Source: CAVQYV01 sp963718295 [NCBI: uncultured Methylomirabilota bacterium] (GTDB taxonomy: Bacteria > Methylomirabilota > Methylomirabilia > CAVQYV01). Taken from it: a stretch of 64,000 nucleotides of DNA. Below, piece by piece: positions 1 through 64,000 of the stretch. Numbering within the stretch: the first letter of the stretch is position 1; the number at the start of each line of letters is the position of its first letter. The stretch covers positions 434,001-498,000 of the forward strand of contig CAVQYV010000004.1 in the NCBI GenBank assembly GCA_963718295.1. The letters run 5' to 3'. The notes beneath the pieces are model-generated. The model searched no databases and was not told the origin of the DNA. It worked only from the letters and a program-made list of their open reading frames with translations. Both the position numbers and the translations under genes were made by a program.

Positions 1-1415
1 TCCGAATTCGGGGAAATCACCCAGCACATCGGGGCATACGAGGTGGAACTGGACAAGGGCAGGGTCGTCTTCCTGGACACCCCTGGCCACGAGGCCTTTA
101 CTGCCATGAGGGCGAGGGGGACCCAGGTTACGGATATCGTCGTTCTGGTGGTAGCGGCTGATGACGGGGTAATGCCCCAGACCATCGAGGCGATCAACCA
201 CGCCAAGGACGCCAAGGTCCCCATTATGGTGGCAATCAACAAGATCGACAAACTGGATGCGGATCCGGGTAAGGTTCGGCAACAGCTGTCGGATTATGGG
301 CTGATATCCGAGGAGTGGGGAGGGCAGACCATCTTCGTCGAGATCTCAGCGAAGAAACGGACCGGGATCGAAAACCTACTGGAGATGCTGCTCTTGCAGG
401 CGGAGATCCTGGAGCTGAAGGCCAATCCCGACTCTCGGGCAAAGGGTACCATTGTGGAAGCCCGATTGGACCGGGAAGGGGTCCAGTGGCCACGGTCCTG
501 GTGCAGGGTGGGACCCTCAGGGTAGGGGATGCCTTTCTGGCGGGAGAGTATTTCGGAAGGGTGAGGGCCATGCTGGACGACAAGGGAAAGAGGGTGGAGA
601 AGACGGGTCCCTCCAAGCCGGTAGAGGTATTTGGCTTCTCCGGAGTCCCGACGGCAGGGGAGGCCTTCCTGGTGGTTCCCGATGAGAAAAAGGCTCGTAT
701 GATCGCGATTTCCCGGGCGCAGAAGCATCGGGAAGAGGTGATTGAGGCCAAGCCTCGCATAACCCTGGATGATCTTCATCGCCAGATCGAAGAGGGTGCG
801 GTGAAGGAATTGCGGATGATCATCAAGGGGGACGTTCAAGGGTCGGTTGAGCCTGTGCAGGATTCACTGGAGAGAATTGGCACCGCAGCCGTAAAATTGA
901 AGGTCATCCATAGTGGCGTAGGAGCCATCACCGAGTCGGATGTCGCCCTGGCCTCCGCCTCCAACGCGATCATCCTGGGGTTCAATGTGAAGCCGGAGAT
1001 CAAAGCCCAGAAATTGGCGGCCCAGGAAGGGGCAGAAATCCGGCTCTACAATGTGATCTATGACGCGATCAACGAGGTAAAGGCAGCCATGGAGGGCCTT
1101 CTGGAACCCAAGTATGTAGAGAGGATGCTCGGGCGGGCGGAAGTGAGGAATACCTTCACCATCGCGAGATCTGGGGCCATCGCTGGCTGCTACATCCTGG
1201 AAGGAAAAATAACGAGAGATGCTCCTGCAAGGGTATTGCGGGGAGGTCAATCCGTCTATGAAGGAAAGATAGACTCCCTTCGACGCTTCAAGGACGATGT
1301 GAGGGAGGTCAGCGCGGGTTACGAATGCGGTATGTCCATCCTGGGATTTTCCGACATCAAGGTCGGCGATCTGATTGAGACCTACGAGTTGGAAAGAGTA
1401 GCACAAAAGCTATAG
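1..1415 (+). CDS. infB: Translation initiation factor IF-2, 5'-truncated by the window edge, with a one-base frameshift
   Basis: IF-2 is the GTPase that brings fMet-tRNA to the 30S subunit. The window opens inside the G domain: the switch region [10 protein letters not shown], the G3 motif DTPGHEAFT and the G4 motif NKID are read from base 1 in frame 1, and the C-terminal initiator-tRNA binding domains follow up to the stop at 1413-1415. The frame changes near 473-475. Frame 1 reads up to EARLDR and frame 3 resumes with [11 protein letters not shown], so one G appears to be missing from the GGG run in CCGGGAAGGGG. Adding one base restores the normal family sequence. Because the gene is essential, a sequencing or assembly error is more likely than a real mutation. 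It heads the rbfA/truB/rpsO/pnp cluster. Confidence 0.95.
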
Positions 1416-1503
1416 GCGGAGCAGATGCCCGGATGAGGCCAGATATGAGGGCAAGGGCATCCGCGCTTGGATAGGGCATACGGAAGTGGATCAGGGAAGA
1501 GGG

Positions 1504-1788
1504 ATGATCATCGGGACTTGCCAGATCGAGCTCCTCATCGCCAATAATCACTCCCTCAAGGGAAAACGCAGGGTCATCAAGAGCATCAAGGACCGGGTTC
1601 GATCGAAGTTCAATGTATCCATCGCCGAGATCGGACACCAAGAGGAGTGGCAAAGATCGACATTGGGAGTTGCCTGTATCAGCAATGACCTGGGCCTAGT
1701 AGATTCCATCCTCAACAAGGTATTGAACCTCATTGAGACCTCCTCAGATGCCACCCTCATCGATTACCAGATCGAGATCCTCCCGTGA
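1504..1788 (+). CDS. DUF503 (YlxP-like) family protein
   Basis: A 94-residue protein of the small DUF503 family, which sits between infB and rbfA in many bacteria; a role linked to ribosome assembly is suspected from context only. The family-typical opening (MIIGTCQIELLI followed by SLKGKRRVIKSIKDR) is visible. ATG at 1504 is chosen because AGGGAAGAGGG lies just upstream and the family normally starts at this methionine; a GTG at 1486 is in frame but would add six poorly conserved residues. It ends at the expected length. Function remains unassigned. Confidence 0.85.
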   Translation: MIIGTCQIELLIANNHSLKGKRRVIKSIKDRVRSKFNVSIAEIGHQEEWQRSTLGVACISNDLGLVDSILNKVLNLIETSSDATLIDYQIEILP

Positions 1789-1893
1789 GTCTCATTACTG
1801 CCCATTCGCAAATCCCTCCCCGCTCTGCGGCGGGAAGCTTCAGTCCGCCTGACCCTGATTTTGGGGATCTGGGGGCTACATTTCGGTCCATTA

Positions 1894-2253
1894 ATGCAGA
1901 CTAACCGGCTCGAACGGGTAGCTCAGCTCCTCAAGCAGGAAATCGGCCAGCTGATCCAGCGGGACCTGAAGGATCCGCGCATCGGATTTGTGACGATTAC
2001 GCGGATTGTGCTGAGCCGCGACCTCCGGCATGCGAAGGTCTTGTTCTCCATCTATGGGGACGAGGCGGCTAAGGAGAGGAGCCTGGAAGGATTGCAGAGG
2101 GCGGCGGGGTTCATCCGGGGGGAATTGGGCAAGAGATTGGACCTTCGCTTCATCCCGGAGCTCGATTTCCGTATCGATGGATCGGTGGAGTACGCATTCC
2201 ACATCGAGGAGATCATCCACCAACTGAAGAAGGAAGAACCAAAAGAGGAATGA
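1894..2253 (+). CDS. rbfA: Ribosome-binding factor A
   Basis: RbfA is a KH-like 30S maturation factor acting on the 5' end of 16S rRNA. The 119-residue product has the family pattern: N-terminal RLERVAQLLKQEI, RDLKDPRIGFVTITRI, the VLFSIYGDE strand and LRFIPELDFRIDGS near the C-terminus. ATG 1894 gives the usual N-terminus, although no good Shine-Dalgarno sequence precedes it. The in-frame TTG at 1861 would add 11 residues unlike the family. It overlaps the next gene by ATGA (2250-2253), suggesting translational coupling. Confidence 0.93.
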   Translation: MQTNRLERVAQLLKQEIGQLIQRDLKDPRIGFVTITRIVLSRDLRHAKVLFSIYGDEAAKERSLEGLQRAAGFIRGELGKRLDLRFIPELDFRIDGSVEYAFHIEEIIHQLKKEEPKEE

Positions 2254-3206
2254 GCGACCTGAAAGAGATCTGTCGGTCCTTGCGAGCGGCAAAGCGAATC
2301 GCGATCCTTTCCCACGAGAACCCGGAAGGGGACGCCATCGGATCCTCTCTGGGCGCCTATTCTGGCCTTTCTGCCTTGGGCAAGGAAGTGGCAGTCTACA
2401 ATCCCGACCCCCTGCCATCCTACCTGGGTTTTTTGCCCGGATCCACGAAGATCCAGGCGACAATCCCCTCGGAGCAATACTTCGACATCTATCTGGTCCT
2501 GGATTGCGGTGATCGCGAACGGGTGGGAAGGCTCCTGGAGAACGCGAGCGGGAGGATCATCAATATCGATCACCATGCGAGCAACAGCCAATTCGGCGAT
2601 CTCAACTGGGTGGATGAGGGAGCCTCTTCCACGGGAGAGATGATCTATACCTTGCTCTTTCAAGAGATGGGACTTCCCCTCAGCCGGGAGGCAGCGATCA
2701 GTCTCTACACAGCTATACTGACGGATACGGGATCCTTCCGGTTTTCGAACACCACGCCCAAGTCGCTTCTGATGGCCGCTTCATTGCTCAAGACCGGAAT
2801 CGCCCCCGGTCAGATCGCCTCTTACCTTTACGAGCAAAGGAGCCTGGGACAGCTCCATGTGCTGGGAGAGATGCTGTCCGGAATCCAGGTGGAGGAGGGC
2901 GGCAGGATCGCCTGGGGGGTGATCACCCAGCAGATGTTGAGTCGGGGCCAGATTTCCCTGGAGGAGACGGAGGGCTTCGTCCATTATCCTCGCTCTGTGG
3001 GGGGGGTGGAAGTTGCGGCCATTTTCAAGGAGGCAGACCTGCGCCGGTATCGAGTGAGCCTCCGCTCCAAGGGCTCGGTGGATGTGGGAAAGGTGGCCTC
3101 CGCTTTTTTCGGGGGGGGTCATCACAATGCGGCGGGATGTACCGTCGCGGGAGATCTGAACGAGGTCACAAAGAAGGTCCTGGGGGAGATTCGACGGTGG
3201 ATGTAA
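2250..3206 (+). CDS. nrnA: DHH/DHHA1 phosphoesterase (NrnA-like oligoribonuclease / pAp phosphatase)
   Basis: Bifunctional enzymes of this family degrade 2-5 nt RNA fragments and hydrolyse pAp to AMP. The 318-residue protein shows the metal-binding motifs in order: HENPEGDAIG (His22, Asp28), LDCGD (Asp85), the DHH motif IDHHASN (107-109) and LTDTGSFRF, then a C-terminal DHHA1 domain ending in GGGHHNAAG, which binds the substrate. The position between rbfA and truB is conserved in many bacteria. The ATGA overlap with rbfA and a 10-base overlap with truB mark it as part of one operon. NrnA rather than a cyclic-dinucleotide phosphodiesterase is inferred, since no PAS/GGDEF domains precede the DHH part. 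Confidence 0.9.
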   Translation: MSDLKEICRSLRAAKRIAILSHENPEGDAIGSSLGAYSGLSALGKEVAVYNPDPLPSYLGFLPGSTKIQATIPSEQYFDIYLVLDCGDRERVGRLLENASGRIINIDHHASNSQFGDLNWVDEGASSTGEMIYTLLFQEMGLPLSREAAISLYTAILTDTGSFRFSNTTPKSLLMAASLLKTGIAPGQIASYLYEQRSLGQLHVLGEMLSGIQVEEGGRIAWGVITQQMLSRGQISLEETEGFVHYPRSVGGVEVAAIFKEADLRRYRVSLRSKGSVDVGKVASAFFGGGHHNAAGCTVAGDLNEVTKKVLGEIRRWM

Positions 3207-4156
3207 GTTCGGGGAATGCCCTGGAAGGGGTGTTGAACATTAATAAATCGGCAGGGATGACCTCTCACGACGTGGTGGACGAAGTGAGGCGCATCCTGAA
3301 GATCAAAAGGGTGGGTCATACGGGAACCCTGGATCCGCAGGCTACAGGGGTGCTTCCCATTTGCGTGGGAAGTGCCACCAAGATCGCTCGATTCTTGACT
3401 GCGGCCGACAAAGAGTACCTGATCAGTATGAAGCTGGGAATTCGCACCGACACCATGGACGCTGAGGGGAAGATCTTGGAGGAAAAAGCAGACATCCCCC
3501 AGGATCGGGGAAGAGTGGAGGAGGTCTTTGCGCAATTCCGGGGGGAGATCGAGCAGACTCCTCCCATCTTCTCGGCCAAGAAGCACCAAGGGGAAAGACT
3601 TTATCGTCTGGCCCGGAGGGGAGAGACCGTCGATCGAAAGCCCGTTCAGGTGAGGGTCTATGAATTGGATCTCATCAGCTTTGAGCCTCCATTCGTGCGA
3701 TTTCGGGTCTTGTGCTCCAAAGGGACCTATGCCAGGGCGCTTTGTGATGATATGGGAAGGGCGTTGAACTGCGGGGCCCATCTCTTTAGCCTGGTCCGTC
3801 TCAAGGCAGGCCAGTTCCGGCTGGAAGAGGCGATCACCCTGGCGCGCCTTCGGGAGGTCTATGAAGAGGGGAAGCTCTCTGAGGCGCTTTTGCCCATCGA
3901 GCAGGCGCTGAACCACCTCCCTGAGGTGAGGGTCCTGCCCGAGTGCTCCCGTTCCATACTCCATGGCAGCTCCATCGCCCGGCAGGACATTGTGACCCTT
4001 CCGGCGGGGCTGTTAGAGGGCTCTCTGGTGAGGGTTTTGGGCATGCGAAAGAAACTTCTCTCGCTGGCGGAGCTGAAGGTCAACACGGACCAGATGGAGA
4101 ATGTCTATCCTCGATCTGTCATCCTGCGGCCGGTTAAAGTATTCCCTTCCCGATGA
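3197..4156 (+). CDS. truB: tRNA pseudouridine(55) synthase
   Basis: TruB isomerises U55 in the T-loop of tRNAs. The catalytic motif GHTGTLDPQATGVLP is present with Asp46 as nucleophile, preceded by NINKSAGMTSHDVV and followed by the family's SKGTYARALCDDMGR. A GTG at 3197 is taken as the start: TGGGGGAG lies 8 bases upstream and the protein then begins just before the conserved NINK segment, giving 319 residues. A longer reading from 3137 would add a basic, non-homologous extension inside the preceding gene. It overlaps ribF by ATGA at its 3' end. Confidence 0.93.
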   Translation: MDVSSGNALEGVLNINKSAGMTSHDVVDEVRRILKIKRVGHTGTLDPQATGVLPICVGSATKIARFLTAADKEYLISMKLGIRTDTMDAEGKILEEKADIPQDRGRVEEVFAQFRGEIEQTPPIFSAKKHQGERLYRLARRGETVDRKPVQVRVYELDLISFEPPFVRFRVLCSKGTYARALCDDMGRALNCGAHLFSLVRLKAGQFRLEEAITLARLREVYEEGKLSEALLPIEQALNHLPEVRVLPECSRSILHGSSIARQDIVTLPAGLLEGSLVRVLGMRKKLLSLAELKVNTDQMENVYPRSVILRPVKVFPSR

Positions 4157-5163
4157 GGATCATCCGCAGCCTGGAATCGATAGTGGGAGGGTATCCCTAC
4201 CCGGTTCTCACCATCGGGGCCTTCGACGGGATCCATTTGGGGCATCAGGAGATCATTGGGAGGGTAAGGGAGAGGGCCAGGGAAAAGAAGGGCACCTCAA
4301 TGCTCTTCACCTTTAGCGATCATCCTCTCAAGGTCATGGACCCCGGGAGCGCCCCTCCTCTGATTACTCCTCCCGAGGTCAAGCGGGCCATCCTGAGAAA
4401 GATGGGATTGGATCTGCTCATCCAGGTTCCCTTCTCCCAGGAGTTCTCCCAGAAAGAGCCACGGGCCTTCATCGAGGAGGTATTGCTGGGAAGATTAGGA
4501 ATGCGTGAGATCTGGGTGGGCTTCGATTTCGTCTTCGGGAAGGATCGCCAGGGCGATATCAACCTGCTCCAGGAGCGGGGCCGGCAATTGGGTTTTTCGG
4601 TAAAGATCGTACCCCCTGTGCGTCTCCAGGGGAAGATCGTCAGCAGTACCTTCATTCGGGGGCTGCTGAAAGAAGGCAGAGTGGCGGAAGCCTCAGGGCT
4701 GTTGGGCCGTCCCTACCACGTGACCGGTCAGGTGGTGAAGGGGAGCGGACGGGGAAGGCATCTGGGATTTCCCACAGCCAACATAGGGCTTCCGAAGGAC
4801 TTCTTGCTGCCCAATGGGGTATATGCCGGATGGGCCAAGGTGCGAGGAAAGACCTATCCGGCCGCCATCAACGTGGGAACCTCGCCCACCTTTGCCCCCC
4901 TCGAGCGGCGTATAGAAGCCCATCTGCTCGCCTTTCAGGGGAACCTTTACGGCATGACCATGCAGATCCATTTTTGGGAAAAGGTGCGGGAGGAAAGTCG
5001 ATTCAAGAATGAGGAGGAGTTGGCTCGGCGCATTCGGGAGGATACGGACCTGATCGCGCAGTTGCTTTCCCAAGGAGAGGGCGTTGGGGTAAGGAGAATG
5101 GCTAAGAGCGCCCCCCCGCTTCTTTCTACCGAGATTGGCCAGCCCGCATCATCGAGTATCTGA
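4153..5163 (+). CDS. ribF: Bifunctional riboflavin kinase / FAD synthetase
   Basis: RibF makes FMN from riboflavin and then FAD. The N-terminal adenylyltransferase domain shows GAFDGIHLGH (residues 22-31) and the STFIRGLLKEG signature. The C-terminal kinase domain shows RHLGFPTANIGLP and NVGTSPTF. The length of 336 residues is slightly above the usual 310 because of a C-terminal tail after the kinase domain (about 25 residues, ending in PASSSI). The start overlaps the truB stop by ATGA, so translation is probably coupled. Placement between truB and rpsO is widespread. Confidence 0.93.
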   Translation: MRIIRSLESIVGGYPYPVLTIGAFDGIHLGHQEIIGRVRERAREKKGTSMLFTFSDHPLKVMDPGSAPPLITPPEVKRAILRKMGLDLLIQVPFSQEFSQKEPRAFIEEVLLGRLGMREIWVGFDFVFGKDRQGDINLLQERGRQLGFSVKIVPPVRLQGKIVSSTFIRGLLKEGRVAEASGLLGRPYHVTGQVVKGSGRGRHLGFPTANIGLPKDFLLPNGVYAGWAKVRGKTYPAAINVGTSPTFAPLERRIEAHLLAFQGNLYGMTMQIHFWEKVREESRFKNEEELARRIREDTDLIAQLLSQGEGVGVRRMAKSAPPLLSTEIGQPASSSI

Positions 5164-5254
5164 AGAACTTGGCGATTCTTCCAGCTTGGAAAGAACAAGT
5201 TTCCATGCCTTTACAAGGCTGCCTTTCTGTGCTAATAGATCTGAAGAAATCAGA
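5162..5254 (+). promoter_or_regulatory. rpsO leader with four consecutive small inverted repeats
   Basis: The stretch between ribF and rpsO holds four perfect inverted repeats: GAAGAA/TTCTTC (5162-5167 and 5176-5181, loop 8), TGGAAA/TTTCCA (5187-5192 and 5200-5205, loop 7), GCCTT/AAGGC (5207-5211 and 5215-5219, loop 3) and TCTGA/TCAGA (5240-5244 and 5250-5254, loop 5). The last ends seven bases before the rpsO Shine-Dalgarno. S15 is known to control its own mRNA through structured leaders that differ between phyla, so this is a likely autoregulatory element. That role is inference; the repeats are directly visible. Confidence 0.5.
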
Positions 5255-5274
5255 CGATGAGAGGAGGACAAGGA

Positions 5275-5544
5275 ATGCCCCTGGCCATGGAGAAAAAGAA
5301 AGAACTCATTGACCAATACCGAATTCACCAGGAGGATACGGGGTCTCCGGAGGTGCAGATTGCCCTGTTGAGTACTCGTATCAGTGAGCTGACCGAGCAC
5401 CTCAACATCCACAAGAAAGATCACCATTCCCGAAGAGGTCTCTTGAGGCTGGTGAGCCGGAGGAGAAAGCTCCTGGACTATCTCAAGGACAAGGACCTCA
5501 AGAGATATCAAAGCATGATTGGTCGCCTGGGAATGCGGCGATAG
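5275..5544 (+). CDS. rpsO: 30S ribosomal protein S15
   Basis: S15 is a primary 16S rRNA binder in the central domain of the 30S subunit. The 89-residue product shows the family core: [34 protein letters not shown] and a C-terminal [16 protein letters not shown] 5275 is preceded by GAGGAGG (5261-5267) at ideal spacing; the in-frame ATG at 5257 lies upstream of that site and is rejected. The gene is followed by pnp, the usual partner, and preceded by a strongly structured leader. Confidence 0.97.
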
Positions 5545-5626
5545 CGTAGAGGACGAGGAGAATCGGTCCCGAGAAGCAGGCAGAAAGTTAGGAAGAAGAG
5601 GCGAAAGGCTCGCCCGAAAGGATATC

Positions 5627-7756
5627 ATGATTCATAGAATTGAAAGAGAATTCGAGGGAAGGAAGTTTGTCTTGGAGGTGGGAAAGGTGGCCAAGCAAGC
5701 CGATGGATCGGCTTGGATACGATTCGCCGACACCGTAGTCTTGGTGACTGCGGTTGGGGCCAAAGAGGCCAGAGAAGGAATCGATTTCTTCCCTCTTACG
5801 GTGGATTATCAGGAAAAGGCATACGCGGCAGGAAAGATTCCAGGTGGGTTCTTCAAAAGGGAGGGGCGGCCAGGGGACAAAGCGACCCTCACCTCTCGCC
5901 TGATCGATCGATCCCTGCGTCCCCTTTTCCCCAAGTCCTTCCGGCATGAGGTCCAGGTGATTGGGACCGTCCTTTCGGCAGATCAGGAGAACGATCCTGA
6001 TATCCTGGCCGTGGTGGGGGCCTCCTGCGCCCTTTCACTCTCTCAGATCCCCTTTGATGGGCCAGTGGCGGCTGTTCGCATCGCCAGATCCAAGGGGGAG
6101 CTTATCATCAACCCCACCTACGCTCAACTGGACGCGAGTGATCTCGATTTGGTAGTGGCGGGCACCGAGGATGCGGTGATCATGGTGGAGGGGGGAGCCA
6201 ATGAGCTCCCGGAAGAGGTGATGTTGGAAGCGATTGCCAGGGGGCATCAGGCAATGCTTCCGCTGATAAAGATGCAGAAAGAGTTGGTGGCGGAGATCGG
6301 GAAGGGAAAGCCGTCCGTTCCCTCTCGAAGCCTGGAGGAGTCCGTTCTTTCCCGGGTGAAAGAGATCTCCGGCGAGAAGATCCGAACTCTGGTGTTCGTG
6401 GCCGACAAAGAGGAACAGAAGAGAAGAAGAGAAGAATTCCTGCTCGAGCTCTTGGAAGGTTTGGCGGAGGAGCCGGAGGAAATCCGCAACTCCGCATTGG
6501 AGGCCTTCAATGTGATCGAGCGGGAGGAAATGCGGGGCATGATCCTTTCTGAATCGCGGAGGGCCGATGGACGAAGGCCCGACGAGGTGAGGCCCATCAG
6601 CAGCGAGGTGGGTTTGCTTCCCCGCACCCATGGCTCTGCCCTTTTCACCCGCGGACAGACCCAGGCTCTGGTGACTACCACCCTGGGAACGGTGGAGGAT
6701 CAACAGCGGATCGACGATATCGAAGAAGAGACCACCAAGAGATTCATGCTTCATTACAATTTTCCTCCCTTCAGCGTGGGGGAAGTGAAGTTCATGCGCG
6801 GCCCGGGTCGCAGGGAGATCGGGCACGGGGCGTTGGCGGAGAGGTCGCTGCTCCCGATCCTTCCCTCCCAAGATCAGTTCCCTTACACCATGCGCATCGT
6901 TTCCGATATCCTGGAATCCAACGGATCTTCCTCCATGGCCACGGTGTGCGGAGCCAGCCTCTCCCTGATGGATGCGGGGGTACCCGTTCGCTCTGCGGTG
7001 GCGGGAGTCGCCATGGGACTGGTCAAGGAGAACGATCGCTACTCGATTCTGACCGATATCCAGGGCCTCGAGGATCACCTGGGAGACATGGATTTCAAGG
7101 TGGCGGGGACCCGGGACGGGATCACCGCCCTGCAAATGGATATCAAGGTCGCCGGGGTTACCCAAGAGATCCTGCGGCAGGCTTTGCAGCAGGCAAAGCA
7201 AGCACGCCTGTTCGTGCTGGGTGAGATGAGCCGGGTGCTTTCCGAACCCCGGGAAGGCCTATCACCCTATGCACCTCGTATCTTCACGATCCGCATTCCG
7301 GTGGACAAGATTCGAGAGGTGATCGGGCCAGGAGGAAAGGTGATTCGAGGCATCATCGACGAGACGGGCGTGAAGATGGATGTCTCCGACGATGGCACGG
7401 TATCGATTGCCTCCATCGATGAGGCTGCAGCCCAGAAGGCCCTGTCCATGGTTGCCCGCATCGTCGAGGTCCCCGAGGTTGGGAAAACCTATCTGGGCAA
7501 GGTCAAAAAGATCATGGATTTTGGGGCGTTCGTGGAGATCCTACCCAATACTGATGGCCTTCTCCATATCTCCCAGATCGCGGAGCATCGGGTGAAGAAG
7601 GTGGAGGATGAGCTCTCCCAGGGAGAAGAGTTGATGGTGAAGGTGATAGACATTGACCGCTCTGGCAAGATCCGCTTGAGCCGTAAAGAGGTTCTGCGGG
7701 AAGAGACTGCGGAGCCGGGTGCGAAGCAGGATCTCGCCCATGACCAAAGAGAATAA
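5627..7756 (+). CDS. pnp: Polyribonucleotide nucleotidyltransferase (PNPase)
   Basis: PNPase degrades RNA phosphorolytically from the 3' end. The 709-residue protein has the canonical architecture: a first RNase PH domain (from FADTVVLVTAVGAKE), an alpha-helical linker, a second catalytic RNase PH domain (RADGRRPDEVRPI to the MDAGVPV region), a KH domain (VIGPGGKVIRGIIDETG) and a C-terminal S1 domain (VGKTYLGKVKKIMDFGAFVEI). ATG 5627 follows AAAGGA with 5-base spacing and starts at the family-typical N-terminus; the longer reading from 5519 overlaps rpsO and is not supported. Confidence 0.97.
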   Translation: MIHRIEREFEGRKFVLEVGKVAKQADGSAWIRFADTVVLVTAVGAKEAREGIDFFPLTVDYQEKAYAAGKIPGGFFKREGRPGDKATLTSRLIDRSLRPLFPKSFRHEVQVIGTVLSADQENDPDILAVVGASCALSLSQIPFDGPVAAVRIARSKGELIINPTYAQLDASDLDLVVAGTEDAVIMVEGGANELPEEVMLEAIARGHQAMLPLIKMQKELVAEIGKGKPSVPSRSLEESVLSRVKEISGEKIRTLVFVADKEEQKRRREEFLLELLEGLAEEPEEIRNSALEAFNVIEREEMRGMILSESRRADGRRPDEVRPISSEVGLLPRTHGSALFTRGQTQALVTTTLGTVEDQQRIDDIEEETTKRFMLHYNFPPFSVGEVKFMRGPGRREIGHGALAERSLLPILPSQDQFPYTMRIVSDILESNGSSSMATVCGASLSLMDAGVPVRSAVAGVAMGLVKENDRYSILTDIQGLEDHLGDMDFKVAGTRDGITALQMDIKVAGVTQEILRQALQQAKQARLFVLGEMSRVLSEPREGLSPYAPRIFTIRIPVDKIREVIGPGGKVIRGIIDETGVKMDVSDDGTVSIASIDEAAAQKALSMVARIVEVPEVGKTYLGKVKKIMDFGAFVEILPNTDGLLHISQIAEHRVKKVEDELSQGEELMVKVIDIDRSGKIRLSRKEVLREETAEPGAKQDLAHDQRE

Positions 7757-9017
7757 GGGACCCAAGTTCGAGCCGATTCCTGCCCAAGGCGATGGTTTTC
7801 AGAAGGTTACCTTTCCCAATGGACTTACCCTCCTCACCGAGAGAATCCCCCACGTGCAATCGGCCTCGATTGGGGTCTGGAGCAGGATAGGATCCCGCCA
7901 CGAGCCGGCCGAGCTGGCCGGCATCTCCCACTTCCTGGAGCACATGTTCTTCAAGGGAACCCGACGGCGGTCCGCTGAGGAGATCGCTCGGGAGATCGAT
8001 TCGGTGGGGGGGTCCCTGGATGCCTTTACCACTCGTGAGAATACCTGTCTTTATGCCAAGGTTTTGGGGGAGCATCTCCCCTTGGCAGTCGATCTCCTTT
8101 CCGACATCCTCTTAGGTTCGGTGATGGAGGAGAAGGAGTTGGAGAGGGAGAAACAGGTGGTCCTGCAGGAGATCAAGATGGTGGAAGACGCTCCCGATGA
8201 CCTCATCCACGACCTTTTCGCCCAGACCTTCTGGCCGGACCACCCCCTCGGCCGTCCGGTCTTGGGAAGGATGGAGACCTTGGCGCGGATCGAAAGGGAG
8301 GTACTCCTTTCTTTTCTGAGTGATTACTACCGCCCTGATCATTGTATCATCGCGGCAGCGGGAAATCTGGAGCATGAGGAATTGGCCGAACTTCTATGGA
8401 AGAGCTTTGGCGGGTGGTCAGGTCAGGGAGTGCCGACCAATACCTCGGTCCCCCTTTCTCAATATTGCCGATGGGAGGACCGGAGGGACCTCTCTCAGAT
8501 CCATCTGTGCCTCGGGGTCGAGGGCTTCCCCTATGCCTACCAGGACCGCTACGCCCTCTACCTGTTGAATTGCCTTTTGGGGGGAGGCATGTCCTCCCGA
8601 CTGTTTCAGGAGGTGCGGGAGAAGGCCGGTCTGGTTTACTCCATTTTCTCTTACCAGGCCTCCTTTCACGACAGCGGGATGTTGGTGGTCTATGCCGGCA
8701 CAGGTCCGGAGCATTATGGTGAGGTCCTGAGCCGGACCGAGAAAGAGATGTTTCGATTGCAGGAAGAAATCTTGGCTCCGGAAGAGTTGCGGAGGACCAA
8801 GGACCAGTTGAAGGGAAACCTTCTGCTGGGGCTGGAAAGCACCCATGCGCGCATGAGCCGGTTAGCGAAAATGGAGATCTATTTCAACCAGCTCTTCAGC
8901 CTGGAGGAAATCATCCAGGGGATCGAGGAGATCAATCGGGAAAAGATCAAGGATCTGGCGGCCCGGCTCTTCGGATCCCATCAATACACCCTGACCGCTA
9001 TTGGCCCCTTCGCCTGA
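7740..9017 (+). CDS. M16 family zinc peptidase (insulinase/pitrilysin-like)
   Basis: A 425-residue single-chain M16 peptidase. The inverted zinc motif HFLEH (His64, Glu67, His68) sits in GISHFLEHMFFKGT, and the third ligand region ENTCLYAKVLGEHL...ERQVV-type helix follows. The C-terminal half has the inactive-like M16_C repeat with the substrate-groove segment GGGMSSRLFQEVREKAGLVY. ATG 7740 overlaps the pnp end by 17 bases. In this gene order the family is a standard neighbour of pnp; processing of small peptides is the family role, but the substrate here is not known. Confidence 0.9.
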   Translation: MTKENKGPKFEPIPAQGDGFQKVTFPNGLTLLTERIPHVQSASIGVWSRIGSRHEPAELAGISHFLEHMFFKGTRRRSAEEIAREIDSVGGSLDAFTTRENTCLYAKVLGEHLPLAVDLLSDILLGSVMEEKELEREKQVVLQEIKMVEDAPDDLIHDLFAQTFWPDHPLGRPVLGRMETLARIEREVLLSFLSDYYRPDHCIIAAAGNLEHEELAELLWKSFGGWSGQGVPTNTSVPLSQYCRWEDRRDLSQIHLCLGVEGFPYAYQDRYALYLLNCLLGGGMSSRLFQEVREKAGLVYSIFSYQASFHDSGMLVVYAGTGPEHYGEVLSRTEKEMFRLQEEILAPEELRRTKDQLKGNLLLGLESTHARMSRLAKMEIYFNQLFSLEEIIQGIEEINREKIKDLAARLFGSHQYTLTAIGPFA

Positions 9018-9056
9018 GGCGGCGGCGCCTGTGAGTTTCGAGATGGAGGACCGATC

Positions 9057-10355
9057 GTGATACTCCGATATTCGCTGCCGAGGATGGCAGCCATCTGGGA
9101 GCCCCAATCGAAATTTGATCGCTGGCTTCAGATTGAGATCCTGGCCTGCGAGGCGCTGGCAGAGATGGGTCAAATACCACCCGATGCCTTGGCTTGCATC
9201 AAGGAAAGAGCGACCTGCGATCTCTCTCGGATCAATGAGATCGAGAAGGTGACACGCCACGACGTGGTCGCCTTCCTCTCGGCGGTGGCAGAGAAAGTAG
9301 GCACAGACTCCTGCTACATCCATCTGGGGTTGACTTCCTCCGATCTACTCGATACCACCCTGGCCCTCCAATTGGCGGAGGCGGGGCAGATCCTCCTGGA
9401 GGATCTGGATCGGCTCCTTTCGGTCCTTCGCGCCAAGGCCCAGCAGTACCGGGAAGCGCCCATGGTGGGCCGGACCCACGGCATCCACGCGGAGGCAACC
9501 ACCTTCGGTCTCAAGATGGCCTCCTGGTATGCGGAGACAGGGCGGAATCGGGAGCGAATGCACCAGGCCCGGGAGGAAATCCGCTACGGCAAGCTCTCGG
9601 GGGCCGTGGGGACCTTCGCCAATCTCCCTCCGGCGGTAGAGGAATATGTCTGCCAGCGATTGGGGCTGAGGCCCGATCCGATCTCCACCCAGGTCATTTC
9701 TCGGGATCGTCATGCCCGGTTTCTCTCCACTCTGGCGCTGATCGCCTCCTCTTTGGAAAGGTTCGCCACCGAGATTCGCCATCTCCAGCGCACCGAGGTG
9801 CTGGAGGCAGAGGAGCCCTTTGTCAAAGGACAGAAGGGGTCCTCTGCCATGCCCCACAAGCGAAATCCCGTGACCTCAGAGCAGATCTGCGGACTGGCCC
9901 GGGTGATCCGGGGTCATTCCCTTGCAGCCCTTGAAGATGTGCCCCTCTGGCACGAACGGGATATCTCCCACTCCTCGGTGGAGCGAATCATCATGCCCGA
10001 TTCCACCGTCCTGATCGACTACATGCTGGTCAAATTTTCCGATCTGGTGGAGGGAATGATTGTCTATCCGGAGCGGATGAAGAGGAACCTGGAGATGACC
10101 CATGGGCTGATCTATTCGGAGCAGGTCTTGCTGAAGTTGGCGAAATGCTGTAAATCCCGGGAAGAGGCCTATCAGATGGTGCAGCGTAACGCGATGCGTT
10201 CCTGGGAATCGGGAGAGGATTTTTTGGGCCTCCTCTTGGGCGATCCGGAGGTCCGGGAGCGGCTTTCCGAGAAGGAAATACGGGAGTGCTTCGATCTGGC
10301 AGGCCATCTCCATAATGTGGAGGCCATCTTCGCCCGTTTAGGGATCCAGCCTTGA
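9057..10355 (+). CDS. purB: Adenylosuccinate lyase
   Basis: PurB cleaves SAICAR and adenylosuccinate in purine synthesis. The superfamily signature GSSAMPHKRNP is present, with the upstream GRTHGIHAEATTFG segment holding the catalytic His and TSSDLLDTTLALQL. GTG 9057 follows GGAGG (9045-9049) with 7-base spacing and gives 432 residues, the normal size for the short PurB class. It opens the purine block purB-purS-purQ-purL, separated from purS by 171 bases in which I see no gene or clear signal. Confidence 0.95.
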   Translation: MILRYSLPRMAAIWEPQSKFDRWLQIEILACEALAEMGQIPPDALACIKERATCDLSRINEIEKVTRHDVVAFLSAVAEKVGTDSCYIHLGLTSSDLLDTTLALQLAEAGQILLEDLDRLLSVLRAKAQQYREAPMVGRTHGIHAEATTFGLKMASWYAETGRNRERMHQAREEIRYGKLSGAVGTFANLPPAVEEYVCQRLGLRPDPISTQVISRDRHARFLSTLALIASSLERFATEIRHLQRTEVLEAEEPFVKGQKGSSAMPHKRNPVTSEQICGLARVIRGHSLAALEDVPLWHERDISHSSVERIIMPDSTVLIDYMLVKFSDLVEGMIVYPERMKRNLEMTHGLIYSEQVLLKLAKCCKSREEAYQMVQRNAMRSWESGEDFLGLLLGDPEVRERLSEKEIRECFDLAGHLHNVEAIFARLGIQP

Positions 10356-10526
10356 AGTTTGTACTCATGGATTTGCTTGGCAAAGAGATGAGAATTCCTG
10401 TTGGATCTGAAACTCTGGCACGAGGATGGAGGTTTCGATCGGTTCCAGGGCAGGACTGGGGCGAGGTTTCGGGACCAGGCAATCTGGCCTGAGAAATGAG
10501 GGGCGAAAGGGGACCGGAGGTAGCCA

Positions 10527-10793
10527 ATGTTATCGGTTCGGGTAATGGTTACATTGAAGCCGGGGGTGCTGGATACGCAGGGAAAGACGGTTCGCAGTGC
10601 CCTGGAATCCCTGGGCTTCAAGCACTTGGTCGATCTGCGAATCGGAAAGGTGATGGAGATCAAAATGGATGGGGTATCTGCCGAGGAGGCCAAGGTCCAG
10701 GTGGAGGCGATGTGCCAGAAGCTGCTGGCCAACCCGGTGATCGAGGATTACCGTTATGAGATCCAAGAGGTCGAAGAGAAAACTTCCCCCTGA
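10527..10793 (+). CDS. purS: Phosphoribosylformylglycinamidine synthase, PurS subunit
   Basis: PurS bridges PurQ and PurL in the three-subunit FGAM synthase found outside gammaproteobacteria. The 88-residue product shows the family opening RVMVTLKPGVLDTQGKTV, then ALESLGF, and a C-terminal half ending IEDYRYEI. GGAGG lies 7 bases before ATG 10527. It is directly followed by purQ and purL in the order expected for this complex. Confidence 0.95.
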   Translation: MLSVRVMVTLKPGVLDTQGKTVRSALESLGFKHLVDLRIGKVMEIKMDGVSAEEAKVQVEAMCQKLLANPVIEDYRYEIQEVEEKTSP

Positions 10794-10811
10794 GCCAGAT
10801 AGGTGAGCCAA

Positions 10812-11510
10812 ATGCGAATCGGAGTCGTTCTCTTTCCCGGATCCAATTGCGAAATGGACTGCCGGCATGTCCTCCGGGAGGTCCTTCACGAGGAGGCTGA
10901 CCTCCTCTGGCACAAGGAGGAGAGGATCTCCGACTACGACGCGATCGTCTTGCCCGGAGGGTTCTCCTATGGGGACTATCTTCGCACCGGGGCCATCGCC
11001 CGGTTTTCTCCCATCATGAAGGCGGTAGAGGGCTTCGCCGGAGCCGGGGGGCTGGTCCTGGGCATCTGCAATGGATTTCAGATCCTGTGCGAGGCGGGCC
11101 TGCTGCCAGGGGCACTGATGCGCAATCGAAGCCTCCATTTTATTTGCAAACATGTCCAGATCCGGGTGGAAAACGAAAAGACCGCCTTCACCAATGCCTG
11201 TAAGTCCGGCCAGATCCTGCGCGTTCCCATCAACCATAACGAGGGCTGCTTTTATGCTGATCCGGAGACCTTGAAGCAGCTCAATGAGAGGGGACAGGTC
11301 CTCTTCCGCTACTGCAGCCCAGAGGGCGAGGTTTCAGATGCAGTCAACCCTAACGGCTCCCTGGAGAATATCGCAGGCATCGTAAACCAGGCGGGAAATG
11401 TGATGGGGATGATGCCCCATCCGGAGAGGGCCTGTGAAAAGATCTTGAGATCCGAGGATGGGGGGCTGATCTTTGCCTCGATGATCCGGCGCTGGAAGGG
11501 GGAGGCATGA
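10812..11510 (+). CDS. purQ: Phosphoribosylformylglycinamidine synthase, glutaminase subunit PurQ
   Basis: PurQ supplies ammonia from glutamine for FGAM synthesis. This class I amidotransferase shows [12 protein letters not shown], the nucleophile elbow GICNGFQ (Cys86) and the His/Glu pair in [13 protein letters not shown] 10812 is chosen because AGGTGAG precedes it at 5-base spacing and the protein then starts with [12 protein letters not shown]; an in-frame GTG at 10803 would add three residues. The 3' end overlaps purL by ATGA, so the two subunits are probably made in a fixed ratio. Confidence 0.95.
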
Positions 11511-13741
11511 GCGGGACGATCGCAAGGGAACCGGAAATCAATGAAGCTTTGGCCAGAGAGCATGGCCTGAGCCCGGAGGAGTTCGAGCGCATTCGGTCGA
11601 TCCTGGGCAGAACCCCCAATTTCACCGAGCTGGGGATCTTCGCCGTGATGTGGTCAGAACACTGCAGTTACAAGAGCTCCAAGGTCCATCTCCAAAGGTT
11701 TCCTACCAAGGGAAAGGCGATCCTTCAGGGACCCGGCGAAAATGCGGGCGTGGTGGATATCGGCGACGGATTGGCAGTGATCTTCAAGATCGAGAGCCAT
11801 AATCATCCCTCCTTCATCGAGCCCTATCAGGGCGCGGCCACCGGCGTGGGAGGCATCATCCGGGATATCTTCACCATGGGGGCCCGTCCCATCGCCCTCC
11901 TCAATTCCCTGCGCTTTGGTCCCTTGCGGGAGGCCAGGAACCGATATCTCCTCGACGGAGTAGTGGCGGGAATCTCCGGCTATGGAAATGCCGTGGGAGT
12001 CCCCACCGTGGGAGGGGAGGTGTTTTTCTCCGAGACCTATCGGGGGAACCCCTTGGTCAATGTCTTCTGTCTGGGGATCGCCCCCAAAGACAAGATCTTT
12101 CTGGGCAGGGCCCAGGGCCTGGGCAATCCCGTCATCTATGTGGGCTCCAAGACAGGAAGGGATGGGATTCACGGGGTGACCATGGCCTCCGAGGAATTTG
12201 GGAAGGGGGGGGAGGAGCGAAGGCCCACGGTGCAGGTGGGGGATCCTTTCACCGAAAAGGTCCTGATTGAGGCCTGCCTGGAGCTGATGGCCACCGATTG
12301 CCTGGTGGGCATCCAGGACATGGGAGGGGCCGGCCTGACCTGCTCCTCCTGCGAGATGGCCAGCCGGGGCGGAGTGGGGATCGAGATGGACCTGGAGAAG
12401 ATCCCCCGCCGAGAGGAAGGGATGATTCCTTATGAGGTGATGCTCTCCGAATCTCAGGAGAGGATGCTCCTGGTGGCCCGTGCCGGGACCGAGGGCAGGG
12501 TACTGGAGATCTTCAAGAAATGGGACCTGGATGCGGCCATCGTCGGAAAGGTGACGGATGACGGGATGCTGCGGGTGACGGAGGGGCCGAAGGTGGTGGG
12601 GGAGATGCCGGCCAAGGCCCTGGCGGAGGAGGGCCCGGTTTACCAGCGGCCCATGCAGACGCCGGCGTACATCCAAGATCTGCAGGAGATGGACCTGGAG
12701 AGCCTTCCTCTTCCCTTCGACCTGGAAGAGATCCTCTTTTGCCTGCTCCGGTCCCCCAACATCGCCAGTAAATCCATGGTCTGGGAGAGATACGACCATA
12801 TGCTGTTTCTCAACACGACTGTTTTGCCCGGGTCGGATGCGGCGGTGCTTCGCCTCAAGGGGACCCAGAAAGGTCTGGCGATCTGCCTGGATGGGAATGG
12901 GCGCTATGGCTACCTGGATCCCCGAATGGGAGGGATGATTGCGGTGGCGGAGGCAGCCCGGAACGTGGTCTGCTCGGGTGCGCGGCCCCTGGCGATCACC
13001 AACTGCCTCAATTTTGGGAACCCGGAAAACCCGGAGATCATGTGGCAGTTTGCCGAGGCAGTGGAGGGGATGGCCGAGGCCTGCCGCCTGCTGGAGGTGC
13101 CGGTGACCGGGGGGAATGTCAGCTTCTACAATGAGACTTCGAGCCAGCCGATCTTTCCTACCCCCATTGTGGGCATGGTGGGCCTGTTGGAGGATATCTC
13201 GCTCCATCAGACCCAGTGGTTCAAGGAGGAGGGGGATCTGATCTTCCTCCTGGGCGAGAATCGGGAGGAGTTAGGGGGAAGCGAGTATCTGAAGGTCGCC
13301 CATGGGTTTGAGGGAGGCAGGCCTCCCCACCTGGACCTCTGCCGGGAGCGATCGGTGCAGGATGCCTGTCTGGAGGCAATCCGTCTGGGCATGGTGAAGT
13401 CGGCCCACGATTGCTCGGATGGCGGTCTGGCAATCGCCCTGGCCGAATCTTGCATCAGCCATCCGGAAAGGGAATGGGGGATCGAGGTAGAATTGAAGGA
13501 AGATATGAGGCCCGATGCCTTGCTCTTCGGGGAGTCCCAATCCCGGATCATTATCTCCCTGCCGGAGGCCCGGATCGAGCATCTCATGGAGATCGCCTGC
13601 CGATTTGGAATCAAGGCGACCCTTCTGGGAAGGGTCAAAGGCGATCGATTCCGGATCAAGGGCTGGAAGTTCTCCCTGGATGTGGATCTGAAAAAGATGC
13701 GCGAGACCTACCAGGGCTCTTTGTCCTCCTATTTCCGTTAG
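11507..13741 (+). CDS. purL: Phosphoribosylformylglycinamidine synthase, PurL subunit (small type)
   Basis: PurL is the ATP-dependent synthetase of the complex. At 744 residues it is the small PurL that needs PurS and PurQ. Family segments include [33 protein letters not shown], the [16 protein letters not shown] core and, in the second half, [17 protein letters not shown]. Translation begins at ATG 11507 overlapping purQ. Downstream, 30 bases separate it from hom. Confidence 0.96.
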
Positions 13742-13771
13742 CAAGCAAAAGCGATGAGGAGAAGGGAAGGA

Positions 13772-15076
13772 ATGCCAAATATCCATCTGGGAATCCTGGG
13801 TCTGGGGACGGTGGGAACCGGCGTAGTGAAGCTGATCCAGGAGCATGCCGAAATGCTGAACAAGAAGATCGGTGCCTCGCTCTGCATTGGAAAGATCGCG
13901 GATCTGGATCTTTCGACCTCCCGCGGCCTCAGGATAGATCCCTCCTTGCTCACTACCGATGGCAACGAAGTCATCAAAGATCCCGAGATTCAGATTGTGG
14001 TGGAGCTCATTGGCGGCATCGAGGCGGCCCGGGAATTCTCTCTGAAGGCCCTGAAGAACGGAAAACACCTGGTAACCGCCAACAAGGCGCTGCTGGCCCT
14101 CCACGGCCGGGAGATCTACCAGGCCGCGGCCGAAAACCGGGTGGATCTCGGCTTTGAGGCGAGCGTCTGCGGCGGCATCCCCATCATTCGGGCCTTACGG
14201 GAGGGACTGGTCGCCAACCGGATTCAATCGATGATGGGCATCATCAATGGGACCGCCAATTACATCCTGACCCAGATGTCGGAGGAGGGTCAGGACTTCA
14301 CCTCCGCGCTGGCGGAGGCCCAGAAGAAGGGATATGCGGAGGCGGACCCTACCCTGGACGTGGAGGGCCTCGATGCGGCCCATAAATTACAGATCCTCTC
14401 TTCCATGGCCTATGGAGGATATGTCGATTTCGATCGGATCTATGTGGAGGGCATCCGCTCCGTCTCGCCCTTGGATATCAAGTACGCAAGCGAGTTCGGC
14501 TACAAGGTCAAGCTGCTGGCCATCACCAAGGAGTCCGACGGAGGGCGGGAGGTGAGGGTGCATCCCACTCTCATTCCCGAGCACTACATTTTGGCGTCGG
14601 TAGGTGGGGTCTTCAATGCGGTCTATATCAAGGGAGATGCCGCAGGTCCCATCCTGCTTTACGGACAGGGGGCCGGGCAGATGCCCACGGCCTCGGCGGT
14701 GGTCTCCGACATCGTGGAGATCGCCCAGGACATCCTGTCGCAACGGCCCTCCCGGTCCAGTTCTCTGCCCATGCGCAAGGCCGAGGAGGTGGGCATTGCC
14801 ATCCTGGATATCTCCGAGGCTCGGAGCCGCTATTACCTGCGGGTATCCGCCCTGGACAAGCCGGGTGTCCTCTCCCAGGTCTCGGGGATCTTGGGTAACC
14901 ATCATATCAGCATCTCTTCGGTCATTCAAAAGGAGCGGCAGGAGGAATCCAGCGTCCCGGTGGTCATGATGACCCATGAGGCCCGGGAGGGAAATATGAG
15001 GCAAGCCCTACAAGAGATCGACCAGCTGGATGTGGTCACTGCGGGCACGATCTGCATCCGGGTGGAGGGAGAATGA
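13772..15076 (+). CDS. hom: Homoserine dehydrogenase with C-terminal ACT domain
   Basis: Hom reduces aspartate semialdehyde to homoserine, the branch point to threonine and methionine. The 434-residue protein has an N-terminal NAD(P) fold (GILGLGTVGTGV), the catalytic domain with VTANKALLALHG, NGTANYILTQM and YAEADPTLDVEG, and a C-terminal ACT domain (from YYLRVSALDKPGVLSQV) that in relatives senses threonine. ATG 13772 is preceded by AGGAGAAGGGAAGGA; the ATG at 13754 has no such site. The stop overlaps the next gene by ATGA. Confidence 0.95.
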   Translation: MPNIHLGILGLGTVGTGVVKLIQEHAEMLNKKIGASLCIGKIADLDLSTSRGLRIDPSLLTTDGNEVIKDPEIQIVVELIGGIEAAREFSLKALKNGKHLVTANKALLALHGREIYQAAAENRVDLGFEASVCGGIPIIRALREGLVANRIQSMMGIINGTANYILTQMSEEGQDFTSALAEAQKKGYAEADPTLDVEGLDAAHKLQILSSMAYGGYVDFDRIYVEGIRSVSPLDIKYASEFGYKVKLLAITKESDGGREVRVHPTLIPEHYILASVGGVFNAVYIKGDAAGPILLYGQGAGQMPTASAVVSDIVEIAQDILSQRPSRSSSLPMRKAEEVGIAILDISEARSRYYLRVSALDKPGVLSQVSGILGNHHISISSVIQKERQEESSVPVVMMTHEAREGNMRQALQEIDQLDVVTAGTICIRVEGE

Positions 15077-16287
15077 GCCAGAAATATGTCGTCCTCTTGG
15101 GGGATGGGATGGGGGATTACCCCCTCCCGGAATTGGGAAATAGGACCCCCCTGGAGGTCGCCTCGACCCCCGGAATGGATTATCTGGCCGAGCGGGGAAG
15201 CCTGGGTTTGGTGAAGACCATTCCGGCAGGGATGCCCAAAGGCTCGGATGTGGCGAACCTCTCCATCCTGGGGTATGATCCGGCAAAATACTACACCGGC
15301 AGGGCCCCGCTGGAGGCCGCCAATTTGGGGCTCTCCCTTTCTCAGGAGGAGGTCGCCTTTCGCTGTAACCTGGTGAATATCAAAACCCCTTCCCCGGAGG
15401 CCCTCCTGGAAGAGGGGGTCATGGTCGATTACAGCGGCGGCCATATCAGCTCTGCCGAGGCGGAGGTCCTCATGCGATTTATCGATGAGCGGCTCGGCAA
15501 TCAGGACTGGCGGTTTTACCCGGGCGTGAGCTATCGAAATTTGATGGTGGTGAAAAATGGCCCCGAAAAGGTAGATTGCACCCCTCCCCACGATATCCCC
15601 GGGCAGCCTCTTACCGCTCATCTTCCGAAGGGGGAGGGGGCTGACTTCCTGATCTCCTTGATGCGGGCCTCTTACATACCCTTATCTGGTCATGCCCTCA
15701 ATCTGGAACGAGAACAGGCCGGGAAGCTGCCTGCTAATCTCATCTGGCTCTGGGGGCAAGGAAAGAAACCCGCCCTTCCTTCATTTCGAGAAAAATATGG
15801 CCTCATTGGAAGCATCATCTCCGCGGTGGATCTGGTGAAGGGGCTGGGCCGATGCGCAGGTCTGGAAGTGATCGAGGTCCCGGGGGCGACCGGCTATCTG
15901 GACACCAACTACCAGGGCAAAGCTGATGCCCTCCTAACGTCGATCGAGAAGATGGATTTCGCCTTTCTCCACCTGGAGGCCCCGGATGAGGCCGCCCACA
16001 ACGGCGATGTAAGGACCAAGATCCAGGCGATCGAGCAATTCGATGCCCGCATCATCGGGCCTGTCCTTGAAGGCCTCCGGGACCGAAAGGATGTCAAGGT
16101 TCTCCTGCTTTGCGATCATCTCACCCCCATCGTCGTCCGCACCCACACCGACGACCCCGTACCCTTCCTCATCTCCTCCCTCGACTCCGAACCCAAAGCA
16201 GGCGTGCGGTATAACGAGACATCCGCCCAGGCCTCCGGAGTCTTCCTTCCCGACGGCTTCCGCCTGATGGAGCATTTCCTAAAGTAG
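15073..16287 (+). CDS. ApgM-type phosphoglycerate mutase homologue, possible homoserine kinase
   Basis: A 404-residue member of the cofactor-independent, archaeal-type phosphoglycerate mutase family (alkaline phosphatase superfamily). Metal/catalytic segments include LLGDGMGDYPL near the start, KGSDVANLSILGYDP, HLEAPDEAAHNGD and LLCDHLTPI near the C-terminus. It overlaps hom by ATGA. In several bacteria lacking ThrB, a homologue placed next to hom has been proposed to phosphorylate homoserine; this context fits and no thrB is visible in the window. Mutase versus homoserine kinase cannot be settled from sequence alone. Confidence 0.85.
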   Translation: MSQKYVVLLGDGMGDYPLPELGNRTPLEVASTPGMDYLAERGSLGLVKTIPAGMPKGSDVANLSILGYDPAKYYTGRAPLEAANLGLSLSQEEVAFRCNLVNIKTPSPEALLEEGVMVDYSGGHISSAEAEVLMRFIDERLGNQDWRFYPGVSYRNLMVVKNGPEKVDCTPPHDIPGQPLTAHLPKGEGADFLISLMRASYIPLSGHALNLEREQAGKLPANLIWLWGQGKKPALPSFREKYGLIGSIISAVDLVKGLGRCAGLEVIEVPGATGYLDTNYQGKADALLTSIEKMDFAFLHLEAPDEAAHNGDVRTKIQAIEQFDARIIGPVLEGLRDRKDVKVLLLCDHLTPIVVRTHTDDPVPFLISSLDSEPKAGVRYNETSAQASGVFLPDGFRLMEHFLK

Positions 16288-16628
16288 TTCTCTTCCCCCC
16301 GGCCATCCACTCCACCATCAGAAGGGGATTGACACGAGAACCTGAGAAGTATAAATTACAAAACAGAGTGGCACTTCTTTTACCAGGGCGTAGTCTCCGT
16401 AACGCTCCCTATCCATTAGGACCTTAACCTTCTTCACTGTCTGCAGGAGGGGTAAAGAGATAAATGGGCACCGGAAAGATCTTCCAGCACGAGGGCACGG
16501 TGCCCGTTGGTGTTTGCGGGGGTTTATCTAAGGGGTGTGGTCAAAATCCCGTCTGTTCGTCCATGTTGTGCAATGTCTGACCCCGATGTCGTTAGAAAAG
16601 CTGTGCTCCAGCCAACAAGAGGCACAAC
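16288..16628 (+). other. Intergenic region between apgM-like gene and desaturase
   Basis: These 341 bases hold no convincing gene. A possible sigma-70 promoter is TTGACA at 16329-16334 with TATAAA at 16350-16355 (15-base spacer) or TAAATT at 16352 (17-base spacer). A 38-codon reading frame (16464-16580) follows AGGAGGGG at 16445-16452 but has no recognisable product. The short palindrome GGGCAC-G-GTGCCC lies inside it, and a partial copy of the repeat that flanks the RAYT gene (GTCTGACCCC) is at 16575-16584. Confidence 0.4.
16575..16584 (+). repeat. Partial copy of the RAYT-flanking repeat
   Basis: GTCTGACCCC, preceded by TTGTGCAA, matches the right-hand repeat at 18699-18714, which is also preceded by TTGTGCAA; a short internal segment is missing here. 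It lies 45 bases before the desaturase start, so the desaturase is bracketed by copies in opposite orientation. Confidence 0.5.
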
Positions 16629-17687
16629 ATGCAGCCTGAGCCAGGTTCTACCAAGATTCCATTGAGCAAACCGGATTGGTATCAGACGATTTCGAAATAT
16701 GCGCAACCGAATCGCCGAAAGGCAACGTGGCAGATTCTCGACACCTTCATTCCTTACCTGGTCCTATGGGTGCTGATGATCTACACGGTGCAACGGGGCT
16801 ACTCCTACTGGATCACCCTGACATTAGGTGCGGCGGCGGCCGGGCTGCTGGTACGCATCTTTATCTTATTCCACGATTGCTGTCACGGTTCGTTCTTTGC
16901 CTCGCAGCGGGCGAACAGGATTCTGGGCTATATCTCAGGCATATTAACCTTCACCCCGTACGAAAACTGGAGGCGTTCCCACGCCATGCATCATGCTACG
17001 GTTGGAGACCTGGATCGCCGGGGCGTGGGTGATGTCTGGACACTGACGGTGGAGCAGTACTCGGCAGCGTCCAGATGGAAGCGGCTTGCATACCGGCTTT
17101 TTCGGAATCCATTCGTCTTGTTCGGAGTAGGCCCGGGTGTTCTGCTTGGCCTGCTTAATCGATTCCCTCACAAGGGGGCCAAAAAGCAGGAGCACTACAG
17201 CGTGATTCTCACCAATCTGGCGATTTTGGCCATCGTCGGGGTGGCCAGCCTGACTATCGGCCTGCGGACGTATTTCTTGATTCAGTTATCCATCATCCTC
17301 ATTGTCGGGACCGTCGGCGTGTGGTTGTTCTACGTCCAGCACCAGTTTGAGGGTGTCTACTGGGCTCGTCACGGGGACTGGGACCCGATGAGGGCGTCAT
17401 TGGAAGGTAGCTCCTTTTACAAATTACCAAAGGTGTTACAGTGGTTCACAGGCAACATCGGTCTGCATCACGTCCACCACGTTCAACCGCGTATTCCCAA
17501 TTACAATCTTCAGCAGTGCTACGACGACACCCCGGCGTTGCAGGCAGTGGAGCCGCTGACCATCCGTACAAGCCTGAAGTCTCTGTGGTTGAATCTGTGG
17601 GACGAGGAACGGCAAGAACTGGTGGGTTTTCGCTCGTGGAAAAAGCGCCCGGGTCGGGAGCAAAAGGGGTCAGACCTACACCCTTGA
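16629..17687 (+). CDS. Membrane fatty acid desaturase (delta-12/omega-6-like)
   Basis: A 352-residue integral membrane di-iron desaturase that would introduce a double bond into acyl chains of membrane lipids. The three histidine boxes are HDCCH (82-86), HAMHH (118-122) and HHVHH (280-284), with hydrophobic segments around 40-80 and 190-240. The last seven codons (KGSDLHP and stop) are read from the left copy of the RAYT-flanking repeat, so the native C-terminus was probably altered by insertion of that element. There is no tight operon link to neighbours. Regiospecificity is inferred from the general pattern only. Confidence 0.88.
   Translation: MQPEPGSTKIPLSKPDWYQTISKYAQPNRRKATWQILDTFIPYLVLWVLMIYTVQRGYSYWITLTLGAAAAGLLVRIFILFHDCCHGSFFASQRANRILGYISGILTFTPYENWRRSHAMHHATVGDLDRRGVGDVWTLTVEQYSAASRWKRLAYRLFRNPFVLFGVGPGVLLGLLNRFPHKGAKKQEHYSVILTNLAILAIVGVASLTIGLRTYFLIQLSIILIVGTVGVWLFYVQHQFEGVYWARHGDWDPMRASLEGSSFYKLPKVLQWFTGNIGLHHVHHVQPRIPNYNLQQCYDDTPALQAVEPLTIRTSLKSLWLNLWDEERQELVGFRSWKKRPGREQKGSDLHP
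17666..17681 (+). repeat. Left 16-bp inverted repeat of the RAYT element
   Basis: GGGGTCAGACCTACAC is the exact reverse complement of the sequence at 18699-18714. It codes the C-terminal end of the desaturase, whose TGA stop follows at 17685-17687. Similar sequences are common beside RAYT genes and act as their recognition repeats; that role here is inferred. Confidence 0.8.
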
Positions 17688-17759
17688 CAGACCTCCCTCC
17701 TTCCTGATATACAAATCAGAGGCAGGCTCGCACTCAAATTCCTCACCTGAGGTCCATCC

Positions 17760-18704
17760 ATGGCACGACCACTGAGAATCGAATATCCAGGGGCCTTTTA
17801 CCATATCACCGCCCGGGGAAATGAGGGAAAGGAGATCTTCAAGAGCACACCGGATCGCCAGAAATTCCTTTTCTACCTTCAATCGGCCACCCAGCGCTAT
17901 CAAGCGATCATCCATGTCTATTGCCTGATGGGCAATCATTATCATCTCCTGCTGGAGACCCCCTCGGCGAATTTGTCCCAGATCCTGCAGCATATCAATG
18001 GTGCCTATACCACCTACTTCAATATCAAACGGAACCGATCGGGGCATCTGTTCCAGGGACGCTATAAGGCCATTTTGGTGGAGGCCGACGCCTATGCCAT
18101 GGAGTTATCCCGGTACATCCATCTGAATCCGGTCCGAGCGGGCCTGGTCACCCACCCCGAGCAATATCCCTGGTCCAGCTATCCCTGCTATACGGGCCAG
18201 CAGAAGAAGCCGGATTGGCTCACGGTGGAGTTCATCCTGGGCTATTTCGATAAAAAGTCCCCTTCCGCGCATCGCAGGTATCGGGAGTTCATCCAAGCCT
18301 CTGTCGACCAGCGACCTGAGAGTCCGCTCCGAAACACCGTGGCTTCCACCATCTTGGGGAACCTCGATTTCGTTCATACCATTCAGGAGAAATATCTGGC
18401 AGACCGAAAGCCGGATCGGGATCTGCCGGCCCTGGCCGAGCTGTCCAAGCCCTCCATCCCCGAAATCCTGGAATCGGTGAAAGCGGAATGGGGAGAAGAC
18501 CCTTCTATCGCCCAGAAAGTCGCCCTCTATCTCTGCCGCCAATACAGTGGAAGGACCCTCAAGGAGATTGGGAGTCACTTCGGAATCGGCGAGTCGGCGG
18601 TATCGCAGGCGAGTCGCCGATTCCAACTAGCCTTGGATCAGAACAACCAGCTCAGAGGAAAGATCCGTAGGTTCTGCCAGAGATTGAGGTTGTGCAAAGT
18701 GTAG
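17760..18704 (+). mobile_element. REP-associated tyrosine transposase (RAYT, Y1/HUH superfamily)
   Basis: A 314-residue Y1 transposase of the RAYT type. It has the N-terminal MARPLRIEYPGAFYHITARGN signature, the HUH motif HYH (His60, His62), the SGHLFQGRY segment and the catalytic Tyr119 in RYIHLNPVRAG. A C-terminal extension carries a helix-turn-helix (KEIGSHFGIGESAVSQASRR) typical of RAYTs rather than IS200. Perfect 16-bp inverted repeats lie 79 bases before the start and across the stop codon (TAG at 18702-18704). The gene looks intact. RAYTs are usually immobile single-copy genes that spread short REP sequences. Confidence 0.9.
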
Positions 18705-18714
18705 GTCTGACCCC
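18699..18714 (+). repeat. Right 16-bp inverted repeat of the RAYT element
   Basis: GTGTAGGTCTGACCCC is a perfect inverted copy of 17666-17681 and contains the RAYT stop codon TAG. The inverted pair encloses about 1.05 kb. Confidence 0.8.
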
Positions 18715-18733
18715 GTGGCGGGGGGATCGCCCT

Positions 18734-19984
18734 CTATCGCACCTGGGCGGCCATCTGCCCGGCGAGATAGCCAGTGGAGAAAGCGGCCTGAAGGTTGTAG
18801 CCGCCGGTGGGGCCATCCAGATTCAGGATCTCACCGCAGAAGAAGAGGCCGAAGATCAGTCGGGATTCGAGGGTCTTGGGGTTGACTTCGACCAGCTCGA
18901 CTCCCCCCGCTGTCACCACCGCTTCCTCGATAGGACGGGGGCGGAGGATGGTCAGGGGCAGGGCGGAGAGGTGAGCCCGGAGCCTCTCCCTCTCCTGGGA
19001 GGTGATTTGATGGGCCGGTTTTTCCGGAGGGATGTGGGTGAGCCCGACGATGATGGGAATGAGCCTCCGGGGAAGAAGATCGACCAAGGCATGCTTGAAT
19101 TGACGGCGGTGGTATTGGGCAAGGTCCCGGATCAGCCTCTTGTCCAACTGCTCCGGGCTTAGAGCCGGCTTCAGGTCCAAAGATATCGTGAGCCTATCTC
19201 GGGTTTCCTGGGGGTGGAGTCTCGCCGCGAGGCGGCTCAGTCGCAGGATAATGGGCCCTGACAGCCCAAAATGAGTGAACAGCAACTCCCCGAACTCCTC
19301 GGCGACCTTCTTTCTTTCCGCAAAGAGGGAAGCCTTGACATTTCGGAGGCTGAGCCCCTGCAGCTCCTTTACCCAGGACTCTTTCACTTCAAGGGGGACC
19401 AGGGAGGGTCCCAGCGGCGCAATCGTATGTCCGAGACGGCGTGCGATCTCATAGCCATCTCCTGTGGATCCGGTGAGGGGATAGGAGAGGCCGCCAGTGG
19501 CGAGGACACAAGCCCCGGCTTCGATGATTTGTCCTCCCCTGAGACGGACCCCGCAGACCCTTCCTCCCCTGACCTCGATCTGATCAACCGGCGAGCTGAG
19601 CTGGATCCTGACCCTTCCTCCCTGGAGATATTTTTTGAGAGTCCCCGTCACATCGGAGGCCCGATTGGAGGCGGGGAAAATCCGGCCACCCCTTTCCACG
19701 TCTGCCTTCAGGCCGAATCGCTCCAACAGGTCCAAAAGCTCGGGCCGGAAGAACTGAGAGAAGGCTCCATACAGGAACTTGCCCTCCGGACCGAAGGCAG
19801 CGACGAAATCCCGAAGCTCCGCCGTGTTGGAGAAGTTACAGCGACCCTTCCCCGAAAGGAGGAGCTTCGCCCCGAGTCGAGGCATCTTCTCCAGGAGCGT
19901 CACCTTCCCTCCGCACTCGGCGGCCCGGCCCGCGGCCATTATGCCGGAGGCGCCGCCACCAATGACCAGGATCTCTTTTGGCAT
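18734..19984 (-). CDS. BaiN/YhiN-family FAD-dependent flavoprotein (HI0933-like)
   Basis: A 416-residue NAD(P)/FAD-dependent oxidoreductase of the HI0933/BaiN family. The N-terminal Rossmann motif VIGGGASGIMAAGRAA, the family motif LLLSGKGRCNFSN, the ATGGLSYPLTGSTGDGY segment and the C-terminal FAD-binding GEILNLDGPTGGYNLQAAF are all present. The start at 19984 gives MPKEILVIGGG and the normal length; a longer reading to 20065 adds 27 unrelated residues. It is convergent with the RAYT gene and divergent from the peptidase. The physiological substrate of the family in such bacteria is not established. Confidence 0.88.
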   Translation of the reverse strand: MPKEILVIGGGASGIMAAGRAAECGGKVTLLEKMPRLGAKLLLSGKGRCNFSNTAELRDFVAAFGPEGKFLYGAFSQFFRPELLDLLERFGLKADVERGGRIFPASNRASDVTGTLKKYLQGGRVRIQLSSPVDQIEVRGGRVCGVRLRGGQIIEAGACVLATGGLSYPLTGSTGDGYEIARRLGHTIAPLGPSLVPLEVKESWVKELQGLSLRNVKASLFAERKKVAEEFGELLFTHFGLSGPIILRLSRLAARLHPQETRDRLTISLDLKPALSPEQLDKRLIRDLAQYHRRQFKHALVDLLPRRLIPIIVGLTHIPPEKPAHQITSQERERLRAHLSALPLTILRPRPIEEAVVTAGGVELVEVNPKTLESRLIFGLFFCGEILNLDGPTGGYNLQAAFSTGYLAGQMAAQVR

Positions 19985-20211
19985 CTTTGGTTCCCCAAGA
20001 TATTTCTGAAAGGACTGGAAGGATGGCCGATTCGGTTCATAACACAAGAGCCCCAGCCGGCACAAGGGAGGAATTGCGCAATTCGGATGCCCTGATCGCA
20101 GTCTCCGCTCGACACCCTCCGGTTATCCTGTTCCGCTGATTATCCTTGACCCGTTTCTGAGCCCTTCCTTCCTATATGATCGCATTTTCAAGCAAGGAAA
20201 GGAGACCTTCG

Positions 20212-21519
20212 ATGAAGGCTTTTGTGGTGCTGGGCCTTGCTGCGTTGGCCCTGGCGATGGTAAAAGGGGCATCTCCCTCGGCTTGGGCATCCCACCAAGG
20301 AGGCAAAATCGGGGCGGCCTTGAAGGAGGTGGAGAAAAACCACCAGACGTGGATTCAGGATCTGAAGGACTTGGCCCGAATCCCGGCCCCCACCGCCCCC
20401 TGGGCTGGGGTAGAGGAGCCCCGGGTGAAATGGATCGCCGCGGCCTTCCAGCGCCTGGGCTATGCTCCAGTGGTGGATGAGAACGGCAATGTCTATGCGA
20501 GGAGGCCGGGAGCCGCCAGGGGTCCCTCCCTCCTGATCTGTGCCCATTCGGATACGGTCTTCGCCGCCGACAAATACCCCATCACCATCCGGGAGGAGGG
20601 CGAGCGGCTCATCGCTCCCGGGATCGGGGATGACGCCTCAGGGGTGATCGCCATGCTCTCCGTGCTGGAGGCGCTGGATCAGGCCAAGATTCAGACCCGA
20701 GGGGACCTGATCTTCCTCTCCGAGATGGGAGAAGAACGGTACGACCCGAAAGGAATGGAGAGAGTCCTGAATGACCTGAATCCTGCGCCGGATATGATTA
20801 TTGCCATCGATCGGACCTTGGGGGAGATCATGTATGGGGTGAGCGGGGGCTATTATGCTCAGGTGATCTTCACCGCCCCGGGAACCCATCCCCTCACCTC
20901 CACCGGCGTCCCTCCAGCAGTCCTGGCCATGGCCAAGGCGATCGAGGGGGTATATGCCATCCAGCGGCCCTGCTTCCCTGGGCCCGCCATTCCCGTTGAT
21001 ATTTCCGGCACGCCCCATTTCCTCCTCAACGTCAATGCGGTGGAGGCATCCACCCCCACCATCAACCGGAGCGGCATGATTACCTCGGCCTCCTTCAACC
21101 TAGTGGTCAACGAATCCATCCAGGCGGAAGAGGTGCTGGAATGGGTGAAGGGAAGGGTGGAGGAGGTTGCGGAATCCGCGGTCCAGGAGGTCAATTCGGC
21201 CTTTCCCGACCCGAGGAGGGTAAAGGTCGAGGTCAGGGGTCGGATCTTGCCCTCCCTTCAGCTGCCGGGGATGCGGGATCATCAGCTGGTACAAAGCTTC
21301 GAACGGGCCTATCTGACTCTGGGGATTCAGCCAAGGCCGACCCCGAACGGAACCACCTCGGCCAACGCAGGAATCCGCATGGGCATCCCGGGAATCGGCA
21401 TTGGCCCCTGCGTCCGGATGGACAATCACAGCCTTTACGAATGGATGGAACCAAAGACCATGATCCCGGGAGTCAAGGCCATGATCCTGGCCCTGGAGGA
21501 GCTGGTGGGGTTTGAGTGA
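20212..21519 (+). CDS. Secreted M20 family metallopeptidase
   Basis: A 435-residue zinc exopeptidase of the M20 family with an N-terminal signal peptide (hydrophobic MKAFVVLGLAALALAMVK, probable cleavage after AWA). Metal-ligand segments are CAHSDTVF (His/Asp), GIGDDASGV (Asp), SEMGEE (general-base and ligand Glu) and DNHSLYEW near the end (His). The dimerisation insert lies between about residues 215 and 320. ATG 20212 follows AAGGAAAGGAG with 7-base spacing; the earlier ATG at 20176 would spoil the signal peptide. A periplasmic peptidase is likely, but the substrate is unknown. Confidence 0.87.
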   Translation: MKAFVVLGLAALALAMVKGASPSAWASHQGGKIGAALKEVEKNHQTWIQDLKDLARIPAPTAPWAGVEEPRVKWIAAAFQRLGYAPVVDENGNVYARRPGAARGPSLLICAHSDTVFAADKYPITIREEGERLIAPGIGDDASGVIAMLSVLEALDQAKIQTRGDLIFLSEMGEERYDPKGMERVLNDLNPAPDMIIAIDRTLGEIMYGVSGGYYAQVIFTAPGTHPLTSTGVPPAVLAMAKAIEGVYAIQRPCFPGPAIPVDISGTPHFLLNVNAVEASTPTINRSGMITSASFNLVVNESIQAEEVLEWVKGRVEEVAESAVQEVNSAFPDPRRVKVEVRGRILPSLQLPGMRDHQLVQSFERAYLTLGIQPRPTPNGTTSANAGIRMGIPGIGIGPCVRMDNHSLYEWMEPKTMIPGVKAMILALEELVGFE

Positions 21520-21576
21520 GCAGAAGGCTGCTTGAGAAAGGTGTGAAAGGATGAGCAAAAAAGGGGGAAAAGAAAT

Positions 21577-21660
21577 GTGCCCGTCCCGATATGGATCTTC
21601 GCCTTCATCGTGGCGGGAATGATCCAGATCCTGGTGCCCCTGGAAATGCTTTGGGGATGA
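21577..21660 (+). CDS. Possible 27-residue membrane peptide
   Basis: A short frame opens with GTG at 21577, 8 bases after AAGGGGGA, and ends with TGA at 21658-21660. The product is almost entirely hydrophobic (IWIFAFIVAGMIQILVPL) and would span the membrane once. It lies 57 bases downstream of the M20 peptidase gene. Such a length can occur by chance, so this stays tentative; no homologue is recognised. Confidence 0.25.
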   Translation: MPVPIWIFAFIVAGMIQILVPLEMLWG

Positions 21661-21799
21661 ATCGGGAAGGGATCGGAGCTATAGGGCATAGGGCATATGG
21701 ATCGGAACGGAGGCGGGCGGGTTCGGCCCCCGGTGGGGCCCTGTGCCAGTCTGCCCATTGCGGCAGGTCCAGGTTTTTGGGCTCTCCAGTCAGGCAAAG

Positions 21800-21831
21800 A
21801 AAAAAGCCCGCCAGTGATGTGCTGGCGGGCT
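21800..21831 (-). terminator. Intrinsic terminator of rnpB
   Basis: On the minus strand the perfect stem GCCCGCCAG / CTGGCGGGC (21822-21830 and 21806-21814, loop of seven) is followed by six T residues (21805-21800). It starts immediately after the RNase P RNA 3' end. Confidence 0.9.
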
Positions 21832-22263
21832 CCAGGCCGAAAGGAGTCCATAAGCCGGATTCTGTTCCCCTGGCCCCCTGCGGGGGTTTGGGGTGATGAC
21901 CATTCCTCTAGTTCCGCCGTTGCCAGCGGAATCCAGCGGCCTACCCGAGGGCTTGGGCGGGCCGCCCTCCTGTCCCGCATCGGCAGATGCGAAACATCGC
22001 CCCCCTATTTGGCCTTGCTCCGGGTGGGGTTTACCCTGCCTTCGATGTCACCATCGAAGCGGTGCGCTCTTACCGCGCCTTTTCACCCTTACCTCTCTGT
22101 CCCGTAAGGGATCGAGATCGGCGGTGTATTTTCTGTGGCACTTTCCTTGAAGTCACCTCCACTCCGCGTTACGGAGCACCCTGCCCTGTGGAGTCCGGAC
22201 TTTCCTCCCCGATCCCGCCCATTCAGGGAGAGATCGCGGCGGCCATCTGTCCTCCTTCCGCCT
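21832..22263 (-). ncRNA. rnpB: RNase P RNA, bacterial type A
   Basis: The catalytic RNA that trims tRNA 5' ends. Read on the minus strand it contains the universal GAGGAAAGTCCGGACTCC and ACAGGGCAG block (about 22207-22170), then ACAGAAA, the GGTGAAAAGGCGCGGTAAG block, and near the 3' end ACAGAATCCGGCTTATGG. The two ends pair as helix P1 (CCAGGCGGAAGGAG with CTCCTTTCGGCCTGG). The length of about 430 nt is normal for a type A RNA with its full set of helices. A promoter lies directly upstream and an intrinsic terminator directly downstream, so the ends are known to within a few bases. Confidence 0.96.
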
Positions 22264-22269
22264 GGATAC

Positions 22270-22298
22270 AGTATACTCCCAATGGGGGAAAAAGTCTA
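22270..22298 (-). promoter_or_regulatory. rnpB promoter
   Basis: Minus strand: TAGACT (22298-22293), 17-base spacer, TATACT (22275-22270), seven bases before the inferred RNA 5' end. The -35 box overlaps the glnE stop codon at 22296-22298. Confidence 0.65.
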
Positions 22299-25200
22299 AT
22301 CCCTTTGAGGTTGAGATTCTCGGGCAAAGATGATCCCAAACAGCCTCCTCACCTCGGATCGGCGGGACTCCAGCTCAAAGAGCAGGCTCTTCCCTGCCTC
22401 CCCCCCTCCTGGATCCGGATATCCGAGACGCCTGGCCAGGTTGTTGACCTTCTCCGGCGAGGAGGGCAGGGCATCGATGGCCTGATCGGATAGGATGCGC
22501 AGCCGATTCTCCACCCTCCTCATAAACAGGTAGGATTCCTTGAGGATGTCCGCCTCAGGAGGGGAGAGGAGGCCATGGGCCCTCAGTGCATCCAAGGCCT
22601 TTAGGGTATTGGGAGCTTTCAGGGCTTCCACCTGCTGTCCGTGGCGCAGCTGCAGCATCTGGACCACGAACTCGATATCGACGATTCCTCCCACCCCCAA
22701 TTTGATATCCAGGGAATTGGGATGATAGCCTCCCCTCTCATTGCCCATTCGCTGCCGCATCCGGACCATCTGCTGGATCTCCTCTGGACCCAGGGATCCT
22801 CCATACACGAATTGGCTGAGGCGATTCAAGAACTGATCGGCCAGATCCCGATCTCCCGCTACCACCCGGGCCTTGATCAGGGCCTGTCTTTCCCACAGGT
22901 CTGCCAGGGTCTGGAAGTGGTGGACGTAGGAAGCGAGGCTCTGGGCAAGCTCCCCCTTTTGTCCTCCTGGACGGAGGCGTACATCCACCCGATAGGTAGC
23001 CCCTTCTTTGGTCAGGGTGGTGAGGATCCTCAGGGTGCGGTGTGCCAGCTTGCTGTAGTATTCCCTGAGGGTGATGCCCTCCGAGGGAGGCTCCTTGCCC
23101 CTCTCAATCCCCGCGGTTTCGCCCTCTTCATCATAGACGAAGAGGATATCCAGGTCTGAGCCGAAATTAAGCCCGTAGCCACCCAATTTCCCCAGGCCGA
23201 TAATGGTGACTTGGCTTCTCCTTGTCTGGTCTCCCCCCTGGATTTGGGGAATCCCGTATTGGGCTTCCATCTCCTCCGAGGCCATTTGAAGGGCTGCACT
23301 CAGGCACAACTCGGCGACATCCGTGAGGTCATGAAGGGTCCTTTGGATATCCGCTTTTCCCAAGATCTCCCGGATGCCGATCCGTAATTCCTGGGATTTC
23401 TTGAAATGCCGGAGGGCATCGAGTTTCAGGGCGGGGGTTGAGGCATCGGAGAGAAGGGAGGAGAGATCGTTTGCTATCTCGGCCCTGGTTCTGCGGGCCT
23501 CCAACGTCTCCGGATAGAGAAATACATTCATGAGATCGGGATGCAGGATCAGGAGTTGGGCAAGGAATTCACTATGACCGAAGAGCCGGATCAGGATATT
23601 CAATAGCCCCGGGTTTTCATTCAGAAGGGAAAAGAGGGAGTCCCGGGCGCCCATGGCCCGCACGAAACGCTCGAAGCTGTTGAGGGCCATATCCGCATCG
23701 GGGGCCAGCTTCAGGGCATCGAGGAGCAAGGGCAGGAGCTTGGGAAGGTGGCGTCTCTCGGATACTGCGAATTGGGAGGCCTGGGGCCCCTCCTTCAACA
23801 TCAGCAGGTTCCGGTAGCCGCGCTCCACGTCGAGGACGCCCGCCTCTTTCAACCTTTTTCTCACGATGTTCCCCCCCTCGGGGTCCTCCAGGAGGAGGGA
23901 GAAATCGGGGGATTCTCCGGGGACGGGGACCGAGACGGCCTGATAGAAGAGGCGGTCATAGATCCATCTCACCGTCTTGGTGTGCTCACGAAGATCATGG
24001 AGGAAGTCGTCTCCCGGGGTGCTGGTGAGCTGCCGATGGTATCCCAGGCGTTTGGCAAGCTTGATGATCTCTTTCGGATTCTCCGGCAGGGTATGGGTTT
24101 TGATCTGATGCAGGAGTTGAAGTCGATGCTCCACCCGTCGCAGGAAGATGTAGGCCTTGGTCAGTTGAGAGTAATCCTCCAGGGGCAAAAAGCGCTCCTC
24201 GGCCAGGCGGTGCAGTGCCCTGAGGGTGTTGGCTTCTCGGATCCAAGGGTTTTGGCCGCCGTGCACCAGCTGGAAGGCCTGAGCGATGAATTCGATCTCC
24301 CGAATTCCTCCGGGCCCCAGTTTCACGTCCCTTTCCACCTTCGGATCCAGGGCAATGGAGAGATTGATCTTCTCTTTCATGGCTTTGATCTCGCCGATGG
24401 CCTGGTAATCCAAGTATTGACGGTAGATGAAAGGCGAAAGGGTCTGGAGGAACCTCTTCCCCAGGGCTTCATCCCCCGCCACCGGTCTGGCCTTAATGAG
24501 GGCCTGTCGTTCCCAGGTCCGACCCTGGGTCTCATAGTACAATTCGTAGGCCCGCAGAGAGAGAGCCAGATCCCCACTTCGCCCCCCGGGGCGCAGTCTC
24601 AGATCCACCCGGAAACAGTGACCTTCCTCTGACGGATCTGCTATGGCCTCGTTGATCATCTTGGCGAGGCGGGTGAAGTAGAATCGGTTATCCACCTTGA
24701 GGATCTCGGGAGAGTGCGGATGCGTTTCCCCCTCCTCCGAATAGAGGTAGATGATGTCGATGTCGGAGCTGAAGTTGAGCTCGGCGCCTCCCAATTTTCC
24801 GAGGCCCAGGGTGGCGAAGGAGGACTCACGGCTCACCGCATCAGGGTCGAGGAATCGGGGCATTCCATGTTTTCGCACCAGCTGGGCCTGACTCACTTGG
24901 AAAGCCTTCTGGAGGGTGATCTCAGCCAGGAAAGAGAGCTGCTGGGTGACATCGATCAGATCCAGATTTCCCAGGATGTCCGCTACTCCGATCCTCAGAA
25001 TCTCCCGGCGGTTGAAGAGGCGAAGTGCCCGAACCTTCTCCTGTAGGCTGGATCGGGATTCCACCTGGGCATCCAGTTCCTCCATCATCTCCTCCTTGAG
25101 CTTGGCCCTCCTCAACTGTCCAGGCTCGAGCAGCCAGTAGAGGTATTGGGGATGGCGGAGAAGGATATCGGTAAGGAATTGGCTGTGAGAGAAGATGGCA

Positions 25201-25502
25201 ATCGCCACATCCAGGACCCGGGGGGACTCCAGCAGGAACGAGTACAGGAACTTTGGGTTCAGGACCTTATCCGCATAAGCCTCGAAATTGTTGAGGGCCA
25301 TGTCCGGATCGGGGCAGTTGCCCAAAGAGGCGAGGAGGGGCGGAAGCATGGAGGATAAGAGGACGCCGCATGAGGGATCTTTGCCCAATTGGGCAAAGTT
25401 ACGCTCTGCCCGGGCGAGGTCCTCGAATCCTGCAGCCCGAAGGTCATGCTCCGGGAGAGCCGGGGGCTTGGGAGATGGAGGTGTCGAGGCTGGATCTGGC
25501 AT
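22296..25502 (-). CDS. glnE: Bifunctional glutamine synthetase adenylyltransferase / adenylyl-removing enzyme
   Basis: GlnE switches glutamine synthetase off by adenylylation and on by phosphorolytic deadenylylation, under PII control. The 1068-residue protein has the two nucleotidyltransferase domains with the GlnE signature: LGKLGGAELNFSSDIDIIYLY in the N-terminal (removal) half and LGKLGGYGLNFGSDLDILFVY in the C-terminal (transfer) half, each followed by its GlnD-like uridylyltransferase domain (for example VDLRLRPGGRSG and VDVRLRPGGQKG). It is longer than the E. coli enzyme (about 950) owing to a Pro-rich N-terminus. It has its own promoter upstream and ends at the rnpB promoter. No Shine-Dalgarno is obvious at the chosen ATG. 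Confidence 0.95.
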   Translation of the reverse strand: MPDPASTPPSPKPPALPEHDLRAAGFEDLARAERNFAQLGKDPSCGVLLSSMLPPLLASLGNCPDPDMALNNFEAYADKVLNPKFLYSFLLESPRVLDVAIAIFSHSQFLTDILLRHPQYLYWLLEPGQLRRAKLKEEMMEELDAQVESRSSLQEKVRALRLFNRREILRIGVADILGNLDLIDVTQQLSFLAEITLQKAFQVSQAQLVRKHGMPRFLDPDAVSRESSFATLGLGKLGGAELNFSSDIDIIYLYSEEGETHPHSPEILKVDNRFYFTRLAKMINEAIADPSEEGHCFRVDLRLRPGGRSGDLALSLRAYELYYETQGRTWERQALIKARPVAGDEALGKRFLQTLSPFIYRQYLDYQAIGEIKAMKEKINLSIALDPKVERDVKLGPGGIREIEFIAQAFQLVHGGQNPWIREANTLRALHRLAEERFLPLEDYSQLTKAYIFLRRVEHRLQLLHQIKTHTLPENPKEIIKLAKRLGYHRQLTSTPGDDFLHDLREHTKTVRWIYDRLFYQAVSVPVPGESPDFSLLLEDPEGGNIVRKRLKEAGVLDVERGYRNLLMLKEGPQASQFAVSERRHLPKLLPLLLDALKLAPDADMALNSFERFVRAMGARDSLFSLLNENPGLLNILIRLFGHSEFLAQLLILHPDLMNVFLYPETLEARRTRAEIANDLSSLLSDASTPALKLDALRHFKKSQELRIGIREILGKADIQRTLHDLTDVAELCLSAALQMASEEMEAQYGIPQIQGGDQTRRSQVTIIGLGKLGGYGLNFGSDLDILFVYDEEGETAGIERGKEPPSEGITLREYYSKLAHRTLRILTTLTKEGATYRVDVRLRPGGQKGELAQSLASYVHHFQTLADLWERQALIKARVVAGDRDLADQFLNRLSQFVYGGSLGPEEIQQMVRMRQRMGNERGGYHPNSLDIKLGVGGIVDIEFVVQMLQLRHGQQVEALKAPNTLKALDALRAHGLLSPPEADILKESYLFMRRVENRLRILSDQAIDALPSSPEKVNNLARRLGYPDPGGGEAGKSLLFELESRRSEVRRLFGIIFARESQPQRD

Positions 25503-25658
25503 CAGGTCGCTGATTTTTCTGACATCGGTATACGCCCCCTGCGGTCCTGGAACCTCCTAAAAGGTAAAAGGGATTCAGAATCTGCCATCGTGGATCCCTG
25601 TTTCTTCTGCGTGTCCTCTCGGACCAGCCGATGAGTTATTCAATCCTGATGCAGATTC

Positions 25659-25687
25659 AGTATACCTGAGTCTATTTCTTGTGGCAA
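25659..25687 (-). promoter_or_regulatory. glnE promoter
   Basis: Minus strand: TTGCCA (25687-25682), exactly 17 bases, TATACT (25664-25659); each hexamer matches consensus at five of six positions. The -35 lies in the last codons of the MauE/DoxX-like gene. The untranslated leader would be about 150 bases. Confidence 0.6.
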
Positions 25688-26178
25688 GCCGGGATCCGGT
25701 GACTCAGCAGGGAGTCCAGTGCGAGAAAGCCCCGGTCGAAGAGGAGGATCAGAACTCCCATGGCCAGCATGAGGAGATCGCGCAGGAGGGTACTCCAGCC
25801 CAGCTCCTCCCCAGGTCCGAAACAGCCACAGTCTATCTGTGTCCCCCGGGCAATGTTGATGGAGATGGCAATGATGAAGCTCATCAACGTGGCCGAGAGG
25901 ACCAATGAGCTGCTCCGGGTGAGAAAACCCAAAATCAGGAAGAGGCCCCCGATCATCTCCAGCCAGGGAAGGAACAGCGACCACAGATTGACCAGCAAGG
26001 GGGGAAGGATGGCATAGTTGGCCACATCCTCCGCAAGCCGGGCAGGGTAAAGGATCTTTTCCCAACTCGCCCAAACGAAGAGGGCCCCCAGGACGACCCT
26101 CAAGATCGGGGTCAGATAGGGGCTCGAAAGGAGCAAGAGGACCTTCCTGGCGAGAGAATGGGATTCCCTGGGGCCCAT
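25672..26178 (-). CDS. MauE/DoxX-family membrane protein
   Basis: A 168-residue protein with about four membrane helices (roughly 22-40, 62-84, 92-110, 130-150). It carries the family motif TQIDCGCFG with Cys117 and Cys119, which in MauE and DoxX relatives is linked to thiol-disulfide or quinone-coupled redox work. It is the last gene of a three-gene minus-strand operon, starting three bases after the rhodanese stop. Function is inferred from family and context; the redox partner is unknown. Confidence 0.75.
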   Translation of the reverse strand: MGPRESHSLARKVLLLLSSPYLTPILRVVLGALFVWASWEKILYPARLAEDVANYAILPPLLVNLWSLFLPWLEMIGGLFLILGFLTRSSSLVLSATLMSFIIAISINIARGTQIDCGCFGPGEELGWSTLLRDLLMLAMGVLILLFDRGFLALDSLLSHRIPACHKK

Positions 26179-26181
26179 ACC

Positions 26182-26676
26182 TTATTTGCCCTCCATTCGA
26201 AATCCCTTTTTTTCCCAGGCAAGGATTCCGCCCTGCAAGATCTTCACTTGCCTCCTTCCCGTCCTTTGAAGCAGATAGGCCAATTCCTTCTCCGTGGGCC
26301 GCCCCCGCCCCTCCCCATAGACAATGATCGACTTCTCCTGGGGGAGCGAAGAATAGAATAATGGATACAAGGAGGGGAAATCCTTGGGTGGGAGGTTCAG
26401 GGCCTGAGGGAGGCGGGCCTTCCTGAATTGGTTCCTGGAACGGCTATCCAGGACGATGGCCTGTCCCTCCTGGGCCCATCTTTGCGCTTGCTCGGGATCG
26501 ATCTCGGAGTAAGACGATTCGCAAAGAAAGGGCGGAATCAAGGGCAGAGGCGAGGCCCGAAGGAGATTGGACCCCAGGGCAAAAGCCAGGCTGAGAAGGG
26601 CGATGAATACGCTGCCCAGAAGAATTGCCCAGAGATCATTCTGCTGTAATCTGCGAAATAACAAGGTTCTCCTCAT
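26182..26676 (-). CDS. Membrane-anchored rhodanese-like protein lacking the catalytic Cys
   Basis: A 164-residue protein with one N-terminal membrane helix (about residues 15-38) and a single rhodanese domain: SSYSEIDPEQAQRW, IVLDSRSRNQFRKARLPQALNLP and LQGGILAWEKKGF are typical. At the active-site loop, where the family has Cys followed by a six-residue phosphate-binding loop, the sequence reads VYGEGRGRP with Gly121 in place of Cys, so sulfur transfer through a persulfide is unlikely. It overlaps the upstream zinc-ribbon gene by ATGA and is followed at three bases by the MauE/DoxX-like gene. A binding or scaffolding role is possible. Confidence 0.75.
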   Translation of the reverse strand: MRRTLLFRRLQQNDLWAILLGSVFIALLSLAFALGSNLLRASPLPLIPPFLCESSYSEIDPEQAQRWAQEGQAIVLDSRSRNQFRKARLPQALNLPPKDFPSLYPLFYSSLPQEKSIIVYGEGRGRPTEKELAYLLQRTGRRQVKILQGGILAWEKKGFRMEGK

Positions 26677-28145
26677 CGCAGGGTGCTGAGTTGAATGGCG
26701 GTGCCGAGGAAGTCCTCCTGCAGGGAATTGCCTTGCTCTCGGAAGGGGAAAAAGACCAGCTCCCCTGGAGAAAGGGAAATGTCAGCCCCTGCGACTGCCT
26801 CCACCCTTCTGGGACTTGCCTTGGGTGCGATGGAGACCAGAGTGATCTGGGCAAAGGCTGCCGCTTCCTCCCGATCCAGCACTGCGCCCGGATGAAGCGG
26901 CTCCCCGCTTGGCTCTCGTGTGTGCACTGGAGGCTGCATGCGGGTAAAGGATGTAGCGAGGCGATTGGCCACGGCCAGATCCCGAAGCTTGAAGGCGGGA
27001 ATGAAAAAGCGGAGCGGGATGTTCCGATCCGCCTCCTGGGGCAGGCGGGCCATGGGGGCAATCTGATTCAGATCATACTTGCTTCTGATTTGTCTCTCCT
27101 CAAAGAAGACTTGGCCCAAAAAGACCCAAATAGGCAGGTAATGGTCCTTCTTCTCATCCGTCTTCACAGGAGCCATCGCGACCCGATAGCGGAGATCCGC
27201 GAATTCATCCCCCTGGATGTGCCAGACCCGATGGCACGCGGGGCAGGAAAAGATGCGGTAGTCCGGCTCCACGGGAAGTCCGGAGGCGCAGTTGGGGCAG
27301 CTCAGGGGGCGGAAGCGAAGAGTCTGAGCGGAGAAATCAGCCTCCTTCCGGGGTCCCGGGAAGAAAGGCGAAGGGGTCTCCTGCAGGAGAGTGCGGCCCA
27401 CGGCATCGAAGAGAAGCGAACCAACGCGCTCATCCGGCTCCAGCTCGACCTCCCATATGGGAAAGAAGATCAGAGAGAGGGTCCTATTGATGATGCCCCT
27501 CCGGGTTACCTTATCCGGGGTGAAGTCCTTTCCAACCTTATCCCAGGCTTCCTTTGGGGCCATGGCCACCGGGATGATTCTGCCGATCCGACCGATCTCT
27601 TTGGGATCGAAGAGCCGGAGGGTCAGGACCTGGGGCCGAACACTCAGAGAGCGCAGGGTGAGGGCAGGAAGATCTGCAGCCAGAAAGCTCCGGTCGAGGT
27701 GGGAAGCAGCAAGCGAATATTCCTTCTCCTTAAGAGGTGGAAGAGGCGAAGCGTCCCAGGGGTCCAATCCCTCCGACTGGGACGGGCCGAACAGCAAAGA
27801 GGCATTGGTTTCCGGACAGCGCTCCAGCAAGGGGGAGGAGACGGTTTTCTCTCTCCAGGTCCAGCAGAAGTCCAGGCCGCTCAGCCGATAGTAAGGCACA
27901 AAGGCCATATGGATCTTCCGAATTCGATCCTTTCTGCCCCGGGAGGCGAGGAAGCGGAGGGTGGCCCCCCGTACCTCCTCCTCTTTCATGATGGGGGCAA
28001 GGAAATAGCTCAAGGTTCGCGCGTATCCGGTAACCAGCAGGGCGCTGCCGCAAAATCGGCACCGGATGGCGTTGGAGCCCTCAGCAAAATCGAGTTCTCC
28101 TCCACATTGAGGGCAGTGAGTCGATATTTTGGGGGGCTGGTACAG
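26673..28145 (-). CDS. Protein with two zinc ribbons, function unknown; probable CTG start
   Basis: I do not recognise the family. The 490-residue reading has an N-terminal zinc ribbon (Cys11, Cys14, Cys29, Cys32) and a second one in the middle (Cys283, Cys286, Cys301, Cys304), separated by a region rich in beta-strand patterns. The first ribbon is lost if only ATG/GTG/TTG starts are considered, because the first of those is TTG at 28013. Upstream of it the frame stays open to a TAG, and CTG at 28145 has AGGAGG exactly six bases before it. A promoter lies about 50 bases further up. No signal peptide or membrane segment is evident. It heads the operon with the rhodanese-like and MauE-like genes. 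Confidence 0.65.
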   Translation of the reverse strand: MYQPPKISTHCPQCGGELDFAEGSNAIRCRFCGSALLVTGYARTLSYFLAPIMKEEEVRGATLRFLASRGRKDRIRKIHMAFVPYYRLSGLDFCWTWREKTVSSPLLERCPETNASLLFGPSQSEGLDPWDASPLPPLKEKEYSLAASHLDRSFLAADLPALTLRSLSVRPQVLTLRLFDPKEIGRIGRIIPVAMAPKEAWDKVGKDFTPDKVTRRGIINRTLSLIFFPIWEVELEPDERVGSLLFDAVGRTLLQETPSPFFPGPRKEADFSAQTLRFRPLSCPNCASGLPVEPDYRIFSCPACHRVWHIQGDEFADLRYRVAMAPVKTDEKKDHYLPIWVFLGQVFFEERQIRSKYDLNQIAPMARLPQEADRNIPLRFFIPAFKLRDLAVANRLATSFTRMQPPVHTREPSGEPLHPGAVLDREEAAAFAQITLVSIAPKASPRRVEAVAGADISLSPGELVFFPFREQGNSLQEDFLGTAIQLSTLR

Positions 28146-28192
28146 GGCTCTCCTCCTCGGACTGGTCCGCTAAGGGTTGAAGTGACAGAGAG

Positions 28193-28221
28193 TGAATACC
28201 GGAAGCTGGGTCAATTGTCAA
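28193..28221 (-). promoter_or_regulatory. Promoter of the zinc-ribbon/rhodanese/MauE operon
   Basis: Minus strand: consensus TTGACA (28221-28216), 17-base spacer, TATTCA (28198-28193). The -35 is perfect and the -10 moderate. Transcription would begin near 28186, leaving a 40-base leader that includes the AGGAGG before the CTG at 28145. Confidence 0.5.
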
Positions 28222-28341
28222 GTCTGGCCTGACTGAAGATCCATGGGCAATGCTAATCTTTATCATCCAGCCTCATTCCCGGGAGACAATAGGGCTCAGG
28301 AGACAGATGATGCTCCTGCGGCCCCCAGAGACCCTTGACGG

Positions 28342-28395
28342 CCCATTTTTCCCTGTCCCATTTTTCCCTTGACTACAACCGTTGTTTCATATATG
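28342..28395 (+). promoter_or_regulatory. Promoter with tandem repeat and palindrome upstream of the Nramp-like gene
   Basis: Two direct copies of CCCATTTTTCCCT (28342-28354 and 28357-28369) run into a -35 TTGACT (28369-28374). The spacer contains the palindrome ACAAC-C-GTTGT (28375-28385), and TATATG follows at 28390-28395 (15-base spacer). A palindrome lying between -35 and -10 is a typical operator position. The leader to the ATG is about 240 bases. Confidence 0.4.
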
Positions 28396-28642
28396 GCTCC
28401 CCCGAGAGCGTGTCACATTTCGCCGGGATTAGGATTTCCCTCAGGCAGAAGTGCCAATATCGATGACCAGCAGGAAGGTTGATTTTTCATGATCGTCCTT
28501 CAGAGACAGCAGATCGATGGGATCCCTTCAGTCCGATCCCCGTAATCCGAGAGAGGGTTGCGGGGATCTCTTTTGCGGGGCTGTGCGCCGCATTCGCAGC
28601 CCAATTCTTGACCCGCGAATTCAATGGAAAGGGGGGGCAGAG

Positions 28643-30124
28643 ATGGCAGAGCAAACCCAATCGAGCGCGGCGAATCATTTGATCGGGGGCGAGGTTCAGA
28701 TGGGGAAGATGGATCCCCTGAAGTTGGCGGTGATGCCGACCTTTGTGGGCATTTTTGCCTACATAGGGCCGGGGATCCTTTGGGCAGCCCTGGCTCAGGG
28801 GAGTGGAGAGCTGATCTGGTGGCCTTACCTGACTGCCAAATATGGGGCGGCCTTCCTGGGCCTCCTGATCCCCGCCTCCTTGCTGCAGTATTGGATCAAC
28901 CTGGAGATCATGCGCTACGTCATTCTCACCGGAGAGACCCCGATGACCGGATTCACCCGGATCGGAAGATGGTATGCCATTATCATCTTCATGGGGGTCT
29001 TCGTGGAGAATATCTGGTTCGGTGCCTACGCCAGTGCAGGGGGGACCGCTTTAGGCTCCCTCACTCACTTTCCTGCAGGGTGGAGCCCAGGTGGCAGGGC
29101 CCTCTTCTGGGGTTATCTCACCATCGGCATCTACCTCCTTGCCCTCACCTTTGGACGGGTGGTCTACCAAATAGTGGAAAAGTTCTCCATGCTGATTGTC
29201 ATAGTCACCATCGGAGGAGTCCTGGCCGCCTTGTTCCAACCAAAGGTATATTCCACTGCCTCCCAATTCCTTCCCGCCCTGGTGCCCCACTGGTCCTGGC
29301 CCAGCAACTGGGATCCCAAGGACCTGGGGATCTTGGTCACCAGCATCGCCTATGCCGGCGCCGGCGGATTTGGGCAGCTCTTCATAGGCTACTGGATGCG
29401 GGATAAGGGGGCTGGAATGGGCGGGCTCATCGGCAGAGTGACCAGCCCCATCACCGGGGAAGTGGAGTCCATCCCTGCCACGGGCATGGCCTTTGTAGAT
29501 ACCGAGGACAATAAAAGAAACTACAAAGGCTGGGTACGCTATATAGCCAGCGAGAATTTCATTGGCGTTTTCCTGAACACCCTGACGACTGCGATCATGT
29601 GTTGGTTGGCCTGGGCCCTCCTGTTGCCGGAGCATAAAGTTCCCAAGGGCTGGGAGATTGCGGTGGTGCAATCGGCCTTCTTCGAAGTAGCCTGGGGTCG
29701 GGTCGGAAGGGCCCTGTTCTTGGTGGTAGCTGCTGCCTTCCTCTGCGATGCTTGGCTGCAGCTCACGGATGGTTTCTCCCGCGTATGGGCCGACTTCGTT
29801 TACTCCAATATCAAGCCCGCCCGGAAATATCACTTTCGGACTTGGTACTACATTTTTGTGGCCATGTTTTCGGTGTCAACCATCTTCACCATGGCCCTGG
29901 CCCAGCCCGGAAAGCTGATCGTCATTCGCGGAGTCTGCTCCTTCCTCGCTATGTCGATCTTCGCCCCGGGGCTGATCTATCTGAACTATTACCTGGTGCC
30001 CAAGGCCTTCCCCAAGTGGGTTCAGCCCCACCCTATTAACAAAGTCATCATGTACATCTGCTGCGGCTCCTATATCTGTATGAGCATCGCCTATCTCTAC
30101 CTGGTGATAGGAGGAAAGATGTAG
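28643..30124 (+). CDS. Nramp-like membrane transporter lacking the canonical metal motif
   Basis: A 493-residue polytopic protein with about 11-12 membrane helices. The first helix reads IGPGILWAALAQGSGELIWWPYL, resembling Nramp TM1, where metal transporters have DPGN; here the Asp and Asn are absent (GPGI), so classic Mn/Fe transport is doubtful. A long helical region and the GGFGQLFIGYWMRDKG loop also fit Nramp relatives. ATG 28643 follows GGGGGGG. It stands between the divergent region and a branched-chain amino-acid type ABC operon. The substrate cannot be named. Confidence 0.6.
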   Translation: MAEQTQSSAANHLIGGEVQMGKMDPLKLAVMPTFVGIFAYIGPGILWAALAQGSGELIWWPYLTAKYGAAFLGLLIPASLLQYWINLEIMRYVILTGETPMTGFTRIGRWYAIIIFMGVFVENIWFGAYASAGGTALGSLTHFPAGWSPGGRALFWGYLTIGIYLLALTFGRVVYQIVEKFSMLIVIVTIGGVLAALFQPKVYSTASQFLPALVPHWSWPSNWDPKDLGILVTSIAYAGAGGFGQLFIGYWMRDKGAGMGGLIGRVTSPITGEVESIPATGMAFVDTEDNKRNYKGWVRYIASENFIGVFLNTLTTAIMCWLAWALLLPEHKVPKGWEIAVVQSAFFEVAWGRVGRALFLVVAAAFLCDAWLQLTDGFSRVWADFVYSNIKPARKYHFRTWYYIFVAMFSVSTIFTMALAQPGKLIVIRGVCSFLAMSIFAPGLIYLNYYLVPKAFPKWVQPHPINKVIMYICCGSYICMSIAYLYLVIGGKM

Positions 30125-30178
30125 CCCTTCGCCTGCCAGCAGAGGAGAGCATTCGATCCGACGCGGGCCACTTTCTTC

Positions 30179-30205
30179 TTGACAGATGTGCAGCAAGCCT
30201 ATTAT
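30179..30205 (+). promoter_or_regulatory. Candidate promoter of the liv-type operon
   Basis: Consensus TTGACA (30179-30184) and TATTAT (30200-30205), separated by 15 bases, which is short. It lies 73 bases before the substrate-binding protein start. Confidence 0.35.
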
Positions 30206-30277
30206 GTAATTGTGCCCAGGGAGGAGTTCTTCAGGATAGTCACTTGGGGATCGAGCAGGATTAAAGGAGGGGTGCCC

Positions 30278-31543
30278 ATGAGAAGAGAGAGCTTTCTTAT
30301 ATGCCTTTTGATCGTAGGGTTGGGAGTATGGGGGGGAATGAACCCTGCCTATGGGGCTGATCCGATTGGCATCGGGGCACTTTTCCCCTTTAGCGGCAAT
30401 CTGGCCAAATTGGGCAACGAGACCTTCCATGGCGCCGATATCGCGAAAGAGTGGATCAACACTCATGGTGGCCTCTTGGGCAGGCAAGTGGAATGGGTCA
30501 AAGGGGACGCCGTGGATGCCAAGGCCGCAGCGAGTGAAGCCGAACGGTTGATCACCGTGGGGAAGGTGAAGGTGATCTTCGGCACCTATTCCAGTTCCCT
30601 TTCGAACGCTGCCAGTGAGGTAGCTGAGCGGCATGGGGTGATCTACTGGGAGCAGGGGGCGATCGCCGACAACATCACCGCCCGGGGTTTCAAATATATC
30701 TTCCGAACCTGTCCCCGGGCCTCCAGCTTTGGGGTGAGCGCGTTGGAGTTCGCCACCCAGGAGTTGGCCCCTAAATTGGGCTTGAAGCCCAAAGAGATGA
30801 AGATCGCGATCGTGTATGAAGATACCCTCTATGGTACCAGCGTAGGGACTGCCGCCGAGCAGAAGGCAAAGGAGATGGGCTTGAATGTCGTCTCCCAGGA
30901 GCCCTACAGTGCCAAGTCGGTGGATCTTTCCTCACTCATCATGAAGGTCCAGGCCAAGAAGCCGGATATCGTCATCGCCACCTCCTATATGAACGATGCG
31001 ATCCTCTTCTGGCGTCAGGCGAGGGAACTCAATTTCAATGTGAAGGCCATGGTCGGGACGGGTGCAGGCCATGGGATGATGGACTTCACCGAGACCTTTC
31101 GAAAACAGTCGGACGGGGTATTCAATGTGGATTTTCCTGTGATCAAGGACCCCAAGGCCTTGGATTCGAAGCTCAAGCCCAGCCTGAACGAATTTCGAGA
31201 GGCCTTTCGGGCGAAGCACGGGCGAGATCCGGCAGTCCATGCCACGGCCGGCTTCGTGGGAGCAATGGTCCTGTTCCAACAGGTCATTCCCAAGGCGGGA
31301 TCGATCAATCCAGAGGAGATCCGAAAGGCGGCCCTTTCGCTCAACATGGCGGCAGGAAGTACCTGGCAGGGCTGGGGGGTCAAGTTCGCCGGACCTGGAC
31401 ATCCGGCTGCGGGCCAAAACCTGCAGGGTTTTCCCATGGTCATGCAATGGCAAGGGGGACAGCTCTTCATCGTGAGCCCCAAGAAGTTCAAGGAGAGGGA
31501 TATGATCCTGGTGCCGCTTCCCACCTGGGATAGTCGGAAGTAA
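30278..31543 (+). CDS. Branched-chain amino-acid type ABC transporter, periplasmic binding protein
   Basis: A 421-residue type I periplasmic binding protein of the LivJ/amide-urea family. A signal peptide (hydrophobic core LICLLIVGLGVWGG, cleavage after AYG) precedes PIGIGALFPFSGNLAKLG, the usual start of the mature domain; VIFGTYSSSLSNAASEVAE and MKIAIVYEDTLYGTSVG are typical ligand-pocket and interdomain segments. ATG 30278 has AAAGGAGGGG upstream. It is the first gene of the transporter operon and is followed by a strong hairpin before livH. The ligand may be an amino acid, amide or other small acid. Confidence 0.9.
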   Translation: MRRESFLICLLIVGLGVWGGMNPAYGADPIGIGALFPFSGNLAKLGNETFHGADIAKEWINTHGGLLGRQVEWVKGDAVDAKAAASEAERLITVGKVKVIFGTYSSSLSNAASEVAERHGVIYWEQGAIADNITARGFKYIFRTCPRASSFGVSALEFATQELAPKLGLKPKEMKIAIVYEDTLYGTSVGTAAEQKAKEMGLNVVSQEPYSAKSVDLSSLIMKVQAKKPDIVIATSYMNDAILFWRQARELNFNVKAMVGTGAGHGMMDFTETFRKQSDGVFNVDFPVIKDPKALDSKLKPSLNEFREAFRAKHGRDPAVHATAGFVGAMVLFQQVIPKAGSINPEEIRKAALSLNMAAGSTWQGWGVKFAGPGHPAAGQNLQGFPMVMQWQGGQLFIVSPKKFKERDMILVPLPTWDSRK

Positions 31544-31594
31544 GCAAAGAGCAAGCCTCAAGCGGTAGTGAAGGTATCTCTCAGAGAGTCAAGT

Positions 31595-31625
31595 GAGGGA
31601 GGAGAGGGTTCCTCCCTCCTTTTTT
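31595..31625 (+). terminator. Attenuating hairpin between the binding protein and livH
   Basis: Perfect 9-bp stem GAGGGAGGA / TCCTCCCTC (31595-31603 and 31610-31618, loop of six) followed by CTTTTTT. It looks like an intrinsic terminator that lets only part of the transcription pass, giving more binding protein than permease. Confidence 0.7.
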
Positions 31626-31637
31626 GAAATCACGTCC

Positions 31638-32519
31638 ATGACCATCTTGATCAGTCAGCTCATCCTGAATGGCATCCTTCTGGGGGGGATCTATTCCCTC
31701 ATCAGCATCGGGTTGACCCTCATCTTTGGCGTAACCCGCATCGTGAATTTCGCCCACGGTGAATTCCTGATGCTGGCCATGTATCTCACCTTCTGGCTGA
31801 ACAGCCTCCAGGGCGTCGATCCTTATCTCTCCCTTGTCCTGGTCGCCCCGCTCCTGTTTTTAGCAGGCCTGATTGCCCATCGGCTGGTGATTCAACCCAT
31901 CCTAAGTGCCCCTTCCTATATGCAGATTTTCGCCACGGTGGGCCTTTCGGTGATCCTGCAGAATCTCGCCCTCTTCTTCTGGAAAGCGGACTTTCGCACG
32001 GTAGAATCATTCTGCGGGAGCAGCGGGGTCAGGGTGGGGACCTTGATGTGCGGTGCCCCCAAGCTCATCGCCTTCGCTGCCTCGATCCTCATCACTTTTG
32101 GATTGCACGTATTCCTCAAGGGCACCTATTTGGGGAAGGCCATCCGGGCGGTGGTACAGGATCGGGAGGCCGCCCAGCTGATGGGGATCGACATTCACCG
32201 CATCTATCTCTTGACCTTTGGAATTGGTACCTTCTGCGTCGGCGTGGCAGGGACTTTGATGTCGCCCATTTATGCCATCTTTCCCACCGTGGGTGTCTAT
32301 TTTGTGCTCACTGCTTTTGTAGTCGTGGTGCTGGGAGGATTGGGGAGCCTTCCCGGCGCCTTTTTGGGGGGATTGATCATCGGGGTGATTGACTCCCTGG
32401 CGGGGTTCTTCGTCTCCCCCCAGCTGAAGGAAGGAATCTATTTCGTCATCTTCTTGACGGTCCTGGTCCTTCGTCCTTCGGGGCTCTTCGGGCAGATTGG
32501 AGCGGAGGATTTGGGATGA
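31638..32519 (+). CDS. livH: Branched-chain amino-acid type ABC transporter permease (LivH)
   Basis: A 293-residue permease with about eight membrane helices and the LivH signature LLGGIYSLISIGLTLIFGVTRIVNFAHGEF near the N-terminus (residues about 13-42), plus FVVVVLGGLGSLPGAFLGG in the C-terminal half. ATG 31638 is preferred: the in-frame GTG at 31593 lies inside the attenuator hairpin and would add a polar extension. There is no clear Shine-Dalgarno at 31638, which is a minor doubt. It pairs with the LivM part of the next gene. Confidence 0.88.
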   Translation: MTILISQLILNGILLGGIYSLISIGLTLIFGVTRIVNFAHGEFLMLAMYLTFWLNSLQGVDPYLSLVLVAPLLFLAGLIAHRLVIQPILSAPSYMQIFATVGLSVILQNLALFFWKADFRTVESFCGSSGVRVGTLMCGAPKLIAFAASILITFGLHVFLKGTYLGKAIRAVVQDREAAQLMGIDIHRIYLLTFGIGTFCVGVAGTLMSPIYAIFPTVGVYFVLTAFVVVVLGGLGSLPGAFLGGLIIGVIDSLAGFFVSPQLKEGIYFVIFLTVLVLRPSGLFGQIGAEDLG

Positions 32520-32539
32520 TCCGCCATGGGTTTTGATCC

Positions 32540-34348
32540 ATGAATTGGAAGAGGATCTTCTACCCGGATCTATATCTTGTCCTTGTCCTCACGGGAGTGG
32601 CGGTTGCCGCCGCCCTCCTGGTGCAGAACGAATTCTTCACCAACCTGGTGATTTGGACATTCTTCTACGCCACCGTCGGGCTTTCCTGGAATCTGATTGG
32701 CGGATTTGCCGGACAGCTCTCCCTGGGACACGCGGCCTTCTATGGGCTGGGATCTTACACCTCTACCCTGCTGTTCATACACTATCAGGTCAGCCCCTGG
32801 ATCGGCATGGCAGCGGGAGGAGGGGTAGCGATCATCTTCGCCCTGATCATCGGATTTCCCTGTTTTCGCCTCCGTGGGCCCTTCTTCACTTTGTCTACCA
32901 TCGCCCTCGCTGAGGTGCTCCGGATTCTGGCCATCTATTTCAAGGAATTGACGGGTGGATCGGTGGGGATTCAGATCAATGCCCCCCCATCGCTATCCCA
33001 TTTCCTGTTCGATAGCCGTGTTCCGTATCTCTTCATTTCTCTGGGAATGCTGCTAATGATTCTATTCATCTCCCTTTTCATCGAGAGGTCTCGGCTCGGT
33101 TTTTCGCTGATCGCTTTGCGGGAGAACGCAGATGCAGCCGAGGCCGTGGGGATCAATACCGCCTGGGCTAAGATGGCGGCCCTGGTCATCAGCGCCTTCT
33201 TCACCTCTATGACTGGCGTCTTCTATGCCCAGTTCATCCACTTCATTGAGCCCTACAGCGAATTCTCCTTGGAGAATTCGATCCAGTTTGCCATGATCCC
33301 GATGGTAGGAGGCATGGGGACTTCCATCGGCCCGGTGGTGGGTTCTTTCATCCTGACGCCCTTGCAGGAGCTGAGTCGAGCCTGGCTGGGGGGCAGATTC
33401 GTGGGGCTCCATTGGGTAGCCTATGGGCTTACCCTGATCCTGGTGGTAGTCTTCATGCCCCAAGGCATCGTCGGTCTCTTCCAAAATCGAAAACTCCGGC
33501 TTCCCGAGAGGTGGCAAAGGCTCATCGCCCCTGCCCCTGCTGTGGTTGAAAGCCAGACCCCAGATTGGATCTTCATGCTCTCTCGCAAATTGCCCATTCC
33601 CGAACCAGGGGAAGAAACTATCCTGGAGTGCCGAGGTGTGACCAAGGATTTCGGGGGATTGGTGGCACTCTCTGGAGTCGATCTGCGGATTGGAAGAGGG
33701 GAGATCTTCAGCCTCATCGGCCCCAATGGGGCGGGGAAAACCACCCTCTTCAACCTCATCTCCGGAGTCTATCCTCCTAACTCGGGGAGCATTCAGTTCC
33801 GGGGAGAGGAGATTGCGGGCCTGCGGCACCCCCATCAGATGTGCCGTCGAGGTGTCGGTCGAACCTTTCAAATCGTGAAGCCCTTCGGAAAGATGACGGT
33901 CCTGGAGAACGTGATGGTGGGGGCCTTTTGTCGGGACAAGGACCCCGGATTGGCGCAAGAGGAGGCCCTCAAGATCATCGCCTTTACCGGATTGACGAAG
34001 AGGATAGAGGCCCGGGCCCATCAGCTCACGATCGCAGATAGGAAGCGCCTGGAATTTGCCCGGGCGCTGGCCACCAAACCAGATCTGCTCCTGTTGGATG
34101 AGGTGATTGCCGGCCTCAACCCGATCGAGGCCGAGCAGGTGGAGGATATGATCCGATCCATCCGGGATCAGGGCATCACCGTCTTTCTCATCGAGCACAT
34201 CATGCAATCGGTAATGAGCTTATCCGATCGGATTCTGATCCTACACCATGGGGAAAAGGTCATGGAAGGGTCCCCCCAAGAGGTTGCCTCTGATCCTCGG
34301 GTCATCCAGGCCTATCTGGGAGAAGAGTATGTCCTTGCTTCAGATTGA
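32540..34348 (+). CDS. Fused permease-ATPase of a branched-chain amino-acid type ABC transporter (LivM-LivG)
   Basis: A 602-residue fusion. Residues about 1-320 form the LivM permease (GLSWNLIGGFAGQLSLGHAAFYGLGSYT and GGMGTSIGPVVGSF). Residues about 355-602 form the LivG ATPase: Walker A GPNGAGKTT, the LTIADRKRLEFARAL signature (the LivG form of LSGGQ) and Walker B PDLLLLDEVIAGL, ending in IEHIMQ. LivM and LivG are normally separate proteins; here the linker is short and both halves look intact. The gene overlaps the next one (livF), whose start lies inside it. Confidence 0.9.
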   Translation: MNWKRIFYPDLYLVLVLTGVAVAAALLVQNEFFTNLVIWTFFYATVGLSWNLIGGFAGQLSLGHAAFYGLGSYTSTLLFIHYQVSPWIGMAAGGGVAIIFALIIGFPCFRLRGPFFTLSTIALAEVLRILAIYFKELTGGSVGIQINAPPSLSHFLFDSRVPYLFISLGMLLMILFISLFIERSRLGFSLIALRENADAAEAVGINTAWAKMAALVISAFFTSMTGVFYAQFIHFIEPYSEFSLENSIQFAMIPMVGGMGTSIGPVVGSFILTPLQELSRAWLGGRFVGLHWVAYGLTLILVVVFMPQGIVGLFQNRKLRLPERWQRLIAPAPAVVESQTPDWIFMLSRKLPIPEPGEETILECRGVTKDFGGLVALSGVDLRIGRGEIFSLIGPNGAGKTTLFNLISGVYPPNSGSIQFRGEEIAGLRHPHQMCRRGVGRTFQIVKPFGKMTVLENVMVGAFCRDKDPGLAQEEALKIIAFTGLTKRIEARAHQLTIADRKRLEFARALATKPDLLLLDEVIAGLNPIEAEQVEDMIRSIRDQGITVFLIEHIMQSVMSLSDRILILHHGEKVMEGSPQEVASDPRVIQAYLGEEYVLASD

Positions 34349-35045
34349 AGGGATCGACGTTTTCTATCGGGATGCCCAGGCGCTATGCCAGGTTTCCCTG
34401 GAGGTTGAGGAGGGGGAGATCGTCAGTCTGGTGGGGGCCAATGGGACGGGGAAGAGCACCCTGCTGCGGACTATCTCCGGACTGCTTCATCCCACCACCA
34501 AGTCGGGCAGCATCCTTTTTGCGGGCCAAATCATCCAGGGAATGCCCCCCCACCGGATCGTAGAGACGGGCCTGATCCAAGTCCCGGAGGCCAGGCGGCT
34601 ATTTCCCTTCATGACGGTTCAGGAAAACCTGGAATTGGGATCCTATAATCGAAGGGCCCGATCCCAGGCGAAAGAGGTCATGGAGAGGGTATTTCAAATC
34701 CTTCCCCTGCTGCGGGAGAGGAGGGGACAGATCGTGCGTTCCCTCAGCGGAGGAGAACAACAGATGTTGGCGATCGGGAGGGGACTCATGGCCAGACCGC
34801 TGCTCCTCATGTTGGACGAGCCCTCCCTGGGCCTGGCGCCGATGATGGTGCAGGAGTTGTTTTCCCTCATGGGCCGGATCAGAGATGAAGGTGTCACGAT
34901 CCTTCTGGTGGAGCAGAATGTGCGGCGGGCCTTGAAGATCGCCGATCGAGGCTATGTCTTGGATCGAGGACGGATCACCATGAAAGGCAGAGGTCAAGAG
35001 CTGCTGGATGATCCCCGGATCAAGGTGGCCTATCTGGGGATCTGA
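34329..35045 (+). CDS. livF: Branched-chain amino-acid type ABC transporter ATPase (LivF)
   Basis: A 238-residue ATPase with Walker A VGANGTGKST, the Q-loop, the signature LSGGEQQMLAIGRGLM and Walker B LLLMLDEPSLGLAP, of the LivF kind. The ATG at 34329 overlaps the end of the LivM-LivG gene by 20 bases, so translation is probably coupled; a much longer reading from 34248 would run inside the LivG domain. It completes a transporter with two different ATPase halves. Confidence 0.92.
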   Translation: MSLLQIEGIDVFYRDAQALCQVSLEVEEGEIVSLVGANGTGKSTLLRTISGLLHPTTKSGSILFAGQIIQGMPPHRIVETGLIQVPEARRLFPFMTVQENLELGSYNRRARSQAKEVMERVFQILPLLRERRGQIVRSLSGGEQQMLAIGRGLMARPLLLMLDEPSLGLAPMMVQELFSLMGRIRDEGVTILLVEQNVRRALKIADRGYVLDRGRITMKGRGQELLDDPRIKVAYLGI

Positions 35046-35129
35046 GGAGGGGTGGCTCGGAGCGGGGAGCAGGATGAAGGGTTGCCCTTGGAGGAGGTCG
35101 GCAAGGATGAGATGGAAAGGGGCCGAAGG

Positions 35130-35411
35130 ATGATCGGAAAAGAGCTGGCAATTATCACAGTCATGGGAAAGGACCGACCAGGCCTGGTAGCGGGAATCTC
35201 GCGGGTGCTGGCCGAACATGGGGTCAATATCGAGGACATCAGCCAGACCATCCTCCAGGACATGTTCAGCATGATCTTGATCGTGGATATCTCTGCCTGC
35301 CGAACCAGTTTTGAGAGCTTGCAGGAGGCCCTCAGCCAGGAGGGGAATGTCCTGGGGATGAAGGTTCTGATGCAGCACAAGAAGATCTTTGACTTCATGC
35401 ATCGGATCTGA
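35130..35411 (+). CDS. Stand-alone ACT domain protein (UPF0237)
   Basis: A 93-residue single ACT domain (IITVMGKDRPGLVAGISRVLAEHGVNIEDI, then MFSMILIVDIS), matching the UPF0237 family. ACT domains bind amino acids and regulate. ATG 35130 is chosen since AAAGGGG lies 8 bases upstream; an earlier start at 35052 or 35112 would add an unrelated acidic stretch. It is followed after 11 bases by a UPF0210 gene, its regular partner, and preceded by the Liv-type transporter, which suggests that the transported ligand could be what it senses. Confidence 0.85.
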   Translation: MIGKELAIITVMGKDRPGLVAGISRVLAEHGVNIEDISQTILQDMFSMILIVDISACRTSFESLQEALSQEGNVLGMKVLMQHKKIFDFMHRI

Positions 35412-35422
35412 GAGGAGAGGCG

Positions 35423-36802
35423 ATGATCTACAGCAAGGAGGAGATCTTCGAAACCATCCAGATGATCGATCTGGAAAACCTGGACATCCGGACGGTCACC
35501 CTGGGGATTTCGCTCTTGGACTGCCTGGATGCCAGTGGGAAAAAGATGATTGCCAGGGTGCGGGAGAAGATTCGGCGCCTCGGGGGCGGCCTGGTCCCAT
35601 CTGCCCGGGCTCTGGAAAGGAAATATGGTCTTCCCATCGTGAACCTCCGGATCTCCCTGACCCCTCTCTCGGCGGTCATCGCGGGGCCCATTCGGGGCAT
35701 GGGGCGGGCAGAGGCCCAGGCCTTTTGCTGCGAGTTCGCTGCCCAACTGGATGAGGCCTGTCAGGAGATGGGTATCGATCTGATGGGAGGATATTCCGCC
35801 CTGGTTCACATCGGAATGACTCTGGCCGATGAGACGCTGATCCAGTCTCTTCCCGCCGTCCTCTCCTCCACTTCCTCCCTCTGTGCCTCGGTGCAGGTGG
35901 CGACTACCTCCAGCGGCATCAATATGGACGCGGTCAGGATCATGGGGGAGATCATCAAGCAGACTGCGGAGCTGACAGAGAAAGGCAGCGGCTGCGCCCG
36001 ACTGGTGGTCCTGTGCAACGCCCCGGAGAACATCCCCTTCATGGCAGGGGCGTTTCACGGCTTTGGCAACCCAGAGACGGTAGTCAATGTGGGCATTTCC
36101 GGGCCCGGGGTGATCAAGTCCGCACTCCTGGCCAAGAAGGGCCTGGCCATCCACGAGCTGGCCGAGGAGATCAAGAGGCGGGCCTTCAAGATCACCCGGG
36201 CGGGCGAGCTGATCGGCAGGGAGATGGCCCAGGCCCTCCATACCCGCTTGGGGGCGGTGGACCTTTCCCTGGCACCCACCTTCAAGGTGGGCGACTCCGT
36301 GGCGGAGATCCTGGAGACGATGGGGATCGAGAGGGTCGGTGCGCCCGGCTCCACGGCCGCCTTGGCGTTGCTCACCAACGCCGTGAAGACCGGAGGCGCC
36401 ATGGCCACCTCCGCCGTGGGAGGATATTCAGGGGCTTTCATCCCGGTGAGTGAAGATATGGGCATGGTGGCCGCAGCCTCCACTGGCGCCCTCTCCATCG
36501 AGAAATTGGAAGCGATGACCTCCGTCTGTTCCGTGGGACTGGACATGGTGGCAATTCCTGGGGACACGCCCGCCGAGACCATTTCCGGACTCATCGCCGA
36601 CGAGATGGCCATCGGGGTGATGAACCATAAGGCCACCGGGGCCCGCTTGATACCGGTTCCGGGGGCCATGGCCGGGGAGTTCGTGGAGTTTGGGGGTCTC
36701 TTCGGATCCGCGGTGGTGATGAAGGTCAGCCGCTTTTCCTCCCGAGAATTCATCCAAAGAGGGGGGACCTTTCCGCCCCCCATCGATTCCCTGCGCAATT
36801 AG
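35423..36802 (+). CDS. UPF0210 (DUF711) family protein
   Basis: A 459-residue protein of the UPF0210 family, of unknown biochemical function, usually encoded next to UPF0237. Visible blocks include DIRTVTLGISLLDCLD, GINMDAVRIMGEIIK, GAFHGFGNPETVVNVGISGPGVI, LAPTFKVGDSVAEILE and VGLDMVAIPGDTPAETISG. The sequence is Gly/Ala-rich without membrane segments, consistent with a soluble enzyme. A Shine-Dalgarno (GAGAGGCG) precedes ATG 35423. The pairing with the ACT protein suggests an amino-acid-controlled activity, but no reaction can be named. Confidence 0.88.
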   Translation: MIYSKEEIFETIQMIDLENLDIRTVTLGISLLDCLDASGKKMIARVREKIRRLGGGLVPSARALERKYGLPIVNLRISLTPLSAVIAGPIRGMGRAEAQAFCCEFAAQLDEACQEMGIDLMGGYSALVHIGMTLADETLIQSLPAVLSSTSSLCASVQVATTSSGINMDAVRIMGEIIKQTAELTEKGSGCARLVVLCNAPENIPFMAGAFHGFGNPETVVNVGISGPGVIKSALLAKKGLAIHELAEEIKRRAFKITRAGELIGREMAQALHTRLGAVDLSLAPTFKVGDSVAEILETMGIERVGAPGSTAALALLTNAVKTGGAMATSAVGGYSGAFIPVSEDMGMVAAASTGALSIEKLEAMTSVCSVGLDMVAIPGDTPAETISGLIADEMAIGVMNHKATGARLIPVPGAMAGEFVEFGGLFGSAVVMKVSRFSSREFIQRGGTFPPPIDSLRN

Positions 36803-36845
36803 ATATCCATTGTATGCATTAGAGGAGGCAGAAAGGAGTTCTTTC

Positions 36846-38186
36846 ATGGATCGACCCAAGATTGGCTTTGTCACCTGCGTGCATCCCGTTTATGAGATCC
36901 CGGCCGTCATGAAGTACCGGGATCAGGCGATTGCCGGCCTTTCTCAGGCGGAGTGTGAGGTTTTATCCATGGAGATCCCGCGGACCTCTCTGGATGCGTT
37001 GGAGATCGCCAGTCTTCTCAAGAAGAGCGAGATCGATCTCCTCCTCCTCTTTTTCTGTACCTGGGTGGCCGAGGATATTCCTCTGACTTTGGCCAAGGAG
37101 CTCGCGGATACTCCCCTCCTGATGTGGGCCCTCCCGTACCTGGACAGAGAAACCCCCATTCCCTCCCCCATGACCGGGCTTACCACCTCTGGCTGCAATA
37201 TCCGCAGGCTGGGAAAACCTTATGTCTATATGATCGGTCAGGTCAATCGCGAGAAGATTCAGGAGGCGTCACGAACTGCGAGGGTGGCGGCTACGCTGAG
37301 AAGGCTGCGCCGGGCCCGATTCGGGTTGGTCGGCTCAGGCTGTCCGGGGATGATCGATGCCGGATGCGACGAGGCCCTGATGCAGAAGGCAGTAGGGGCC
37401 ACCGCCATCCGCCTGGACCTGGATGCCCTCCTGAAGGCTTCCCGGGAGGCCCCCGCCGATGAGGCCTCTCAGCTGGCCAAGGATCTGATCTCCCGCACTG
37501 GGGGAGGGGGCATGGAGGAGATGGGGGAGGCGAGCATCGCGGAGCATTATCGCCTCTATTTGGGGATGAGGACGCTGGTGGAGAAGAACAAGCTGGACGC
37601 CTTCTGCGTTCGCTGTTGGCCCGAGTTGCGGGATCAATACAAGACCACGATCTGCCTCACCCTTTCCCAGATGGCGGAGATGGGGATCCCCAGTGTCTGT
37701 GAGGTGGACCTGCCCGCCCTGATCACCGCCTTCATCCTCAATCGATTTGCGGGGACCCCCGCCTACTGTTTCGACATCACTGGCTATCTGGAGACGGAGG
37801 CCGCCCTTCAACTCGCCCATTGTGGCTCAGCAGCCCTCTCTTTGTCCCGGGATCCCAAAAAGGCGAAGATCCGAGGGCATATGCGCACCGGTGCTGGAGC
37901 CATGCTGGAATTCGGATTCAAGGAGGGAACCGTGACGATAGCGAAGCTCCTGCGGCCCATCGATGGCAAGGTGAAAATGTTCGTGGCCCGGGGGCAGGCA
38001 CAACCGACGGCGGAGGAGATTCGAGGCAGCGTGGCAACGGTGAAGGTGGAGCCGTCACCTGCTGCCTTCATCGACAAGATGCTGCGGGAGGGAGTGGAGC
38101 ACCACCCGGTGATGGTCTATGGGGACTGGACAGCGGAGTTGACCCAATTCTGTGAGCTATCCGGCATCGAATTTCTCACCCCGTGA
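36846..38186 (+). CDS. L-fucose/L-arabinose isomerase-like protein
   Basis: A 446-residue member of the fucose isomerase-like superfamily, which interconverts aldoses and ketoses using a divalent metal. The N-terminal fold begins IGFVTCVHPVYEIP, followed by LLLLFFCTWVAEDIP; a C-terminal half includes CEVDLPALITAFILNRFAG and DITGYLETEAALQLAHCGS, where fucose isomerases bind metal through Glu/Asp/His. ATG 36846 follows AAAGGAG by 7 bases. Its place beside the amino-acid transporter and UPF0210 does not point to a sugar route, so a different substrate is possible. Confidence 0.7.
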   Translation: MDRPKIGFVTCVHPVYEIPAVMKYRDQAIAGLSQAECEVLSMEIPRTSLDALEIASLLKKSEIDLLLLFFCTWVAEDIPLTLAKELADTPLLMWALPYLDRETPIPSPMTGLTTSGCNIRRLGKPYVYMIGQVNREKIQEASRTARVAATLRRLRRARFGLVGSGCPGMIDAGCDEALMQKAVGATAIRLDLDALLKASREAPADEASQLAKDLISRTGGGGMEEMGEASIAEHYRLYLGMRTLVEKNKLDAFCVRCWPELRDQYKTTICLTLSQMAEMGIPSVCEVDLPALITAFILNRFAGTPAYCFDITGYLETEAALQLAHCGSAALSLSRDPKKAKIRGHMRTGAGAMLEFGFKEGTVTIAKLLRPIDGKVKMFVARGQAQPTAEEIRGSVATVKVEPSPAAFIDKMLREGVEHHPVMVYGDWTAELTQFCELSGIEFLTP

Positions 38187-38219
38187 GAGATCACGGGGGC
38201 GAAAAGGAGGGCAGGGAGT

Positions 38220-38888
38220 TTGTCGAAGGGGTATAAGGCGAAGGGTCATTATCAGGACGAGGAGATCGTCCAGGGATACGAGGAGAAGCGATTTTCCGGC
38301 CCCTCGGGGTGGCTCCGGGACCGCCTGGAGAAACATGCGGTCAGAAAGGCTCTGGGCAGGCTGGGAAGAGGATCAAGGATTTTGGATCTGCCCTGCGGTA
38401 CCGGTCGGTTCACCCCTCTCTTGCAGGAGATGGGATATGGGGTGGTTCGGGCCGATATCTCGCTGGAGATGCTGCGGCATGCAAGGGAGGTGGCGGGTCC
38501 CTCCCAGGGGATCTTGGGCTCGGTTCGCTGCGATGCGGAGGCTTTGCCCTTCCGGGATGGCGCCTTTGACGGCGTCCTTTGCTTTCGCTTTCTCCCCCAC
38601 CTTCCTCCAGAGAATCGAAGGAGGGTTCTCTCGGAGCTTTCCCGGGTGAGCCACGGCTCCTTGATCGTCGATTATCGCTACAGATATGCCTTCCGGTCCC
38701 TGTCCCGGTGGATCCGACACCGGTTGGGGGTGGCCAAGCCGCTTCGTCCCCGCCACTCCCTTTCCCAAATCTCCTCCGAGCTGAGCGAAGCTGGACTTTC
38801 CATCAGGAGATGGATCCCTGTGGTCTGCCTCTTCTCCGAAAAAGTCGTGCTCCTCTGCCAGAAGAACCACAAGAAAAGGAGGCCCTGA
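38220..38888 (+). CDS. Class I SAM-dependent methyltransferase (Methyltransf_11 type)
   Basis: A 222-residue Rossmann methyltransferase. Motif I is ILDLPCGTGRFTPLL and motif II ends VRADISLEMLRHAR; the post-motif CDAEALPFRDGAFDGVLC is typical of the ubiE-like class. TTG at 38220 is read as start, with AAAGGAGG nine bases upstream. It is the last gene of the preceding block; the substrate is not predictable. It is followed at once by the decayed fragment of an alcohol dehydrogenase. Confidence 0.75.
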   Translation: MSKGYKAKGHYQDEEIVQGYEEKRFSGPSGWLRDRLEKHAVRKALGRLGRGSRILDLPCGTGRFTPLLQEMGYGVVRADISLEMLRHAREVAGPSQGILGSVRCDAEALPFRDGAFDGVLCFRFLPHLPPENRRRVLSELSRVSHGSLIVDYRYRYAFRSLSRWIRHRLGVAKPLRPRHSLSQISSELSEAGLSIRRWIPVVCLFSEKVVLLCQKNHKKRRP

Positions 38889-39010
38889 TCGGAAGTGGGC
38901 CCAGAGGTCGCCGATTTCAAGGTGGGCGACCGGGCGGTGAGCGGAATCTGAAAAGCTATGGCGAGCCCAACCACCACGGCTCTCCTGGGGGATTTGCGAG
39001 CGAATGGTAA
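38889..39010 (+). pseudogene. Remnant of a zinc-type (MDR) alcohol dehydrogenase
   Basis: Directly after the methyltransferase stop, one frame reads SEVGPEVADFKVGDRAVSGI and stops at 38949-38951. A second frame (shifted by two) reads SYGEPNHHGSPGGFASEW from 38954 to the stop at 39008-39010. Both resemble consecutive pieces of the N-terminal GroES-like domain of medium-chain dehydrogenases (VGP...FKVGDRV..., then ...GGFAEY), with the cysteine-rich loop between them deleted. It is too short to be functional and looks like decay of an old gene. Confidence 0.55.
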
Positions 39011-39079
39011 TCGAAAAGGATTCCTTTGGCCGCTGCCACGATCAACCTCCCGGGCAGAGAAAACCCGGTATTTCAACCT

Positions 39080-39841
39080 TCAAGCCAATCGCACGATTCC
39101 TTCCCTCACCCTGGGATACTTCTTGAGGAGGAGCGGATCGTGTCCAGGGAAGGCCAGGTCCGAAGGGTGGGCCAGGCCTTTCACGGTCTCCAGCCCTCTC
39201 ACCATCTCCCTCAGATCCACGATCACCCCTCCGGGAATCATCTCCTCCAGATTCGCATAAAGGTGGCAAGCATCGATACCGAGGACAGCCTTGCCTTTGG
39301 CTGTCTCCACCTCCACGATCTGATGGCCTGGGGTGTGCCCACCCGTGTGGTGGAGGCGAAGACCGGGCAGGATCTCTTTGGTCCCCTCCAGGAAGCGGAA
39401 TTTGCCCTGATAGCTCAAGCTGACCATCTTGCCCACTGATTCACTATCGACGAACTCGTTGAAAGCACGATGCTGGGCATAGGGTCCGACATAAAAGGCG
39501 GCCTCCCTCTCTTGCAGGTAAAAGGTGGCGGAGGGAAAGAATTCCGGGGCGCAGAAGTGATCCCAATGCAGGTGGCTTACGATCACCGTTTGGATGGAGA
39601 TTGGATTGACCCGCATCTGCGCCAGGCGTTCGAGGGGATGACAATAGTTTTCCAATCCCCGCCTCTGCGCCGCCTCCGGGCTGAATCCGGTATCGACCAG
39701 AATCCACTCGTCTTTGCCCTTGAGCAGCCACAGATAGTAGTAAATGGTGGTTTGTCTCCCCGGATTCGTCAGATACATAAAGCGGGTATTGTCTGCAGTT
39801 TTCTCCCCCAGCCACAGGGCGTAGATCTCATACTGGGTCAT
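39080..39841 (-). CDS. MBL-fold metallo-hydrolase (lactonase-like)
   Basis: A 253-residue metallo-beta-lactamase-fold protein resembling N-acyl homoserine lactonases. The zinc motif is SHLHWDHF; the second ligand set is HTGGHTPGHQ, the bridging Asp is in VLGIDACHL and the last His is in AFPGHDP. Residues WILVDTGFSPE near 65 fit the fold. The start at 39841 follows AAAGGAGG on the minus strand; the longer reading adds 25 unrelated residues. The quorum-quenching label is only one option, since many relatives hydrolyse other lactones or thioesters. Confidence 0.85.
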   Translation of the reverse strand: MTQYEIYALWLGEKTADNTRFMYLTNPGRQTTIYYYLWLLKGKDEWILVDTGFSPEAAQRRGLENYCHPLERLAQMRVNPISIQTVIVSHLHWDHFCAPEFFPSATFYLQEREAAFYVGPYAQHRAFNEFVDSESVGKMVSLSYQGKFRFLEGTKEILPGLRLHHTGGHTPGHQIVEVETAKGKAVLGIDACHLYANLEEMIPGGVIVDLREMVRGLETVKGLAHPSDLAFPGHDPLLLKKYPRVREGIVRLA

Positions 39842-40020
39842 ATTCACGCCTCCTTTCTCGAGGTCTGCAAGAGATCCGGATCGTACCCCGCAAGACGCGC
39901 GTCTCAGGCGGGGCAAGGGTCACAAGACCAATGAAACCGCTATTTCCATTTTATACGGGAAGCCCTGCCCTCTGGGCGGGAAGCCTCACTCCCCTCTTAA
40001 GCTACCCCATGCGGACGGAC

Positions 40021-40674
40021 CTATTTTTCCAGGAAGTCGATTCGCATCGCGATGAAACCTCCCCCGGGGTTCCGGGAGGGACCATAACCAAAGCGGGATG
40101 AAAGGATAGCACTCCCCCAGGAGGTAGCGAATTTCCGATCCAGGCAGCATCCCAACAGAGCCTTGACTTCCATGATCGAGTAAAGATGGGCCAGGCGGAA
40201 AAAGACATCCTGGCGCAGGCTACGATAGAGCCCATAGAATCCCCATCGGTTGATCAGTCCGAGCAGGATGGCCTCCCGGGCTACTCTGGCCGCCTCCCTC
40301 AGGGCCGTCTGCGGACGGACCATGAACTCCAAAGAGGTGATGAAGGCGGCGATGTCGAAAGAGCGATCGGAGAAAGGCAGGGCCTCCGCGGAACCCTGGA
40401 GGAAGGGAATAGTGGGATAAGTCTTGTGGGCGACCTTCACCATGGGGGCCGAGCAATCGACCCCGATAGCCTGAAATCCCAGTTCCGACAACCAGGAGGT
40501 GAAGTAGCCGGTGCCACAGCCGACCTCCAAGAGGGGTCCTTTGGGGAAGCGGCAAAGGAGATGAAGCAGGACCTTTTTCTCCAGGCCTGCCAGGGTGGCT
40601 CCCGGAGGCCTCTCGTACCAGCGATGATAGCGAAGGGCATCTTCTTCTGACGAAATCGGATGGTGAATGGCCAT
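40021..40674 (-). CDS. Class I SAM-dependent methyltransferase
   Basis: A 217-residue methyltransferase with motif I LLEVGCGTGYFTSWL and motif II AIGVDCSAPMVKVA, plus GSAEALPFSDRSFDIAAF. It is not closely similar to the methyltransferase at 38220 apart from the shared fold. It is encoded downstream of threonine synthase on the same strand, with a GC-rich hairpin between them (40696-40723). The substrate is unknown. No good Shine-Dalgarno is seen before its ATG. Confidence 0.7.
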   Translation of the reverse strand: MAIHHPISSEEDALRYHRWYERPPGATLAGLEKKVLLHLLCRFPKGPLLEVGCGTGYFTSWLSELGFQAIGVDCSAPMVKVAHKTYPTIPFLQGSAEALPFSDRSFDIAAFITSLEFMVRPQTALREAARVAREAILLGLINRWGFYGLYRSLRQDVFFRLAHLYSIMEVKALLGCCLDRKFATSWGSAILSSRFGYGPSRNPGGGFIAMRIDFLEK

Positions 40675-40695
40675 GGCGCCATGGTCCGCTAAGGT

Positions 40696-40723
40696 CCCGC
40701 CCCCATGCTTTGGGGGGGGTGGG
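40696..40723 (-). terminator. GC-rich hairpin between threonine synthase and the methyltransferase
   Basis: On the minus strand a C-rich arm (CCCACCCCCCCC, 40723-40712) pairs with GGGGGCGGG (40704-40696) after the short loop AAAGCAT, with one mismatch. There is no T-run after it, so its role as terminator is uncertain. Confidence 0.3.
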
Positions 40724-40752
40724 CCCGATGAATGAAGCAGCCATCCTCTCTG

Positions 40753-41871
40753 CTATAGGAACTTCGCAATCGCATTCCCTGCCTTCAGCCCGGAGCCGGT
40801 AAGGGGAATCACCACCCTTTGATCGGCCATTCCCTTTTCCCCCTTGATCTTATCCCAGGCCGCCGTGGCGGTGGCGGCGGTGGGCTCAAGGTAGAGGCCC
40901 ATCCGGCCCATCTTGCGGAGGGAGGCAATGACTTCCTCGTCCGTCACCGTGAGAAATGATCCCCGGCTCTTTTTCACCGCCTCCAGGATTTGCCTTCCTC
41001 GGATGGGATGGGCCACGCTGATCCCCTCCGCCACCGAATCCTTTTTGGCGAAGGGATGGACCTCGGCCTGGCCCTCCTGATAAGCCTTGAAGAGGGGCGC
41101 ACAATGCTCAGACTGGACGCCAATGATACGGGGCAATCCCTTGATTTCCCCTGCCTGGATCAGCTGGGAAAAGCCGAGAAAGGCCCCCAAGAGTAGGGTC
41201 CCATTGCCCACCGGCAGAATCAACAGATCCGGTGCCTTCCCTCCCATCTGCTCCCAGATCTCAAAGGCGAAGGTCTTCGTTCCCTCACAGAAGTAGGGGT
41301 TCCAGCAATGGCTGGCGTAATAAACCTCTTGGGCGGCCTCCCGAGCCTCCTGGGCCGTGTGCTCCCGGGTCCCCTCCACCTTGACCAGCTGGGCCCCATA
41401 GGCCTGAATCTGGGTCAACTTTGCCGGGGAGGTCTGGGCGGGGACGAAGATGCGGCAGGTGACTCCCGCCCGGGCGCAGTACGCGGCGATGGAGGCCCCA
41501 GCATTGCCAGAGGAGTCCTCGATCACGAAAGTGATGCCCAATTCCTTGACCTTGCTGATCAGCAAGGCAGAGCCCCGATCCTTGAAGGAGCCAGTAGGAA
41601 AAAGGAATTCGAGCTTGAAGAAGAGGTGAGGGAACTTCGAATCCAGTCGAATCAGGGGAGTCATAGGCTCCCCCAGGCTCACTGGTTCAGTCTCGGAAGA
41701 GAGGGGCAGGGCCTCACGATATCGCCAGAGGCCGGGTGGCCGGGAAGCCATGGAAAGCTTGGGGAAGGAAGCTGGCGCGGAAAGATCGAGCAGGGACCCG
41801 CAGGCGCAGAGCCAGCGGGCGGAGGGTTCCGGATAGCGACTTGTGCACTGAGGGCAATAGAGGTGGGCCAT
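40753..41871 (-). CDS. thrC: Threonine synthase (PLP-dependent)
   Basis: A 372-residue threonine synthase-like protein: it converts O-phosphohomoserine to threonine with pyridoxal phosphate. The N-terminal zinc-ribbon (CPQC and CACG), the PLP Lys in TGSFKDRGSALL, DSSGNAGASIAAYCARAG, and PVGNGTLLLGAFLGFSQL are family signs. The catalytic Lys is about residue 98. This gene is 25 kb from hom but would close the threonine route with the ApgM homologue. A hairpin abuts its start codon. Confidence 0.88.
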   Translation of the reverse strand: MAHLYCPQCTSRYPEPSARWLCACGSLLDLSAPASFPKLSMASRPPGLWRYREALPLSSETEPVSLGEPMTPLIRLDSKFPHLFFKLEFLFPTGSFKDRGSALLISKVKELGITFVIEDSSGNAGASIAAYCARAGVTCRIFVPAQTSPAKLTQIQAYGAQLVKVEGTREHTAQEAREAAQEVYYASHCWNPYFCEGTKTFAFEIWEQMGGKAPDLLILPVGNGTLLLGAFLGFSQLIQAGEIKGLPRIIGVQSEHCAPLFKAYQEGQAEVHPFAKKDSVAEGISVAHPIRGRQILEAVKKSRGSFLTVTDEEVIASLRKMGRMGLYLEPTAATATAAWDKIKGEKGMADQRVVIPLTGSGLKAGNAIAKFL

Positions 41872-41873
41872 GA

Positions 41874-41892
41874 CAGACGAATATCACGTCTG
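41874..41892 (-). promoter_or_regulatory. Inverted repeat touching the threonine synthase start
   Basis: CAGACG / CGTCTG with a seven-base loop (41874-41879, 41887-41892) sits two bases before the thrC ATG on the minus strand, where a Shine-Dalgarno would lie; no Shine-Dalgarno is otherwise visible. It could be an operator or a translational block. Confidence 0.4.
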
Positions 41893-42001
41893 CCCGGGTG
41901 AAGTCAAAAGCATTCTGGGAGCCATAGGGAAGGACTGGCCCAGGCCCAGAATCCAGCACGCCTGGCCTCGGCCATATCCCAAAGCCACATCCAAAAACCC
42001 C

Positions 42002-42030
42002 TTGACGGGCGCGGGGGGATAGGATAGAAA
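42002..42030 (+). promoter_or_regulatory. Candidate promoter of the iron-containing alcohol dehydrogenase
   Basis: TTGACG (42002-42007) and TAGAAA (42025-42030), spacer 17, with an AGGAAAGGAG Shine-Dalgarno before the ATG at 42100. It would give a leader of about 65 bases. Confidence 0.45.
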
Positions 42031-42099
42031 AACTCAAGGGAAGATTGGGCAGCTCAATGGAGCCTTACTGGGTCGGTTTTCTGAGGAAAGGAGCGAAGA

Positions 42100-43305
42100 A
42101 TGCGGTCGGTGTGGCAATTCGGTATTGCGCAGGAAGTGGTTTTCGGTCCGGGGTCATGCAGGAAGATCGGCAGGATCGCTCGTCGTCTGAAGACCTCCAA
42201 GGCCTTGCTGATAACGGACAAGATCCTGGTCAGTTTAGGGATGACGGAGAAGATACAAAAGCCGCTCTCCGAGGAGGGCCTTGTGCTGAAGGTCTTCGAC
42301 GGTGGCCAGGAGGACCCCCCGATTCGGGTGGCTGAAGAATGCGTGGCCTTTGCCAAGGGAGAGGATTTCGATCTCATCGTGGGCCTGGGGGGAGGAAGTA
42401 ACATCGATCTCGCCAAGGCGGTGGCGGTGGTGCTGCGGTATGGGGGGAGTTTTCACGACTACTTCGGGGAGTTCAAGGTTCCCGGCCCCATCCTCCCTCA
42501 TATCGCGATCCCGACGACCTCCGGCACTGGCTCCGAGGTCTCTCCGGTCTCGGTCCTCACGGATGAGGAAAAGAAGATGAAGATCGGCATCTCCGATAAT
42601 CTCCTTCGGCCCAGGGTGGCCCTGGTCGATCCCGAGCTCTGCCTCACCATGCCGCCCAAGGTGACGGCGGATACCGGCATGGATGCCCTTTGCCATGCCA
42701 TTGAGTGTTACACCAATATCCCTCACTCCTACGTGCCTGTGGCCGAAGACGCCGAGGTGGTCTTTTCCGGCAAGCAACCTTTGGCTGACTGCCTGGCCGA
42801 GCGCGCCATCGAGCTGATCGGAGCGAATCTGCGACTGGCCGTGGACCAGGGAAACAACCTGGAGGCCCGCACCCAGATGGCCCTGGGCAGCCTGATTGCG
42901 GGAATGGCCTTCTCCAATGCGGGAGTGGCCGCTGTTCATGCCCTCTCCTTCCCGATTGGGGGCCTCACCAAGGCGACCCACGGCGCCTGCAACGGGGTGA
43001 TGTTGCCCCACATCATGCAGTATAATCTTCCCGTCTGCCTGGAGGAGATGGCGACCATTGCCCAACTCATGGGGGAGGAAGTGGATGACCTCCCCTTGCA
43101 GGAGGCGGCCCAGAGGGGAGTGGAGGCAGTACGGGCCCTGATGCGGGATATCCGATTTCCTCAGACCCTGACGGATCTGGGGGTAGAGGAGAAGGATGTG
43201 AAGTGGATTGCCGAATCCACGGCGGGAATCACCCGACTCATAAGAGGAAATCCGCGCAGGATCGGGGTAAAAGATCTGGAGGCCATCGTGAGGTCCGCCC
43301 TCTGA
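42100..43305 (+). CDS. Iron-containing alcohol dehydrogenase
   Basis: A 401-residue group III (Fe-ADH) dehydrogenase. The NAD-binding motif IVGLGGGSNIDLAKAVAV (starting near residue 88), IAIPTTSGTGSEVSPVSVL and the metal-binding helix with DTGMDALCHAIECYTN and ALSFPIGGLTKATHGACNGVMLPH are all present with the expected Asp and His residues. ATG 42100 has a strong Shine-Dalgarno. Substrate alcohol or aldehyde is not predictable. It is followed by smpB after 23 bases and may share its transcript. Confidence 0.92.
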   Translation: MRSVWQFGIAQEVVFGPGSCRKIGRIARRLKTSKALLITDKILVSLGMTEKIQKPLSEEGLVLKVFDGGQEDPPIRVAEECVAFAKGEDFDLIVGLGGGSNIDLAKAVAVVLRYGGSFHDYFGEFKVPGPILPHIAIPTTSGTGSEVSPVSVLTDEEKKMKIGISDNLLRPRVALVDPELCLTMPPKVTADTGMDALCHAIECYTNIPHSYVPVAEDAEVVFSGKQPLADCLAERAIELIGANLRLAVDQGNNLEARTQMALGSLIAGMAFSNAGVAAVHALSFPIGGLTKATHGACNGVMLPHIMQYNLPVCLEEMATIAQLMGEEVDDLPLQEAAQRGVEAVRALMRDIRFPQTLTDLGVEEKDVKWIAESTAGITRLIRGNPRRIGVKDLEAIVRSAL

Positions 43306-43328
43306 GGGAGGCGAGAGGTGCGGCGGGG

Positions 43329-43823
43329 ATGATAGAGCTGAGAAAGGTCACTCCCAGGCCCAAGGGGGGGGAGCGCAAGTGGATCGCCCAAAACCGAAGG
43401 GCGAGACATGACTTCCACATCCAGGAGCTTTTTGAGGCCGGAATCGCCCTGAAGGGAACGGAAGTGAAGTCCTTGCGAGCCGGCCGCGCCAATCTGAAGG
43501 ATGCCTATGGAGAGGTAAGGGGGGAGCAGATCTTCCTCGCCGGCTGCCATATCTCTCCCTATGAGGCGGGGAGCCGTTCCAATCATGACCCCCTGCGTCC
43601 CCGACCCTTGCTCCTTCACAAAAAGGAGATCCGCTATCTTTCGGGGAAAGTCACTGAGAAGGGATGGACACTGATCCCCCTCAGCCTGTATTTCCAGGGA
43701 GGGAAGGTGAAGGTGGAGCTGGCACTGGCCCGGGGAAAGAAGCTCTACGACAAGCGAGAAGACGAAAAGCGAAAGGTCGCGGAGAGGGAAGCCCAGGCAG
43801 CCTTGAAAGACAGGGTTTTGTAG
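43329..43823 (+). CDS. smpB: SsrA-binding protein SmpB
   Basis: SmpB escorts tmRNA to stalled ribosomes. The 164-residue protein has the OB-fold signature RRARHDFHIQELFEAGIALKGTEVKSLR, then NLKDAYGEVRGEQIFLAGCHISPYE and a lysine-rich tail (KLYDKREDEKRK). The start at 43329 is chosen from the family N-terminus; the Shine-Dalgarno (GGCGGGG) is only moderate. A tmRNA gene is often near smpB, but I find none in this window. Confidence 0.92.
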   Translation: MIELRKVTPRPKGGERKWIAQNRRARHDFHIQELFEAGIALKGTEVKSLRAGRANLKDAYGEVRGEQIFLAGCHISPYEAGSRSNHDPLRPRPLLLHKKEIRYLSGKVTEKGWTLIPLSLYFQGGKVKVELALARGKKLYDKREDEKRKVAEREAQAALKDRVL

Positions 43824-44436
43824 CGGACATGCCACGGGGGCGTGGTAGAATCGGGACGAATCGGGCGGGCGGTCTGAGGATACAAGGAAAATATCCTGTA
43901 AATTCAATTGGTTACAGGGTATATCATGTATGGCACGTAATATGCAAACCTGAGCAGAGTCGCAAGGGTTGAGGCTTTTCGCCTTTGATTCCCTGGAGAA
44001 GAGAAGGGGAGTGTTTTTTTTCTTGCGGGATTGCTAAAAAATTCTTGACAAGCTTAGGGGCAAGTGTTAAGGATACAGGCGAAAATCACGACCCGTTTCA
44101 CAAGAAGTGATCCACCAAGGCTGCGATGGGGTTTGTGCTGGGTAGAGCCAATCCAAAATCCTGAGAGAGGTAGGAGGAAAGGGGGTGAAGATGTAGCGTC
44201 TCTCACGTCCTTGGGAGCGGGGTTTTCGGACTGAGTTCTCCATGACCGATTCGGTATTCTTGTTTTTCTTTAGCCTTACTTAAGCCTGATGGAAAGGCGC
44301 GTGCGGTGATGAGCTATGCTGCGAGGATTCAATCGATGAAGGAGGGATGCGATGGCCAAAACCTAGGAGGTTGGTCGGGAGCGGATTTTCTGGTGCGAGA
44401 AGGCGGACTGAGTTCAATGACGGAGGAGGATAAAGG
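43824..44436 (+). other. 613-bp leader between smpB and the porin gene
   Basis: No complete gene is seen here. It contains a small hairpin CCACG-gggg-CGTGG just after smpB (no T-run), a sigma-54-like promoter (43931-43946), a TTGACA at 44045-44050 without a clear -10, an AT-rich stretch with eight T around 44010, and a possible 43-codon frame (44309-44440) whose stop overlaps the porin ATG as ATGA. If the sigma-54 promoter serves the porin, its leader is about 480 bases. Another possibility is a small RNA. Confidence 0.4.
43931..43946 (+). promoter_or_regulatory. Sigma-54 promoter candidate
   Basis: TGGCACG at 43931-43937, four bases, then ATGCA at 43942-43946; the GG and GC dinucleotides have the correct spacing, and only the first T of the -12 element (TTGCA) differs. 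It points towards the porin gene. Confidence 0.55.
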
Positions 44437-44440
44437 ATGA
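44309..44440 (+). CDS. Possible 43-residue upstream reading frame coupled to the porin
   Basis: A frame from ATG 44309 (GGAAAGG eleven bases upstream) ends in TGA at 44438-44440, overlapping the porin ATG as ATGA. The product (MSYAARIQSMKEGC...) has no recognisable motif. Translational coupling is possible, but chance is equally likely given the length. Confidence 0.2.
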   Translation: MSYAARIQSMKEGCDGQNLGGWSGADFLVREGGLSSMTEEDKG

Positions 44441-45999
44441 AAAAGTATGCGGTAGCTCTATTTGCTGGGCTCCTAATCCTGGCAGTTGCCGCCCCCCTCT
44501 TGGCTGAGACTTATATCGATGGGATGGTGTTTTACCGCCCCAGGGTCTATTGGAACACGGATTTCCAAAAGGATAACGTCGGCGGTAATACCAACAATGC
44601 GCACATCCTTCCCATCCTGTACTTAGGGGCGGGCTACAAGGCCGAGGATTACGCGGAGGCCTATTTCAAGATCTACACCCTGGGTGCCAACTACTCCCTG
44701 GGTGGGGCTGGCTATGCGGCTCTGGCACCGGGCCAGCCGTACCACGATATCGGCTTCTCCAATGCCTATTTTGATGTCCGGATCCCCGGGACCCCGGTCC
44801 ACTACCGGTTGGGACGTTTCAATCAGTCCCTGGGCCATGGCTTCTATATGAACACCGGAGGCTATGGTGGGGATGGCATGAAGTTCTGGGCGCCCATCGG
44901 AAACAATGTTCGGGTCGATGTGGGCTACATGAAGATGAACGAGCAAAACGATTTCGCCAACGACATCGACCAGTACTTCGCCCAGACGCAGTTTGCGGTG
45001 GCGGAAGGCCACCAGATGAGCGCCGCCATCCAGTGGTTCGAAGGCCGGAACATGAACATCAATAACAACGCCAGCTCACGGGCTGGGGCTTTCGACCACA
45101 TCTTCACCATCTGGGATCCCTCAATCACCTTCGACAGCCACATCTGGACCCTCGGGCTGACTGCGGATGGTGCGATCCCCATGGGCGGCGCGGGCATGAA
45201 CGTCAGCTACCGGGCCGAGGCGGTGTATGCCGGCGGACAGCTGACGGATTCCGTCAAGAAGACGGATTACGGGATTTCAAAGCAGAGGGAACAGGATATC
45301 AGCGGCTGGGCGCTGCTCCTGGGGGGCACCCTTAACATGGGGCCCGCCACCGTGACCCTGGAAGGCGCCTATGGCTCCGGGGACGAGAGGAGCAAGATGA
45401 CCAAAGCCAACTTCGGGTCTGAAGGCAATTATGAGGGATTCAAGGTCCCCATGGCCCAGTGGGGTAGGACGGTCTGGTTCGACGAGTGGAGCTTCTTCGA
45501 TGGCTCAGCCACCGGCGATCCCTTCGATTTCGGTGGCAGCTTCGGCGGCGGCGTGAACAAGGATGGCAACAAAGCGACAGCCGTCTGGCACCAGAGGGGC
45601 CTGGAGAACCTGTTCTACCTGACCGTGGGCGGCACCTACACCCCGATTGCCCCGGTCACCTTGGGCGTGGATGTCTTCAAGATGTGGGCGGTCGAGACCA
45701 CTCCCAAGAAGGGCTGGGATGCGGACAGCCGCATCTATTGGTCCAAGGCGCAGGACAACGATTTGGGCTGGGAGCTCGATTTCACCGCCAAGTGGACCCT
45801 GAACAAGAACTTCGCGGTCACCGGCGCCTTCTGCCCCTGGTTCCCGGGGAACTTCTTCAAGGTGCCCAAGAATAGCTATAAAGTCACGGACGTCGAGAAT
45901 TTTGATCCCGATACGGGGTCCGGCGGATACCAGCTCACCAAGGAAGGCTCTCCGGATTGGGGATATGTGCTGAGGGCCAACTGCGTATTTACCTTCTAA
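44437..45999 (+). CDS. Outer-membrane beta-barrel protein (porin-like)
   Basis: A 520-residue exported protein with a signal peptide (MKKYAVALFAGLLILAVAAPLLA, cleavage before ET) and many alternating hydrophobic strands typical of a 14-18-stranded barrel. The last residue is Phe in CVFTF, the sorting signal for the BAM complex. Gly and aromatic residues are frequent (GYKAEDYAEAYFKIYTLG, GLTADGAIPMGGAG). AGGAGG lies before ATG 44437. It is likely abundant: it has its own long leader and a very strong terminator behind it. I do not recognise the solute. Confidence 0.8.
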   Translation: MKKYAVALFAGLLILAVAAPLLAETYIDGMVFYRPRVYWNTDFQKDNVGGNTNNAHILPILYLGAGYKAEDYAEAYFKIYTLGANYSLGGAGYAALAPGQPYHDIGFSNAYFDVRIPGTPVHYRLGRFNQSLGHGFYMNTGGYGGDGMKFWAPIGNNVRVDVGYMKMNEQNDFANDIDQYFAQTQFAVAEGHQMSAAIQWFEGRNMNINNNASSRAGAFDHIFTIWDPSITFDSHIWTLGLTADGAIPMGGAGMNVSYRAEAVYAGGQLTDSVKKTDYGISKQREQDISGWALLLGGTLNMGPATVTLEGAYGSGDERSKMTKANFGSEGNYEGFKVPMAQWGRTVWFDEWSFFDGSATGDPFDFGGSFGGGVNKDGNKATAVWHQRGLENLFYLTVGGTYTPIAPVTLGVDVFKMWAVETTPKKGWDADSRIYWSKAQDNDLGWELDFTAKWTLNKNFAVTGAFCPWFPGNFFKVPKNSYKVTDVENFDPDTGSGGYQLTKEGSPDWGYVLRANCVFTF

Positions 46000-46045
46000 T
46001 TGCATCTCAATTCACCGACTCTCTGCTGGGAGTCGGGTAGAAAGC

Positions 46046-46083
46046 GGAAGACCCCAGGGGCTCCCTGGGGTCTTCCTTTTTTT
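46046..46083 (+). terminator. Strong intrinsic terminator of the porin gene
   Basis: A perfect 14-bp stem GGAAGACCCCAGGG / CCCTGGGGTCTTCC (46046-46059 and 46063-46076, loop GCT) followed by seven T residues to 46083. It ends six bases before the trxB ATG. Confidence 0.95.
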
Positions 46084-46088
46084 GTCGG

Positions 46089-47036
46089 ATGGAGGAAGTG
46101 CTCGATCTGATCATCATCGGCGGGGGTCCGGCGGGGCTGACCGCCGGCATCTATGCAGCTCGTTCCCGCCTCAATTGCCTCTTACTGGACCGCCAGGGAC
46201 CCGGGGGCCAGGTTCTCACCACCGATTGGATCGAGAACTATCCGGGGTTTCCGGAGGGGATCGGCGGCATGGAGCTGGTAGATAAGATGCTGCGACAGGC
46301 GGAGGCCTTCGACCTCAAGATCCAGATCCAGGAAGTCATAGGATTGGCTCAGGAGGCGGCATCCTGGAAGGTTGTGACCTCGGAGGGAGACCTTCGCTGT
46401 CTTTCGGTCATCGTGGCCCCCGGGGCCGACTACGCCCGACTGGGCGTGCCCGGGGAAGACCGTCTACGGGGCAAGGGGGTATCTTACTGTGCCACCTGCG
46501 ACGGGGCCTTTTTCAAAGATCTGCCAGTGGCGGTCGTGGGGGGAGGGGATACGGCGTTGCAGGAGGCCCTGTTTCTTACCCGATTTGCCTCCGCCGTAAC
46601 TCTGATTCATCGCCGGGATCGGCTGCGGGGGGCGAAGATCTTGCAGGAACGGATCCAGGAGGATGCCAAGATCCAAATCCTATGGAATAGCCAGGTGACC
46701 GAGATCCTGGGAGGTGAGGAGGTACGGGAGATCCGGGTGATCGATCGGATCAGCGGCGAGTCGAGGGAAACTGCGGTGAAGGGCATCTTCATCTTCGTGG
46801 GCAGCCAACCCAATACGGCCTTCCTCAAGGATATCCTCCCCCTGGACGATCAGGGTTTCATCATCACCGATGAGGAACTTTGCACCTCGGCCTCCGGGGT
46901 ATTTGCAGCCGGGGATTGTCGGAAGAAGTCCTTCCGCCAGATCGCGACTGCGGTGGGAGAAGGGGCGTTGGCGGCGCATTCCGCCATCCATTATCTGGAA
47001 GAACTGGTCTCCTCCTCCCGGGGAAAAACCCCTTGA
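46089..47036 (+). CDS. trxB: Thioredoxin reductase
   Basis: TrxB transfers electrons from NADPH via FAD to thioredoxin. The 315-residue protein shows the FAD motif IIGGGPAGLTAGIYAARS, GGQVLTTDWIENYPGFP, the redox pair CATC (Cys134, Cys137), the NADPH motif VVGGGDTALQEALFL and the C-terminal FAAGDCR. The ATG at 46089 lies five bases after the porin terminator's T-run, so it has no room for a normal leader or promoter. A GTG at 46098 is an alternative with GGAGGAA directly in front. Leaderless translation or read-through would be needed for the ATG. Confidence 0.93.
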   Translation: MEEVLDLIIIGGGPAGLTAGIYAARSRLNCLLLDRQGPGGQVLTTDWIENYPGFPEGIGGMELVDKMLRQAEAFDLKIQIQEVIGLAQEAASWKVVTSEGDLRCLSVIVAPGADYARLGVPGEDRLRGKGVSYCATCDGAFFKDLPVAVVGGGDTALQEALFLTRFASAVTLIHRRDRLRGAKILQERIQEDAKIQILWNSQVTEILGGEEVREIRVIDRISGESRETAVKGIFIFVGSQPNTAFLKDILPLDDQGFIITDEELCTSASGVFAAGDCRKKSFRQIATAVGEGALAAHSAIHYLEELVSSSRGKTP

Positions 47037-47147
47037 CAGGCCGTCCTCTTTCCATTACCTTCCCTTCGCTGGCAGGATGATGCAGACCGTGACGGGACCA
47101 CTCCGGTTCACAGCGACCGGGTGGGAAACCTTTTGATGAGGTGATCC

Positions 47148-47735
47148 ATGGCCAAAGCTCCCAAGAAGGGAAAATCTGCCTTTCGAGAATATACCGAGGC
47201 GATCATCATCGCTTTGGTCCTCGCCCTGATCATCCGGACCTTTATCGTTCAGGCGTTCAAGATTCCCTCCGGGTCGATGCTTCCTACCCTCCAGATCGGA
47301 GATCACATCCTGGTGAACAAGTTCATTTTCCATTTCACTTCCCCCAAGAGGGGGGATATCATCGTCTTCAAGTACCCCAAGGACGAGGGACGGGATTTCA
47401 TCAAGAGGATCGTGGCAGTTCCCGGGGACAAATTGGAGGTAAGAGACAAGCAAGTCTTCTTGAATGATCGCCCGCTGGAGGAAGCTTATGCCGTTCATGC
47501 GGATCCCAGTACTCAGGACCAGTCTTTTTCCCCCAGGGACTTCTTCGGACCGGTCATCATCCCTGCCGGGAATTACTTCATGATGGGCGACAATCGCGAT
47601 CATAGCATGGATAGTCGTTTCTGGGGGTTCCTCCATCAGAAGAAGATCCGGGGCAAGGCCTTTCTCATCTATTGGTCGTGGGATAGCGACAAGTTGCGAC
47701 CTCGGTGGCTGCGCATCGGAAAGATCGTTCATTGA
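47148..47735 (+). CDS. lepB: Signal peptidase I
   Basis: LepB cleaves signal peptides at the periplasmic membrane face. The 195-residue protein has one N-terminal membrane helix (about residues 17-35), the catalytic Ser43 in PSGSMLPTLQIGD, Lys86 in DFIKRIVAVPGD and the MGDNRDHSMDSRFWG box. It is the single-helix short type. The ATG at 47148 follows GAGGTG and lies 112 bases after trxB. Confidence 0.94.
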   Translation: MAKAPKKGKSAFREYTEAIIIALVLALIIRTFIVQAFKIPSGSMLPTLQIGDHILVNKFIFHFTSPKRGDIIVFKYPKDEGRDFIKRIVAVPGDKLEVRDKQVFLNDRPLEEAYAVHADPSTQDQSFSPRDFFGPVIIPAGNYFMMGDNRDHSMDSRFWGFLHQKKIRGKAFLIYWSWDSDKLRPRWLRIGKIVH

Positions 47736-47858
47736 GGGAGGAAGACCAGGGAAAGACGTGCAGATCCGCTGCTGGGCGGACCGCTTCCTCGCCTGGTCTT
47801 TTCCCCTTCACCGCCAGCCCGTTAACGTCATCCCCTCTCTCATTCTGCCCTGATCGAC

Positions 47859-47890
47859 CCTCCTCCTCCTCCTCCTCCTCCTCCTCCTCC
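47859..47890 (+). repeat. (CCT)10 simple repeat
   Basis: Ten perfect CCT units plus CC. The run sits in noncoding DNA about 105 bases upstream of the hrcA -35 box. Confidence 0.95.
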
Positions 47891-47992
47891 CACCACTACT
47901 GCTTCTACTCCATTACCTTCTTCTTTCATTCTCAATCCTCCCAATGACATGTTTCCTTCATTCTGGCCCTTTGGCTTGGGATTCATTTGTTC

Positions 47993-48021
47993 TTGACATT
48001 CCAAGGACCCTTGGCTATTTT
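47993..48021 (+). promoter_or_regulatory. hrcA promoter with an internal palindrome
   Basis: TTGACA (47993-47998), 17-base spacer, TATTTT (48016-48021). The spacer holds CCAAGG-AC-CCTTGG (48001-48014), a perfect 6-bp inverted repeat placed where a repressor would block RNA polymerase. The usual HrcA operator CIRCE (TTAGCACTC...GAGTGCTAA) is not present. Confidence 0.6.
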
Positions 48022-48056
48022 GTTTTAGGTAGGGTATCGGAGGGAAAAGGGAAATT

Positions 48057-49100
48057 ATGAAAGAGGACCTTCTGAACGAAAGAGAAAGAGAGATCTTGAG
48101 GGCTACGATCACGGAGTATATTCACTCGGGAGAGCCGGTAGGGTCTCGAAATGTCTCCAAAAGATATGGCCTGAAGCTCAGCCCTGCCTCCATCCGTAAT
48201 GTCATGGCAGACCTGGAAGAAAGGGGCTATCTCATGCAGCCCCACACCTCAGCAGGCCGCATTCCCACTGATTTGGGATACCGTTTTTATGTGGATTCAC
48301 TCATGGAGCGCTCTCGCTTGAGCAAGAAGGAAGAGGCCCGGATTGAACAAAGCTATGCTCCTCGCAGCGGCGAAATGGACGACATCATGAGGATGACCTC
48401 CAAGGTCCTTTCCACCTATTCGCGGTACATTGGGATGGTGTTTGCCTCCAAGATCCGCAACGTGCAATTCAAGCGAATCGAATTTATACATCTGCAGAGG
48501 GAGAAGATACTGGCCGTCCTGGTTTCCGAATCTGGGGCTGTGATCCACAAAGTGATCATGGTCGATGAGTTGATGAACCAGGACCAACTCAACCGGATTT
48601 CTGCCTATCTCAATGAGATCCTGGGAGGCCTCACTCTGGATGGAGTCCGGAAATTGATTCTCTCTCAGATGGCCGAGGAGAGGTTGCTTTATGATGACTT
48701 GCTGGGGAGCGCTGTGAGACTGGGGCAAAAGGCCTTCGAGGGGACCGAGGAGGGGGACTTTTATGTAGGCGGCACCGCGAACCTGGTCAGCCAACCGGAA
48801 TTTGCCGCTGTGGAAGGCCTGAAATCGATCTTCTCCGCCTTTGAGGAGAAAAGCACCCTGGTGAAAATCCTGGATGAATGTATGCGACAGCCGAGCCTGA
48901 GCGTAATCATCGGGTCCGAGAACCAGGTGGCTGAGATACAGGATTGCAGTTTGGTGGCCTGCCCATATTGTTACCGTGACGTTCCGGTTGGGATTTTGGG
49001 AGTCCTGGGACCCAAGAGGATGGAATACCCCAGGATCATGTCGCTGGTGGAATATACCGCCAAGCTCGTCAGCCGGATCCTGGCTGACGTGAATGCCTAA
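48057..49100 (+). CDS. hrcA: Heat-inducible transcription repressor HrcA
   Basis: HrcA represses chaperone operons and is refolded by GroEL. The 347-residue protein begins with a winged helix (ILRATITEYIHSGEPVGSRNVS and LSPASIRNVMADLEERGYL) and continues with the GAF-like dimerisation domain; the C-terminus has VIIGSENQVAEIQDCSLVACPY and GVLGPKRMEYPRIMSLVEY. Length and N-terminus match the family. It heads hrcA-grpE-dnaJ; its promoter has a palindrome but no CIRCE. Confidence 0.95.
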   Translation: MKEDLLNEREREILRATITEYIHSGEPVGSRNVSKRYGLKLSPASIRNVMADLEERGYLMQPHTSAGRIPTDLGYRFYVDSLMERSRLSKKEEARIEQSYAPRSGEMDDIMRMTSKVLSTYSRYIGMVFASKIRNVQFKRIEFIHLQREKILAVLVSESGAVIHKVIMVDELMNQDQLNRISAYLNEILGGLTLDGVRKLILSQMAEERLLYDDLLGSAVRLGQKAFEGTEEGDFYVGGTANLVSQPEFAAVEGLKSIFSAFEEKSTLVKILDECMRQPSLSVIIGSENQVAEIQDCSLVACPYCYRDVPVGILGVLGPKRMEYPRIMSLVEYTAKLVSRILADVNA

Positions 49101-49155
49101 TTCTTCTCTTGCCTGAATGACCTCTCTAAGAGCTTATCCTTCCCTCACCAATATT

Positions 49156-49168
49156 AAAGTGGCACTTT
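49156..49168 (+). promoter_or_regulatory. Palindrome upstream of grpE
   Basis: AAAGTG-G-CACTTT (49156-49168), extended by TTA/GAA flanks, lies between hrcA and grpE about 190 bases before the grpE ATG. It could be an operator; it is not CIRCE. Confidence 0.35.
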
Positions 49169-49360
49169 GAACGGCACCCGCAGGTTCCCCTCCAGAGATT
49201 GGGTCCTGTGGCCGTCGGTTTGTCGTCCGGATCAGAGGCGCCAGCAGATCTTCGGGAGACCTGATGAGCGGAAGGCTCAGGCAAGCGGAGTGCGCATGGG
49301 TAGGAAGGGGAGAGAGATTGGCGGTGCTTATGGAGAAAGGACAAAGGAAGGAAATTTCAA

Positions 49361-49987
49361 ATGACGGAAAGGGTCAGGATTAAGGTACCGATGGAGTCCT
49401 CCCCGATCGAGTCCGAGGAGGATTCTTTGTCAGAAGGAATGGATCCGGAGGCGACTGCCCCGGGAATCCCGGAGGAGAGTGGCATGGCGGAGACTGCCGA
49501 GCTTCTTCAGTCAAAGGACCAGGAGATCAAAGCGCTCTCCGACCGGCTCCTTCGGCTCCAGGCCGAATTCGAGAATTTTAGAAGGAGGACTGCCAAGGAA
49601 CGAACAGAGGTGATTAAATTCGCCAATGAGGGCCTCTTGGGGGAAATCATCCCGGTGGTGGATAGCCTGGAGCGCGCCATCCAGTCAGCCAATGAGAATG
49701 TCGATATCGAGAATCTCCTGGAAGGTCTGAGACTGGTGCGCCGGCTCCTGAACCTCCTGCTGGAAAGGGCGGGAGTGAAGGAGATCCATGCTCAGGGAGA
49801 GACTTTCAATCCCGAACTTCACGAGGCGATCTCAGTGGTGGAGTCGGGAGATCATCCGGATAATACGATCGTTGAGGAGGTGCAGAAGGGTTATCTCCTC
49901 AATGGCCGGGTCTTGCGGCCTTCCATCGTGAGGGTCTCCAAATCCGTGGTCCCCGACAAGCTTGAGGATGAAGGGGAGGAATCTTGA
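49361..49987 (+). CDS. grpE: Nucleotide exchange factor GrpE
   Basis: GrpE releases ADP from DnaK. The 208-residue protein has an acidic N-terminal tail, a long coiled coil (about residues 50-100; [18 protein letters not shown]) and the C-terminal beta domain with the GrpE signature [14 protein letters not shown]...[27 protein letters not shown] split across residues 150-200. Purine-rich AGGAAGG precedes ATG 49361. It overlaps dnaJ by four bases. Confidence 0.95.
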
Positions 49988-51093
49988 GCAAGCGGGACTA
50001 TTATGACGTATTGGGCGTGAGCCGGGAGGCAGGCCAGGATGAGATCAAGAAGGCCTATCGAGGATTGGCCCAGAGGTATCATCCAGATAAGAATTCGGGA
50101 GATCCCGCCTCGGGCGAGCGATTCAAGGAGATCAACGAGGCCTATTCCATTCTGAGCGATCCGGAGAAGCGTTCTGCCTACGATCAGTACGGCTATCTCC
50201 CCGGATTGAGGGACGTTGGGGATCCATCGGGGTTTTCTCCTTTTGGAACGGGATTCGGCAACCTCTTTGACGACCTCTTCGATGGATTCTTTGGGGTCGG
50301 ATCACGGAGGAAGAGGCCACAGCGGGGTGCCGATCTCCGCTATGATCTGGAGATTGAATTGGCGGAGGTGGCCTCCGGTGCGGAAAGGGAAATCACAATA
50401 CCCCGCCACGAGGTATGTTCCTCCTGTTACGGTCAGGGGGCCCGCAAAGGGAGCGCCCCGATGACCTGCCCCAACTGCCGGGGAACCGGTCAGCTGCGCT
50501 ATTCCCAGGGCTTTTTCAGCGTCGGCCAGACCTGCAATCGATGTGGAGGAGAGGGGCGCATCATTTCTGATCCCTGTCCCGAGTGCCTGGGGAGGGGTCA
50601 GATCCGGGTGGAGAGGAAACTCTCGGTGAAGATACCTCCTGGGGTGGAAACCGGGACCCGGCTTCGAATGGCAGGCGAGGGAGAGACCGGAATCAAGGGA
50701 GGCCCCAGAGGTGACCTTTATCTTGAGATTCAGGTATTGCCTCATCCGGTCTTCGGTCGGGAGGGAGATGAACTGATCTGCGAAGTTCCCATATCCTATA
50801 CTCAGGCGGTCCTGGGGGGGGAAATCGAAGTCCCGACACTGAATGGCGCGCAACGGATGTTCGTCCCTCCAGGGACCCCGTCGGGAAAGAGTATCCGATT
50901 GAAGGGAAAAGGCCTCCCCAATCTGCGAGGTCGGGGTCGAGGCGATGAGCAGGTACGGCTGGTAATACAAGTTCCCACCAAGGTGAGCCCTCGCGCACGG
51001 GAGCTGTTGGAGGAGTTGGCTACCCTGGAGCAGGCAGAGATCAAAGAGAGTCAAAAGGGGATCTTTGAGCGCCTGAGGGAGAAGTGGGGCTAA
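49984..51093 (+). CDS. dnaJ: Chaperone DnaJ
   Basis: DnaJ stimulates DnaK ATPase activity. The 369-residue type I protein has a J domain with HPD (residues 33-35) in RYHPDKN, a short Gly/Phe region ([22 protein letters not shown] split over about 75-100), four zinc repeats ([32 protein letters not shown]) and the C-terminal substrate domain ([16 protein letters not shown]). A TTG start at 49984 overlaps the grpE stop. dnaK is missing between grpE and dnaJ. Confidence 0.95.
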
Positions 51094-51108
51094 GGCCCTT
51101 CTGCCAGG

Positions 51109-52014
51109 ATGGACGAGCATCGCCTGGAAACAGAAACTGACCCCTGGATCCAGGTGACGATTCGAGTTGCCCCCGGGGCGGAGGAGGGGTTGGCCAATCT
51201 CCTATTCGAGCTCGGGTCGGCGGGCCTGGAAACTCATGAAGAAGAACCCTCCGGTTCCCTCCTTACCGCCTACCTTCCTTCCCACTGCGACCTTCCCTCC
51301 ACACTGAGAGTCATCACCCATTATCTGGATTCATTAGCCCAATTAGGAATCGCCCCTCGCTCGAGCATGATTCAGTGGCTTCCTTGGAGGGATATGGGGG
51401 AGGCAGAGGGGTGGAGAGACTACTTCAAACCTCTGCTGTTGGGAAAAAGACTGGTGGTCAAATCCTCTTGGGATTGTTACGAGCCAGACCTGTCAGAGGC
51501 CGTCATTGAGATTGACCCGGGGAGGGCCTTTGGGACCGGTCGGCATCCCAGCACCGGAATTTGCCTCCGCTTTCTCGAGCGATGGATACAAGGCGGAGAA
51601 AAGGTCATGGATTTGGGAACGGGATCGGGGATTTTGGCCGTTGCCGCAGCGAAATTGGGGGCGGAGAGGATCGTGGCCTTGGAGATCGATCCCGAGTCGG
51701 CCCAAATTGCCCGGGAGAACGCCAAGTTGAATGGAGCGGAGGAAAAGATCCAGATATGGGAGGGCAGCCTCCCTCTTTGCCCACATCACGATTTCGATCT
51801 ATGCGTCGCCAATCTGAGCCTGAAGGAAATCCAATCCCTGTTGCCGACCATCAGATTCCATCTTAGATCCGAGAAGGGGATCTTGTTCCTCTCCGGCATC
51901 CTTCGAGCAGAGGTGGATATCCTCCGGACCTTGCTTCATCATTCTCTTTGGAGATTTGTGGAACTGGAGTTTCAGGGAGAGTGGGCCGGGTTGGGGGTCA
52001 GGAGATTGCACTAA
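51109..52014 (+). CDS. prmA: Ribosomal protein L11 methyltransferase
   Basis: PrmA trimethylates L11. The 301-residue protein has an N-terminal L11-recognition domain and a SAM domain with VIEIDPGRAFGTGRHPSTGICL, the motif I VMDLGTGSGILAVAAAKLGA, VALEIDPESAQIARENAKLN and FDLCVANLSL (in place of the usual DLVVANI). It follows dnaJ by 15 bases and precedes rsmE, the common chaperone-operon order. Confidence 0.92.
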   Translation: MDEHRLETETDPWIQVTIRVAPGAEEGLANLLFELGSAGLETHEEEPSGSLLTAYLPSHCDLPSTLRVITHYLDSLAQLGIAPRSSMIQWLPWRDMGEAEGWRDYFKPLLLGKRLVVKSSWDCYEPDLSEAVIEIDPGRAFGTGRHPSTGICLRFLERWIQGGEKVMDLGTGSGILAVAAAKLGAERIVALEIDPESAQIARENAKLNGAEEKIQIWEGSLPLCPHHDFDLCVANLSLKEIQSLLPTIRFHLRSEKGILFLSGILRAEVDILRTLLHHSLWRFVELEFQGEWAGLGVRRLH

Positions 52015-52015
52015 G

Positions 52016-52750
52016 ATGCATCGGTTTTTTGCAGAACAGGATGCCTTTCAGGGAAATCAGGTGCGGCTCTTGGGCTCTGATGCCAGGCAGATCGGGAGGG
52101 TTTTACGGTTGAAGCCTGGAGACAGGATAGAAGTCTTGAATGGAGCTGGTGGCAGCTTTGTTGTCTCCTTGGAGGCAGTGGGGCAATCGGAGGTCCGAGG
52201 CACCATCTTGGGGGGAGGGGAAAAGGATCTGGATTTCCAGGTGCCCATAATCTTGGCCCAAGCCTTGCTCCGCTTCACCAAAATGGATTGGGTGGTCCAA
52301 AAAGCCACCGAGCTGGGAATCAGCCAGTTGATTCCCCTCAGGACGGAGCGGACTTGTCTTCGGGGTGAGGCAAGCGAGGGGAGGTTGAGTCGCTGGAGAA
52401 GGATCGCGAAGGAATCCTCTGAGCAATGTCTCCGCCGGACCATTCCCAAGATTTCGCCACCCCAGGATCTCAGGGATTTCCTCGAACAGGACGTTTCAGT
52501 GAAGAAGATCCTCCTCTGGGAGGGAGAGACCCGGCGTCGCCTGGGTGAGGTTTTTCGGTCCGATCCCGCCCCTTTGCCGGGCTACGTCCTCTTGGTGGGA
52601 TCGGAAGGAGGGTTCTCGCGCCAGGAAGTGGAGAAGGCCGAGAGCAAAGGATATATTTCCGCCTCTTTAGGAAGTCGCATCCTCCGCGCTGAGAGCGTCC
52701 CGTTGGTGGCACTCAGCCTGCTGCAATACGAGAGGGGAGATTTGGCATGA
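52016..52750 (+). CDS. rsmE: 16S rRNA m3U1498 methyltransferase RsmE
   Basis: RsmE is a SPOUT-fold (trefoil-knot) methyltransferase. The 244-residue protein shows the N-terminal PUA-like part (RLLGSDARQIGRVLRLKPGDRIEVLNG split), the knot region WVVQKATELGISQLIPLRTERT, GYVLLVGSEGGFSRQEVEKA and LGSRILRAESVPLVALSLL. The start at 52016 lies immediately after the prmA stop, with AGGAG at 52004. It closes the chaperone operon. Confidence 0.93.
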   Translation: MHRFFAEQDAFQGNQVRLLGSDARQIGRVLRLKPGDRIEVLNGAGGSFVVSLEAVGQSEVRGTILGGGEKDLDFQVPIILAQALLRFTKMDWVVQKATELGISQLIPLRTERTCLRGEASEGRLSRWRRIAKESSEQCLRRTIPKISPPQDLRDFLEQDVSVKKILLWEGETRRRLGEVFRSDPAPLPGYVLLVGSEGGFSRQEVEKAESKGYISASLGSRILRAESVPLVALSLLQYERGDLA

Positions 52751-53139
52751 TTCGGCAGTGGGCCTTGACGGGATTTTGGGTATTCGGTATTTTGAGGGGG
52801 AGCGGAACCGGGTGAGACGAGGTGGATTCAAGCTGGCAATGGGTGCAAAGGTTCACTTGATTGGGCCTGCCCCCAAGCGCCGCCTGCAATGGCAGGGCTT
52901 AACCCGGGGTTGGCTCCGGAATTGCATAGGCATGGCTTCGTGTGCAGGCGCCGAAGAGCCGTGGGGCGAGGGGATAAGCAGATGGGAAGAGGATCGCATG
53001 CTCATTCAGCTTTCAGGATCTGAATCGGGGGCCTTATCGCGGCCACGGAGGGAATCTCACCTCTTCTGGGTCCTGGGTGCGTCACCGGTATCCGCCTTTC
53101 TTCACTCTATCGTTCTTGGATCTCTCTTAGCACTGGAGT
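52751..53139 (+). other. Gene-poor stretch before the sensor kinase, with a nested stem-loop
   Basis: About 390 bases without a supported gene. An 8-bp perfect inverted repeat CGCCTGCA / TGCAGGCG (52881-52888 and 52943-52950) encloses AACCC-G-GGGTT (52901-52911), suggesting a folded RNA of roughly 70 nt. No intrinsic terminator or clear promoter was found. A 147-codon frame from 52758 exists but its composition looks unlike a protein. Confidence 0.4.
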
Positions 53140-55542
53140 ATGGAGCCTACAATCATGAATATGGTTCCGGGTTCAGAGCGAGGCATCCTCGTAATCCATG
53201 ATGATTTGACCTCAGCCAGAAGGATTAAAGTTCTGCTGGAAAGCAAGGGATACTTGGTCTTTCCTGCCTCTTCCAAAGACCAAGCGCTTTCCATACTGGG
53301 CAAAGAGAGAATTGACCTAATCCTTCTGGACGCCACCATTGAAGATATGGACAGCGGTCAGGTTCTACAGGAACTCAGAAAGCGGGGCGGTTGCCAGGAC
53401 CTGCCTGTGATATACCTTTTCCCTAAGTCCGGGAGATCTGGCAAGGTGAAGGAGATAAGAACGGGGAGCGAGGATTACCTGCTAAGGCCTTTTTCCCAAC
53501 AGGAGCTTCTGTCCAGAATGGATCTCTGGTTGAGGATCAGAAGGGCGGAGGCGAGGCTTCGGGAGCAAGAACTGAAGCCCTTCGAGCCGATCGATTTCAG
53601 CGTCACCCTTGCGTCAAGCCTGGACCTGAATAAAACCCTCCGTAACATCCTCGAGACTTGCCGGAGACTGCGACCCTCCGCTTCCGTTCACATCATGCTT
53701 GTCAATGACAGAGATGAGCTGATGACCGCGGCCCATATCGGCCTGCCGCAGGAATGGCATGAGGATCTTCGCACCCGACCGGTGGGAATTGGGGAGTCTC
53801 TGGAGGGATGGGTAATCCAGCATCAGAAGATCCTTTGCCTTCCCGATATCGCCTCCAATGCCCCATGTGCCTATCGCTCCGCCGGGTTGGCTCGAAAATA
53901 CGGAGTCACCGCCTATCTGGGAATTCCTTTGCTGATGGGGCAGAGAGCCATCGGCCTCCTGAACTTCAACGGCCGGGGGGATGACCCGAAGTGGGCTGCT
54001 GAGCCGCTCTCCCTCCTCGAAGGATTGGGTCGGCAGGCGGCAGTTGCGATCGAAAACGCCAAGGCCTATGCCCAGGCCAAAGAAGCGGAAGAATATCTGA
54101 AGAATCTCGTGGACAGCAGTTATGATGCCATCAGCGTCTTTGACTTGAAGGGGATCATCCGGTGGTGGAACAAGGGAGCGGAGTTGACCTACGGCTATCT
54201 GGCGGAGGAGGTGCAGGGGCGATCGATCGAGACGGTAGTTCCTGAAGCGTCATGGGAGGAGGAGTGGAGGAATATCGAATCGGTCATCAAAGAGGGAGGA
54301 GGAAAAGTCTCTCGCGGCAGTCGAAGATGCAAAGACGGCAGGATTATCCCCGTTGTCATCACCTGGTCCTTGATTCGGGATCATGAGGGCAATCCTCAGA
54401 TGATCTCGGCCATGGACAAGGATATGTCGGAGGTACTGTGGCTGGAAAATCTGATTTATGAAAGCAAGAAGAAGCTGGTTGCGGTAATTGACTCGATCAC
54501 AGACTTCCTTTACGCAGTGGATCAGGACTTCCGGATCACCCAGATCAACCGGGCCTACGCCTCCCACCTGAATGAAGTCCCGCGGGCCCTGGTGGGCCGG
54601 ACCTGCTACGAGTCATTGCATCGACGAAGCGATCCATGTCCTGACTGTATGGCCCCGGAGGTCCTGGAGAAGGCGATCCCCCTTCGAGGGGAGAGGAGGG
54701 AAAGAGCATCTGATGGCCAGGAGAGGATCTGGGGGATATCTGCCTTCCCGATCATGATGGGGCAGGGAAAGGCCTCTCAGGTCATCTATCAGCATAAGGA
54801 TATCTCGAAGGAGAAGGAGTTGGAGCTTGAGTTGGTCCAAACGGCGAAGATGGCCTCCTTAGGGCAGCTGGCCGCTGGCATTGCGCATCAGATCAATAAT
54901 CCCCTCGCCTCCATCTCGATCTACAGGGAACTCTTGTCGAAGAAAGAGCCGCTGGATGAGGAAGCCCAGAGGCATCTGGAGGTGATCGAGGAGAATGTAG
55001 ATCGAATTGCCCAGATCGTTCGAGGCCTTTTGGACTATTCGCAGCCCAGGCCCAGAGCGGTGGTTCCGCTTCGTCTTCCGGAGATCATAAGGAGTACCCT
55101 GGGGCTCTTGGATAAGCATGCGCGGTTTCATGGTATTGAAATTCATTGCGAAGTCCCGGAGGACCTGCCCCTGATATCTGGGGATTCCTCAGAGCTGGGA
55201 CAGGTCCTGCTGAACCTGATGCTCAACGCCACCCAATCAATGCCGAGGGGCGGCCATCTTCGGATTGAAGCTAAGCAGGAGAGCGAGCAATTCCTTCAGG
55301 TTTGCGTCCGGGATTCCGGCTCAGGCATCTCCGCAGAGGATATCGATCGAATCTTCGATCCCTTTTTTGCCACTCAGTTTGCGGGAAAAGCGGGTGGGCT
55401 GGGACTCACCCTTGCCCAGCGAATCATTGAGAATCACAAGGGAAGAATCTGGGCGGATAGTGAATTGGGAGTGGGAAGCACCTTCACCTTCACCCTGCCG
55501 ATCTTTCGACCCGCCGGAAGTGAAATCGGGTTAGGGGCTTGA
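53140..55542 (+). CDS. Receiver-GAF-PAS-PAS sensor histidine kinase
   Basis: An 800-residue cytoplasmic kinase. Order: N-terminal receiver domain (about 11-125) with the acidic pair HDD and the phospho-Asp in LILLDAT, but the conserved Lys before the last helix is Arg (DYLLRPF); a GAF domain (about 150-310); two PAS domains (about 310-440 and 450-560); a dimerisation helix with H-box LGQLAAGIAHQINNPLASIS; and an ATPase with N-box LLNLMLNATQSM, G1 VRDSGSGIS and G2 AGGLGLTLAQRI. No membrane segment is seen. The next gene, 29 bases away, is another receiver-kinase. No output regulator is nearby. Confidence 0.88.
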   Translation: MEPTIMNMVPGSERGILVIHDDLTSARRIKVLLESKGYLVFPASSKDQALSILGKERIDLILLDATIEDMDSGQVLQELRKRGGCQDLPVIYLFPKSGRSGKVKEIRTGSEDYLLRPFSQQELLSRMDLWLRIRRAEARLREQELKPFEPIDFSVTLASSLDLNKTLRNILETCRRLRPSASVHIMLVNDRDELMTAAHIGLPQEWHEDLRTRPVGIGESLEGWVIQHQKILCLPDIASNAPCAYRSAGLARKYGVTAYLGIPLLMGQRAIGLLNFNGRGDDPKWAAEPLSLLEGLGRQAAVAIENAKAYAQAKEAEEYLKNLVDSSYDAISVFDLKGIIRWWNKGAELTYGYLAEEVQGRSIETVVPEASWEEEWRNIESVIKEGGGKVSRGSRRCKDGRIIPVVITWSLIRDHEGNPQMISAMDKDMSEVLWLENLIYESKKKLVAVIDSITDFLYAVDQDFRITQINRAYASHLNEVPRALVGRTCYESLHRRSDPCPDCMAPEVLEKAIPLRGERRERASDGQERIWGISAFPIMMGQGKASQVIYQHKDISKEKELELELVQTAKMASLGQLAAGIAHQINNPLASISIYRELLSKKEPLDEEAQRHLEVIEENVDRIAQIVRGLLDYSQPRPRAVVPLRLPEIIRSTLGLLDKHARFHGIEIHCEVPEDLPLISGDSSELGQVLLNLMLNATQSMPRGGHLRIEAKQESEQFLQVCVRDSGSGISAEDIDRIFDPFFATQFAGKAGGLGLTLAQRIIENHKGRIWADSELGVGSTFTFTLPIFRPAGSEIGLGA

Positions 55543-55571
55543 GCATCACATCCTATAAAGGAGAATCTCCG

Positions 55572-56717
55572 ATGACGGACGCCAGGATTCTGGTGGTCGA
55601 TGATGAGGAAAGCCTGCGACTGCCGCTCCACCAGGTTTTTCAGACGGAAGGCTTCGAGACCTGTCTGGCAGGCGACGGAAGGGAAGCATTGGAGGTCCTG
55701 AAGACTGGGCAATTCCAGGTGATGCTGACCGATCTGATGATGCCCAGGATGGATGGCATCGAACTGATGGAGCACGCCCATGCCATAATTCCCGATCTGG
55801 TAGTGATCGTCATGACGGGATTTGGAACGATTGAGACAGCCATTAAAGCCCTCAAGGGAGGGGCCTATGATTACATCCTGAAGCCCTTTAAGCTGGATGA
55901 GATCCTGCACGTGGTGAGGCGGGCGCTGGAGCAGTTACGGTTGCAGAGGGAGAATGTTCAGCTGAACGAGTTGAACCGCAGGCTCAGCGAGATCGATCAG
56001 ATCAAATCGAACTTGCTGAGAGCGATTTCTCACGAGTTTCGAACCCCTCTCACCGTCATCCACGGATGGACCGACCTCCTGATGGGAGATTCATCGTGCG
56101 GCCAGAACTCCCTGGCCATGGAGGGCCTGAAAGCCATCAAGGAAAGCTCCTTTCGTCTGGGGAGGATGATCTCCAATCTCCTGGAATATGTGGGGCTGAC
56201 CAAGGCGGAGGGGATGCGCCTGGCCAAAGAAAAGGTGGAGATTTTGCCCCTCCTGGAGGAGGCGGTGCAGCAGTCGGAGGAAGAAGCAAAGCAAAGAAGT
56301 CTCACCGTGGTGAAGTCGGTGGACCCAGATCTTTCCTCTTTGCTGGCGGATCCGGGGAAGATGAAGATCTTGATCTTCAATCTCCTGGATAACGCCATCA
56401 AATTCAATGAGTCGGGTGGCAGGGTGGAAGTGGAAGCCCAAATGGCCCCCTCCGAAGGTGCCCTGAAGCTCCGCATCACAAACACCAAGGGAGAAATCCC
56501 CCCTGATCGTCTCTCGGAGCTGATGAGACCTTTCACCCAGGCGGATATGAGCGTCACTCGGCCTGCCTCTGGCCTCGGGCTTGGGCTTGCGGTGGCCAAG
56601 GGAATTGCGGAAGCCCACGAGGGCAAGTTCAGGATCTGGAGCGAAAAGGGCAAGGGCAGCACGGCGGAGATCCTATTCCCCTTGCCGGATTGGTCTCCAA
56701 AAGATGGCATGGGATAA
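55572..56717 (+). CDS. Receiver domain-histidine kinase hybrid
   Basis: A 381-residue protein. The N-terminal receiver (about 5-120) is canonical: VVDDEESLR, LTDLMMPRMDG, MTGFGTIETAI and YILKPF. A coiled coil (about 125-150) leads to a HisKA domain with the phospho-acceptor His in LLRAISHEFRTPLTVIHG, and a HATPase with N-box NLLDNAIKFNESGG and G2 ASGLGLGLAVAKGIAEAH. The G1 box is degenerate (ITNTKGEIP), lacking the usual DxGxG. ATG 55572 follows AAAGGAG by 8 bases. It probably takes phosphate from the upstream kinase. Confidence 0.88.
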   Translation: MTDARILVVDDEESLRLPLHQVFQTEGFETCLAGDGREALEVLKTGQFQVMLTDLMMPRMDGIELMEHAHAIIPDLVVIVMTGFGTIETAIKALKGGAYDYILKPFKLDEILHVVRRALEQLRLQRENVQLNELNRRLSEIDQIKSNLLRAISHEFRTPLTVIHGWTDLLMGDSSCGQNSLAMEGLKAIKESSFRLGRMISNLLEYVGLTKAEGMRLAKEKVEILPLLEEAVQQSEEEAKQRSLTVVKSVDPDLSSLLADPGKMKILIFNLLDNAIKFNESGGRVEVEAQMAPSEGALKLRITNTKGEIPPDRLSELMRPFTQADMSVTRPASGLGLGLAVAKGIAEAHEGKFRIWSEKGKGSTAEILFPLPDWSPKDGMG

Positions 56718-56735
56718 TCGATCATACCCAGGTCA

Positions 56736-59414
56736 ATGACCCCCACCTCTTTTTGTCCTTCTGTCTATCTCATCGACGGCAATTCCTATGTGTACCGGGC
56801 CTTTCATGCCCTTCCTTACCTTTCCAACTCCAAAGGTCAGCCCACCCACGCCGTTCTTGGTTTCACCAACATGCTCCTAAAGATCCTGAAAGAGAGGCAA
56901 CCGGATTACCTGGCCATCGCATTCGACCATAAAGGAAAAACGCTCCGGCATCAGGTATTTGAGAGTTACAAAATCCATCGACCGCCCATGCCAGAGGGGC
57001 TCTCCCTGCAGCTTCCCTATATCTACAAGTTGGTAGAAGGCCTCCGGATCCCGCTTCTGATGATGGAAGGCTACGAGGCGGATGATATCCTGGCTACGGT
57101 AACGAAGAAGGCCCTTGATAAAGGATACGAGGTCACGATCGTGGCCAGCGACAAGGATATCCTGCAATTGGTGGGCCCGTCGGTCAGGGTCTATGATCCC
57201 ATGAAAGAGGCAATCGTGGGTGAGCCAGAAGTTCGGGAGCGCTTCGGGGTGAGACCAGACCAGGTGGTGGAGGTGATGGGGTTGATGGGGGACGCCTCCG
57301 ACAACATCCCCGGTGTGCCCGGCGTGGGAGAGAAGACGGCGATCTCCCTCATTCAGGAGTTTGGAAGCATCGAGGCTCTAAAGGAATCCCTCGACCGGAT
57401 CCAGAGGCCGAAGCTGAAGGAGACCTTAAAGGAGCATATGGACCTGGCCCTTCTCAGTCGTCAACTGGCTACCCTGCACGCCCATCTCCCAGTAGAGATC
57501 GAAGTGGAGGATCTCAAGCGAAACCTCCCCAATGAGGCTTCACTCATGGACCTTTTTCGGGAACTGGAATTCTACGGTCTGCTGCGCGGTCTTTTCCCAT
57601 CCACCTCGGCCGAGGGGGGGAGCTATGGTGCGGTCTTGGATGAGGCGCAGCTAACCCACTTGGCAGGTGTCTTGAAGGAGATAAAGGGCTTCGGCCTGAG
57701 TCTGGAGGCTGACTCCAAGGATGCGATGCGAGCCCGGATCGTAGGGGTTGCCTTCGCGCCTCGTCCTGGAGAGGCCTATTATGTTCCTTTGAATCACGGA
57801 TCATTGGAGGGGCCGGCCCGACTGTCCGAGGGGACGGTCTGGAAGGCACTCAAGCCGATTCTGGAGGATGAAAGATACGAGAAGTATGGGCAGAATTTGA
57901 AGTTCCATCTTCTGATCCTGAAAAGGGCGGGAATTGCCTTGGCCGGGTTAGCCTTCGATCCCATGGTTGCTTCCTATTTGCTTGCCCCCCACAAATCGAG
58001 TCACGACCTGGAAGATCTGGCCCTCGATTATCTGAACTGGAGGATGAAGAGCCATGAGAAATTGATAAGGGGGAGGGAGAGCCGCTTCGATGAGGAAGGC
58101 ATCACAGAGATTGCCAACTGCTCCTGCGCCCGGGCTGACGCAGCGATCCAACTGGTTTCCTCCATGAAGACCTTGCTGGCGGAGAACGAATTGGAGGCGC
58201 TGTTTCAGAAGATAGAAATGCCCCTGATCGAGGTGCTGGCAGCCATTGAGAGCAATGGCTTCAAAATAGATGTGAACCTTCTCCATGGTATGTCTTTGGA
58301 TCTGGAGAAAGAGCTTGCCAACCTCGAGGCCCGCATTTTCGACCTGGCCAAGGGAAGATTCAATATCAATTCCCCGAAGCAGCTCTCCGAGGTGCTCTTC
58401 GCGCGTTTGGGCCTGAATCCGATTCGGAAGACGAAGACCGGATATTCGACCGACATAGACGTGTTGGAACAATTGGCCCACGTCCACCCCTTGCCCGCGC
58501 AGGTCCTCCAGTATCGAAGCCTGGCGAAATTGAAATCGACCTATGTGGATGTCCTGCCCAAACTCCTCCATTCGGAGACGGGGAGGGTGCATACCTCTTT
58601 GAACCAAACGGTGACCGCCACAGGCCGTCTTTCCAGCACGGAGCCGAATCTTCAAAACATCCCCATCCGCACCGAGTTGGGCCGCCGGATTCGGGAGGCC
58701 TTCATCCCCGAGAAAGGATCTTGGCTGCTCTCAGCGGACTATTCCCAAATCGAGCTCCGCATACTCGCTCATCTCTCGGGTGACGAGGCCCTGATAGAGG
58801 CCTTTAGGCGAGATGAGGACGTCCATGCCCGTACCGCCTCAGAGATCTTTGGTGTTGCCGCCGAAGAGGTAAGTCCAGAGATGAGGAGGATGGCCAAGAC
58901 CATCAATTTCGGTATCATCTATGGCATGAGTCCCTACGGATTGTCCACCGAACTGGGCGTGTCCCAGGCAGAGGCAAAAAGATATATCGATGAATATTTT
59001 TCTCATTACCGAGGAGTGAAGGCTTTTATCGAGGAGCTATTGAAAGAGGCGAGGGCTTCGGGATGGGTGAAGACCATCTTGGGCCGCCGGCGCTTTATCC
59101 CCCATATTCAGAGCCGGGATGCCGCCAGCCGACAGCTGGGAGAACGAATGGCAATCAACACCCCCATTCAGGGAAGCGCAGCAGACTTGATCAAGCAGGC
59201 CATGGTCTCAATCCATCGAAGCATGAGGAAAACGGGCTGCCGTGCGAAGATGATCCTCCAGGTCCATGATGAATTGGTCTTTGAAGTCCCGGAAGAGGAG
59301 CGAGGAGAGGTGGAGGCCCTAGTCCGAAGGGAGATGGAGGGGGTTATCCACCTGGAGGTGTCCATCCGGGTTGACATTGGAGTAGGAAGGAACTGGAGGG
59401 AGGCCCACCCCTGA
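56736..59414 (+). CDS. polA: DNA polymerase I with degenerate proofreading site
   Basis: Pol I (892 residues) fills gaps and removes RNA primers. The 5'-3' nuclease domain (about 10-290) is intact, with LIDGNSYVYRAFHA, GYEADDILATV and ASDKDILQL. The middle domain keeps the 3'-5' exonuclease fold (about 310-490), but metal-binding Asp residues are replaced: the DTET motif reads SLEA (Ser322, Glu324) and GQNLKYD reads GQNLKFH (His391). The polymerase domain (about 500-892) is intact with SADYSQIELRILAHLSG, RRMAKTINFGIIYGMSPYGL and LQVHDELVFEV. A start at ATG 56736 gives the family N-terminus. Confidence 0.95.
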   Translation: MTPTSFCPSVYLIDGNSYVYRAFHALPYLSNSKGQPTHAVLGFTNMLLKILKERQPDYLAIAFDHKGKTLRHQVFESYKIHRPPMPEGLSLQLPYIYKLVEGLRIPLLMMEGYEADDILATVTKKALDKGYEVTIVASDKDILQLVGPSVRVYDPMKEAIVGEPEVRERFGVRPDQVVEVMGLMGDASDNIPGVPGVGEKTAISLIQEFGSIEALKESLDRIQRPKLKETLKEHMDLALLSRQLATLHAHLPVEIEVEDLKRNLPNEASLMDLFRELEFYGLLRGLFPSTSAEGGSYGAVLDEAQLTHLAGVLKEIKGFGLSLEADSKDAMRARIVGVAFAPRPGEAYYVPLNHGSLEGPARLSEGTVWKALKPILEDERYEKYGQNLKFHLLILKRAGIALAGLAFDPMVASYLLAPHKSSHDLEDLALDYLNWRMKSHEKLIRGRESRFDEEGITEIANCSCARADAAIQLVSSMKTLLAENELEALFQKIEMPLIEVLAAIESNGFKIDVNLLHGMSLDLEKELANLEARIFDLAKGRFNINSPKQLSEVLFARLGLNPIRKTKTGYSTDIDVLEQLAHVHPLPAQVLQYRSLAKLKSTYVDVLPKLLHSETGRVHTSLNQTVTATGRLSSTEPNLQNIPIRTELGRRIREAFIPEKGSWLLSADYSQIELRILAHLSGDEALIEAFRRDEDVHARTASEIFGVAAEEVSPEMRRMAKTINFGIIYGMSPYGLSTELGVSQAEAKRYIDEYFSHYRGVKAFIEELLKEARASGWVKTILGRRRFIPHIQSRDAASRQLGERMAINTPIQGSAADLIKQAMVSIHRSMRKTGCRAKMILQVHDELVFEVPEEERGEVEALVRREMEGVIHLEVSIRVDIGVGRNWREAHP

Positions 59415-59458
59415 GAAGGAAGGGCGATGGAATTCTTTCCCTCTTCAGTCTTGGGATC

Positions 59459-59773
59459 TCAGAGCTCGAAAGAGAGCAATTTCAGTGGGTCGACAGCGAT
59501 GGATCCGGTCGAAGTCTTGATCTTCAAGGAGCGGTTCAGTATGGTTCCCTTAAACGTATTTCCGTCCCGCAGCTTGATGACCCCATCTTGATAAGATACG
59601 ATGTCTTGGGCCTTGATGCTGGCTTCCCCATAGGACATTTTGATCTTGATCGATCTCTCTGCCAGCTGCCCTTCGAGGGTGGTTCCGTCGTTCATTTTGA
59701 AAGTGGCGGCCAGGACCACGGAGGAGAATGCCAAAGAAATCAAAATGACTGTGACTGCAATGAATGTCTTCAT
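59459..59773 (-). CDS. Small secreted protein with an internal tandem duplication
   Basis: I do not recognise the family. The 104-residue product begins with a signal peptide (hydrophobic KTFIAVTVILISLAF, probable cleavage after VLA). The mature part consists of two copies of a ~37-residue unit: FKMNDGTTLEGQLAERSIKI... (25-61) and IKLRDGNTFKGTILNRSLKI... (66-102). Shared residues include DG.T..G, RS.KIK and a final S. The ATG at 59773 is preferred over an upstream one at 59845 because it starts the signal peptide. It is encoded opposite polA and coaE. Confidence 0.7.
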   Translation of the reverse strand: MKTFIAVTVILISLAFSSVVLAATFKMNDGTTLEGQLAERSIKIKMSYGEASIKAQDIVSYQDGVIKLRDGNTFKGTILNRSLKIKTSTGSIAVDPLKLLSFEL

Positions 59774-59965
59774 TCCTATTCCTGCCTTTCGCTGAGGGTT
59801 CAAGGGTGAGGGGGCATGCGATCCTTCCACAAGGTCTTTCTTCATCCATTGCCCGCATTAGATCCTCCGCAACCGGGCAACCGACGCCCAATCGAAATCG
59901 AGGGCCTTATGCAGTTCGGTCCACCGTAGCGGATCCTTTATTTTTTCATATCACGAGAGGTCCGA

Positions 59966-59981
59966 AAAGTCAATCGACTTT
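59966..59981. repeat. Inverted repeat AAAGTC-AATC-GACTTT
   Basis: A perfect 6-bp inverted repeat with a four-base loop lies in the divergent region between the small secreted protein gene and coaE, about 75 bases before the coaE ATG. It could be an operator for either gene. Confidence 0.35.
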
Positions 59982-60056
59982 GTGGCATGTGACTGATATA
60001 GCGCTGTACGACTGATCAGGCCGCGGGTTGTCGTTTCGGGAGGAAGGGAGAAAGGC

Positions 60057-60668
60057 ATGCTGCGAGTTGGGTTGACCGGCGGGATCGCCACCGGAAAAAG
60101 CACGGTAGCAAGGATGTTCCGGAGATTAGGGGTCAGGACCATGGACGCCGACGCCATCACCCATGGCCTCCAGCAACCCCGTTCTCTCATTTGGAAGAAG
60201 ATTGTCGGGGCATTCGGCAGGGATATCCTTCGCCCCGATCTCTCCCTTGACCGGAGGAAGCTTGGGGAAATCGTCTTTTCTGACCCTGAGAAAAGGGCCC
60301 TCTTAGAGCAGATCATGCATCCTGCGGTTATTGCACAAGAGGAAGAGTTGATGTCAGAATGGGAGCGATCAGGAGATGTAGATCTGGTGATGGTCGAGGA
60401 GGCCCTTCTGATCGAATCCGGCTCCTATCGACGATATGGCCGTATTGTCCTGGTGGTGGCCCCGGAAAAGATCCAAATCGAGAGATTGAAGGAGAGGGGG
60501 TTTACTGAGGAGGAAGCCGAGTCTCGGATTCGCTCTCAGATGCCTCTCTCGGAGAAGGTGAAGTGGGCGGATTATGTGATCGATAATTCAGGAGACCGAT
60601 CCGGCACCGAAAGGGCGGTAGAACGCATCTATCAGCAGCTGCGCGCGGAATCAGATGGTCTCAAATAG
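60057..60668 (+). CDS. coaE: Dephospho-CoA kinase
   Basis: CoaE phosphorylates dephospho-CoA in the last step of CoA synthesis. The 203-residue protein begins with the P-loop VGLTGGIATGKSTVARMF, then RTMDADAITH, and contains VMVEEALLIESGSYR and the LID region VAPEKIQIERLKERGFTEEEAESRI. The length is normal. It follows polA at a distance and is convergent with the peptide transporter genes. Confidence 0.94.
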   Translation: MLRVGLTGGIATGKSTVARMFRRLGVRTMDADAITHGLQQPRSLIWKKIVGAFGRDILRPDLSLDRRKLGEIVFSDPEKRALLEQIMHPAVIAQEEELMSEWERSGDVDLVMVEEALLIESGSYRRYGRIVLVVAPEKIQIERLKERGFTEEEAESRIRSQMPLSEKVKWADYVIDNSGDRSGTERAVERIYQQLRAESDGLK

Positions 60669-60767
60669 CATTCGGTGGCTCATCGCATGATAAGGTCAGC
60701 CGCTTCACCGCCAGGCACTCAGAAGACGGACCGGGGCAAGAAGAGCATCCGGGCCCGAAACGGAAGG

Positions 60768-61619
60768 CTATCCCTGCCTGAGCCTGGGATCCAGCGCATC
60801 TCGGATCCCTTCCCCCAGGAGGTTGTATCCCAGCACGGTGATCAGGATGGCGAGCCCAGGGAAAAAGGAAAGCCACCACGCGATCTCGAGGTTGTCTTTT
60901 CCGGCAGTCAGGATATTCCCCCAGGAAGGCGTGGGAGGTTGGATTCCGATGCCCAGAAAGCTCAAGGCGGATTCGGTCAGGATGGCTCCCGCGACCCCAA
61001 GGGTAGCAGAAACCAGGACGGGAGCCAGGGCATTGGGGAGGATGTGGCGGAAGATGATTCGGAGATCCGAGGCCCCCAGAGCCCGAGCACTCAACACAAA
61101 TTCCCGCTCCCTCAGGCTCAAGAATTCCGCCCGGACCAATCTGGCCACCCCCATCCATCCGGTGAGGCCAATGACGACCATGATGTTCCAGATCGAAGGC
61201 TCCAGGAAGGCGATGACCGCCAGGATCAGGAAAAAAGTGGGAAAACAGAGCATCAGATCCACGAAGCGCATGACGAGGCCATCCACCCATCTACCATAAT
61301 AGCCCGCTAAGGCGCCGATGAGGATCCCAATGAAGGTGGCGATTCCTACGGCCACAAATCCCACCAGGAGCGAGATTCGAGAACCCCAGATGACGCGAGA
61401 GAGGACATCCCGACCCAGGCGATCGGTTCCGAACCAATGATGGGGATCGGGACGGGAGAGGATGTGCTCGTGATCGATATCGGTGGGATCATGGGGGGAT
61501 ACCCACGGGGCCAGCAGGGCAATGAAGAAAAGGACCAGCACGATCCCCGCCCCAAACAGGCCCAGCTTGTTCCTGTGAAATCGATTCCAGAAGAAACTTG
61601 TCTGAATTCCTCTCATCAT
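60768..61619 (-). CDS. Dipeptide/oligopeptide ABC transporter permease (DppC/OppC type)
   Basis: A 283-residue permease with about six membrane helices. The N-terminal DppC/OppC extension precedes the GTDRLGRDVLSRVIWGSRISLLVG segment; the EAA-type loop reads EFVLSARALGASDLRIIFRHILPN and the C-terminal part has ALSFLGIGIQPPTPSWG. It is the second permease of a minus-strand operon; the ATG at 61619 (or 61616) follows AAAGG. Peptide or nickel import are both possible. Confidence 0.9.
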   Translation of the reverse strand: MMRGIQTSFFWNRFHRNKLGLFGAGIVLVLFFIALLAPWVSPHDPTDIDHEHILSRPDPHHWFGTDRLGRDVLSRVIWGSRISLLVGFVAVGIATFIGILIGALAGYYGRWVDGLVMRFVDLMLCFPTFFLILAVIAFLEPSIWNIMVVIGLTGWMGVARLVRAEFLSLREREFVLSARALGASDLRIIFRHILPNALAPVLVSATLGVAGAILTESALSFLGIGIQPPTPSWGNILTAGKDNLEIAWWLSFFPGLAILITVLGYNLLGEGIRDALDPRLRQG

Positions 61620-61716
61620 ACCTTTGTGAATCCCTGCCCTTTTGAACCCTCCTGCGGATTCATTTCGATCCTTTCAACCTTGGCCTCTGCGGACCTGGAC
61701 CGCCTCTTTCTTCCAG

Positions 61717-62697
61717 CTACTCCTTAGCCACCCTGATTCTGGGGTCGACCAGAGCATAGGAGATATCTGCCGATAGATTACCTATAAGGGTCAGGGCGGC
61801 TCCGATCACCAAGATGCCCATAATGACCGGATAGTCACGGGACATGACGCTGCCATAGAAGAGCTGCCCCATTCCCGGGATGGCGAAGATGGTTTCGAAG
61901 ATCACCCCTCCCCCGATGAGGCTCGGGACGGAAAGTCCCAGGATTGTCACAACTGGCAGAAGCGCGTTTCGTAAGGCATGCTTGTAGATGACGGTCTTTT
62001 CCGATAGGCCCTTGGCCCGGGCAGTCCGAATGTAGTCCTGGCGGATCACCTCTAACATGTTCGATCGCATATAGCGCGAAAATCCGGCCAAACCCCCGAA
62101 GGAGCCCACCAGGACGGGCAGAATCAGATGCTTCAGGCGGTCAAAGAACTTACCCCAGAGGCCCAGTTGAGGGTAATCCATCGACTTCAAGCCGGAAATG
62201 GGGAGCCATCCCAAATGGACCCCAAAGAGATTCATGCAGAGGAGGGCGAGCCAGAAGGTGGGGATAGCAAATCCTATGAAAACGAAGACGGTGGTTGCCT
62301 TGTCGAACAAGGAATACTGGCGGGTGGCAGAAAGGATGCCAATGGGGATGGCGACCAGCACGATTACCACCATCTCCAGCAGGCTCAGAAGGAGGGTGAT
62401 GGGTATCCTTTCCCCGATCTTCTCCGAGACCTTCCTCCCATCCGGGGCGAAGGACCTCCCGAAGTCGAGGCGAAAAGACCTCCAAACCCATTTCAGGTAT
62501 TGTACGGGGAGGGGTTCGTCCAACCCGTAAAGGTGTCTGAGCTGTGCCTTCGAAGCCGCGGTGACTCGCGGATTCAGATCCGTCTGGAGGCTCGTAGGTT
62601 CCCCAGGCGCAAGATGGATTACGACGAAGGAGATGAAGGTGATTCCGATCAGGAGGGGAATGGAGATGAGGATCCTCTTTAGGATGTGCTGGAGCAT
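61717..62697 (-). CDS. Dipeptide/oligopeptide ABC transporter permease (DppB/OppB type)
   Basis: A 326-residue permease, the DppB/OppB type: N-terminal helix [20 protein letters not shown], the [15 protein letters not shown] and RPI-like [12 protein letters not shown] segments, and the EAA loop [26 protein letters not shown]. The start codon (ATG 62697; a TTG six bases earlier is also possible) follows the binding protein stop by only a few bases, so the two are co-transcribed. It pairs with the DppC-type permease. Confidence 0.9.
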
Positions 62698-62703
62698 GGG
62701 CAA

Positions 62704-64000
62704 TTACCGGGAATGTATCTGCTGTTCTCTGGGGACATACCACTGGGTGAAATTGTAGGAAATCCCGGCTGGGGCTGGCTCGATTCCCTTGAAACGAGCG
62801 TGAATCACCGGAAGAGCAAACGGCACATAGAGGAAAACGTAGGGTTGCTCCTCGGCCAAGATCGCCTGGATGCGGTTGTAACACTCCTTGCGGCGCTTCT
62901 GGTCAAAGGTATGGCGTCCCTCGTCGATGAGTCGATCCACTTCCCGATTCTGAAAAGAGACGAAGTTGAACTCATCGGGAAGGGTTTTGCTCGAATGCCA
63001 GATGTCGTAAAGATCCGGGTCCTGGCCCGTGGTCCATCCCAGGATCACGGTCTCAAACCGGCGATTCTTGATGAAGTAGTTGATAAAAGAGGCCCATTCC
63101 GCAATTCGGATTTCCACCTCCATTCCGATTCTTTTGAGCCTCTTCTGGATGATCTCCGCAGCCATTTTCCTCTCTTCGTTGCCCTGGTTGGTAAGGATGG
63201 TAAAGCGAAAGGGACGACCATCCTTCTCCAAAATCCCGTCCCCATCATCATCCTTCCATCCTGCTTCTGCCAGAAGCCTCTTGGCCTGCTCCGGGTCGTA
63301 AGGATATCGTCTGACCCGAGGGTTATAGACCCAGGTATCGGGCTTGTAGGGACCGGTGGCCTCTGCCCCCAGCCCCAAGAGGACCGCCTTGATGATTTCC
63401 TCCTTATTGATGGCATAGGAGATCGCCTGCCTCACCCTCTTGTCGGCGAAGCGGGGATCTTTCAGGTTCATGCCCAAGTAGGTGTAGGCATTGGCCGGAT
63501 AACGGTACTTGCGAAAAGCCCGTCGAAATTCCGGGCCATCGGTCTGTCTTTGGTATTGGAGCGGAGATAATCCGCTCCAATCTACCCCTCCCGATTTCAA
63601 CTCCAGGAAGAGGGTGGCGGAGTCGGGGATGATCCGGTAGACGAGATTTTGTATGTAAGGCCTACCCTCGAAATAGTCGGGATTGGCCACCAGTTCGATC
63701 TTCTCCCCGGTCTTCCATTGCCGAAAGAGGTAGGGCCCGGTGCCCACCGGGTGACGGTTGAGTGGGCTCTGACGGACATCCTTTCCTTCGAGCAAGTGCT
63801 TGGGCAGGATCCACATCCCCCAGCTGATCAGGGCCGGAGCGAAGGGCTTGGAGTAGTGGACCCTGAATGTATGCCGATCCAGGGTTTCTGCCGACTTGAC
63901 CAAGAGGAAGTCCCCTGAATAGGGCGTGGGGGTCTTGGGATCGATCATGAAGCGATAGGTAAACAGGACGTCATCCGCCGTCAATTCCCTTCCATCATGC
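62704..64000 (-). CDS. Dipeptide/oligopeptide ABC transporter substrate-binding protein, partial
   Basis: A DppA/OppA-type periplasmic binding protein (SBP family 5) whose N-terminus lies beyond the right edge. The visible part starts in the family segment HDGRELTADDVLFTYRFM and continues with PVGTGPYLFRQW, GMNLKDPRFADKRVRQAISYAINKEEI and AEAGWKDDDGDGILEKDG; it ends at the stop 62704-62706. The frame stays open to 64000, so the protein is truncated by the window only. The missing N-terminus should carry a signal peptide. Its permeases follow on the same strand. Confidence 0.92.
   Translation of the reverse strand, partial: HDGRELTADDVLFTYRFMIDPKTPTPYSGDFLLVKSAETLDRHTFRVHYSKPFAPALISWGMWILPKHLLEGKDVRQSPLNRHPVGTGPYLFRQWKTGEKIELVANPDYFEGRPYIQNLVYRIIPDSATLFLELKSGGVDWSGLSPLQYQRQTDGPEFRRAFRKYRYPANAYTYLGMNLKDPRFADKRVRQAISYAINKEEIIKAVLLGLGAEATGPYKPDTWVYNPRVRRYPYDPEQAKRLLAEAGWKDDDGDGILEKDGRPFRFTILTNQGNEERKMAAEIIQKRLKRIGMEVEIRIAEWASFINYFIKNRRFETVILGWTTGQDPDLYDIWHSSKTLPDEFNFVSFQNREVDRLIDEGRHTFDQKRRKECYNRIQAILAEEQPYVFLYVPFALPVIHARFKGIEPAPAGISYNFTQWYVPREQQIHSR

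What the first reader, a model, noticed from the sequence alone, without database searches (positions are those of the whole stretch)
25672..28145. Operon of a double zinc-ribbon protein, a Cys-less membrane rhodanese and a MauE/DoxX-like protein
The three genes overlap or touch (ATGA, 3 bases) and have one promoter. None has a clear partner in the window. A rhodanese domain with Gly in place of Cys, tethered to the membrane next to a CxC MauE-type protein and a double zinc ribbon, suggests an undescribed redox or metal-related membrane system. This is the best candidate here for something new.
Basis: partly seen in the sequence, partly recalled or inferred. Interest (0 to 1): 0.65.

Follow-up and report, generated by a model that had tools for sequence, protein, structure and literature searches.

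The report
Membrane rhodanese paired with MauE protein
Two of the three neighbouring genes, a membrane-tethered rhodanese and a MauE/DoxX-type membrane protein, form a widely kept pair that probably moves electrons between protein thiols outside the inner membrane, while the zinc-ribbon gene beside them belongs elsewhere; the pair seems little described but resembles known thiol-redox complexes.

Summary
The three minus-strand genes are real, at the stated coordinates. The trio is not a conserved system: no rhodanese or MauE stood at 31 distinct zinc-ribbon places, and no zinc-ribbon gene at 90 MauE places. The zinc-ribbon family neighbours an SPFH/Band-7 protein in 16 of 20 wide stretches. 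The rhodanese-MauE pair is conserved: a rhodanese domain lies upstream of MauE on the same strand in 78 of 90 places, within 400 bp in 75, fused in 11, never downstream or opposite. All 91 MauE proteins, window included, keep CGC. Of the 78 rhodaneses, 46 carry the catalytic-position Cys and 32 do not; 28 of the 32 form one clade with long N-terminal extensions, 20 of them with cNMP-binding domains. The window's Gly121 form is a rarer, short, unplaced variant. Best reading: an extracytoplasmic thiol-redox module with a tethered rhodanese, catalytic in some lineages and a non-catalytic subunit in others. Nearest precedent: the mycobacterial DoxX-SseA-SodA complex. New variant of a known kind; interest 0.45.

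The parts
26673..28145 (-). Zinc-ribbon protein, 490 aa, CTG start behind AGGAGG; an internal duplication, each half a C4 zinc ribbon plus a beta-rich domain; relatives neighbour SPFH/Band-7 proteins
   Evidence: 8 Cys invariant in 31 rows; N half vs C half, hhalign probability 99.1, E 1.7e-17; SPFH neighbour in 16 of 20 wide loci; AlphaFold2 mean pLDDT 87.5
26182..26676 (-). Membrane-tethered rhodanese, 164 aa, predicted N-in with one TM (about 15-36) and a periplasmic rhodanese domain; Gly121 in place of the catalytic Cys, Arg88 in place of a nearly invariant His
   Evidence: PF00581 E 9.7e-13; more K/R before the TM than after it in 63 of 78 rhodaneses, equal in 11, fewer in 4
25672..26178 (-). 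MauE/DoxX-type four-helix membrane protein, 168 aa, CGC motif (C117, C119) in the predicted periplasmic loop between TM3 and TM4
   Evidence: PF07291 E 9.7e-28; CGC in 91 of 91; helices 22-43, 60-83, 87-111, 128-147; mean pLDDT 88.6
22296..25502 (-). glnE-type gene (glutamine synthetase adenylyltransferase; name recalled from the sequence, no family search run), the next gene downstream; not part of the pair
   Evidence: no rhodanese, MauE or zinc-ribbon gene in the stretches held at 6 glnE relatives, and no glnE match at 90 MauE places

Best explanation
Rhodanese and MauE form one membrane module facing the periplasm; the zinc-ribbon gene is a local addition. MauE is a four-helix DoxX-type membrane protein whose CGC pair cycles between dithiol and disulfide and exchanges electrons with the membrane (probably quinone) on one side and with a thioredoxin-fold carrier or the rhodanese on the other. 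The rhodanese is held beside MauE by one membrane helix. In the Cys form, whose loop has a second Cys, it is itself the thiol or sulfane-sulfur carrier. In Cys-less forms it cannot carry sulfur at that place and acts as a ligand-binding, docking or control subunit; in the large Cys-less clade a cytosolic cNMP-binding or other N-terminal domain could signal through the helix. The window has the short Cys-less form, so there it is most likely a non-catalytic subunit of MauE. Shown by computation: pairing, order, fusion, CGC conservation, the loop classes. Inferred: topology (charge rule), redox direction, quinone, control.
For: 78 of 90 MauE places have a rhodanese domain upstream on the same strand, 0 downstream, 0 opposite, 75 within 400 bp, 11 fused; two of the 12 places without one hold under 250 bp of upstream DNA. 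In the reverse sample, 28 of 30 rhodanese places hold MauE in the stretch fetched, up to about 3.5 kb. Control: no rhodanese or MauE hit at 37 distinct zinc-ribbon and glnE places. CGC in 91 of 91 MauE. A TM before the rhodanese in 78 of 79 (the 79th is cut short), with more K/R before it in 63, equal in 11, fewer in 4. 45 of 46 Cys-type loops have a second Cys; 28 of 32 Cys-less ones share YGxxxS[RKS], so that class is under constraint. Thioredoxin-fold genes lie on the same strand near 22 of 90 places, with CxxC in 10 of the 11 that accompany the large Cys-less clade. AhpC/TSA was the commonest neighbour family, 6 of 42 neighbours scanned (the 42 were chosen from 70 listed). Single neighbours include VKOR-family (2) and DsbD-like (1) proteins. 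Precedent: DoxX with the sulfurtransferase SseA and SodA in mycobacteria (passages of PMC7907618, and PMC10943396).
Against: No activity, partner or redox direction was tested. Only 11 of the 28 in the large Cys-less clade have a thioredoxin-fold gene in the stretch held, and none of my thioredoxin-fold or cNMP profiles matched anywhere in the 64 kb window. At least 10 of 90 MauE places with over 1.4 kb of upstream DNA have no rhodanese. CDF-MauE fusions in 6 of 90 and ACR3 neighbours point instead to metal or metalloid handling. The MauE sample was drawn by similarity to the window's protein and from one phylum.
Confidence: 0.45

Rival explanations
1. The pair is a metal(loid) module: the CGC of MauE and the Cys of the rhodanese bind or reduce thiophilic metals or arsenic species in the periplasm next to an exporter.
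For: MauE in one frame with a cation diffusion facilitator in 6 of 90 places, and a separate CDF gene in one more (L146) (curated models run on L149 and L152 only). In L146, L152 and L162 the rhodanese lies 1.1-1.3 kb before MauE; in L152 and L162 the CDF part of the fusion fills that gap. ACR3 arsenite exporter directly upstream of the rhodanese in two places (L152, L160; TIGR00832 above cut-off).
Against: Metal genes were not seen at most of the neighbours scanned (2 of 42 SBF/ACR3), and none is next to the window's pair. Cys-less rhodaneses could not bind such metals through that loop.
Confidence: 0.2
2. The pair is a sulfane-sulfur oxidising complex, like thiosulfate:quinone oxidoreductase (DoxDA): the rhodanese binds thiosulfate or persulfide and MauE passes the electrons to quinone.
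For: Rhodanese domain plus DoxX-type family match (PF07681 39 bits, cut-off 23.6); near-cut-off DoxD match of the window protein (PF04173, 22.3 bits, cut-off 22.7).
Against: Cannot work this way in the 32 of 78 Cys-less pairs, nor in the window. The DoxD match is just below cut-off.
Confidence: 0.12
3. The three genes act together: the zinc-ribbon protein and the pair make one envelope-stress or metal system in this lineage.
For: ATGA overlap and a 3-base gap in the window. Relatives of the zinc-ribbon protein neighbour SPFH proteins, and in Bacillus an SPFH protein with a zinc-ribbon membrane partner works in PspA membrane stress (passages of PMC8581546; PMC9239133).
Against: The trio was found nowhere else: 0 of 31 distinct zinc-ribbon places, 0 of 90 MauE places.
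Confidence: 0.1
4. The window's rhodanese is a decaying gene that lost its Cys by drift.
For: It has also lost a nearly invariant His (Arg88), its loop fits neither large class, and it sits on a long branch.
Against: Intact frame overlapping its upstream neighbour, other conserved residues kept (Asn37, Asp77, Arg79, Tyr120, Gly140, Gly150, Trp154), and Cys-less forms are common and constrained elsewhere.
Confidence: 0.13

Closest known systems
DoxX-SseA-SodA membrane oxidoreductase complex of mycobacteria (passages seen in PMC7907618 and PMC10943396; original paper not read)
   Same: A DoxX-type membrane protein working with a sulfurtransferase (SseA; rhodanese family recalled) in thiol homeostasis
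   Different: That SseA is untethered is recalled. Here the rhodanese has its own membrane helix, is often Cys-less and can be fused to MauE; no SodA was looked for.
MauE with the thioredoxin-like MauD of methylamine utilisation (roles recalled; Pfam MauE matched)
   Same: Same MauE family; thioredoxin-fold genes occur near 22 of 90 places
   Different: No methylamine dehydrogenase family appeared in the part of the neighbour list shown (first 25 of 38 families); a rhodanese is the constant neighbour
TsoB, rhodanese/DsbD fusion-like selenoprotein (NCBIfam NF045694; listed in PMC13188914, passages)
   Same: A rhodanese joined to a membrane thiol-electron carrier
   Different: DsbD-type carrier and selenocysteines, not MauE and not Cys-less
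YdjG/YdjI of the Bacillus pspA operon (passages of PMC8581546, PMC9239133)
   Same: Zinc-ribbon protein encoded beside an SPFH/Band-7 protein, as for relatives of the window's first gene
   Different: YdjG is a membrane protein; sequence relationship of the two zinc-ribbon proteins was not tested
NACHO/TMEM35A (PDB 9h9e_B)
   Same: Best structural match of the MauE model: Z 14.2, rmsd 2.9 over 119 residues
   Different: Animal receptor assembly factor; a shared fold shows no shared function, and mostly helical models had a typical best Z of 14 without a clear relative (note)

Membership tests
Pfam MauE (PF07291) | Score above the gathering cut-off | tested here: met
   97.5 bits against 27, residues 21-146
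Pfam Rhodanese (PF00581) | Score above the gathering cut-off | tested here: met
   48.9 bits against 22.2
Catalytic rhodanese (sulfurtransferase) | Cys at the head of the active-site loop | tested here: not met
   Gly121 in the window; Cys in 46 of 78 relatives
Methylamine utilisation system (mau) | MauE encoded with methylamine dehydrogenase genes | tested here: inconclusive
   The genes next to the window's pair are a zinc-ribbon gene and a glnE-type gene; the rest of the genome is not held
DoxX-SseA-SodA complex | DoxX-type protein and rhodanese in one physical complex | not testable with these tools
   Only gene pairing and fusion were shown
DoxX-SseA-SodA complex | Superoxide dismutase partner | not tested
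   No search for SodA was made
DoxDA thiosulfate:quinone oxidoreductase | DoxD family score above cut-off | tested here: not met
   PF04173 22.3 bits, cut-off 22.7
YdjGHI/PspA-type membrane stress module (zinc-ribbon gene) | SPFH/Band-7 gene beside the zinc-ribbon gene | tested here: not met
   No SPFH match in the 64 kb window with four queries (best E 0.067, to zinc ribbons only), though 16 of 20 wide relatives have one

The most novel reading that the evidence does not exclude
A large class of these modules is a one-component signalling or gating device: a cytosolic cyclic-nucleotide (or other) sensor acts through a single membrane helix on an extracytoplasmic pseudo-rhodanese that controls the thiol chemistry of MauE; the window carries a stripped form without sensor and without Cys.
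Probability: 0.22. Interest if true: 0.7.

Novelty: new variant of a known kind. Interest (0 to 1): 0.45.

Why it matters
Here rhodanese domains without the catalytic Cys are a stable class tied, gene to gene and by fusion, to a membrane thiol protein, with sensor domains probably on the other side of the membrane. That gives a clear, testable case of a pseudo-enzyme subunit in an envelope redox system, and a lead to the role of a widespread MauE group, including forms fused to metal exporters.

Tried and rejected
Trio as a conserved unit: rejected. Zinc-ribbon gene as a metallochaperone of the pair: no support; only weak ribbon matches below cut-offs. A first scan of genome contigs with the zinc-ribbon protein found no relative, because single-protein scans reach close relatives only; whole-genome searches then found many. 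Fold of the zinc-ribbon protein: no Foldseek match in PDB at E 1e-3 or better. The second look gave Z about 7 to copper amine oxidase N-domains and to YpeB/YpmB, in the range that may mean only a common arrangement. MauE model: no Foldseek match at E 1e-3 or better; VKOR-like 6wvi ranked second there with E 0.97, not taken as evidence. PDB sequence searches: nothing convincing for MauE, small zinc ribbons for the first protein, many ordinary rhodaneses for the second.

Origin of the Cys-less form: not settled. The quick tree needs two changes, but one origin is not rejected (p-AU 0.235), and the window row is a long branch without a supported place.

Organism: not identified. No genome is held for the window; best identity of a Pnp-type protein (name by eye) to 395 genomes of one phylum was 59%. 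The glnE relatives found were five Deltaproteobacteria MAGs and one MAG titled only 'bacterium', 36-38% identical; one of those six genomes has a zinc-ribbon relative. Whether the Gly codon is a sequencing error could not be tested.

Plasmid searches gave nothing useful: no zinc-ribbon relative, one distant MauE, and ordinary CDF hits.

Literature: rhodanese + MauE gave 1 paper, rhodanese + DoxX 2 papers, listings only, none about the pair by title and abstract start; most subscription journals are missing from the library. Also searched. Passages only were read of PMC8581546, PMC9239133, PMC10943396, PMC13188914 and PMC7907618.

Samples and drops: 90 MauE places (30 given, 60 fetched) from the longer, capped list, taken from the top by similarity, so biased to the window's kind and to one phylum. 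The 30 hold about 1.5 kb and the 60 about 3 kb on each side, less at contig ends. The tree used 79 of 91 rows (those with both domains), loop columns left out. The 51 zinc-ribbon records are 31 distinct places, because 20 were fetched again with wider flanks; the other 11 hold about 1.5 kb a side. Family scans of neighbours covered selected proteins: 10, 42 of 70, 8, 6. Neighbour frames came from a greedy longest-frame script and can be wrong in GC-rich stretches.

Full report
What is there. Three minus-strand genes run 28145-25672: a 490 aa zinc-ribbon protein (CTG start behind AGGAGG), a 164 aa rhodanese and a 168 aa MauE/DoxX protein. The first two overlap by ATGA and the next gap is 3 bases. 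A glnE-type gene follows on the same strand after about 170 bp.

The zinc-ribbon protein is a separate story. Its two C4 ribbons are invariant in 31 rows, and its two halves are copies of one another (hhalign probability 99.1, E 1.7e-17 over 198 columns). In the phylum sampled, 90 of 297 genomes have a match at E 0.001 or better. Of 20 wide stretches, 16 hold an SPFH/Band-7 protein (family confirmed on one example), and 9 hold a third, uncharacterised gene. None of 31 distinct places holds a rhodanese or MauE of this kind, and none of 90 MauE places holds the zinc-ribbon gene. In Bacillus an SPFH protein (YdjI) and a zinc-ribbon membrane protein (YdjG) act with PspA at the membrane (passages), a loose parallel. 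No SPFH gene was found in the window.

The rhodanese and MauE belong together. In 90 MauE places a rhodanese domain lies upstream on the same strand in 78, within 400 bp in 75, in one protein in 11, and never downstream or on the other strand. The three more distant ones (L146, L152, L162) all have a CDF exporter in the stretch. Of the 12 places without a rhodanese, two hold under 250 bp of upstream DNA; the other ten hold at least 1.4 kb. In the reverse sample, 28 of 30 rhodanese places hold MauE. The zinc-ribbon and glnE places, most of them from the same phylum sample, serve as a control: 0 of 37. Every MauE keeps CGC (91 of 91).

Two kinds of rhodanese. 46 of 78 have Cys at the head of the loop; 45 of these have a second Cys with three to five residues between, and 45 have a short N-terminus. 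32 of 78 have none: 28 share YGxxxS[RKS], form one clade (SH-aLRT 100, quick tree) and all carry long N-terminal extensions, 20 with a cNMP-binding domain in the same frame (curated family confirmed on two examples). The other 4, like the window, are short. Both kinds occur in the same genome at least three times (G372: L105 and L167; G396: L130 and L139; G086: L142 and L175), so one does not simply replace the other. The window's loop, YGEGRGRP, fits neither large class; its place in the tree is unsupported.

Topology and neighbours. A membrane helix precedes the rhodanese in 78 of 79, with more K/R on its N side in 63, equal in 11, fewer in 4, so the rhodanese is most likely periplasmic. The MauE loop between helices 2 and 3 is richer in K/R than the other two in 42 of 53, tied in 3, poorer in 8, which puts CGC on the same side. 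Thioredoxin-fold genes lie near 22 of 90 places: 11 of the 28 in the large Cys-less clade and 9 of the 46 of Cys type, with CxxC in 10 of the 11. None of these profiles matched in the window. Other neighbours seen once or twice: VKOR-family, a DsbD-like protein, ACR3. In 6 of 90 places MauE is in one frame with a cation diffusion facilitator (curated models on two of six).

How it probably works. MauE is the thiol-redox core, the rhodanese its tethered partner: catalytic where Cys is present, a binding or control subunit where it is not. Pairing, order, fusion and motif conservation are shown; topology is a charge-rule inference; redox direction, quinone and control by cNMP are inference. The mycobacterial complex of DoxX with the sulfurtransferase SseA (passages) is the nearest tested precedent.

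Verdict. New variant of a known kind; interest 0.45.

Noticed in passing
L135, L149, L152, L156, L162, L176; separate gene in L146: MauE fused to the C-terminus of a CDF (zinc-transporter-like) cation exporter; a rhodanese lies upstream of the fusion in L152 and L162.
   Followed up: partly
L152:5043-6338 and L160:3883-5085: ACR3 arsenite exporter genes directly upstream of the rhodanese.
   Followed up: partly
L109, L125, L130, L131, L133, L141, L142, L148, L150, L157, L158: Single proteins made of a cNMP-binding domain, a membrane helix, a Cys-less rhodanese and MauE; Pfam checked on L109.
   Followed up: partly
L094, L095, L101, L105, L109, L112, L118 and others, gene after MauE: A small (about 110-125 aa) protein with a lipoprotein-like start (by eye) follows many Cys-less pairs; no family found for two examples.
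   Followed up: partly
L111:833-1144: A TusA-like gene (motif recalled, not searched) lies before a MauE that has no rhodanese.
   Followed up: no
One search match list: Several rhodanese matches have one in-frame TGA; selenocysteine rhodaneses are known (PMC13188914, passages), not tested here.
   Followed up: no
window 46089-47036 (+): Looks like a thioredoxin reductase gene (by eye, no family search), about 20 kb from the pair.
   Followed up: no
window 17760-18704 (+): Looks like a REP-type (RAYT) transposase gene (by eye, no family search).
   Followed up: no
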